Shown: positions 1 to 35,114 of the stretch, piece after piece
Numbering within the stretch: the stretch's first letter is position 1
How the letters are laid out: each line of letters begins with the position of its first letter
NCBI GenBank assembly: GCA_937132085.1
Contig: CAKZNV010000006.1
Location: 1 to 35,114, forward strand
Length of the DNA: 35,114 nucleotides
Source of the DNA: an uncultured Rubritalea sp.
GTDB taxonomy: Bacteria; Verrucomicrobiota; Verrucomicrobiia; Verrucomicrobiales; Akkermansiaceae
Reading direction: 5' to 3'
Program-made: the position numbers and the translations under genes
Notes under the pieces: generated by a model
Databases searched by the model: none
Told to the model about the DNA's origin: nothing
Seen by the model: only the letters and a program-made list of their open reading frames with translations

Positions 1-855
1 ATGGATACTTCAGTGAAGTCACTTGAAGATGTTGAGAAATATCTACAGGTTCCAGTTCTAGCTGTAGTTCCTAGAGATGTAGGAGTTCTTCATAAGCAAG
101 CTGGCGCTAGTCCAGATGCTGAAGCATACAGAATTCTTAGAACGAACATTGAATTTAACAGAAAGAATCCAGATGATAACGCCATTACAGTGGTATCAGG
201 TGGAGCTGGTGAAGGTAAGTCCACTACTCTAGTGAACCTTGCTTACATCTGTGCTCAGGGTGGATATTCTACTTTGATGATTGATGCTGACTTGAGAAGA
301 CCAAGATTGCACACATTCTTCGATATCAACAACACTGTTGGTCTTACTAACTACCTAACTACTGATCTTATGCTTGAAGACGTTATTCTGCAGACTCCTG
401 TAGATAACCTATTCTTCATGCCTTCTGGAATCCTTCCAGCAGATGCGGCGGGCATTCTTAACTCCAGAAGAATGTCTGAAATGGTTCAGGATGTGAAACA
501 ACGTTTTGACCTAGTGCTAATTGACTCTCCTCCGATCCTTGGTGTGAGTGATGCGTCAGTGCTAGCTTCTGAAGTAGATCTAACAATGATTGTTGTTCAG
601 CACCGTAAACTTCCACGCAACATGCTCATGAGAGTGAAGCAGGCAGTTGAAAACGTAGGCGGAACAGTTCTCGGAGTGGTTCTTAACAACGTGGACGTAA
701 GAAGTGATAGCCAGTATCAATACTACACAAGTTACTACACTTACTATGCTCCTTCAGAGCTAGACAGAGACAAGACTTCATCGAATGCTGTAGAGCCAGC
801 TTCTACAAACAAATCTGCTGCCAGACCTGATGTTGACAGCGACGATCTATACTAA
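1..855 (+). CDS. Polysaccharide co-polymerase / BY-kinase, C-terminal part (5' end outside window)
   Basis: This is the cytoplasmic ATPase half of a Wzc/ExoP-type tyrosine kinase that controls exopolysaccharide chain length and export. Visible motifs are Walker A (GGAGEGKST, about residues 67-75), Walker A' (MIDADLRRPR, about 93-102) and Walker B (LVLIDSPP, about 171-178). A C-terminal cluster of seven tyrosines (Tyr239, 241, 242, 245, 246, 248, 249) is the usual autophosphorylation tail. The first residues match the linker that normally follows the second membrane helix in this family, so the ATG at base 1 is probably an internal Met and the periplasmic and membrane part lies upstream. The Wza-like gene 21 bases downstream supports an EPS operon. 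The family is certain; the polymer is unknown. Confidence 0.9.
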   Translation: MDTSVKSLEDVEKYLQVPVLAVVPRDVGVLHKQAGASPDAEAYRILRTNIEFNRKNPDDNAITVVSGGAGEGKSTTLVNLAYICAQGGYSTLMIDADLRRPRLHTFFDINNTVGLTNYLTTDLMLEDVILQTPVDNLFFMPSGILPADAAGILNSRRMSEMVQDVKQRFDLVLIDSPPILGVSDASVLASEVDLTMIVVQHRKLPRNMLMRVKQAVENVGGTVLGVVLNNVDVRSDSQYQYYTSYYTYYAPSELDRDKTSSNAVEPASTNKSAARPDVDSDDLY

Positions 856-876
856 CCCTAACATAAAAATTATATT

Positions 877-1452
877 ATGAAAAAACTACTAATTACATTA
901 CTTATTGCGCTGATGCCTATGCTAGCTGCTGCGCAAGGAAAGATCTCCTCTGGTGATACTCTAGCGATCACGATCAAAGGAGTTCCTCAGGAAGAGCAAA
1001 TCCAGATCAACGGGGCGTATCCTGTTACAAATGGTAGAATCAAGATTCCTTACATTAGCGGATACATTTCAGCTAGTGGTCAGAGTGCTGAAGCTGTATC
1101 ACGTAGAATCGAAGCAGCTTATAAGGCCGCTAAGATTTATAATAACCCTACGATCTCAATTGCTGTTCAGAGTTTTCGTAAGACAGAAGCTGAGAGACAC
1201 AAGGTGCAGAAATTCGTTACTTTGTCAGGTGAAGTGAGCCGACCAGGACCGCTTCCATTCCGTCCAGGGATGACGATCAGTGAAGCTGTCTTTAGTGGAG
1301 CGCCTTCTACATTTGGTGCGACCAATAGAGTTATCCTTATTCGTAATGGCAAGACCTATAAATACAATATGAAGGATACTACGCATATGTCAGTGAAGCT
1401 TTATGCTAATGATCATATCAAGGTTCCACAAAAAAATATGTGGGGTAAGTAA
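877..1452 (+). CDS. Polysaccharide export protein, Wza/Poly_export-SLBB type (short)
   Basis: A 191-residue periplasmic protein. It has a classic signal peptide (MKKLLITLLIALMPMLAAAQ), a Poly_export domain (about 24-100) and one SLBB-like domain from about 113 (FVTLSGEVSRPGPLPFRPGM). There is no lipobox cysteine, and the protein is about half the length of E. coli Wza. It therefore resembles the short Wza-like proteins of other phyla and may need an outer-membrane partner encoded elsewhere. It follows the BY-kinase by 21 bases, so they are probably cotranscribed, and a strong terminator lies directly after it. The start has no Shine-Dalgarno motif, only an A/T-rich leader. Confidence 0.88.
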   Translation: MKKLLITLLIALMPMLAAAQGKISSGDTLAITIKGVPQEEQIQINGAYPVTNGRIKIPYISGYISASGQSAEAVSRRIEAAYKAAKIYNNPTISIAVQSFRKTEAERHKVQKFVTLSGEVSRPGPLPFRPGMTISEAVFSGAPSTFGATNRVILIRNGKTYKYNMKDTTHMSVKLYANDHIKVPQKNMWGK

Positions 1453-1472
1453 TCTCATTGTTAATTTTACAG

Positions 1473-1508
1473 AGCCGGTAAGTTTATAGCTTATCGGCTT
1501 TTTTTTTT
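1473..1508 (+). terminator. Rho-independent terminator ending the EPS operon
   Basis: A 10-bp stem (arms 1473-1482 and 1490-1499, one G-T wobble) with a 7-base loop is followed by an unbroken T run to 1508. It sits 20 bases after the Wza-like stop codon. The T run ends exactly where the next gene's first ATG begins (1509). Confidence 0.9.
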
Positions 1509-2618
1509 ATGATGAACGATAGCAAATCTATCAGTGAATATTTAAGCTCCGGGTTTTGGGAGAGCGATGCTCCTGAGCTTTTGACTCGGCTGTCTGAGCG
1601 CGATGCTCAACATGATTTGATGTCTGCTGACTTGGATCTAGAGGGCGCTATTCTTTTTCAGACCTCAGGGAGTAGTGGTTCGCCTAAATGGGTTGTTCAT
1701 ACTAGAAAAAGTATTCTTTCATCAGCTCAGAGTGTGATTGATCATCTGCAGATTACCAATCGTGATAGTTGGTATCTTGCGTTACCTGTCGAGCACGTAG
1801 GTGGCTTCGGTATTATAGCGAGAGCTTACTTAGTGGGAAATAGGGTAGTGCCGCATATTGGAAAATGGGATGCGGTTAGGGCGGTAGGAGTATTGGGTGA
1901 AGAAGAAATTAGTCTTATTTCGTTGGTGCCGGCACAGGTTGCTGATCTTGTTAGCAGTCATCTAAAGTGCCCGAATTCGATCCGAGCAGTGATTGTGGGA
2001 GGCGGAGCCTTAGATAAATCATTAAAGCTTGAGGCTATTGAGTTAGGTTGGCCGATTTTGTGTAGCTATGGAATGAGCGAAACTGGCTCGCAAATTGCAA
2101 CGCAAGTTGTAGTTGGTGGTGGGGTGGATTTAATTAAGCCTTGGGAGGTTAAGAATGATGTAGATGGTTTTCTTCAGGTGAAGGGAGATGGTTTGTTTAG
2201 TGGTTATTTGTCTTTGTTAGAGACTGGATGGGGATTAGTAGACCCGAAGCAAGACGGTTGGTTTTCTACTAAAGATAAAGTTGAGATTACTGACAGAGAT
2301 TTGACGTTCTTAAGACGTGGTGACCGTCAGGTGAAGATCCTGGGCGAATTAATCGATCTAGATAAGCTAGAGTGCAAGCTATGTTCTGCAGTCGATAGTG
2401 AGGTCGTTCTTATCGCTAAAAAAGATCTTCGTAGAGGTGTGATTTTGATTCCAGTGATGGAGCGGAATAGCTTTGACCAAGCAAAATGGGGACAGCTTAA
2501 CTTGAGTGGCCTTGAGAGATTAGAAGAGCTTTGTTTGTGCGATGGTTTTCCTAGAACTAAGATGGGGAAGCTTGATAGAATGAAGTTACGGGATTCTATT
2601 GTTTTTTTTGATAAGTAA
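1509..2618 (+). CDS. menE: o-Succinylbenzoate--CoA ligase (MenE-like AMP-binding enzyme)
   Basis: A 369-residue ANL-superfamily adenylate-forming enzyme. It probably makes OSB-CoA from o-succinylbenzoate, ATP and CoA in menaquinone synthesis. The phosphate-binding loop FQTSGSSGSPK is at about 50-60, YGMSETG (A5 motif) at about 187-193, GWFSTKD at about 250-256 with RRGDRQ following, and the C-terminal catalytic lysine region is TKMGKLDR. The short length fits MenE better than acyl-CoA synthetases of 500 residues or more. No other men gene is in the window, so the substrate is inferred from family resemblance. The start at 1509 (or the adjacent ATG at 1512) directly abuts the previous terminator's T run and has no ribosome-binding motif. 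rsgA follows after 16 bases. Confidence 0.82.
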   Translation: MMNDSKSISEYLSSGFWESDAPELLTRLSERDAQHDLMSADLDLEGAILFQTSGSSGSPKWVVHTRKSILSSAQSVIDHLQITNRDSWYLALPVEHVGGFGIIARAYLVGNRVVPHIGKWDAVRAVGVLGEEEISLISLVPAQVADLVSSHLKCPNSIRAVIVGGGALDKSLKLEAIELGWPILCSYGMSETGSQIATQVVVGGGVDLIKPWEVKNDVDGFLQVKGDGLFSGYLSLLETGWGLVDPKQDGWFSTKDKVEITDRDLTFLRRGDRQVKILGELIDLDKLECKLCSAVDSEVVLIAKKDLRRGVILIPVMERNSFDQAKWGQLNLSGLERLEELCLCDGFPRTKMGKLDRMKLRDSIVFFDK

Positions 2619-2634
2619 GCGTAGAGTTTAGCCA

Positions 2635-3741
2635 ATGACGTTAGAGCAACTAGGATGGAATGCAGACTTTGCTAAGGAATTTGAGCCTTTTGCTAAGAAA
2701 GGTTGGGAGCCTGCTAGGCTTATCCGTGATAACAAGATTACTTACGGAGCCTTATTGGAGGGTGGAGACGAGTTAGAAGTAATTACGGCTGGCAAGGTTT
2801 ATCATGATTCTAAGAGTGATGCAGAGTTACCATCAGTCGGTGATTGGGTGGCGCTCGATGTGGGGAATGAAGATAAAGATACTGTGATCCGCGCTAGACT
2901 TGAGAGGCAGACTTGTTTTTCTAGGAAACTACCTGGAAAGAGTAGTGAAGAGCAGGTGATGGCGGCAAATGTCAGTGTGGTCGTATTAGTGACAGATGCG
3001 GGTGCTGATTTTAATTTAAGGAGAGTTGAGAGATACTTTATGCTAATTGAGCGTAGTAAAGCGAAGGCAGTAGTTCTAGTGAACAAGAGTGATCTATTTC
3101 CAGCTGAGCAGAATGAAGAGGCTAAAAACGAGATACAAGAGCTCAATAGTAATGCTGACGTTTATGTCACTAGTGCTGCGCAAAATCAGGGCTTAGAAGT
3201 GCTCAGAAAATATTTGGAGCCAGGAGTTAGTATCACAATAGTTGGCTCAAGTGGTGTGGGGAAATCTACACTAATTAATCAACTTCTAGGAGAGGAGTGG
3301 CAGTGGACTAATGATGTTAATGAACTCACTGGTAAAGGCCGTCATACTACGACTGCTAGGGAGCTAATAGTTCTAGATGAAGGCGGAATCTTAATTGACA
3401 ACCCGGGTATTCGTGAGGTGCAGATGTGGACTGATGAGAATACTCTTAGGGAGAGCTTTGTCGATGTTGAGGCTTTGGCAGAAACTTGTAAATTCCATGA
3501 CTGTAAGCATGCTTCTGATAAGGGCTGTGCAATTAGAAGCGCAGTAGAGTCTGGCGAGCTAGATGCAGCTCGCTATGAGAGCTATCTGAAGCTTGAGGAT
3601 GAAATCGAGGAGCTTACACAGCGCCGTAAGAAGAGGCAGATGGTCTTGGAGAGAAGAGCTAAGCGAGATAATAGAGTGAAAGCTCGAAATCTAGCGGATC
3701 GTATTGATTACGACAAAGAGCAGAATCCAGAGAGATTTTGA
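2635..3741 (+). CDS. rsgA: Ribosome small-subunit biogenesis GTPase RsgA
   Basis: A circularly permuted GTPase that checks late 30S maturation. The domains are in the diagnostic order: N-terminal OB fold, then G4 NKSD (150-153), G1 GSSGVGKST (204-212), GKGRHTTT (switch I), G3 DNPG (255-258; DTPG is more usual), and a C-terminal zinc knuckle C285-x4-C290-x-H292-x5-C298. A basic, highly charged C-terminal helix follows. The length of 368 residues is close to E. coli RsgA. It is the middle gene of a menE-rsgA-pabB run, with 16 bases before it and 1 base after it. Confidence 0.95.
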   Translation: MTLEQLGWNADFAKEFEPFAKKGWEPARLIRDNKITYGALLEGGDELEVITAGKVYHDSKSDAELPSVGDWVALDVGNEDKDTVIRARLERQTCFSRKLPGKSSEEQVMAANVSVVVLVTDAGADFNLRRVERYFMLIERSKAKAVVLVNKSDLFPAEQNEEAKNEIQELNSNADVYVTSAAQNQGLEVLRKYLEPGVSITIVGSSGVGKSTLINQLLGEEWQWTNDVNELTGKGRHTTTARELIVLDEGGILIDNPGIREVQMWTDENTLRESFVDVEALAETCKFHDCKHASDKGCAIRSAVESGELDAARYESYLKLEDEIEELTQRRKKRQMVLERRAKRDNRVKARNLADRIDYDKEQNPERF

Positions 3742-3742
3742 T

Positions 3743-4993
3743 ATGAAGAGTTTAGCTGTCCAGAAGATCCAGCTGGAGTTGTCTCCATTGCAAGTCGCTG
3801 AAAAGCTAGCTAATGCTGATGGCTTGATATTTTTCGACAGTTCGGGGAATCTTCCTGAAAACTATAAGTCAGCTCTGTCTATTGTAGCTGCGTTTCCTGT
3901 AAAATATTTTAACGGTAATACTGATGATTTCAATAAAGCTAGGAAAGCCTTAGATGGATATGAGGTAGAGCGTGACCAAGGTGTTCCTATGGAGATTCCT
4001 GTCGGTGGTTTGTTTGGCGGTATAAAGTATGATGGGCGCTTTAGTTTTGGGCTCTATGAGGATTGTTTAGTTTATGACCATAGCTCTGAGCTATGGTATG
4101 AGGTGGGCGATCTGCAGCAATATTTTTCCGATAATGCAGAGTCACAGGTTCCTATTCAATGTGGGAGATTTGATGCCAATATTTCCAAATCACGGTATAT
4201 GGAAATGGTTAACCAGGCTAAGGACTACATAACAGCTGGTGACATCTATCAGGTGAATTTGTCACAAAAATTTACCAGTAAAGTTAAGAGTGGGGATTTG
4301 TTTTGTCTCTATCTGTCGTTGAGAAATTCTGCTCCAGCTCCTATGGGTGCTTATCTTAGGTTTCCAGATGGTGTTGAGGTCTTGTCGTCGTCACCTGAGA
4401 CGTTTCTGAATATTACTGGTGATTGTGTCGAGACTCGTCCGATCAAGGGGACTCGCCCACGGTTCGATGATAAGAAGGAGGACGCCGCCTCAGCTAGGGA
4501 GTTGTTAGAGTCAGATAAAGAAAGAGCTGAGCTAGTGATGATCACTGATCTTGAGCGAAACGATTTAGGTCAAGTCTGTGAGTATGGCACGGTGAAAGTA
4601 GAAGAAATGCTCAAGCTTGAAACATTGGAGCATGTCTATCATTTAGTTTCTACAGTCACAGGTAAGATAAAGAGTGAACTAGACCATTTTGATGTGGTCG
4701 ATTTTTGTTTCCCCGGAGGAAGTATCACTGGTGCTCCAAAGGTGAGGGCAATGGAAATTATTAATGAGCTGGAGTCAGTTCCGCGAGGTTATTACACGGG
4801 AGCTCTAGGCTACATCGGTATCGGAGGTGTGAGTCAGTTTAGTATCATCATCAGGACATTAGTCCGAGAGGGCGATGAGATCCACTACCATGTAGGTGCT
4901 GGGATCGTGGCAGACTCGTCTGCTCTGGCTGAGTATGAAGAGACCTTACACAAAGCCAAAGGGATGTTAAAAGCCTGCGGTATTAACGCTTAA
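3743..4993 (+). CDS. pabB: Aminodeoxychorismate synthase component I (PabB)
   Basis: A 416-residue chorismate-utilising enzyme that makes 4-amino-4-deoxychorismate for folate, using ammonia from a PabA partner not encoded here. The C-terminal chorismate-binding domain has DIYQVNLSQ, SSSPETF, PIKGTRPR, TDLERNDLG, CFPGGSITGAPK and the terminal GAGIVADS. The lysine in PIKGT is the PabB hallmark; anthranilate synthase has PIAGT there. I chose ATG 3743 over the upstream in-frame ATG at 3704 because it leaves a 1-base gap after rsgA and has one of the very few purine-rich leaders in this window (GAGAG, about 8 bases upstream). Confidence 0.92.
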   Translation: MKSLAVQKIQLELSPLQVAEKLANADGLIFFDSSGNLPENYKSALSIVAAFPVKYFNGNTDDFNKARKALDGYEVERDQGVPMEIPVGGLFGGIKYDGRFSFGLYEDCLVYDHSSELWYEVGDLQQYFSDNAESQVPIQCGRFDANISKSRYMEMVNQAKDYITAGDIYQVNLSQKFTSKVKSGDLFCLYLSLRNSAPAPMGAYLRFPDGVEVLSSSPETFLNITGDCVETRPIKGTRPRFDDKKEDAASARELLESDKERAELVMITDLERNDLGQVCEYGTVKVEEMLKLETLEHVYHLVSTVTGKIKSELDHFDVVDFCFPGGSITGAPKVRAMEIINELESVPRGYYTGALGYIGIGGVSQFSIIIRTLVREGDEIHYHVGAGIVADSSALAEYEETLHKAKGMLKACGINA

Positions 4994-5002
4994 TAGCGCA
5001 GG
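4974..5002 (-). terminator. Hairpin between convergent pabB and the FHA gene
   Basis: A 13-bp stem with one mismatch (arms 4974-4986 and 4990-5002) closes a 3-base loop. The arms span the pabB stop codon. On the minus strand the stem is followed by a short T run (CTTTTA), so it best serves the FHA gene. The plus side has no T run. Confidence 0.6.
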
Positions 5003-5016
5003 TGGTCTAAGGATTA

Positions 5017-5739
5017 CTAAGAAAAAATGAATGTTTTGTAATCCTGCCAGTGACGTATAGCCATACCAGCTAATAAGAAAGCGACCGCTAATAGGATGAA
5101 CAATATAGTAGATCCTAGGCTTGTTGTTTTTGGTGTGGCGACTGCATGTCGTGAGTTGCTTGCCGGAGTGTTGGTTGAGCCACTAGATGGAGCAGCTTTA
5201 AGCTTCTTCCTTTTTGGAGCGTCATCTTCATCCTCGTCCTCATCTTCGTCGTTATCCTCATCATCTAAATCAACAGGCTTCTTCTTCTTTTTCTTCTTAG
5301 GTTTTGCGACGACTACTTCCTCTTCTTCGTCATCATCCTCTAGATCAATTGGTTCAGCTTGTTTTTTCTTCTTTTTAGCTTTTGGGAACATCGCTTTCTG
5401 ATGTGATTCAAAGTCCTCTTTCTCAAGGATTTCGATTTCTTCATCAGTCAGTTCAAAGTCAAAATTAATGTCATCACCAATTTTCACATTCATTCCATCT
5501 TCAAGATCGATGATCGAATAGCGTGCGTCTTCTAGTTTGATGCCGTTAGTAGAATTTTTGTCTTCCAGTATGAATCCACCAGGAACTCTCTTCATTACGC
5601 AATGATTTGTGGAGGCTGAGCCAGCACTTAAAATAACATCACTGTCGCTAGATCTACCTATTTTAGTAGTCTTACGATCAGTCTTTAGGCGATACGGTTG
5701 AGGAGTTTTACCCGGTTCTGAAATTGTGATTCTTGGCAT
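5017..5739 (-). CDS. FHA-domain protein with acidic/basic linker and C-terminal membrane anchor
   Basis: A 240-residue protein with an N-terminal forkhead-associated phosphothreonine-binding domain (about 1-95) carrying GRSSDSDV, the SxxH motif in STNHCVM, and NSTNGI. A low-complexity linker (about 105-185) alternates lysine runs with Asp/Glu runs. A single hydrophobic helix (about 211-229) near the C-terminus would anchor the protein with the FHA domain in the cytoplasm. FHA domains usually read Ser/Thr kinase output, and no kinase is visible nearby. It is divergent from tgt and convergent with pabB. Confidence 0.85.
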   Translation of the reverse strand: MPRITISEPGKTPQPYRLKTDRKTTKIGRSSDSDVILSAGSASTNHCVMKRVPGGFILEDKNSTNGIKLEDARYSIIDLEDGMNVKIGDDINFDFELTDEEIEILEKEDFESHQKAMFPKAKKKKKQAEPIDLEDDDEEEEVVVAKPKKKKKKKPVDLDDEDNDEDEDEDEDDAPKRKKLKAAPSSGSTNTPASNSRHAVATPKTTSLGSTILFILLAVAFLLAGMAIRHWQDYKTFIFS

Positions 5740-5868
5740 ATTAATTTGGTGTTACCCATGAAAGCTAATGATATTCCAAGATTATACAAAGCAAAAAGCG
5801 CTGAAAATGTGTCAAAATGTGAAAAAAATGGGCTGTTCAAGCCTTTAAAAGCGTGTAAGAAGCACTTA

Positions 5869-6990
5869 ATGTTTGAACTACTAAAAACAGATTCTGAGAC
5901 GAAAGCCAGAAGAGGACGCCTTACGACTGCTCATGGAGTCGTCGAAACGCCGATCTTTATGCCAGTCGGCACCCAGGGGACTGTGAAGACTTTACACCCT
6001 GACGAGCTTGTGGACTTGGGGTCTCAAATCATTCTAGGAAATACCTATCACCTTAACCTCAGGCCAGGACTTGATGTAATTAGAGAGTTCGGTGGACTGC
6101 ATGAGTTTGCTAGCTGGGATAAGCCTATTTTAACAGACTCAGGTGGCTTCCAAGTCTGGTCACTTGCTAAATTAAACAAGATCACAGAAGAAGGTGTGAA
6201 ATTCCAAAATCACCTTGATGGATCTAAAATGATGCTTTCACCTGAAGTCAGCATGGATATCCAAGCGGTGCTCGGTAGTGACATTGCGATGTTGTTCGAC
6301 GAGTGTCCTCCATATCCTTGTGAGGAAAAATACGCTCTTAATTCACTCTCTCTAACCACACGCTGGGCGAAACGTTGTAAAGAATGGGTGGCAAAGCATG
6401 AGCCTAAATCAGGTAATGGTAGACAACAGCATTTCGGAATCGTTCAAGGGAGTATCTATGCAGATCTTCGTGAGCAATCAGCAAAGGAACTCGTCGACTT
6501 AGGCTTCGATGGTTATGCTGTCGGCGGAATTTCTGTCGGTGAGCCTGAGCATGAGATGATTAGAGCTATCGAGAATGCTGTGCCATTTTTGCCAGAAGAT
6601 AAGCCTCGTTATGCGATGGGGCTGGGCACTCCTCCTCAGATGTTGGAAATGATCGCTCGTGGAGTAGATATGTTTGACTGTGTGATGCCTACTAGAGTAG
6701 CTCGTCACGGGTTAGCTTTCACTGATGACGGTCCTATTCACATTAAAAATAAGCAATTTGAGTTTGATAAGAGCCCTCTAACTGAGACGACTCACCCTAG
6801 TGTGGCTAGATTCTCACGAAGCTATATCCGTCACCTCTGGAGAGCGAAGGAAATGTTAGCTTTGAGATTGCTTTCTTTCCATAATCTGCATTTCTATCTC
6901 AGACTCATGGAGCGAGCGAGAGCAGCCATCGAAGACGGCACCTTCACTAGTTTCAAAGACGAATTTACAAAACGATATAACCAAAAATAA
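5869..6990 (+). CDS. tgt: tRNA-guanine transglycosylase lacking the zinc cysteines
   Basis: This enzyme exchanges G34 of GUN-anticodon tRNAs for preQ1, or queuine, in queuosine formation. LTDSGGFQVWSL, MLFDECPPYP, GYAVGGISVGE and DMFDCVMPTR are present, so both catalytic Asp regions are kept. The C-terminal CxCxxC of the structural zinc site is absent: the place just before RFSRSYIRHL reads TETTHPSV, while the later His (SFHNLHFY) remains. I place the start at ATG 5869 (MFELLKTDSETKARRGRL), where the family normally begins. An in-frame ATG at 5758 or GTG at 5746 would add about 40 low-complexity residues. yajC follows after 2 bases, the classical tgt-yajC order. Confidence 0.93.
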   Translation: MFELLKTDSETKARRGRLTTAHGVVETPIFMPVGTQGTVKTLHPDELVDLGSQIILGNTYHLNLRPGLDVIREFGGLHEFASWDKPILTDSGGFQVWSLAKLNKITEEGVKFQNHLDGSKMMLSPEVSMDIQAVLGSDIAMLFDECPPYPCEEKYALNSLSLTTRWAKRCKEWVAKHEPKSGNGRQQHFGIVQGSIYADLREQSAKELVDLGFDGYAVGGISVGEPEHEMIRAIENAVPFLPEDKPRYAMGLGTPPQMLEMIARGVDMFDCVMPTRVARHGLAFTDDGPIHIKNKQFEFDKSPLTETTHPSVARFSRSYIRHLWRAKEMLALRLLSFHNLHFYLRLMERARAAIEDGTFTSFKDEFTKRYNQK

Positions 6991-6992
6991 TT

Positions 6993-7316
6993 ATGATTAA
7001 TACATTCAATACATTAGGCCAGGCGGCAGATCAAGGATACGGCGGACTCATCATGATGGTGCTCTTTTTCATCATCATGTGGGTAGTTCTTATCAGACCT
7101 CAGCAGAAGAGAGCAAAGGCACTCCGTGAAAAGCAAGCCAACGTTAAGAAGGGCGACAACGTAGTGACAGTCGGTGGTATGCACGGAGTAGTAAACTCAG
7201 TAAGCGAAGGCACAGTATCTGTCCGTCTTGCTGAAGGTTTATTTGTGAAGTTTGATAAGTCAGCGATCGGTTCTGTGAATAGCAGAGGTGAAGCTAAAGA
7301 GGTTGCTTCTAAGTAA
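6993..7316 (+). CDS. yajC: Preprotein translocase accessory subunit YajC
   Basis: A 107-residue inner-membrane protein of the SecDF-YajC complex. One membrane helix (about 18-34) is followed by the family signature VLIRPQQKRAK, then a small cytoplasmic domain (GDNVVTVGGMHGVV). The length and the position 2 bases after tgt are typical. secD and secF, which often follow, are not here; lpxB is the next gene. Confidence 0.93.
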   Translation: MINTFNTLGQAADQGYGGLIMMVLFFIIMWVVLIRPQQKRAKALREKQANVKKGDNVVTVGGMHGVVNSVSEGTVSVRLAEGLFVKFDKSAIGSVNSRGEAKEVASK

Positions 7317-7371
7317 TTCTCCAATAGAGATTTAAATTGTAGGCAGTCTAAGAACTGTCTATAGACATCCT

Positions 7372-8508
7372 ATGAGTGCAAAAAAGATCTATTTGATTTC
7401 AGGCGAAGTCAGTGGTGATAACCACGGAGCTGAGCTGATGCACGCCCTAAAGTCTGAGATAGACGGAGTCGTCTTCTCAGGTGCAGGTGGCCCTAAGATG
7501 AAAAAAGTAGCAGACTCAGATCTCATGCGAGACTGGGTAGAGAAGGCTGCGGTCATGGGCGTAGTGGAAGTGCTGAGGCACTACCGCTGGTTCAAGAAGC
7601 AGTTCTACTCAATGTTGGAAGAGATCAAGCAGCAGAAGCCAGATGCTCTGGTGCTGATCGACTACCCAGGCTTCAATCTTCGTATGGCAAAAGCTGTCAG
7701 AGAGACTCTCCCTATGACTAAAATCATCTATTATGTAAGTCCTCAAGTCTGGGCATGGAATAAAGGTCGTATCCCTAAAATGGCTGCCGTGTTAGATAAA
7801 ATGCTATGCATTCTTCCTTTTGAAAAACCTCTTTATGAGAACTCGGGTCTAGAAACTACATTTGTTGGTCACCCTATCGTTGATGAACTTGAGGAAAATA
7901 AAGTTGAAGTCGAACGTGAGCCAAATTTAGTGGGGCTTTTCCCCGGAAGCCGAGAGCGTGAAGTAAGTAGACTATTCCCAGTGATGGTAGATGCTGCTAG
8001 ACGTATGCGAAATGACAATGATTCATTGGTGTTTGAAGCTCCAGCCGCCTCGCCTACGCTTGCGGATCTAATGCGGAAGATTTTAGCTAAGAGTAAAATC
8101 AATGGCGACTATGTGAAAATCACCGATGGTGGAAGTCACAAGTTGATGCAAAGATCATCTTGCGGAGTGATCGCTAGTGGCACTGCCACGTTAGAAGCTG
8201 CTTGGTATGGATTGCCGTATTGTTTGGTTTATAAAATAGCTCTGCCTACCTATCTGCTGGGGAAAATGTTAGTGAAGATCGATCACATAGGACTAGTGAA
8301 CATACTTGCTGGCAAAGAAGTAGTGGAAGAATTTATTCAGGGAGAGGCTGACCCGATCCGAATCAAAGAGTCTTTAGAGAAGTTCATCAAAGACAAAGAG
8401 CACACAGCTAAAGTAAAAGCTGAGATGGCTGAAGCAGTTTCCACACTAGGTGAAACTGGCTGTCATGCTAGAGCGGCTAAAGAAGTAGCTCTTACCTTAA
8501 ATAGCTAA
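7372..8508 (+). CDS. lpxB: Lipid-A-disaccharide synthase
   Basis: A 378-residue GT19 glycosyltransferase that condenses UDP-2,3-diacylglucosamine with lipid X to form the lipid A disaccharide at the inner membrane. Signature segments are ISGEVSGDNHGAELM at the N-terminus, LVLIDYPGFNLRMAK, YYVSPQVWAWNKGRI, FVGHPIVDEL, GLFPGSREREV and ASGTATLEAAWYGLPY. Its presence shows a Gram-negative, LPS-bearing envelope. It lies 55 bases after yajC and 5 bases before the next gene, so it is probably within the tgt transcript. Confidence 0.95.
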   Translation: MSAKKIYLISGEVSGDNHGAELMHALKSEIDGVVFSGAGGPKMKKVADSDLMRDWVEKAAVMGVVEVLRHYRWFKKQFYSMLEEIKQQKPDALVLIDYPGFNLRMAKAVRETLPMTKIIYYVSPQVWAWNKGRIPKMAAVLDKMLCILPFEKPLYENSGLETTFVGHPIVDELEENKVEVEREPNLVGLFPGSREREVSRLFPVMVDAARRMRNDNDSLVFEAPAASPTLADLMRKILAKSKINGDYVKITDGGSHKLMQRSSCGVIASGTATLEAAWYGLPYCLVYKIALPTYLLGKMLVKIDHIGLVNILAGKEVVEEFIQGEADPIRIKESLEKFIKDKEHTAKVKAEMAEAVSTLGETGCHARAAKEVALTLNS

Positions 8509-8513
8509 TTACC

Positions 8514-9275
8514 ATGACTGATTCAGTAGATTCTAGCGATAAAATGCCGAAGAAGTATGTCTGGATTTTGACGGTTTTCGTGATCGGTCTGATTGTTGGA
8601 ACAGCTACGAGCACATACAATCATCTCAAGAGTGATAAAGAGAAAGACGAAGGTCTAGAGAATCAGGTTTCTCAGGATTTTGACATCAACTCTATCAAAG
8701 GGGACATGAATGTGGCCTTCAATAATCATACCTCTGATATTAGCCAACAGTTGCGTAGAATTTCGAGTGCTCTGGGGATTGACTCATATTTGTCCACTCG
8801 CGTGCTTAAAAATAGGCAAGGAAAAGTCGGTTATCTCGACATTAAAGGTGGAGAAGAAAAGAAGATCACAGTAGTTGTAGTGGAGCTAGACCAGCAAGAT
8901 GTCGGAGCTAAATCGACTAAAGTAGTGCTGAGTGTAGCTGTCATCAAGTCTATGCTCGGAGAGCGTGAATTTGCTCATAGCTTAAGGTTTGTTTATGTTC
9001 CAAAGACTAAAACTGCGGCTGAGCATGCTAGAGATGTGATCGAAAGAGGTGAGACTCTCTCATCGCTCTATATTCTCAGGGCTTCTAAACTAGAGACTGA
9101 TCTAGAAGGTAAAGTCATGTGGAAATCACAACAATCTGCTAGTTCTGAGAAAGCACAGATTCTGTCACACCCTGTTCTCAAGTTAGGCAAGAAAGAGATT
9201 TCTGAGAAGCATCTGGAACTAACTCTTCTGGCTGGAAGAGATTTACGTGAAATCTTGATTGAGGAATTAAAGTAA
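8514..9275 (+). CDS. Membrane-anchored protein of unknown function, possibly a degenerate M28-like peptidase
   Basis: A 253-residue protein with one N-terminal membrane helix (about 14-32, YVWILTVFVIGLIVGTA) and an exported remainder, inferred from the topology. The segment from about 80 to 200 follows the layout of an M28 aminopeptidase core: a GYLDIKG strand, VVVVELDQQDVGAKS where active enzymes have the metal-binding HxD and GAxDN region, a helix, then LRFVYVPKTKTAAEHARDV where they have the FV...EE...GS segment. The metal ligands are not present, so if it is related it should be inactive. This relationship is my inference from pattern only. It is cotranscribed with lpxB (5-base gap). Confidence 0.7.
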   Translation: MTDSVDSSDKMPKKYVWILTVFVIGLIVGTATSTYNHLKSDKEKDEGLENQVSQDFDINSIKGDMNVAFNNHTSDISQQLRRISSALGIDSYLSTRVLKNRQGKVGYLDIKGGEEKKITVVVVELDQQDVGAKSTKVVLSVAVIKSMLGEREFAHSLRFVYVPKTKTAAEHARDVIERGETLSSLYILRASKLETDLEGKVMWKSQQSASSEKAQILSHPVLKLGKKEISEKHLELTLLAGRDLREILIEELK

Positions 9276-9387
9276 AGTTCTAGAAATTGAGTCATTTTTC
9301 GATCTGTGTCACACAAGATACTTGCATCTTTAGACCGAACAGTGCATTTTCTGGCTTCCTCCTCAGAACTATTTTACAATATTTATC

Positions 9388-11130
9388 ATGGCACAACAGA
9401 ACTACATTCCAGAAGACGCCCCATTCACTACTGAGCAACGCCAGTGGCTGAATAATCTCGTGGGAAACTTTATATCTGATCTTACTTCAGGCAAAGGTCT
9501 CGTAGGAGCTGGTGGAGCCCCGGAGATCCCTGTTACTATCTTAGTCGGATCACAGACTGGAAATTCAGAAGGCGTAGCTAAAAAGCTGTCAAAAGCGATG
9601 AGCAAACTCAACTTTGCCCCAGAAATCGTCGACATGGGTGGTTATGATAAAGCGCAGCTTTCCAAGGAGCAAAACGTTCTCATCATTACCTCTACTTACG
9701 GTGACGGTGAGCCACCAGATAGCGCAGCAGAGCTACACAGCTATCTTCTCGGTGACTCAGCTGCTAGACTAGAGAATATTAACTACTCAGTTCTTGCTCT
9801 TGGCGATACTGAGTATCCAGATTTCTGTAAGTGTGGAATCGAATTTGACGAAGCTCTTGAAAAGCTCGGCGCAACTCGTATTTTTCCACGTGTGGACTGC
9901 GATGTCGACTTTGACGATGAGTATAACACTTGGAAGAAGGGTGTGCTTGACGCACTCGGAGCCAGCTCAGTGAGCGATGCTCCTGTTGAAGACTTCTCAG
10001 ATGAAGGTTTTAGCAAGAAGAACCCATTCCCAGCACCAATTTTACGTAACGAAAATCTCAATGCAGAAGGATCTCAGAGAGAAACTTATCATCTAGAGTT
10101 TTCTCTAGCTGACTCAGGTCTAGAATATGAAGTAGGTGATGCTCTTGGAGTTTACCCACGTAACCCAGAGGCTCTGGTCGACGAAATTCTATCTAATCTA
10201 CCATTTAAGGCTACAGACGAAGTCCCGCTACCAGGATCAGGCGAAGCGACTCTCCGCGATGCTCTGATAAACAACTACGACATCCGTAGTATCAACAAGC
10301 GATTCCTCCAAGGTTGGCAGCAGCGTAGTGGCTCACCATACCTCAGATCACTTGTAGAAGCTGATGATAAAGCAGCATACGATGACTTCTGCTGGGGTCG
10401 TGACCTCATTGATCTCATCACTGACCACCCAGCTGATTTCTCAGATGCTGAGGAGTTTGTAGGAGTTCTTAAGAAGCTTCAGCCTAGACTTTATTCTATC
10501 TCATCTAGCCCTAATGCGCACCCAGGTGAAGTTCACCTTACAGTGGCGATTGTTAGATACCACTCACATTACAGAGACCGTGGTGGTGTTTGTTCTACTT
10601 ACCTTTCAGATCGCTCAGAAGGCGTTCAGCCGGGAGTGTTCGTGCATTCTAACAAGGCTTTCCGTCTTCCAGAAGATAAGGACAGACCTGTTGTTATGGT
10701 TGGTCCAGGAACAGGAATTGCTCCATTCAGAGCGTTCCTCGAAGAGAGACAAGTCAGCGGAGCTAAAGGCGCTAACTGGTTATTCTTCGGTAACCCACAC
10801 GAGTCTCAAGACTACCTCTATAAAGATGAGCTTGAGCAGATGCAGAAAGATGGAGTTCTCAACAAGCTCGACCTCGCATTCTCTCGTGACCAAGCTGAGA
10901 AAATTTACGTTCAAGACCGCATGCTAGAAAATGGCAAAGAACTCTGGAAGTGGCTCAGCGATGACAAAGGAAGCTTCTACGTCTGTGGTGATGCTTCACG
11001 CATGGCTAAGGATGTGGACGCAGCACTCCAATCAATCGCTCAAGAGCACGGCGGACTTTCAGAAGAAGCCGCTAAAGAATTCTTCAGTAATCTGAAGAAG
11101 GAAAAACGCTACTGTAGAGACGTATATTAG
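9388..11130 (+). CDS. cysJ: NADPH-dependent diflavin reductase, sulfite reductase flavoprotein (CysJ-like)
   Basis: A 580-residue diflavin reductase that passes electrons from NADPH through FAD and FMN, most likely to a sulfite reductase hemoprotein. A flavodoxin domain (about 48-190, GSQTGNSEGVA and TSTYGDGEPP) is followed by a FAD-binding domain (LYSISSSPNAHPGEVHLTV, GVCSTYL) and an NADP domain (MVGPGTGIAPFRAFLEER, YVCGDASRMAKDVD). The terminal KRYCRDVY matches the CysJ tail, and the length is close to the roughly 600 of E. coli CysJ. No cysI or other sulfur gene adjoins it, so the electron acceptor is inferred. It is preceded by a 112-base gap in which I see no convincing promoter. Confidence 0.87.
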   Translation: MAQQNYIPEDAPFTTEQRQWLNNLVGNFISDLTSGKGLVGAGGAPEIPVTILVGSQTGNSEGVAKKLSKAMSKLNFAPEIVDMGGYDKAQLSKEQNVLIITSTYGDGEPPDSAAELHSYLLGDSAARLENINYSVLALGDTEYPDFCKCGIEFDEALEKLGATRIFPRVDCDVDFDDEYNTWKKGVLDALGASSVSDAPVEDFSDEGFSKKNPFPAPILRNENLNAEGSQRETYHLEFSLADSGLEYEVGDALGVYPRNPEALVDEILSNLPFKATDEVPLPGSGEATLRDALINNYDIRSINKRFLQGWQQRSGSPYLRSLVEADDKAAYDDFCWGRDLIDLITDHPADFSDAEEFVGVLKKLQPRLYSISSSPNAHPGEVHLTVAIVRYHSHYRDRGGVCSTYLSDRSEGVQPGVFVHSNKAFRLPEDKDRPVVMVGPGTGIAPFRAFLEERQVSGAKGANWLFFGNPHESQDYLYKDELEQMQKDGVLNKLDLAFSRDQAEKIYVQDRMLENGKELWKWLSDDKGSFYVCGDASRMAKDVDAALQSIAQEHGGLSEEAAKEFFSNLKKEKRYCRDVY

Positions 11131-11185
11131 GGGTGATTAATTCACTAGTTGTGGCGGTTGCAATTTAGCTGTAAGCTGCTGAAGT

Positions 11186-11758
11186 ATGAATAAGGTATTA
11201 TCATTTATAAGTTTTTTGCTAGCTAGCGTTTTTTGTAACGCAGGTTCACACTACTATGAAGGCCAAGCATTTTTTGTCACTGGCTTGAATAAAACGATCC
11301 TAGCTGCAAATACAGTGCAGGCTAAATTTGCTGTGCGTCCACCTTCCATGATGTGTGGAGTGTATGGTATTCGAGATGCTGAAATTAGAAATTTCGACCA
11401 AGCTATAAGGAAAAAGGCGAAAGAGTATCTAGAAAAAGAGCATGGGCCAGCATTAGCCATTTTTTTCAGTTCCGACCGCACTAAACTATTTGATGAATAC
11501 TCTAAGATTGAATCAAAAGAAAAGAAAGCTGTTGATAAGTTACCTGAAGCTTTGATATTGGGAGATTCTAAAACTGAGACTTACGAATTCGGGATTTTAA
11601 CTGGTAAAGGTTTCTTTGTTTATAAAGAAGGAGAGTTTGTCAGATCTTATATGAAAGACTATGGCTTCCGTTTAGAAGGACTCCTGCGTTACAGAGAATA
11701 CTTAGAAGATCTGCGAAAACCGTTCTATCCGAGTCGCTGGGGATGTGTGAATTTCTAG
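11186..11758 (+). CDS. Secreted protein of unknown function
   Basis: A 190-residue protein that I do not recognise. It has a short signal peptide (about 1-19, MNKVLSFISFLLASVFCNAG). The rest is mixed, with a charged helical middle (about 73-95 and 110-125) and an aromatic- and arginine-rich C-terminus (LLRYREYLEDLRKPFYPSRW). Cysteines occur near residues 58 and 188. It follows cysJ by 55 bases, and its stop is 1 base from the convergent ridA stop. Coding is supported by the signal peptide and the lack of a better frame. Confidence 0.72.
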   Translation: MNKVLSFISFLLASVFCNAGSHYYEGQAFFVTGLNKTILAANTVQAKFAVRPPSMMCGVYGIRDAEIRNFDQAIRKKAKEYLEKEHGPALAIFFSSDRTKLFDEYSKIESKEKKAVDKLPEALILGDSKTETYEFGILTGKGFFVYKEGEFVRSYMKDYGFRLEGLLRYREYLEDLRKPFYPSRWGCVNF

Positions 11759-11759
11759 T

Positions 11760-12107
11760 CTACTTCACTGCCGCTACTACGGAAATTTCCACTAGTAGTT
11801 CTGGTCTGGCCATTCTTGCTTCTACGCAGGCTCTGGCAGGTGCGTGACCTTCTGGCACCCATGCATCCCAGACTTCGTTCATTGTGGCGAAGTCTTTCAT
11901 GTCTCGGACATAAACTGTGGCGGAGAGCATGTGCTCACGGTCTGATCCTGCTTCTAGAAGTAGTTCATCTACCTTTTCGAGCATAGTTTCAGTTTGCTCA
12001 CGGATGTCTTTGGTGGCATCCTTACAGACTTGTCCACAGAGGTAGACCGTGCCGTTATGGATGACGATGCGGCTCATACGCTGCTTAGTTTGTTGACGTT
12101 CTATCAT
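11760..12107 (-). CDS. ridA: RidA family protein (reactive enamine/imine deaminase)
   Basis: A 115-residue RidA/YjgF/UK114 protein. Canonical members hydrolyse reactive enamine/imine intermediates such as 2-aminoacrylate released by PLP enzymes. Family features are [39 protein letters not shown] and [18 protein letters not shown], which carries the Arg and Cys at the active-site cleft. It begins 4 bases after alaS on the same strand and is presumably cotranscribed with it. Confidence 0.9.
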
Positions 12108-12111
12108 GATA

Positions 12112-14904
12112 TTAAAGGCTTAGAAGTTCAGTTGCTTTTGCTTTTAGTTCCGTTGCTTTGTCTCGCTGAGGAGCTGCGCCTCTTGCCATGTCTGGCTTGC
12201 CGCCGCCTTTGCCACCAGCCATAGGAGCGAGCGTCTGGATGAGCTTACCAGCCATGATGCTAGCCGCTTGTCCATCAGTTCCGCTGAGTGCTCCTAGGTG
12301 AAGCTTGTCGCCATCGTCTACGATGAATACAGCTGCGTTAGTGAATTGTTTCTTCTTGCAGCCGTTGAGTAGTTCTTGGAGTAGGCTAGCTGGGCCTTCG
12401 AAGAGTTCGACGATGTTGCCGCCTTTTTCTAATAGCACTACCAATGACTCGTCCGCCATTCTTGCCGCTGCTGCTACTTGTGCTTTTTTGAACGCTTTGT
12501 CTGCATTTGTAGCAGCTTCTTTCACTGCGATGAGTTTGGCTTGAAGAGCTTCAATAGATTCCCCATCCTGCGATGAATTAGCAGTGAACTTTTCAGCATC
12601 GATACTGACGAGCTTTTCGTTCACTGAGTTGAGTTTCTCTTCTGCTTCTGCGATCTCTGCATTGAGAGCTGCACACTTTTCTGAAATGTATGCTTCCGCA
12701 GCTTGTCCACAGGCAGCTTCGATACGTCTGACTCCAGATGCTATTGCTCCTTCGGATTTGATTTTGAAGAGGCCGATTTCTGAAGTGTTGGTTACATGTG
12801 CTCCACCGCAGAGTTCCATAGAATAGCCGTTGAGTGCTTGAGCTTCGCCGCCGATCTGGACTACTCTTACGAGCTCGCCATACTTGTCGCCGAAGAACTG
12901 CATGATGTCTTTACGCCCTTTCACGTCTTCGTGTGGGACTTCTTTCCATGACACTGTGCCATTCTCAGAAATGACTGAGTTGACCTTGTCTTCGATAGCG
13001 CTGACTTGTTCAGGGTTGAGTGCTGCAGATGAGAAATCGAAACGTAGCTTATCAGGAGCCACCATTGATCCTTGCTGAGTAGCGTCTTCAGAGACTACTT
13101 CGTGAAGTGCCCAGTGGAGTAGGTGAGTTGCAGTGTGGTGCGCCTCGATGTTACGTCGCTGTGGGCCATCGATGGTTAGTGTGACTGTGTCACCAATTTG
13201 AGATCTGAAATCTGAAATTTGAGATTTGCTGACTAGGTGAGCGATGGCGTTTCCGATCTTGATGACTTTATCGATGTTGATGATTTTGTCTCCAATGCTG
13301 AGTGAGCCTATGTCGCCTTGCTGTCCGCCCATCTCCACGTAGAATGGTGATTTGTCGGTGATGAGGTAGAGCTTGTCGTCGTCTTCGTGAATTTCTGTGA
13401 TCGTTGCTTGAGCTAGATCAGTGTCGAATCCTACGAATTCAGTTTCCTGTTCAGATGAAATATCGAGTGCTCTAACAACAGTGGATTTGCGTGCGTCACG
13501 TCCACGTTGTTTTTGCTTCTCCATGAGAGCTTCGAACTGCTCTTTGTCTACGCTGATGGAATTTTCTTCGCAAAGAATTTCTGTGAGATCGAATGGGAAT
13601 CCGTAAGTATCGTAGAGTTCAAAAGCGAATTCACCAGAGAGAATCTTGTCTGTTTTGGTGAGTTCTTTTTCAAACTTAACGAGTCCACGAGCGAGTGTTC
13701 TGTTGAATGATTCTTCTTCAGTTTTGAGAGTCGTCTTGATGTTCTCTGAGCGCTTAACTAGCTCTGGGAAGACTTTACCAAATTCTGTGACGAGTGTGTC
13801 TACTAGTTCAGGTAGGAAGCACTTGTCACCCATGAAGCCTAGCTTGCGGCCGTAGTTTACAGCTCGGCGTAGGATGCGGCGGAGGACGTAGTTTCGGCCG
13901 TTGTTACCTGGCATAATGCCATCGGCGATGGAGAAGCTGAGTGTTCTGATGTGGTCGGCGATGACTCGGAACGCGATCGCGGTCTTCATCTCATCGCTGA
14001 GTGTGGACTTATCGACTGCTACATTTTCTGGGTAGATGTCTTGGTAGGTTTTACCTGTGAGTTCTTCGAGTTTTCTGAAGATCGGGGTGAAGACGTCAGT
14101 TGCGTAGTTAGTAGGCTTCTCAGAGAAGTCTGTGAAGTTCTTGGTGCGTTGGATGACATTAACCGCACGCTCGAAGCCCATGCCTGTATCAACATGCTTA
14201 GCTGGGAGGTCACGGTAGGTTCCATCTTCTTCTGCATTGTATTGGATGAATACTAGGTTCCAGATTTCGATACAGAGATCGGAATCCATGTTGACGAGTT
14301 TGCCTTCAGTGTCGCCATTAGGAGTGAGGTCGATGTGGAGCTCTGAGCAAGGGCCACAAGGACCAGTGTCGCCCATCTTCCAGAAGTTATCAGCAACGTC
14401 TCCGTTGATCACATGCTTCTTCGGGTTGAGTCCTTTTTTGATGAAGAGTTCAGCCCAGATGTCGTAAGCTTCTTGGTCGAAATTAGACGGATCTCCAGCA
14501 GCCTTATCCGGCATGTAGACAGTAGCATACAGACGCTCAGCAGGAAATCCCCAGCGCTCTACGAGTAGCTCCCATGCCCACTGGATAGCTTCTGTTTTGA
14601 AATAATCACCGAATGACCAGTTGCCTAACATTTCAAACATAGTGTGGTGATAGGTGTCGTAGCCGACATCATCGAGATCGTTATGTTTGCCTCCAGCTCG
14701 GATACATTTCTGCGTGTCAGCAGCACGAGCTGGTGAGTATGGAGGCTTCTCAGTTCCTAGGAAATACGGCACAAACTGATTCATACCCGCGTTAGTGAAC
14801 AACAAGCCTGGTGACTGTGGCAGCAGTGAAGCTGAAGGCACGATGGTGTGTTGTTTCTCTTTGAAGAAATCAAGGAAGCTTTGGCGGATTTCTGATGAAG
14901 TCAT
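12112..14904 (-). CDS. alaS: Alanine--tRNA ligase
   Basis: A 930-residue class II synthetase. The N-terminal aminoacylation core has [32 protein letters not shown] and [17 protein letters not shown]. The editing domain has the HxxxH metal motif (His590 and His594, HHTATHLLH) and CxxxH (Cys699 and His703, CGGAH). A coiled coil and a glycine-rich C-Ala domain ([15 protein letters not shown]) follow. It is about 50 residues longer than the E. coli enzyme. Residues near 559-570 ([10 protein letters not shown]) are encoded by a repeat-like DNA insertion. The start at 14904 matches the family N-terminus. The upstream region carries palindromic repeats. Confidence 0.97.
13196..13225. repeat. ISDFR-type small DNA repeat inside alaS
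   Basis: Two copies of ATTTGAGAT (13196-13204 and 13217-13225) flank CTGAAATCTGAA. Read on the alaS strand this encodes [10 protein letters not shown] in frame. It lies in the linker between the catalytic core and the editing domain, where added residues are likely tolerated. Confidence 0.6.
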
Positions 14905-14921
14905 GTTTTGGTAAGTGTTAG

Positions 14922-14970
14922 GTGATCAATGTGCCGTGATCAGTGGGCGATCACAGCAGCGCTAGCGCTG
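14922..14970. promoter_or_regulatory. Palindromic repeat cluster upstream of alaS
   Basis: Two direct copies of GTGATCA (14922-14928 and 14936-14942, 14 bases apart) are followed by an inverted half site GATCAC (14949-14954) and a perfect 14-base palindrome CAGCGCTAGCGCTG (14957-14970). All lie within 70 bases upstream of the alaS start. The layout suggests an operator. E. coli AlaRS is known to bind a palindrome at its own promoter; similarity of mechanism here is inference. Confidence 0.45.
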
Positions 14971-15062
14971 ATAGGGGAAGACGGTGTGATAGTAAAGTGC
15001 GGAATTGGTTTTGGGAGTTTGAAGATTCAAGTTTTCAGTTTCAAGCTATGGGCTACATAAAA

Positions 15063-15092
15063 AATGCTCAAAGCCGAGTGACTTTGAGCATT
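15063..15092 (-). terminator. Rho-independent terminator of the 15117-15695 gene
   Basis: A perfect 11-bp stem (15063-15073 with 15082-15092) has an 8-base loop. On the minus strand it is followed by six Ts (plus-strand As at 15059-15064). It lies 25 bases past the stop codon of the membrane protein gene and insulates it from alaS. Confidence 0.88.
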
Positions 15093-15116
15093 CTGAAAGA
15101 TGATGTATTTCGTTAC

Positions 15117-15695
15117 CTAATTGAGGTCTTTTTTGACGCTCGCTCTGTTGAGGAGAATGTAAGAAAGTATAGGGTAGATACAAAAAGGAACGATTGTGAA
15201 GAGCATTGTAACTGTTCCAATACTAGACTGAATAGCTGCTGTCTCAGGGTTAAGTTTTACTGCTGCTTGTTGGATTTCCTTAGTTATAGAGTAAGTGAGA
15301 GCAGTAAATATGATCAACCACAAGACTCTGGAGATAGACCAGAAATTACTTAGCTTCAGGCCTGAATATTGGTATTTTATGAGCTTGATGCCAGAGATAA
15401 ATAGCATGATGCCAAGAGCTATTCTCACAGCTGTATCTAGGTAGGTATATGGAGCTATCTTATTCACGACGCTCATGTATTCCGCTATCTGTTGCTCTCC
15501 ATATAGGCCAGCGCCCATCATCTTGTCGGCGAAAAGGAAAGAGACTACACCTACTAGACTCATGCCAATACCCAAAACAGCATAAATGATATGGATGATA
15601 CCAAAAACTTTAGGGACGTTTGAGCGAAATTGCTGAGGAGCAAACGGAGGGTGTTGCTGTGCCTCTGGTGATGAGTAGGGTGATTGTTCTGTCAT
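15117..15695 (-). CDS. Four-helix membrane protein of unknown function
   Basis: A 192-residue protein with a Pro/Gln-rich N-terminus (about 1-26) and four predicted membrane helices (about 30-53, 86-104, 121-138 and 157-180). No catalytic motif or family is recognised. Small proteins of this layout, with a proline-rich cytoplasmic tail and four helices, are common as uncharacterised genes. It is divergent from the gene at 15827 and ends in a strong terminator, so it is probably monocistronic. Confidence 0.78.
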   Translation of the reverse strand: MTEQSPYSSPEAQQHPPFAPQQFRSNVPKVFGIIHIIYAVLGIGMSLVGVVSFLFADKMMGAGLYGEQQIAEYMSVVNKIAPYTYLDTAVRIALGIMLFISGIKLIKYQYSGLKLSNFWSISRVLWLIIFTALTYSITKEIQQAAVKLNPETAAIQSSIGTVTMLFTIVPFCIYPILSYILLNRASVKKDLN

Positions 15696-15739
15696 GTTGA
15701 TATTAGATAAGTTGTGAGATCAAATGTAAAGAATGAGAT

Positions 15740-15767
15740 TTGAGAGAATTACTAGTATCTCTAGATT
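15740..15767 (+). promoter_or_regulatory. Possible sigma70-type promoter for the 15827 gene
   Basis: TTGAGA (15740-15745), a 16-base spacer and TAGATT (15762-15767) lie in the 131-base gap between two divergent genes. It scores 5/6 and 4/6 to the E. coli consensus. It is unsupported by any second line of evidence. Confidence 0.3.
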
Positions 15768-15826
15768 AAACTATCGTAAACTCCTCTATAAATCTTCATT
15801 GGACATCATTTCTAGAATAGCTCATT

Positions 15827-16903
15827 ATGAATAACATGGAACCAGAAGTGAAAGCGTGGCGTAAGGAAGTGAAAAAGTTAATGCGCTTGAAGTCTGAGGA
15901 TGTGCTTCAGCTATTAATCAGCGATCTTCAGCTATCTGCACGACTCAGTGAGATATTTCCTGAAATGAGTATCGTGACCGTAGAAGATCTTACTAAAAAG
16001 AAGCTTATAGATCTTGCTCAACAAGAAGGAATCCTAGTAAGCTGTATCGATGAAGTGAGAGCTAAGCTAGATGCTCTCAATCTCTCTTTAGCTGACAGCT
16101 CTGATCTGCCCAAGATATTGTTCTATGAGCATCCAGCTTCGAGTATGCAGGCCATTGAGCATGGCGGTTATGAGCTCTGTATTGAATTTGCTGCGCCAAT
16201 TGACTTAGCTGATATTCCTGAGCAATACAGAAAACCTCTCAGCCCATGGTTTAGGCAGTTTATGGGCTTGTCTTCAGAGGAGATTACAGCATTACTTGGT
16301 GAAAACTGGGCAGGTCTTAAAACAGTGGATGCAGGTAAAATACGAGATTACTTTCTGTCTTTAACTCCTACTGGGATAGCATCAGATGTTACAGGGGCAT
16401 GGTTAGTTTTCAGAGGTGAGGAGGGCCAGCCATCTGATGCCTTATTCCTCTGTGAACCTCATGTTTTAAAAGATGAAGAGAGGTTATTCATTAAAGAATT
16501 TAATCAACCCGCTCTCGAAGAATGCTGCACAACTTTTCATCAGTGCAATGAACGTAATCCATGGGAAAACGCTCTGGATTTCTGGAATTGTTCTCATTCC
16601 GATTTAGATTATCTTGGAGACTCTGACCCAACAAATTCACTGAGTGATTGGGAGGACGGAATGCATATTTATTCTATCTGTAGTGGTGACAGTCTGTTGA
16701 TCGGGAAAGACGGGAGAATCGCTCAATCTCTACATGAAATCGTCTGGTCTGGTCGTCCGAATGAAGGAACTGTGCATGTCCTGAATAGTTTTTCTGATTT
16801 TATTGATCACTATATTAGATACCTTAAGAACCCATACGACAGCTCTATCTCTCCGCTATTCTGGGGAGACTATTCTCAATCGTTAAATCTCATGAAGCTC
16901 TGA
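15827..16903 (+). CDS. Protein of unknown function with possible SUKH/SMI1-like C-terminus
   Basis: A 358-residue soluble protein without signal peptide or membrane helix. The acidic C-terminal third, about residues 280-345 (SGDSLLIGKDGRIAQSLHEI, then NSFSDFIDHYIRYL), reads like the end of a SUKH (SMI1/KNR4) fold: a strand, a glycine turn, a strand with a His/Glu, then the SFxxFI helix. SUKH proteins include contact-toxin immunity proteins and regulatory adaptors. No toxin gene is nearby and the N-terminal 250 residues are unassigned. The family call is tentative; that it is a gene is well supported. Confidence 0.75.
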   Translation: MNNMEPEVKAWRKEVKKLMRLKSEDVLQLLISDLQLSARLSEIFPEMSIVTVEDLTKKKLIDLAQQEGILVSCIDEVRAKLDALNLSLADSSDLPKILFYEHPASSMQAIEHGGYELCIEFAAPIDLADIPEQYRKPLSPWFRQFMGLSSEEITALLGENWAGLKTVDAGKIRDYFLSLTPTGIASDVTGAWLVFRGEEGQPSDALFLCEPHVLKDEERLFIKEFNQPALEECCTTFHQCNERNPWENALDFWNCSHSDLDYLGDSDPTNSLSDWEDGMHIYSICSGDSLLIGKDGRIAQSLHEIVWSGRPNEGTVHVLNSFSDFIDHYIRYLKNPYDSSISPLFWGDYSQSLNLMKL

Positions 16904-16904
16904 A

Positions 16905-17039
16905 ATGAAAAAATTATCAATCATAAGCTTGCTGGCTATTGCTTACCTTCTGATCTTCACTCTATCGCCTACTTTGCTGTGCTTGAAGAAGAAGCTGGCG
17001 GTGCTGTTGGGTAGGCGGATGCAGCCATGGGAGGCGTAG
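16905..17039 (+). CDS. Possible 44-residue hydrophobic small protein
   Basis: An ATG one base after the preceding stop opens a 44-codon frame. It starts MKKLSIISLLAIAYLLIF, a typical signal or membrane segment, then has lysines and an ordinary tail. From 16943 on it is antisense to the 3' end of the L,D-transpeptidase gene. It could be a small membrane protein, the severed 5' end of a lost secreted-protein gene, or chance. Confidence 0.3.
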   Translation: MKKLSIISLLAIAYLLIFTLSPTLLCLKKKLAVLLGRRMQPWEA

Positions 17040-18706
17040 CGGGAGCCTACGTAGCCGGTGTGGAAACCGATGGCTGAGGAGGAAAATCGTTGGAAGTAGG
17101 GCATTTTGGCGCCCTTGTAGATGTTAGAGACTTTGTGTCGAGTCTTATCTGTGATGACGAAGGTTCCAGTGGGGGTGCGGTAGCCGCTTCTTCCTGTTGA
17201 ACAACGCGATGATTTGAAGAGTTTGCCAGATTTGTAGAAATAGACTTTCTGCTCAGAGAGATCGATGATGAAGTTACGCTCTTGCTTGTCGTCTTGGTAG
17301 GGGGCGCCGAGTATGAGCTGCATCATTGGGACATCATTAGTGCCAGAGGCAAACTGGATAGGGTAGAGTTTAGTGGTAGTGCGCTTGTGTTTACTAACAC
17401 CCATCTGGATGAACTTTTCGGCGACTTTGACGTTTTTGGTAAGTATCGCTAGAGTATACGGATTATGGCCTTTTACGTTACGGAGGTTCCAGTCGATGTA
17501 GCCTTTCTTTCCGTAGATTTTCCGGAACTCTTCGCTGATAGGATAGACCATAGGTTTGGTGATATCTGGGTGTCTCTTATGTGATAAAAGAGCGAGTGTG
17601 GCTTCGGTGTTTTTCTTTGCAATAGAGTAGAAGATGAGTCGCTGTCCGTGGGCTGTGGTTTGTTCAGCATTTGCGCCGTGATCAAGAAGTGCTGTGATCA
17701 TGTCAGCACGGTTGAGGTCAGTCATGGCGATGATAGGGGTGATGCCTTTCTCGTTCTGTTGGTTTGCATTCGCTCCATGCTTGAGGAGGATTTTAGCAGC
17801 GTCGTATTGCTGAGTATTGAGGGCCATCCAGAGGCACGGAGTTGTGTCGGAGGTATATTTTAAAAGGTGCTTGAGGAGTTGGATGTCTTTTTGTTGAATG
17901 GCGATTTGTAGTGGAGTATGTCCGCTTTTAACTGATGATGTTTCGACATCTACTCCCGCATTGATGAGGGAGCTAATGAGTAAGGTTTTCTGTTCTGACG
18001 AGATGTCAAAAGTCGAGTTCTCTAGTAATGCAATGATCAGTGACTCGCCTTGGAGGCTAACTCGTTCAGGGTTCGCTCCGGCTTGAATAAGTTCATTAAA
18101 GCAGTTGATATTCCCTAGCTGGAAGGCGCAGGCTAAGGCTGGAACGTTATTAGTATCGGTGATATTAGGGTTAGCTCCGTGCGAGAGCAGAAAACTGAAG
18201 AGCGGTTTATTATTAGTCTTTAAATAGCTGATGAGTGCTGGATCTCCGTCTTTATCTGTAAAGTTAAGGCTGGCTCCAGCTTTGATGAATTGCTCAGCTT
18301 TGAGGAGCTTGTTTTTAGCAAGTAGCTTAGCCAATGGGACGATTCCTTCACTATCGGCAGAGTCGATATTGCAGCCAGCTTTTTTAAGTATTGGGATGGC
18401 TCTCCATTGATTATTCTCAATGGCAAGATGCAGTGGTGAGTTACCTGTGTCATCAGATCTGCTGATGTCTGCACCTGCTATGTAGAGAGTTTGAAGTGTG
18501 CCAATATCACCAGTTTTGATGGCAGACTGAACGTTCTGTGACGAACACTCAATATTGTTTTTTTCTAGTAATAAACGTGCTTGGTGCTGAGTGGTTTTAC
18601 TAGGTTGGTGGATTTGGCTGAGGAATATTGAGGCACAGTAGACCACGGCTGAAAACACAGCAATTATGGTTAGTGTGGGAAGGAGTTTTTTCCTCAATTT
18701 ATTCAT
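16943..18706 (-). CDS. Ankyrin-repeat protein fused to a C-terminal L,D-transpeptidase (YkuD) domain
   Basis: About 587 residues from ATG 18706. A signal-anchor helix (LLPTLTIIAVFSAVVYCA) is followed by roughly ten ankyrin repeats (GNSPLHLAIENNQ, LLSHGANPNITD, LLKHGANANQQNEKGITPI and others). The final 120 or so residues are a YkuD domain with its own GYRTPTGTF strand and the catalytic signature GFHTGYVGSRYASHGCIRLP. The anchor places both parts in the periplasm, where YkuD enzymes make 3-3 peptidoglycan cross-links or attach proteins to peptidoglycan. In-frame starts also exist at 18724 (ATG) and 18748 (TTG); I prefer 18706 because it begins the signal-anchor directly (MNKLRKK). It follows the antiporter gene on the same strand. 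Confidence 0.9.
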   Translation of the reverse strand: MNKLRKKLLPTLTIIAVFSAVVYCASIFLSQIHQPSKTTQHQARLLLEKNNIECSSQNVQSAIKTGDIGTLQTLYIAGADISRSDDTGNSPLHLAIENNQWRAIPILKKAGCNIDSADSEGIVPLAKLLAKNKLLKAEQFIKAGASLNFTDKDGDPALISYLKTNNKPLFSFLLSHGANPNITDTNNVPALACAFQLGNINCFNELIQAGANPERVSLQGESLIIALLENSTFDISSEQKTLLISSLINAGVDVETSSVKSGHTPLQIAIQQKDIQLLKHLLKYTSDTTPCLWMALNTQQYDAAKILLKHGANANQQNEKGITPIIAMTDLNRADMITALLDHGANAEQTTAHGQRLIFYSIAKKNTEATLALLSHKRHPDITKPMVYPISEEFRKIYGKKGYIDWNLRNVKGHNPYTLAILTKNVKVAEKFIQMGVSKHKRTTTKLYPIQFASGTNDVPMMQLILGAPYQDDKQERNFIIDLSEQKVYFYKSGKLFKSSRCSTGRSGYRTPTGTFVITDKTRHKVSNIYKGAKMPYFQRFSSSAIGFHTGYVGSRYASHGCIRLPNSTASFFFKHSKVGDRVKIRR

Positions 18707-18782
18707 AGACGATTGCTCAATCATGCGACTGCTGAGCTCGCAGAACAAGTTATTTTTACTCCGTATTAGCTATCTATTAAGA

Positions 18783-20045
18783 TTACTTAGTGACTTCACC
18801 TTTCTTGTTTAGACAGCTGGCGATTAGACCTTTAAGAGTAAGGCCTTGGACAGCGATAGAGAAGATCACAATGATGTAGGTAGCGAGTAGAATATACTCT
18901 CTGGCTTCACCTGCAGACTTAGGGATAGCAAGGGCTAGCGCTACGGAGATGCCGCCACGGATGCCTCCCCAGGTGAGTATTTTGATCACTCCTGGTGTGA
19001 ACTCTCGATACTTGCTTAAGATCGTCACTGGAATCGAAGTAGAGATGAATCTCACTAAGATGGAGATTGGGATGAGGATAAATCCTGCGATGAGGACAGG
19101 TGTTGAGAAATCGAGGATGAAGATTTCTAGTCCGATGAGAAGGAAGAGAAGGGCGTTGAGAATTTCGTCGATTAGTTCCCAGAAGGTATCGATTTGGCTA
19201 CGTGTGCGAGCGCTCATTGCGTTCTCACGAGCGTGGTTGCCGATCATGAGACCAGCGACTACCATAGCTAGTGGGCCACTGAAGTGATAGGACATAGCGA
19301 GTCTGTAACCACCAGTAACAAGAGCCAAAGTGAGCAGGACTTCTACGTGATAGTTATCGATAGATTTAAGTAGCTTGTAACAAGCAAACCCTAAAATTAA
19401 GCCAAGAGCGATACCGCCGCCAGCTTCTACGAGGAAGTCATGAGCGACACTGCCAACGGTGACATTTCCCACACCAGAAACAGCAATGCCAACGAGGACA
19501 AGATAGATGACGACGCCAACGCCATCATTGAAGAGAGACTCACCTGTGATCTTGGTTTCGAGTGACTTGGGAGCACCTGCTGTCTTTAGAATACCTAAGA
19601 CAGCAACGGGATCAGTAGGGGCAATGAGAGCACCGAATACGAGACACCAGCTGTAGGCGATTTCTATGCCTAGGGCGTTGAATAGATAGTAGGCAATGGT
19701 TCCAACAGCGAAGGTAGTGATCGTCACACCAATGGTGGCCATTACAGCTACGATGCGCCATTGCTTTTTGAGTTCGTTGAGGTTGACGTGGAGAGCACCT
19801 GCGAAGAGGAGGAAACTCAGCATGAAGTTCATCAGCGCTTTATTAAAATCAATAGAACCTACAAACTCCTCCGCCTCAACAATGAGTGCTGGGAAAAACT
19901 GGCCGACACCGATCATGAGTAAACTCAGAACAAGCGAGATGAGCATGATTCCAATGGTGATAGGTAGCTTGATGTAGCGGTGATTAATATACGCAAAAAG
20001 TGCCGCAAGGGTGATGAGAATGGCGGAGATATCTAAAATGTTCAT
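18783..20045 (-). CDS. Na+/H+ antiporter, CPA1 family
   Basis: A 420-residue cation/proton antiporter with about 12 membrane helices. Family markers are APTDPVAVLGI in the helix 4-5 region, ESLFNDGVGVVIYLV with the ion-binding ND pair, and LTWGGIRGGISVALALAIP near the C-terminus. It resembles NhaP/YjcE-type proteins and would export Na+ in exchange for protons, which fits a marine setting. It ends 77 bases before the ankyrin/YkuD start, and the two may be cotranscribed. It is divergent from thyA. Confidence 0.92.
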   Translation of the reverse strand: MNILDISAILITLAALFAYINHRYIKLPITIGIMLISLVLSLLMIGVGQFFPALIVEAEEFVGSIDFNKALMNFMLSFLLFAGALHVNLNELKKQWRIVAVMATIGVTITTFAVGTIAYYLFNALGIEIAYSWCLVFGALIAPTDPVAVLGILKTAGAPKSLETKITGESLFNDGVGVVIYLVLVGIAVSGVGNVTVGSVAHDFLVEAGGGIALGLILGFACYKLLKSIDNYHVEVLLTLALVTGGYRLAMSYHFSGPLAMVVAGLMIGNHARENAMSARTRSQIDTFWELIDEILNALLFLLIGLEIFILDFSTPVLIAGFILIPISILVRFISTSIPVTILSKYREFTPGVIKILTWGGIRGGISVALALAIPKSAGEAREYILLATYIIVIFSIAVQGLTLKGLIASCLNKKGEVTK

Positions 20046-20148
20046 AGTGGTGTTTTATTGAAAGCTGTTTGCAGAGTAATCGAGAGTATTTACCTTTGGC
20101 GAACAATTTTTAGTGTTAATCGTCGAAAGAACTGTTTAGAAAATTCAC

Positions 20149-20958
20149 ATGAAGCAATATCATGATCTACTCAACGATGTTTTAGAAAATGGAGAGAGCC
20201 GTGGAGACAGGACTGGCACAGGGACATTGTCTGTTTTTGGTAGGCAGGCTAGATATGATTTGCGTGAAGGATTTCCAGCTTTGACGACTAAGAAAGTGCA
20301 TCTTCGCTCGATCATTCATGAGCTGCTTTGGTTTTTAAAAGGCGACACGAACATTTCTTATTTAAAAGAGAATGGTGTGCGTATCTGGGATGAGTGGGCG
20401 GATGAGAATGGCGACCTAGGACCAGTCTATGGCCAGCAGTGGAGAGCCTGGGCTAAGGACGATGGAACGTCAGTGGATCAGATCGCTAGACTGCTGCATG
20501 ACCTGAAGCATAATCCTACATCGAGGCGTCATTTAGTTTCTGCGTGGAATGTTGGTAAAGTAGATGAGATGGCTTTGCCTCCTTGTCACATGTTGTTTCA
20601 GTTCTATGTGCACGATGTGGACAGTGAGCGCCCGGGATTGTCCTGCCAGCTCTACCAGCGTAGTGCAGACTTATTTTTAGGAGTGCCATTTAACATTGCA
20701 TCGTATGCGCTATTCACGATGATGATCGCTCAGGTGCTCGGCTACGAGGCGAGAGACTTCGTGCATAGTTTCGGTGATCTTCACCTGTATTCGAATCATA
20801 TTGATCAGGCAAAACTTCAGCTAAGCAGAGAGTGCAGACCATTACCTAAGATGTGGATCAATCCAGAGATCACAGACATCGATGCATTCACATTCGATGA
20901 CTTTAAGTTAGAAGATTATGACCCTCATCCGCATATTAAGGCTGATGTTTCGGTCTAA
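20149..20958 (+). CDS. thyA: Thymidylate synthase
   Basis: A 269-residue enzyme converting dUMP and methylenetetrahydrofolate to dTMP and dihydrofolate. Markers are [12 protein letters not shown], the catalytic Cys146 in [32 protein letters not shown] and [14 protein letters not shown]. The length and the cysteine numbering agree with the E. coli enzyme, and no insertion is seen. A dihydrofolate reductase gene does not follow; the next gene is a lipoprotein. Confidence 0.97.
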
Positions 20959-20968
20959 TTTATTGATA

Positions 20969-21463
20969 ATGAGATCATTGGTTCTAGGTGTGATGTTCCT
21001 CACTTCAGTTTTGCTACTATCGTGTAGGCAAGCTGCAAATAAGAACATCAAAACGTATGAAGAAGTCCTGGAGCAAACTTTTAAGAAACTACCTGATGTT
21101 GAGGTAATTGAAGGCAAGTTTGACTCGGTCAGTTTTATTGCAAACTTTGGTAACCAATATGCTACACCACAATGGCAAACTGTCTTCTATATAGATGAAT
21201 GGTTTGAGTGTGTTTATGCCTGTGATCTAGAAATTAAAAATGGGATTGTAGTATTGAAAGGAAAACCAAAGCTTCATATCAATGAAATCACTAGTGTGAA
21301 AGGTCGTTCACGTGATTATGGACAGCAACGAATTCTTAGAGGATCCGAGCTAACTAAATGTATAGAATCAGGTTTTGATCTCAGCACAGTCAGATTGACT
21401 TCTAAAGGTCGCAAACATCCGCCAGAGAATTTCATGGATTATTGGCATGAAATTTACCCTTAA
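20969..21463 (+). CDS. Lipoprotein of unknown function
   Basis: 164 residues from ATG 20969, the start that gives a clean lipoprotein signal (MRSLVLGVMFLTSVLLLSC). A longer in-frame ORF begins inside thyA at 20918 but would bury the signal. The mature part has a strand-rich pattern (FIANFGNQYATPQWQTVFY, then FECVYACDLEIKNGIVVLKG) and is not recognised. It starts 10 bases after thyA. Confidence 0.72.
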   Translation: MRSLVLGVMFLTSVLLLSCRQAANKNIKTYEEVLEQTFKKLPDVEVIEGKFDSVSFIANFGNQYATPQWQTVFYIDEWFECVYACDLEIKNGIVVLKGKPKLHINEITSVKGRSRDYGQQRILRGSELTKCIESGFDLSTVRLTSKGRKHPPENFMDYWHEIYP

Positions 21464-21542
21464 ATGTTAGATAGTAAGTCAGGATTACAAGATCACTCTG
21501 CCGTAGACTACATCCGTAGACGCTTGAACTGTTAGAAACAAA

Positions 21543-21574
21543 AAAGGCTCAGTAGTCTAAACTAAAGAGCCTTT
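21543..21574 (-). terminator. Terminator of the YqjD/E-like operon
   Basis: An 8-bp outer stem (21543-21550 with 21567-21574) is extended by an inner 4-bp pairing. On the minus strand it is followed by six Ts (plus-strand As 21540-21545). It lies 24 bases beyond the last stop of the minus-strand operon. Confidence 0.75.
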
Positions 21575-21597
21575 GGGTTGAGAGTGTTGTTAGAGTA

Positions 21598-22056
21598 TTA
21601 TTCTACAGTATACATGTCTGACTGTTCTTCGTATTCGAGCTGTGGATCGTAATACTGCTGCTGTGGCATGTATTTTCTAGCGATCATGTCTTTGACTTTG
21701 TTAATAGCTAATGATTTCAGCATCGGCTTGAGAGCAAATGCAGCGAAGGTGGCTAACATGCCACGGCTGGCGCTAGTGATGACACCTTGATCATTTGAAA
21801 CACGGTGTTTCTTCTTGCCGAAAATGACTTTTGAAATCACCAGTCCACTCACTGCTGAGATGATGAACCACTTTTTAGGGTTACCTTTGACAGAGTCTTT
21901 GATCCTTTTAGGGACGTTGAGTTTTTGCTGATAACGGTCTTTTGTCTCAGCAATTTTTTCTGTGACTAGAGCTCGGTTTCTGGTGATCTCATTACGCTGG
22001 ACCGCCATGTTCTGCAGCAGTTCTACTTTGCGTTGTTGTTCATCTCTTTTAGCCAT
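21598..22056 (-). CDS. Third gene of a YqjD/YqjE-like operon, membrane-associated protein
   Basis: A 152-residue protein. A basic, helical N-terminus (about 1-55) is followed by one hydrophobic segment (WFIISAVSGLVISKVIFG), a second weaker one (about 101-118) and an acidic, Tyr- and Gln-rich tail. Its start overlaps the end of the holin-like gene by 34 bases, which suggests translational coupling. Its position matches yqjK in the E. coli yqjD-yqjE-yqjK operon, but I cannot show sequence relationship to YqjK. Confidence 0.75.
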   Translation of the reverse strand: MAKRDEQQRKVELLQNMAVQRNEITRNRALVTEKIAETKDRYQQKLNVPKRIKDSVKGNPKKWFIISAVSGLVISKVIFGKKKHRVSNDQGVITSASRGMLATFAAFALKPMLKSLAINKVKDMIARKYMPQQQYYDPQLEYEEQSDMYTVE

Positions 22057-22472
22057 AGCTTGTCTTTTTGAATTTCAGATTTTGTGAGTGCGAAGAGTTC
22101 TCCCTGTGGTTTTTTGCTTAGTTTACAGCGGTAAATGAGTAAAATGAGAAGGTGGAATACGAAGAAAATGAGTAGGATGATCTGATGATTATCCAAGGGG
22201 ATTACTTTGCCAATTTTCTCTAGATAAGGAGCTGTGAATTTAAGTAAAACACTGTGTGCTAGGATGAGGAATAGAGCGTATGTGAAGATGGCGAAGAACG
22301 CTGTGACAGCACCTAGGCTAATCTTCTTCTTAGCATGTTCGGCAGCCTCTTTTGCCTCGATAGCCGCAAGCTCAGACTTAGACTGGAGATAACCAAGGCT
22401 AGAATTTTTTAGAGAAGAAATGGCTTCTTTGAGGCCATCGCCTTGTGGGGCTTGTGGAGCTGGATGTTGCAT
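22023..22472 (-). CDS. Phage-holin-family (YqjE/DUF1469-like) membrane protein
   Basis: A 149-residue protein with the YqjE layout. A helical N-terminus (SKSELAAIEAKEAAEHAKKK) is followed by two membrane helices (about 51-75 and 97-113) and a short basic C-terminal tail. Despite the family name these are chromosomal envelope proteins, not phage lysis genes. It lies between a DUF883-like gene and a third membrane protein, the same arrangement as E. coli yqjD-yqjE-yqjK. Confidence 0.8.
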   Translation of the reverse strand: MQHPAPQAPQGDGLKEAISSLKNSSLGYLQSKSELAAIEAKEAAEHAKKKISLGAVTAFFAIFTYALFLILAHSVLLKFTAPYLEKIGKVIPLDNHQIILLIFFVFHLLILLIYRCKLSKKPQGELFALTKSEIQKDKLWLKEMNNNAK

Positions 22473-22499
22473 TAGTGGTTTTGCTGCTGATTAGACAAA

Positions 22500-22529
22500 A
22501 CTAGCTCTGTGATTATGGACAGAGCTAGT
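22500..22529 (-). terminator. Internal terminator/attenuator after the yqjD-like gene
   Basis: A perfect 11-bp stem (22500-22510 with 22519-22529) has an 8-base loop. On the minus strand it is followed by TTTTG. It lies between the first and second genes of the operon, so it would raise the first gene's transcript over the rest. Confidence 0.7.
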
Positions 22530-22561
22530 GAGTAAAATTGAATGAAAATAGTAGTTCAGAA

Positions 22562-22915
22562 TTATCGGCGCATGATGAGGCCGATGATGACGCCAACACC
22601 TACTGCTCCGAGAATGGACTTAGTAGGATGCTCACGCACATAGTCTTCTGCTGATACGTGGATTTCCTTAGCTTTCGCTGCGCCTTGCTTGATTTTTGCA
22701 CCAGCCTCTTGCTTGATCGCAGCAGCTTTTTCTCCTGCGTATGCACGGAAGTTTTGTGCCTTCTCGACAGCAGCTGCTTTCACAGCCTGTGGTTGAGTAG
22801 CAGCGAAGTCGCTGATGGAGTCTGAAGAATGGCTACGAAGATCTGATGCAGCTTGGCTAACACCTGCATAGTCAGATGGTGAGAGTGGAGTCGGGTTAGT
22901 TGGTGTGTAATCCAT
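22562..22915 (-). CDS. YqjD/ElaB-like (DUF883) tail-anchored protein
   Basis: A 117-residue protein with an amphipathic Ala/Lys/Glu-rich coiled region (about 45-85, AKIKQGAAKAKEIHVSAEDY). The family's characteristic end follows: VREHPTKSILGAVGVGVIIG, with a single C-terminal helix and a terminal Met-Arg-Arg. E. coli YqjD and ElaB are stationary-phase inner-membrane proteins that bind ribosomes through their N-terminal part. Whether this holds here is inference. It is followed by a hairpin terminator and the holin-like gene. Confidence 0.87.
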   Translation of the reverse strand: MDYTPTNPTPLSPSDYAGVSQAASDLRSHSSDSISDFAATQPQAVKAAAVEKAQNFRAYAGEKAAAIKQEAGAKIKQGAAKAKEIHVSAEDYVREHPTKSILGAVGVGVIIGLIMRR

Positions 22916-22976
22916 GGTATATTAGTGTTTTTATTTTGATAGCTCGCTGAAATTTTCATCCTCAGCAATTATGATG

Positions 22977-23008
22977 ATTATATTTACACCGATTTTGTGA
23001 CTGCGCAA
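22977..23008 (-). promoter_or_regulatory. Possible promoter of the yqjD-like operon
   Basis: On the minus strand TTGCGC (23008-23003) is followed by TAAATA (22986-22981, 16-base spacer) overlapping a perfect TATAAT (22982-22977, 20-base spacer). It is upstream of the operon's first gene in the right orientation. The spacing is not ideal for either choice. Confidence 0.3.
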
Positions 23009-23035
23009 GTATAGTATCAGAAATCTCCTGACAGT

Positions 23036-25030
23036 TTATTCAGCGAGCTCGGACTCTAGTTTTTCGATTTCCTGTGAGAGTTCTTCCCAGCGGCTGTATG
23101 AACCTTCTAGCTTCTGAGTGAGGTTACTGAAAGCGATGTTTGCTTCCTGCATTTTCTCTCCGTCGGTAGCGACTTCTGGCTTGGACATGTGCTCAGTGAG
23201 CGTAGCTTGAGCAGCTTCGATTTCAGCGATGGTTGCCTCTAGTGTCTTGAATTCCTCCTTCATAGGGTTGAGGAGTGAGTTGCGCTGCTGACGTTGCTCC
23301 GCTTCGTAGCGTTTCAGCTCTTTGCGGTTCATCTTTGATGTGTCTACAGTGCCGACAGACTTCTGAGGAGTAGCCTTCTTAACCGCTGCGACGTTCTTGG
23401 CTGCTGCCTTTGCATTGGCTCTATCATCTTCTTTCTTTTCTAGGTAGTAAGTGACGTTACCTACATAGAGCTGAGGATGCTCGTCTGGGCGGAATTCTAG
23501 AGTCGTGGTGACAATAGGATCAAGGAATGCTCGGTTGTGAGAAACGATCATGTATGCACCCGGGTAGTCGAGTAGAGCGTTTTGTAGAACTGCTTGAGAT
23601 TGGACGTCGAGGTGGTTTGTCGGTTCGTCGAGAATCAAGAAGTTTGCTGGCTGGACGAGCATTCTAACAAGGGCAACTCTTGAACGTTCTCCACCAGAGA
23701 GGACTCCTACTTTTTTGAAGACATCGTCTCCACGGAAGAGGAAACAACCGAGGATGTTTCTGACTAGAGGAGCATTCTCACGTGAGGCTACTTCTTGGCA
23801 GGTATCGAGCACTGATTTGTCTGGATCTAGTTCGTCAGCGTGGTTCTGTGAGAAGAAGGAAATCGCAGATTTATTGCCTAATGTATAAACACCAGAGTCA
23901 GGGTCTTCTTGTCCTGTGATGAGACGGCAGAAGGTAGATTTACCTGCTCCGTTTGGTCCTACGATGGCGATACGCTCACCTTTTTCGACCTCAAAGGAGA
24001 AGTCTGTGAAAATGTTGTTTTTACCGTAGCTCTTAGAAGCATTTTCTAGTTTAGCGACTGACTGAGCGGAATTCGGTGGAGTTGGGAACTTGAAGGACAT
24101 GACTGCATCTTCTTTTTCGAGGACGATGAGTTCGATCTTTTCAAGTTGCTTGAGTCTAGACTGAGCCTGAGACGCTTTAGATGCCTTAGCTCTGAAACGA
24201 TCAATGAATGCTTTAGTCTTTTCGATCTCCTTCTGCTGAGCTTCGTAGGCCTTGACCTGGATTTCTTTTCTTAACTTGGATTCGCGGAGGTAGAAGGAAT
24301 AGTTTCCAGCATACTCTTCAGCTCTGCCGTGAGAGAATGCGATCGTGCGCTTAGTAAGAGCGTCGAGGAGTGCGAGGTCGTGAGAAATGATGATAATAGC
24401 TCCCGGGTAGGCGAAGAGGTATTGCTCCATCCATGTCTGAGAATCGATATCAAGGTGGTTAGTCGGCTCATCCAGTAGGAGGACTTCCGGCTCTTGGAGG
24501 AAGAGTTTCGCCATAGCGATACGCATCTGCCAACCACCGGAAAACTCTGCGCAGTCACGGTCGAAGTCACTGCGCTTGAATCCGAGACCCACGAGGACAG
24601 ATTCGATACGCGGCTTCATTGTAGCTGGATTAAAGTGCTCAAGCTTGAGCTCTAGATCACCGATGCGCATGAGGAGTTCCATGTATTCATCTGAGGATGT
24701 GTCCATGGTGAGGAGCTTTTCGTCGAGACGAGCTACGTCGTCTACGATACGCTTAGCTTCGCCGAATGCTGATTCAGTTTCGTCCCAGAGAGTGACACCA
24801 GAGATGTGGATACCTTCCTGTGGGAGGTATCCGATCTGGCAGGATTTTGGCTTAGCGATTTCACCACCATTGGGCTGAATAGCTCCGCCGATACATTTCA
24901 TCAGAGTGGATTTTCCCGCTCCGTTATGACCCGCAAAGGAGATTCGCTCCTTAGGAAGCACGGTGAATGATAAATCTTTGAAAATGACCCTTGGTCCAAA
25001 TTCGACTTTTAGTTGTTTGATCGCTAGCAC
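23036..25030 (-). CDS. ABC-F family ATPase
   Basis: A 664-residue protein with two ABC domains and no membrane helices, so it is a translation-related ABC-F protein rather than a transporter. Walker A motifs are GHNGAGKST (about 34-42) and GPNGAGKST (about 358-366). Signatures are FSGGWQMR and LSGGERSR, and both Walker B segments end LDEPTNHLD. The linker between the domains is Lys- and Gln-rich, as in the P-site tRNA interaction motif. A C-terminal charged coiled coil (about 560-664) resembles the Uup/YheS type. Family members act on stalled or initiating ribosomes; the subtype is not settled here. The start codon is GTG. Confidence 0.92.
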   Translation of the reverse strand: MLAIKQLKVEFGPRVIFKDLSFTVLPKERISFAGHNGAGKSTLMKCIGGAIQPNGGEIAKPKSCQIGYLPQEGIHISGVTLWDETESAFGEAKRIVDDVARLDEKLLTMDTSSDEYMELLMRIGDLELKLEHFNPATMKPRIESVLVGLGFKRSDFDRDCAEFSGGWQMRIAMAKLFLQEPEVLLLDEPTNHLDIDSQTWMEQYLFAYPGAIIIISHDLALLDALTKRTIAFSHGRAEEYAGNYSFYLRESKLRKEIQVKAYEAQQKEIEKTKAFIDRFRAKASKASQAQSRLKQLEKIELIVLEKEDAVMSFKFPTPPNSAQSVAKLENASKSYGKNNIFTDFSFEVEKGERIAIVGPNGAGKSTFCRLITGQEDPDSGVYTLGNKSAISFFSQNHADELDPDKSVLDTCQEVASRENAPLVRNILGCFLFRGDDVFKKVGVLSGGERSRVALVRMLVQPANFLILDEPTNHLDVQSQAVLQNALLDYPGAYMIVSHNRAFLDPIVTTTLEFRPDEHPQLYVGNVTYYLEKKEDDRANAKAAAKNVAAVKKATPQKSVGTVDTSKMNRKELKRYEAEQRQQRNSLLNPMKEEFKTLEATIAEIEAAQATLTEHMSKPEVATDGEKMQEANIAFSNLTQKLEGSYSRWEELSQEIEKLESELAE

Positions 25031-25056
25031 GGCGCTGGTGTAGACTAGGAATTCTG

Positions 25057-25101
25057 AACTTACAAGGTGCAGTTTGCGGAATTTTTGGTTTTTTGTAAGT
25101 T
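25057..25101. promoter_or_regulatory. 9-bp inverted repeat in a divergent promoter region
   Basis: A perfect inverted repeat, AACTTACAA (25057-25065) and TTGTAAGTT (25093-25101), is separated by 27 bases. It lies in the 101-base gap between the ABC-F gene and the YafK-like gene. It could be a regulator site or an RNA hairpin in either leader. Confidence 0.4.
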
Positions 25102-25131
25102 GTAGGGTCTTAGTAAGCGTAGTATGTTGTA

Positions 25132-25884
25132 ATGATGTATTTAAAGAAATTTCAAAAGTTTAGATTGGTTAAATTATTGCTCTTAGGGGTGATCTGTTTC
25201 ACAATTATTCCCAGCACAATGGCTCAGCAATCAGGAAATCAGAGATCTAGAAAAGCAGCGGCAAATGTGATGCCGAGGCTGAAAACCGAGCTTGCTAGTC
25301 TGAATCAGGATGGTCTCAAAGTAGGCAATCCGGTTTTCATTCGAATTTTCAAGGAAACCCGTGAGATGGAAGTCTGGATTGAAAACTCCAAGACCAACAA
25401 GTATGTGCTCTTCAAAACCTATAAAGTAGCGGCGATGTCTGGTAAGCTAGGGCCAAAGCTGAAGGAAGGTGATAGGCAGGCTCCAGAGGGGTTTTACTTT
25501 GTCAATAGATCCAGAATGAATCCAAGCAGTAGATTTCATTTGGCATTTAATGTTGGCTACCCGAATACATACGATAGAGCTCGTGGCCGAACTGGTAGCG
25601 CTCTGATGGTGCATGGTAACCGAGTTTCAATCGGCTGCTTCGCCATGACAGACCGCTATATAGAGGAAATCTACACACTTTGTGATCTAGCTCTGACCAA
25701 TGGCCAGCCGATATTCAGAGTGCATAGCTTCCCATTCAGAATGACACCTGAAAGAATGGCTAAAGCTAAGGGAAATCAATGGTATAGCTTCTGGCAAAAC
25801 CTACAGACTGGTTACGACTACTTTGAAAAAAAGAAAGTCCCGCCGAATACTACGGTCGCTAATAGGAAGTATGTTTTCAAGTAA
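25132..25884 (+). CDS. L,D-transpeptidase, YafK type
   Basis: A 250-residue secreted protein. An N-terminal signal sequence (about 1-31, ending STMAQQ) is followed by a YkuD-superfamily domain of the YafK branch. Features are VFIRIFKETREMEVWI, a KEGDRQAPEGFYFVNRSRMN loop and the catalytic LMVHGNRVSIGCFAMTDRYI with the nucleophilic Cys. E. coli YafK (DpaA) cleaves the bond that ties Braun lipoprotein to peptidoglycan; the substrate here is unknown. Its stop is 1 base from the convergent prepilin peptidase stop. An adjacent ATG gives a two-Met start. Confidence 0.9.
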   Translation: MMYLKKFQKFRLVKLLLLGVICFTIIPSTMAQQSGNQRSRKAAANVMPRLKTELASLNQDGLKVGNPVFIRIFKETREMEVWIENSKTNKYVLFKTYKVAAMSGKLGPKLKEGDRQAPEGFYFVNRSRMNPSSRFHLAFNVGYPNTYDRARGRTGSALMVHGNRVSIGCFAMTDRYIEEIYTLCDLALTNGQPIFRVHSFPFRMTPERMAKAKGNQWYSFWQNLQTGYDYFEKKKVPPNTTVANRKYVFK

Positions 25885-25885
25885 T

Positions 25886-26995
25886 CTAAATAAAGTGGCC
25901 TAAATACCAACTCCAGAGCTCTTCACCATAGAGTAGCCAGAAGACGCCTCCTGCAATGAGTGAGGGGCCGAAGGGTAGCATTTTGCTGAGGCCGACTTTC
26001 CCTAACATTGCGATAATGATAGCGAAGAGACAGGCGAATAATACGACAACGAGTAACGATGGTGCTCCGAAAGTGGCGCCTAATACTGCTAGTAGATCGA
26101 CGTCGCCCATGCCCATAGCTTCTCTAGGAATGGTGGCTGAGGTGGATTTTCCGTCTAATGATTTGAGGTCTTCAATGTTGTGGCGTTCGCCATCTACGAT
26201 GATGTAGAGATCGTAAATTGTGAGGGATTTAGCAGGAGTCGAGACGCCATCGATGTTGAGTTGAGTGAGCCCTGTGACGACTAATTTATCAGTCTTGCGG
26301 AAGAAAATGTCTGACCACTGGATAATCTGATCATCGATGACGAAGCTGATTTCTTCCTCATCAGTCTCTGGCTCACGGACATGCCAGTCGACTTCATTGT
26401 CAAACTTGAATTCTTGTTTTCCGAATAGAGCTTTACCTAACAAAACTACTAGCCAGAGAGCTGCCCAGCCAATAGCGAGGCCGAACAATGAGTAGAGTAA
26501 TCCATCCAGCCAAGTCACTTGATCAAACCGCCAAGGCATCAGCGCAGCACCTGCTAGTGCGACTACTGCTCCAATGATTGAGAAAACTCGTGGGATCAAC
26601 ATCAGCTCAATATCCACAGCACAGATCACCAGTGCGAGTGTGCCTAGGATGATGTAGAATATAGCCTCCATAGGCTCAGGAAACGAATGCCAGCACAGGA
26701 TCCAGAGAAGACCTGTGAGTAATTCTATCCAGAAATAACGAGAAGGAATGGAGCAACTGCACTCGGCGCATTTACCACGCTGGAGTAACCATGTGAGCAG
26801 TGGGATGTTACGGCCGATAGGGATTTCTTTCCTACAGCTAGGGCAGAATGAGCGCTTAGGGTTGTTCACACTGAGGCCACGTGGCACACGGTAAATCACA
26901 ACATTCATAAAAGAGCCGACACAGATTCCGAACAGGAATAGGGCGACTGCATAAAAAGGGCTATCCCATGGCGGAAGATCAATCATCGAGCTCAT
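25886..26995 (-). CDS. Type IV prepilin peptidase/methyltransferase (A24) with large insertion
   Basis: A 369-residue inner-membrane aspartyl protease that cleaves the leader of type IV pilins or pseudopilins and methylates the new N-terminus. The N-terminal part has GSFMNVVIYRVPRGLSV and a zinc motif of two Cys pairs (CPSC and CAEC). Catalytic Asp candidates are in CAVDIELMLIP and GMGDVDLL. Between them, about residues 190-300, lies a soluble insertion of around 100 residues (acidic, VREPETDEEEISFVIDD onward) that E. coli and Pseudomonas enzymes lack. No pilin gene is adjacent. Confidence 0.9.
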   Translation of the reverse strand: MSSMIDLPPWDSPFYAVALFLFGICVGSFMNVVIYRVPRGLSVNNPKRSFCPSCRKEIPIGRNIPLLTWLLQRGKCAECSCSIPSRYFWIELLTGLLWILCWHSFPEPMEAIFYIILGTLALVICAVDIELMLIPRVFSIIGAVVALAGAALMPWRFDQVTWLDGLLYSLFGLAIGWAALWLVVLLGKALFGKQEFKFDNEVDWHVREPETDEEEISFVIDDQIIQWSDIFFRKTDKLVVTGLTQLNIDGVSTPAKSLTIYDLYIIVDGERHNIEDLKSLDGKSTSATIPREAMGMGDVDLLAVLGATFGAPSLLVVVLFACLFAIIIAMLGKVGLSKMLPFGPSLIAGGVFWLLYGEELWSWYLGHFI

Positions 26996-27181
26996 TTAAA
27001 CCGCAAGTCCTATGCTCGGCTAGCGAATTTTTCATGATAATCTCATAGAGATGCTTAGCTGAATGTAGTATGCTTTTGTGGTTTGCTAAAAAGACCGTGT
27101 TTTATGATGGGCAATTTCTGTAAACCGCAGTTAAATCTTATTAGCTCATTATTGAAAGTGAGTGTATACTATTAGATCTCT

Positions 27182-27925
27182 ATGAAAAAACGAAATATCC
27201 TAAAATTCATCCCGCTATTGTTGTGCTTAAGTTCAAGTGTTCTTTCGGCACAGGTCGCCCCTGTAAAAGAGAAAACTGTGCCGCTGGTGACTAGGGATAA
27301 GGGGAGGCATGAAATGGTCAATGCTAAGATCGAGAAGCAATCATCTTATGATATTTTGATGCTAGGAGACTCGATCACTCACTTGCTCGATGAGCCGAAG
27401 CATCTGAATAAAGCTTGGCATAAAAATAGTGGCGAAAATTCTAAGTATGTAGCAAGGCAGCTCAGAGGGAAAACTATTCTGAATGCTGGGATCAGTGGCG
27501 AAAATACAGTCCATCTGCTTTCACGTCTTCAAAATGGTCTTTCTAAGGTTAAGTCAAAGTATACCACCATCATGATCGGAACCAATGATGCTAGAACTAA
27601 GCTCACGGTGGACCAGATTGCTAAGAATATCGAACAAGCCATTAAGATAGTGAACGAGAATAATCCAGATACTCAGATCTTACTCTATGCGATTTTCCCA
27701 AGAGGTAACTCAGAGAAGGATGCCGCTCGGGTTAAAAACCAAGCGGTGAATAAAATCTTAGCGACCTACCCTAAGAAGTTCAAGAACGTCAAATTCATCA
27801 ACATCAATAAGGATCTAAAGGAAAGAAACGGAACGGTTTCAACGGAGATGATGTATGATCGCCTTCACCCAACTCTCAAGGGTTACAAAGTTTGGATCAA
27901 GAGCATCAAGCGAGAAACTAAATAG
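27182..27925 (+). CDS. Secreted SGNH/GDSL hydrolase
   Basis: A 247-residue exported esterase of the SGNH fold, closest in pattern to PAF-acetylhydrolase-like members. A signal peptide (about 1-23, ending SVLSAQ) is followed by block I LGDSITHLL (Ser64), NAGISGENT (about 101-109), MIGTNDA (Asn135) and the catalytic pair in YDRLHP (Asp226, His229). Such enzymes often remove acetyl groups from glycans, which would fit the nearby sulfatase/sialidase cluster. That substrate is inference. The start lies only about 12 bases after a TATACT hexamer (27165-27170), suggesting a very short leader. The protease gene follows after 38 bases. Confidence 0.87.
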   Translation: MKKRNILKFIPLLLCLSSSVLSAQVAPVKEKTVPLVTRDKGRHEMVNAKIEKQSSYDILMLGDSITHLLDEPKHLNKAWHKNSGENSKYVARQLRGKTILNAGISGENTVHLLSRLQNGLSKVKSKYTTIMIGTNDARTKLTVDQIAKNIEQAIKIVNENNPDTQILLYAIFPRGNSEKDAARVKNQAVNKILATYPKKFKNVKFININKDLKERNGTVSTEMMYDRLHPTLKGYKVWIKSIKRETK

Positions 27926-27963
27926 ACCTAGATTAGTAAGTAGGTTTGTGTCGCTAAGTAATT

Positions 27964-29448
27964 ATGAAAAGAGCACTACAAACGCTACTGATTGCAGGTA
28001 TAACCACCTTGCCTCTGGGGCTACTGGCAAAAGAGGTAAGCCCTGTGGCAGTCTGTGATACTGTGCAGGGTCAGCTTGCAGAGAATTCTAAAGCTGTCGG
28101 TATTCTAGGTCGAGGTGCTACGGGATTTATCGTTTCTGAGGATGGATTGGTTCTCAGTGCGTGTCATGTAGTAGAGTCTAAAAGTAATATAGAGTATCCA
28201 TTTTTATTAGCTGATGGGACCAAGCTTAAGGTGAAGTTCCTAGGAGCTAATCGTGAGACAGACGTCGCCTTGTTCAAGGTGATCGATGTTCCTGAAGGTG
28301 GCTTACCGTTTGTTGAGTTGTCAGATAAGGCTGTTTCACATGATGAATACTGTTACGCGATAGGTTACCCTGGAGGAGCTAAACATAGCCAACTTCGATT
28401 AGGAATGGTTCGCTATTTCACTAAAGAAGGAGAAAAAAATCTAGCGATCGCTGCCGATGCATTCATTCAGCCAGGTGACTCAGGTTGTCCATTATTTAAT
28501 GCAGAGGGCAAGGTGATCGGGATTTGCAGTAATATTCCTCATTTCCTGAATACCAATCGCTATGCGACGATGGATATGTATTTCAGAGATCGAGAGAAAT
28601 TACTGAAACTAGACGGGAAGATCATGGGGCAGAAAGGAGTTGGCATCATGGCTCCCTTGCAATTAAAGCCTGATCAGGCGCTACTGACAAAGATCACTGA
28701 TGAGTTTCAGAGACGATGTGGTTTGAGGTATAGGTATGCTCAGCTAGAGGTGGAAAGAAGAAATGGCTCGATAGATACGCAGGGTGTTTTAGAGCATTTT
28801 AACTGTGAACTGATGGCCTACATCGCGGATGAGCCTGTCACACTTGGTGCTGATGATCCTGCTGTGCATAAACTATTACCCAATTTACCTGAAAACGGCA
28901 TTTTACCGATACAGACTCAGGGGAAGCAAGCGTCTTGCCTATTGCCTTGTGGTGATGGCATCGGGATCATGAGATTAGATAGATGGGATGAGACCACTAC
29001 CATTAAAACGCAAGCGGGAGATGTGAAGTTGGCTAAATTGGCTGAGCTGAAGAATGCTAATCTCTGCTTGGTTAAGATGCCTGATCTGAACGGTGATTTC
29101 GTTTGGCCAAAATCTGTAGAGTCAGTCAAACAGGGCGATATGCTAGTGACTTACCTAAACGCTGTAGATAAAGATTGGGGCGTTGTTACTTCTGATCAGA
29201 AACAGGATATTAAAATTTCAAAAGGCTGGATCCATGATGCTAAGTTATTGTCAGCTAAATGTCAGATGAAGGAGATCATCACCCATGACATCGATCTCTT
29301 CGCTAAAGATGCCTGCACACCAGTGTATAATAAAGATGGTCTATTCGTAGGTATCCATTTCCACAGAAAATCGAGAACGATAGGCTATATTATGCCTGCT
29401 GCTGATCTCCAAGCTTACGTAACTGAGCTGACCAAGTTGGCTAATTAA
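27964..29448 (+). CDS. Secreted trypsin-like serine protease with a second, catalytically dead protease domain
   Basis: 494 residues with a signal peptide (about 1-22). Domain 1 (about 40-215) is an S1C-like protease: GATGFIVSEDGLVLSACHVV gives His68, RETDVALFKV gives Asp100 and QPGDSGCPLF gives Ser173. Domain 2 (about 310-490) repeats the same order of segments but has Asp339 for His (MRLDRW), Asn365 for Asp (LKNANLCLVKM) and Ala450 for Ser (FAKDACTPVYNKDGLFVGIHF). No PDZ domain is evident, unlike DegP. The second copy may bind substrate or regulate the first. It is probably cotranscribed with the SGNH gene. Confidence 0.85.
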   Translation: MKRALQTLLIAGITTLPLGLLAKEVSPVAVCDTVQGQLAENSKAVGILGRGATGFIVSEDGLVLSACHVVESKSNIEYPFLLADGTKLKVKFLGANRETDVALFKVIDVPEGGLPFVELSDKAVSHDEYCYAIGYPGGAKHSQLRLGMVRYFTKEGEKNLAIAADAFIQPGDSGCPLFNAEGKVIGICSNIPHFLNTNRYATMDMYFRDREKLLKLDGKIMGQKGVGIMAPLQLKPDQALLTKITDEFQRRCGLRYRYAQLEVERRNGSIDTQGVLEHFNCELMAYIADEPVTLGADDPAVHKLLPNLPENGILPIQTQGKQASCLLPCGDGIGIMRLDRWDETTTIKTQAGDVKLAKLAELKNANLCLVKMPDLNGDFVWPKSVESVKQGDMLVTYLNAVDKDWGVVTSDQKQDIKISKGWIHDAKLLSAKCQMKEIITHDIDLFAKDACTPVYNKDGLFVGIHFHRKSRTIGYIMPAADLQAYVTELTKLAN

Positions 29449-29449
29449 A

Positions 29450-29569
29450 ATTGGAGCGGAGCTACGCTCTAGGGAGCAAGTAGCGAGAAGCCGCAAGCGT
29501 TAGCCCACCTCTAAACTCATCTATCTTTGCTCCCCAAACCGAAGGTGCTCCACGCTCCTTGCTTCCAAT
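29450..29569. repeat. 120-base imperfect inverted-repeat element
   Basis: The whole convergent gap between the protease and cupin genes is one structured element. The ends are ATTGGA (29450-29455) and TCCAAT (29564-29569). Inside are further complementary blocks, such as GGGAGCAA (29472-29479) with TTGCTCCC (29527-29534), and a GC-rich core GAAGCCGCAAGCGTTAGCCC. It has no coding frame. It could be a MITE-like or REP-like repeat acting as a two-way terminator. Confidence 0.55.
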
Positions 29570-29583
29570 GGCAAAGAGATCCT

Positions 29584-30513
29584 TTAATATCCTTTTGAGA
29601 ACTGGATATCGAGTGTCTGCACCTGAGTGTGTAGGCCTGCATCCTGAACGGGGAGCACGATAGCGTCTTCATCAGATTCGTTGTGGTGTGAGTGCCACCA
29701 TCCTGGAGGAGTCACGAATACGGTGCCTGGCTTCCAGTCCGCTCTGATAGGGTCGATGATGTGACCTTCAGCGTTGATGCGCTTACCAATGAGTGTGTAA
29801 GTATTAGGTCCAGCGGATACACAGAAATCGAGTGCGATAGAGTTATGGCGGTGTGCCTTCTGACGAGTGTTTCTAGGCAATAGATTGTAAAGTGACCACA
29901 TGGTGTGGGTTACCGTCTTAGTCATTGGGCAGTCACGGTTGCCGAGTAGGATTCCGTTTCTGTTCTTGTTCTTACCTTCGTTTTCTTTTCTGACATTTTC
30001 TAGTGAGGTGTTGAGGAGCTCTGCGCTGAAGAAGACTGAGCGGAACTTTTTCTCAGACTGAGTAGCACCTAGGTAGCTAAGAAGTGGACTGTCATTGACC
30101 CAATAGAATGCCGTGTCTTCGTCTGCAAAATGCTCTAGATCGAGTTGACCAGGAGTGGCGAAGTAGTCGCCAGTTTTCCAAGTGACAATGCCATCTGGAG
30201 TCTTGGTGTGGCCTTTGCCTCTGATGCAGTAAAATACCTGTGACGATGCATTAGATTTCGAGGTGATTGATTCACCTGGATTAATGTGGATGTAATTCGC
30301 TAACAAGCTTGGTCCTGTGCATTCGTATGGGACCTCTAGTTTATCACCTAGGTTTAGAGGGATGATCTTAGTCTCATCGATCTGGTGTAGGCTAGCAGGG
30401 AAGACATCGATCTCGATGGATGGCATTCTTGGGTTTGCTGCACTGGAGTATTCAAAAAGGTTGCAGCCTTCTGCCCAAGCTTCGTTTAGTGTGTTTTCAA
30501 TTTCTTGTTTCAT
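29584..30513 (-). CDS. Bicupin protein, gentisate-1,2-dioxygenase-like
   Basis: A 309-residue cytoplasmic protein of two cupin domains. The C-terminal cupin (about 205-300) has metal-ligand candidates in QKAHRHNSIALDF (His221, His223) and GWWHSHHNES (His274, 276 or 277). The N-terminal cupin (about 65-150) keeps the fold pattern (GKGHTKTPDG, TWKTGDYFATPG) but has SKSNAS where metal-binding cupins have HxH, so it is probably metal-free. This is the layout of gentisate dioxygenase-like ring-cleaving enzymes, but the substrate cannot be told from sequence. It is the last gene of the minus-strand sulfatase/sialidase run, 39 bases after the sialidase. Confidence 0.8.
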   Translation of the reverse strand: MKQEIENTLNEAWAEGCNLFEYSSAANPRMPSIEIDVFPASLHQIDETKIIPLNLGDKLEVPYECTGPSLLANYIHINPGESITSKSNASSQVFYCIRGKGHTKTPDGIVTWKTGDYFATPGQLDLEHFADEDTAFYWVNDSPLLSYLGATQSEKKFRSVFFSAELLNTSLENVRKENEGKNKNRNGILLGNRDCPMTKTVTHTMWSLYNLLPRNTRQKAHRHNSIALDFCVSAGPNTYTLIGKRINAEGHIIDPIRADWKPGTVFVTPPGWWHSHHNESDEDAIVLPVQDAGLHTQVQTLDIQFSKGY

Positions 30514-30552
30514 GAGTAGATTTTGGTTTTTGGTAGTGAATAAATCTGGATG

Positions 30553-31725
30553 TTATTGTGGGTTGACCAGTGAAATAGGCAGGAAGTAAATGGACCATTT
30601 CTGTCTAGGGCTTTCGAAGGGTTCGTAGATGACGCCTAAGGTTTCAGCATCGATCTTCACCAGCTGGCTGTAGCCGAAGAGTCCGGGAATAATGGAGCGT
30701 TTAGTCGGCCAGGTTTTGCCATCGTCAGGGCTCATAGCGAGGTAGCCATTAGCACGTCGTTTGGTAGAATTGTTATAGGAAAAGAAGGTAAGGCTTTTTC
30801 CCTCTTTCGCAGATGAGAATTTGAGTAGTCCAGCATTACAAGGGCGATTTATAAGGTCCTTTGAGTATTCAAATGCTGGCCAAGTGACTCCACCATCTGT
30901 GCTGGTAGATATAGCTCGGTGCTTGTTTCTTCCTGCTCTAGCATTCATGACTACATGACCTTCATCTGTTTCTGAGATGAGACACTCGTTGCATGCTTCC
31001 GTAGTTTCTACAGGCACATATTCTGAGAGTTTCCAGGATTTACCTTCGTCATCTGAATAGAGCGTCGCATTGAGCCAGGTTCTTTTCTTGTCGTCGATTC
31101 TCTTGGTGAGAAAGAGGGGGAGTAGGATGCGTCCCTTGTGTTTTCCGTGTTTAAGTTGGATGCCATTGGCTGGGCTTCCTGACTGAATGATGTCTTTATC
31201 TTTACGTGCTATTTTCTGAAGCTCGATGACTTTAGACCATGTTTTACCATCGTCGTCGCTAGCTCGCATGAGGAGCTTCTGAGTGTTCTTGCCGAAACCT
31301 CCATCCATCATCTTGTAGGAGTGGCCTTTGTGCTTACCATTTCGAGCATGATATCCGTGAGGGAATGTCTCATACATGAGGAGAATTCTACCGCTACTAA
31401 GTGTGACAGGGCTAGGATTGACCATGACGAGATCTTGGTCAGCATGAATGATCTGGAGCTTGCCCCAAGTCTTTCCACCATCTTCGCTACGCTTGAGCAC
31501 GATGTCATTACGGCCATGGTCATCGTCTATGTAACGAGCTTCTGCAAAGGCGAGAAGCGTTCCTTTTTTACTACGTTCAATGGTAGGAATTCGGAAGTAG
31601 GGAATTTTACTTTCGCCAGCTTCGAAAACAGGGACTGGTTCAGCAAGCCCTTCGGCGGATTCAGTATAAGGAGCTGCATGCAGGCTTAATGCTGTGAGGG
31701 CTAGTATTGTCAGTGATTTAATCAT
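30553..31725 (-). CDS. Secreted exo-alpha-sialidase-like glycoside hydrolase (GH33 type)
   Basis: 390 residues with a signal peptide (about 1-17, ending SLHAAP) and a six-bladed sialidase fold. The FRIP motif (44-47) supplies the first arginine of the carboxylate-binding triad. Five Asp-boxes are visible: SEDGGKTW, SDDDGKTW, SDDEGKSW, STDGGVTW and SPDDGKTW. NECLISE and GLFGYSQLV are candidates for the Glu and Tyr catalytic pair. The enzyme would release sialic acid or a related acidic sugar outside the cytoplasm. It sits between a sulfatase and the bicupin gene, all on one strand. Substrate identity (Neu5Ac, KDN or other) is not shown. Confidence 0.88.
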   Translation of the reverse strand: MIKSLTILALTALSLHAAPYTESAEGLAEPVPVFEAGESKIPYFRIPTIERSKKGTLLAFAEARYIDDDHGRNDIVLKRSEDGGKTWGKLQIIHADQDLVMVNPSPVTLSSGRILLMYETFPHGYHARNGKHKGHSYKMMDGGFGKNTQKLLMRASDDDGKTWSKVIELQKIARKDKDIIQSGSPANGIQLKHGKHKGRILLPLFLTKRIDDKKRTWLNATLYSDDEGKSWKLSEYVPVETTEACNECLISETDEGHVVMNARAGRNKHRAISTSTDGGVTWPAFEYSKDLINRPCNAGLLKFSSAKEGKSLTFFSYNNSTKRRANGYLAMSPDDGKTWPTKRSIIPGLFGYSQLVKIDAETLGVIYEPFESPRQKWSIYFLPISLVNPQ

Positions 31726-31734
31726 GAGATTTAG

Positions 31735-33210
31735 TTAATTAGTCAGTTGTTTGATTGGTTGAACTCCATCCCAGCCCATTGCTTGACTCTGCATTTCTGA
31801 GTGCGCATTGATGAGTTGGGTTTTTAGTTTTTTGAATTGTTCAGGTTCTTGTTTTGATAGGTCGGTCTTCTGTGTTGGATCAGTTTTGATGTTGAAGAGT
31901 TGGAAACGAACGAGTTTACCAGTTTTCACGAGCTTTAGGTGTTTTTCTTTCCAGCTGGATCGTTTGAGTTGAGTTTCTGGGGCGTAAAATCCGCAGATCA
32001 CATAGTCGCCAATGCGTAGGACTGCATTGGGATTTGGAGCGTGATTGAAATTGGTGTTGTAGTGATGCCATTGTAGTGGCTTCTGGCGCTGCATCGATTT
32101 TCCCATGAGCAGTGAGAGATGGCTTTTCCCATCTAGTTCTAGATTTGCAGGAAGTGGTGTCTTAGTGACTTCACAGATAGTAGGTAACCAATCGATCGCT
32201 CCAGCTGGTGTATCGATGATTGTGTTAGGTTTGATTTTAGCAGGCCAATGGGCAACTCCTGGAGCATGGACTGAACCATCCCAAAGCCCGTATTTGTAGC
32301 CACGATAAGGTTCGGCTGAGCCATAGTTACGATCTCTTTTTCCATCTCCTAGAGTAGATGGTCCGTGATCCGATGTGAAAAGAATCAAGGTGTTATCGGC
32401 TATCTTTAGTTCTTCGAGTGTGCGGTGGATGTTGCCGATTTCCTTGTCCACATTGGTAACTGCGGCGAAGTAGATCGCTTGGTTTTTGTTATCGGTATCT
32501 TTGGCTAGGTATTGCTTAGTGATGTCTTCAGGAGCATCGACATACCAATGAGGTTCGTAGAAGTGGACGAACTGAATGAAAGGTTTACTCGGGTTGCGTT
32601 CCTTGGTGAGCCAATGGACGGCTTCTTGACCCACAATATTCGCCGCGAGACCTTTCTTCATTCCTTCATTTTTGCCATTACGGATCCAGTTAGGTTTGTT
32701 GCGGATCTTGGCATTGTCATCTGAGCAAAACCAATAATCGAAGCCGTAGTGATCCATGCTAGGGATGTCATTCTTACCAGCCTTGTCTCGCTTCATTTGC
32801 ACTTCGATGAGTGAGTTGTGCCACTTGCCAATCATGGCTGTCTGGTAGCCGTTTTTGCGCAGTAGTTGAGGAATGGTGATCTCTGTTTTTGGTAAATGTG
32901 TTAGAGAACCAGAGCTCCCACCAATGAAGCTGTAGATTCCGAGCCGATGTGGCATTCTCCCCGTGATAGCTGCTGCACGAGAAGGCGAACATACTTGAGC
33001 TGGTGAGTAGAAATGCGTGAAGGTCGCTCCACCTTTAGAAAGCTTATCTAGGTTAGGTGTCTTGATTGTCGGGTGCCCAGTAAAGCCCAGATCACCATAG
33101 CCGAGATCATCCGCCACGATGACGATGATATTAGGCTTCCCTTGTGCGTTAGCAATCGAGAGGATTGCTAGGGAGCCTAAAAGAATAGAAATGAAAAGGT
33201 GTTTGCTCAT
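31735..33210 (-). CDS. Secreted type I sulfatase
   Basis: 491 residues with a signal peptide (about 1-22, ending SIANAQ). The metal-binding VADDLGYGDLG (Asp34 and Asp35) and CSPSRAA (Cys74, the site converted to formylglycine) mark an S1-family sulfatase. GKWH, TSDHGPSTLGDG and DGSVHAPGVAHWP are further active-site segments. It removes sulfate esters from a sugar or aryl substrate. A formylglycine-generating enzyme must act on it and is not in the window. The start is 9 bases after the sialidase's upstream boundary, so the cluster appears cotranscribed. Confidence 0.93.
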   Translation of the reverse strand: MSKHLFISILLGSLAILSIANAQGKPNIIVIVADDLGYGDLGFTGHPTIKTPNLDKLSKGGATFTHFYSPAQVCSPSRAAAITGRMPHRLGIYSFIGGSSGSLTHLPKTEITIPQLLRKNGYQTAMIGKWHNSLIEVQMKRDKAGKNDIPSMDHYGFDYWFCSDDNAKIRNKPNWIRNGKNEGMKKGLAANIVGQEAVHWLTKERNPSKPFIQFVHFYEPHWYVDAPEDITKQYLAKDTDNKNQAIYFAAVTNVDKEIGNIHRTLEELKIADNTLILFTSDHGPSTLGDGKRDRNYGSAEPYRGYKYGLWDGSVHAPGVAHWPAKIKPNTIIDTPAGAIDWLPTICEVTKTPLPANLELDGKSHLSLLMGKSMQRQKPLQWHHYNTNFNHAPNPNAVLRIGDYVICGFYAPETQLKRSSWKEKHLKLVKTGKLVRFQLFNIKTDPTQKTDLSKQEPEQFKKLKTQLINAHSEMQSQAMGWDGVQPIKQLTN

Positions 33211-33222
33211 GTGGAGTGTTGC

Positions 33223-33318
33223 TTATTCTGTTGCAGGAATGGTTACGTAGCGCTCTGTGATCTTGTGTTTATCGACGTAATCTTGGATGAATTTGCTGAT
33301 TTCTGGCTTATCGACCAT
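33223..33318 (-). pseudogene. Probable 3' remnant of a lost gene between the two sulfatases
   Basis: The 168-base gap holds a 31-codon frame whose product (MVDKPEISKFIQDYVDKHKI then TERYVTIPATE) looks like the C-terminal end of a real protein rather than random sequence. A stop codon lies seven codons upstream (33337-33339), just past the ATG, so no longer gene exists. A 7-bp inverted repeat (33324-33330 and 33342-33348) marks the upstream edge and may be a deletion scar. It could instead be a short expressed peptide. Confidence 0.4.
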
Positions 33319-33378
33319 GCTCGCACTGGTCACCTGTTAATACCAGTGTGTGTATGGTTAGGCTATCAATAGTTGCAG

Positions 33379-35114
33379 CTACTTACTGAGATCTTTCATC
33401 AGAGGGAGTTTACGTTTTGCTCGTTCCTTATTGATAAATTCTACTGAGTCATCGACCTCTTGTTGAGTTCTACGTAGAGGATTGTCCTTCGCTGGTAAGA
33501 CAACAGTGCCAGCTTGTTTACCACTAAGAACAGCTGAGATTTTTGGCCATTCTACTACCCAGTTAGCTTCTGCCCACTGTTGATATTTTTCTAACATGAT
33601 CTTCAATTGTTCAGGATTACTCTTTGATAAATCATTAACCTCGGTGCGGTCTTTCGACATGTCGTAGAGCTCCCAGCCCTTGCCATTTTCTGCTACTAGC
33701 TTCCATTTTCCATAGCGTAGCCCGCGGTTTCCAGCATGTTCGAAACCAATTTGCCTCTCACCAATAGTTGCATTCGCTTCTAGTCCTGGAAGTAAGCTAG
33801 ATCCATCTAGCTTCATTGTCTTCTTCCCGTTCAACTCTGTAAGAGGCATGGCTCCGGCTGCATCGAGAAAGGTAGGAAGAAAATCCATGACATGCCCAGG
33901 CTGATGGATGATAGCGCCTTTATTCTTCAGTCTGTTAGGCCAATGCATGACGAGTGGTGTAGCGACTCCTCCTTCGTGAGAATATCGTTTAAACATACGG
34001 AACGGAGCATTACTGAGGTTCGCCCAGCCGGATCCGTATCCTCCGTAGGTATTCTCTGGTCCAGGCTCCACTCCGACAACATCACCTGAAATGACTGCGT
34101 TGTTTGCTCTGGTGCGCACAGGCACATATTTCATCACAGTCCACGGAGCTCCAGTGCTGCCGATGAGGCCATTAGGGTGCTCTAGAGAAGAGCCCCCATT
34201 ATCTGAAAGAACTAAAATGATGGTGTTGTCTAACTTACCAGCCTTTTTCAACTGATCGACAATCTTGCCAACACCAGTATCGACATGGTCAATCATTGCT
34301 GCATGGGCAGCCATACGACTAGCTTGCCACTCTTTATGTTTCTCATCTTTCCATGCTATCGCCTTAGGATTACGTGCTGACAAGACGGTTGACTCGGCAA
34401 TGATACCAGAAGCTTTCAGTTTTTTCAGCCGCTCAGCACGGAGCTTATCATAGCCTTCTAGGTAAAGTTTTTTGTATTTATCGATGACTTCCTGACGTGC
34501 ATGCAGAGGCCAATGTGGAGCGGCGTATGCCATGTAGAGGAAGAATGGTTTGTCCTCTTTCTGTTCCTTCATCCACGTGATCGCCTTAGTAGATAAAGCC
34601 TCTGTGTAGTAGAAATCTTCATCTTTAGAAATGGGGAATACGCTTTTGTTACCCTCTGTTAGAGTGATCGGATTCCACTGACTGCCAGCGGCGATCAATG
34701 TGCCATAAAACTTATCAAAGCCACGCTGTAATGGCCAATTGTGCTTAGAGCCATCTGGTGACCAATTGATGCTGAGATGCCATTTACCAGCCATCCAAGT
34801 ATCATAGCCTACCGCCTTTAAACTCTCCGCTATGGTTGCCGCCTCAGGACGTATCTCTCCTTTATAGCCCTTGAACCCGTAGTCTCTACTAGCCATGTGC
34901 CCCACACCTGAGCGATGTGGATAGAGACCAGTGAGCATGCTGGCACGGGTAGGGCAGCAGCGTCCAGAATTGTAGAACTGACTGAAGCGAACACCATTTT
35001 TGGCTAGCTTGTCGATGTTTGGAGTTTGGATTTCCCCACCGTAACAACCTAGATCTGAGTAACCCATGTCATCGAGCATGATGAGGACGATGTTAGGTTT
35101 CTTAGTATCGTTCG
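33379..35114 (-). CDS. Type I sulfatase, N-terminus beyond the window end
   Basis: At least 577 residues are read. The frame is open to the window edge, starting KKPNIVLIMLDDMGYSDLG, the usual segment just after a signal peptide, so the gene starts outside. CCPTRAS (first Cys of the CxPxR motif) is the formylglycine site. GKWHLS, VLSDNGGSS and an HEGGVATPLVMHWP segment complete the active site. The C-terminal region (ELYDMSKDRTEVNDLS) is the standard arylsulfatase tail. It resembles arylsulfatase A/AtsA-type proteins more than the neighbouring sulfatase does, so the two probably hit different sulfate positions. It is first in the minus-strand cluster. Confidence 0.93.
   Translation of the reverse strand, partial: NDTKKPNIVLIMLDDMGYSDLGCYGGEIQTPNIDKLAKNGVRFSQFYNSGRCCPTRASMLTGLYPHRSGVGHMASRDYGFKGYKGEIRPEAATIAESLKAVGYDTWMAGKWHLSINWSPDGSKHNWPLQRGFDKFYGTLIAAGSQWNPITLTEGNKSVFPISKDEDFYYTEALSTKAITWMKEQKEDKPFFLYMAYAAPHWPLHARQEVIDKYKKLYLEGYDKLRAERLKKLKASGIIAESTVLSARNPKAIAWKDEKHKEWQASRMAAHAAMIDHVDTGVGKIVDQLKKAGKLDNTIILVLSDNGGSSLEHPNGLIGSTGAPWTVMKYVPVRTRANNAVISGDVVGVEPGPENTYGGYGSGWANLSNAPFRMFKRYSHEGGVATPLVMHWPNRLKNKGAIIHQPGHVMDFLPTFLDAAGAMPLTELNGKKTMKLDGSSLLPGLEANATIGERQIGFEHAGNRGLRYGKWKLVAENGKGWELYDMSKDRTEVNDLSKSNPEQLKIMLEKYQQWAEANWVVEWPKISAVLSGKQAGTVVLPAKDNPLRRTQQEVDDSVEFINKERAKRKLPLMKDLSK

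Follow-up and report, generated by a model that had tools for sequence, protein, structure and literature searches.

A sulfatase, sialidase and bicupin gene set in an uncultured Rubritalea and its predicted role on sulfated, sialylated glycans

Four neighbouring genes at one end of a contig of an uncultured Rubritalea sp. encode two sulfatases, a sialidase and a bicupin. They probably form a set that attacks a sulfated, sialylated glycan, with exported desulfating and desialylating enzymes and a cytosolic bicupin. Its core would be sulfatase A: a BNR-family gene lies beside every member of its small ortholog group, though it is not the same paralog each time. The window, meaning the whole stretch of DNA analysed, is a contig of exactly 35114 bases.

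Gene layout and predicted enzymes

A preliminary description of four minus-strand genes with small gaps and one remnant is confirmed by the open reading frames (Table 1), by gaps of 39 bp (bicupin-sialidase), 9 bp (sialidase-sulfatase A) and 168 bp (sulfatase A-sulfatase B), all taken from the coordinates, and by the 37-codon stretch. Strand and spacing make it likely that the four genes are co-transcribed as one set; the 168-bp gap with its remnant may break co-transcription. Because the contig ends at position 35114, the start of sulfatase B is missing and genes upstream are not visible.

Table 1. Features of the sulfatase, sialidase and bicupin region
Feature	Position	Strand	Assignment
Bicupin, 309 aa	29584..30513	minus	Pfam Cupin_2/Cupin_1
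GH33-type exo-sialidase, 390 aa	30553..31725	minus	Pfam BNR_2/BNR_3; catalytic residues aligned
S1 sulfatase A, 491 aa	31735..33210	minus	Pfam Sulfatase; CSPSR at 74-78
Remnant, 37-codon open stretch	33226..33336	minus	in the gap between sulfatases B and A
S1 sulfatase B, at least 577 aa, cut at its start by the contig end	33379..35112	minus	Pfam Sulfatase; CCPTR

The remnant has no Pfam match, and DNA comparison finds no second copy elsewhere in the genome. That it is the tail of a phosphate-binding protein is a guess by eye, for which Pfam gives no match. A scan for promoters and terminators gives counts on a par with shuffled sequence. Recent transfer is not indicated by base composition; the GC content of the four genes (0.459-0.471) shows no clear contrast with that of the window (0.448).

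The two S1 sulfatases are indeed distinct, as first described: they share 27% identity, and both carry a formylglycine motif of the form C-x-P-S/T-R. Their scores against PF00884 (Sulfatase) are 204 and 231 bits. Sulfatase A has a hydrophobic N-terminus, judged by eye to be a signal peptide. The best solved match of sulfatase B is 7ALL (E 2.7e-113), which is given as BT4683 of subfamily S1_4 (PMC12421950) and described as an endo-acting 3S-Gal sulfatase in mucin use (PMC10154612). This likeness is one of overall match.

The assignment of the third gene as GH33-like also holds. The sialidase scores 92 bits against BNR_2 (cut-off 31.4), contains five Asp-boxes and has a hydrophobic N-terminus, again judged by eye to be a signal peptide; beyond BNR-type matches, it has no Pfam domain of known function. 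In an alignment to 2bf6, NanI of Clostridium perfringens, Arg45, Asp69, Glu247, Arg263, Arg324 and Tyr352 align with the active site; these correspond to the Arg triad, the Asp acid/base and the Glu and Tyr of the nucleophile. The enzyme shares these residues and its BNR family with NanI and other GH33 sialidases; its best solved match is only E 3e-36.

Sulfatases A and B and the sialidase would be exported, judging by eye and with the start of B missing, and the sulfatases would take off sulfate esters. The GH33 enzyme, as its aligned residues suggest, would use the retaining Tyr/Glu mechanism typical of GH33 to free terminal sialic acid. Freed sialate could then pass to a NanA-like lyase from another contig, for which a candidate gene is seen: a DHDPS/NanA-type gene on contig C37 adjoins SGNH and BNR genes. 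Contig C227 of the same genome carries BNR, GntR, GH20 and SASA genes.

Conservation around sulfatase A and the sialidase

The 4.46-Mb genome yields 42 matches to Sulfatase and 10 to BNR_2, seven of the latter over the cut-off; adjacency alone is consequently a weak signal. Among 386 genomes of the order, with the best few candidates per genome scored, sulfatase A has three close orthologs, in G649 (77% identity), G688 (76%) and G080 (68%); the next place reaches at most 46%. A BNR/sialidase-family gene abuts sulfatase A in the window and its ortholog in all three. It lies 9 bp away in the window and 10 bp away in G080. In G688 a BNR_2 gene is convergent and 12 bp distant, and in G649, where the sulfatase copy has an in-frame stop, the BNR gene at its end is cut by the contig end. 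The four contexts are not four independent events, since the contexts of orthologs are related.

Of the 23 more distant sulfatase A homologs read, one has a BNR gene near. This sole case is a 46% paralog in G080 (L127:6906-9548), 253 bp from a BNR gene and at the same locus as the ortholog. The other 22 (L148, L149, L156-L173, L177 and L178) show no BNR match in the stretches available; in L148 and L149 a SASA gene lies directly downstream of the homolog.

Sulfatases B and A also adjoin in G688, 17 bp apart, with identities of 74% and 76%. In G080 the ortholog of B (51%) is about 28 kb away from that of A; this genome has three of the four cluster orthologs, at three places. Among the stretches read, only the window has all four genes together, and a fixed four-gene operon across relatives is not seen.

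Unlinked genes in relatives had been named beforehand as evidence against a common set, and the outcome is divided. The sialidase has relatives in G080 (68-69% identity), G040 (53-55%) and G137 (39%). No sulfatase match is present in the 19.9-kb stretch around those of G080 and G040, while a sulfatase is present near that of G137. Two of the three relatives of this GH33 sialidase thus stand apart from sulfatases; the window sialidase is not a fixed partner of sulfatases.

Fusions provide a further link between the two activities. A single polypeptide in G137 combines Sulfatase, BNR_assoc_N and BNR domains, and one in G119 combines sulfatase, SASA and BNR domains. Sulfatase and sialidase-type domains are therefore joined in one polypeptide in two related genomes, in one case with a sialate-esterase-type domain between them. 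Both fusions adjoin DHDPS/NanA-type, GntR and NanM genes, and that of G119 also an epimerase gene. In the G119 operon, epimerase and DHDPS/NanA-type genes are divergent from GntR, BNR, NanM, SGNH, sulfatase, bicupin, fusion and PhyH genes.

These data bear on a chance neighbourhood, in which a sulfatase-rich genome shuffles hydrolase genes and has brought together two sulfatases, a sialidase and a cupin without a common substrate. The genome-wide counts favour it, as do the two sialidase relatives without a sulfatase near, the bicupin loci, most of which have no BNR gene near, and the open stretch between B and A, which hints at rearrangement. The BNR gene beside sulfatase A and all its close orthologs, set against one in 23 distant homologs, argues against it, together with the B-A pair in G688 and the fusions; we consider chance assembly rather unlikely. 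The same evidence, with the DHDPS/NanA-type, NanM, epimerase and SASA genes in related loci, upholds the sulfatase and sialidase part of the activity set first proposed; fixed linkage of this particular sialidase is the part that fails.

Identity and distribution of the bicupin

The bicupin has no signal peptide, judged by eye. Its model (pLDDT 89.7) is closest among solved structures to salicylate and gentisate dioxygenases (SDO/GDO; Z 25.4-26.2, next 20.2); that no other folds come up is not counted as evidence. Like these enzymes, it has a bicupin fold, one HxH...H site and a His equivalent to SDO His162. In contrast to them, its domain order is reversed, with domain 1 matching the C-terminal and domain 2 the N-terminal cupin of GDO/SDO. 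The putative metal triad indicated by the alignment, His221/His223/His274, is in the C-terminal cupin, whereas in GDO/SDO the N-terminal cupin is described as holding the catalytic metal and the C-terminal one as vestigial (PMC10306065). SDO Arg127, reported to bind the substrate carboxylate (PMC10306065), aligns with Asp229, which is Asp in 35 of 35 aligned sequences.

The preliminary term "gentisate-dioxygenase-like" is therefore apt for the fold; the relationship is only distant, with reversed order and an altered substrate pocket. For the same reasons "ring-cleavage-type" is not established. Scores against NCBIfam models are far below the cut-offs, at 44.1 bits against 442.1 for gentisate 1,2-dioxygenase (TIGR02272) and 61 against 650 for 5-aminosalicylate dioxygenase, and membership of the former family is rejected. 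Cleavage of gentisate is unlikely. A true gentisate/salicylate dioxygenase that attacks an aromatic substituent of the glycan would fit the closest fold and the retained histidines; the scores, the reversed domains and the replaced arginine make this very improbable. The best reading is a cytosolic metallo-cupin with a GDO/SDO-type fold, added to the set within this lineage.

The bicupin is found in 30 of the 386 genomes of the order, at 31 places, with neighbourhoods read for about one third. G080, G649 and G688, presumed to be among the genomes searched, are absent from the match list. A peptide-pattern scan of genome contigs found 95 relatives and retained 80, so the spread of the bicupin is a lower bound. 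Where a stretch is available, a BNR gene is near the bicupin in one of 27 verrucomicrobial-type loci and in none of the 56 other census loci.

The bicupin may instead have a function in sialic-acid use, as a cytosolic enzyme for a product released from a modified sialoglycan. It lies within a sialate-type operon in G119 and L010, two genomes of another family; the operon of L010 is similar to that of G119, with the bicupin as last gene ahead of the contig end. The window set has other genes, its sulfatase and sialidase sharing 27% and 30% identity with those of L010. On the tree, the linked members call for two changes or more, and a BNR gene on the same strand would fall within four genes by chance in roughly 1% of cases. 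However, the other six members of the bicupin clade of nine (L006, L007, L008, L009, L011 and L012) have no sulfatase or BNR match up to the contig ends, two of these loci being cut within about 210 bp upstream. The linkage label clusters on the tree, with values as low in 7 of 500 shuffles, so that linkage could be inherited by shared descent, and across the many loci inspected two events are only mildly unlikely. Copies in Mariprofundus and Thiomicrorhabdus have no sulfatase or BNR match nearby, which makes a generally sialate-specific reaction unlikely. A sialate role is a tentative and rather doubtful reading, and recruitment of a metallo-cupin in this lineage is preferred.

The bicupin family as a whole ranges from genomes of iron and sulfur oxidisers to Verrucomicrobiota; its distribution is patchy and mostly unlinked. 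Its pocket is fixed yet non-dioxygenase-like, and a substrate screen could open up its function.

Sulfated sialic acids and mucin-type systems

O-sulfated sialic acids occur in marine animals. In a more specific scheme, the set would belong to a pathway for sialic acids that are O-sulfated or modified in other ways: sulfatase A, as a sialate O-sulfatase, would unblock sialic acid for the sialidase, and the bicupin would be a new cytosolic enzyme for modified sialate; this is distinctly unlikely. Neither a sialate sulfatase nor this bicupin family is named in the literature titles and abstract openings covered, a weak absence. The authors of a 2023 review state that they knew of no report of a microbial sulfatase acting on sulfated sialic acid (PMC10017367). 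The cluster makes this gap in the knowledge of bacterial enzymes testable, and sulfatase A is a well-defined candidate, suited to expression, for the desulfation step that is missing.

Sialidases and S1 sulfatases are described as acting on sulfated O-glycans in Akkermansia muciniphila and Bacteroides (PMC11790493, PMC10154612). The window shares this use of both enzymes; unlike the mucin-degrading sets, it is small and local and includes a cupin. Teamwork known from gut mucin degraders is thus found here in a compact set. Within Akkermansiaceae, a co-occurring mucin-type set, sialidases included, is reported to be reduced in aquatic members, and sulfatases to be most frequent in marine members (PMC13174399).

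Layout of the cluster

The genome comprises 4.46 Mb in 254 contigs, and the window is all of one contig, C6; the cluster occupies its final 5.5 kb. The four gene identities proposed in the preliminary description are borne out, with Pfam support for each. Sulfatase B is separated from sulfatase A by 168 bp, sulfatase A from the sialidase by 9 bp and the sialidase from the bicupin by 39 bp. The remnant between the sulfatases has no Pfam match and no second DNA copy in the genome.

Features of the cluster and adjoining genes (window coordinates)
Feature	Position	Strand	Basis	Remarks
SGNH hydrolase gene	27182-27925	plus		adjoins cluster, opposite strand
Trypsin-like protease gene	27964-29448	plus		adjoins cluster, opposite strand
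Bicupin	29584-30513	minus	ORF + Pfam	
Sialidase	30553-31725	minus	ORF + Pfam	
Sulfatase A	31735-33210	minus	ORF + Pfam	
Remnant	33226-33336	minus		37-codon open stretch within B-A gap
Sulfatase B	33379-35112	minus	ORF + Pfam	start missing; contig ends there

Sulfatases and their neighbours

Sulfatase A was searched for in 386 genomes of the order; 119 matched at E <=1e-75, and the best few candidates per genome were scored. Among these candidates there are three close orthologs, in the related genomes G649 (77%), G688 (76%) and G080 (68%); the next place is at 46% or below. A BNR-family gene lies 9 bp from sulfatase A in the window, 10 bp in G080 and 12 bp in G688. In G649, where the sulfatase A copy contains an in-frame stop, a BNR_2-type match (65% identity to L010:6193-7851, in another bicupin locus) begins where the ortholog ends and continues past the contig end. 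The BNR genes beside the orthologs are differing paralogs.

Of 23 more distant homologs (37-46% identity), 22 (L148, L149, L156-L173, L177 and L178) have no BNR match in the stretches read, which span 6.6-19.9 kb and in some cases end near the gene. The remaining one is the 46% paralog of G080, found in the same locus as that genome's ortholog, with a BNR gene 253 bp off. Both L148 and L149 carry a SASA (sialate-esterase-type) gene immediately downstream of the homolog. No close solved relative of sulfatase A was found; the top structure match is 3ed4 (E 8.5e-63).

Orthologs of B and A (74% and 76%) are adjacent in G688 (L155), with a gap of only 17 bp against 168 bp in the window. The B ortholog of G080 (51%) is about 28 kb away from A; corrinoid-type, PhyH, DHDPS/NanA-type, sulfatase and BNR genes are among those in between. 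The top solved match of sulfatase B is BT4683 (7ALL), which passages of PMC10154612 and PMC12421950 describe as an S1_4 enzyme that takes internal 3-O-sulfate off galactose. Near the B ortholog of G080, L126:12377-19684 encodes a URO-D-type protein, a corrinoid protein, a RACo-type activator and PhyH, and resembles a demethylation set; the sialidase/sulfatase locus of this genome also has a YtoQ-family gene (L127:15555-16007) at its centre.

Sialidase and sialate-type loci

Alignment of the sialidase with NanI, a solved GH33 sialidase, shows six conserved active-site positions; five Asp-boxes are present. Matches at E <=1e-60 occur in four of 142 related genomes, including its own. The relatives in G080 (68-69%) and G040 (53-55%) have no sulfatase match in the surrounding 19.9 kb, while a sulfatase gene adjoins the relative in G137 (39%); the cluster's sialidase is therefore an exchangeable or stand-alone piece. 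The preliminary description suggested that sialidase and sulfatases jointly attack a sulfated acidic glycan. They probably do act together, but the exact sialidase is exchangeable.

Several relatives carry sialate-type loci. The G137 locus (L129) contains genes for a DHDPS/NanA-type protein, a GntR regulator, a sulfatase and a double-BNR protein, a sodium:solute symporter joined to NanM (L129:10307-13045) and a BNR sialidase joined to a sulfatase (L129:12955-16515). L010 and L174 (the latter from G119) have in common an epimerase, a DHDPS/NanA-type protein, a GntR regulator, BNR proteins, an SGNH hydrolase and a sulfatase. G119 additionally has NanM and a sulfatase-SASA-BNR fusion: a 1517-residue frame (L174:1669-6222) with S1 sulfatase, SASA esterase and BNR sialidase domains, immediately following the bicupin gene. 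Elsewhere in the window's own genome, contig C37 holds a DHDPS/NanA-type gene with SGNH and BNR genes, and C227 holds BNR, GntR, GH20 and SASA genes. N-acetylneuraminate lyase is the top NCBIfam model for three DHDPS-family proteins of these loci, at 141-151 bits and under the cut-off of 281; we therefore infer the NanA name from family and setting.

These observations leave room for a candidate reading of the cluster as a pathway for O-sulfated sialic acids. Passages of a 2023 review state that its authors knew of no microbial sulfatase acting on sulfated sialic acids (PMC10017367); a literature search for such an enzyme returned nothing relevant beyond this review.

Fold, spread and linkage of the bicupin

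The bicupin model is confident (pLDDT 89.7). Its closest solved folds are salicylate and gentisate 1,2-dioxygenases (SDO and GDO; Z 25.4-26.2, following fold 20.2). In a profile of 35 relatives, the first cupin aligns with the C-terminal GDO/SDO cupin and the second with the N-terminal cupin, which bears the metal according to passages of PMC10306065; the domain order is thus reversed relative to GDO/SDO. His221, His223, His274, His276 and Asp229 are invariant, and Asp229 replaces Arg127 of SDO at the aligned position. Given this residue and the reversed order, the bicupin is not to be labelled a ring-cleaving dioxygenase.

The genome has one bicupin copy. None turned up among the genomes of the same genus (11) or family (24) that were searched, some of them incomplete. 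G041, listed in the same order, shares its bicupin with L013, a Verrucomicrobiota MAG, which puts the window in that phylum, probably in the order Verrucomicrobiales. Across the order, 30 of 386 genomes have it, the window's genome being the sole member of its family among the matches listed; across the phylum it occurs in five of 387, this genome counted. Homologs 49-56% identical occur in Mariprofundus, Ghiorsea and Thiomicrorhabdus, which are iron- and sulfur-oxidising autotrophs.

Among 27 bicupin loci of verrucomicrobial type (L006-L032, two labelled otherwise and some short), a BNR gene is present in one and a sulfatase in seven, within the stretch read; the same search found neither in 56 further loci. 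In the BNR-bearing locus, L010, and in L174, found after this census, the bicupin lies 4 bp behind a sulfatase inside a sialate-type operon. Window, L010 and L174 fall within a supported nine-member clade (100/96) of the bicupin tree; the three linked members require at least two changes, and as few arose in 7 of 500 shuffles. With 10 BNR_2 matches among roughly 3,900 genes (a number estimated from the size of the genome), a BNR gene on the same strand and no more than four genes away would be met by chance in about 1% of cases. Two linkage events among many loci examined are suggestive and no proof. A PurT-like ATP-grasp gene is present in 11 bicupin loci; in L043 (11073-12266) and L014 (6699-7856) it is confirmed as a bicupin neighbour, in differing orientation.
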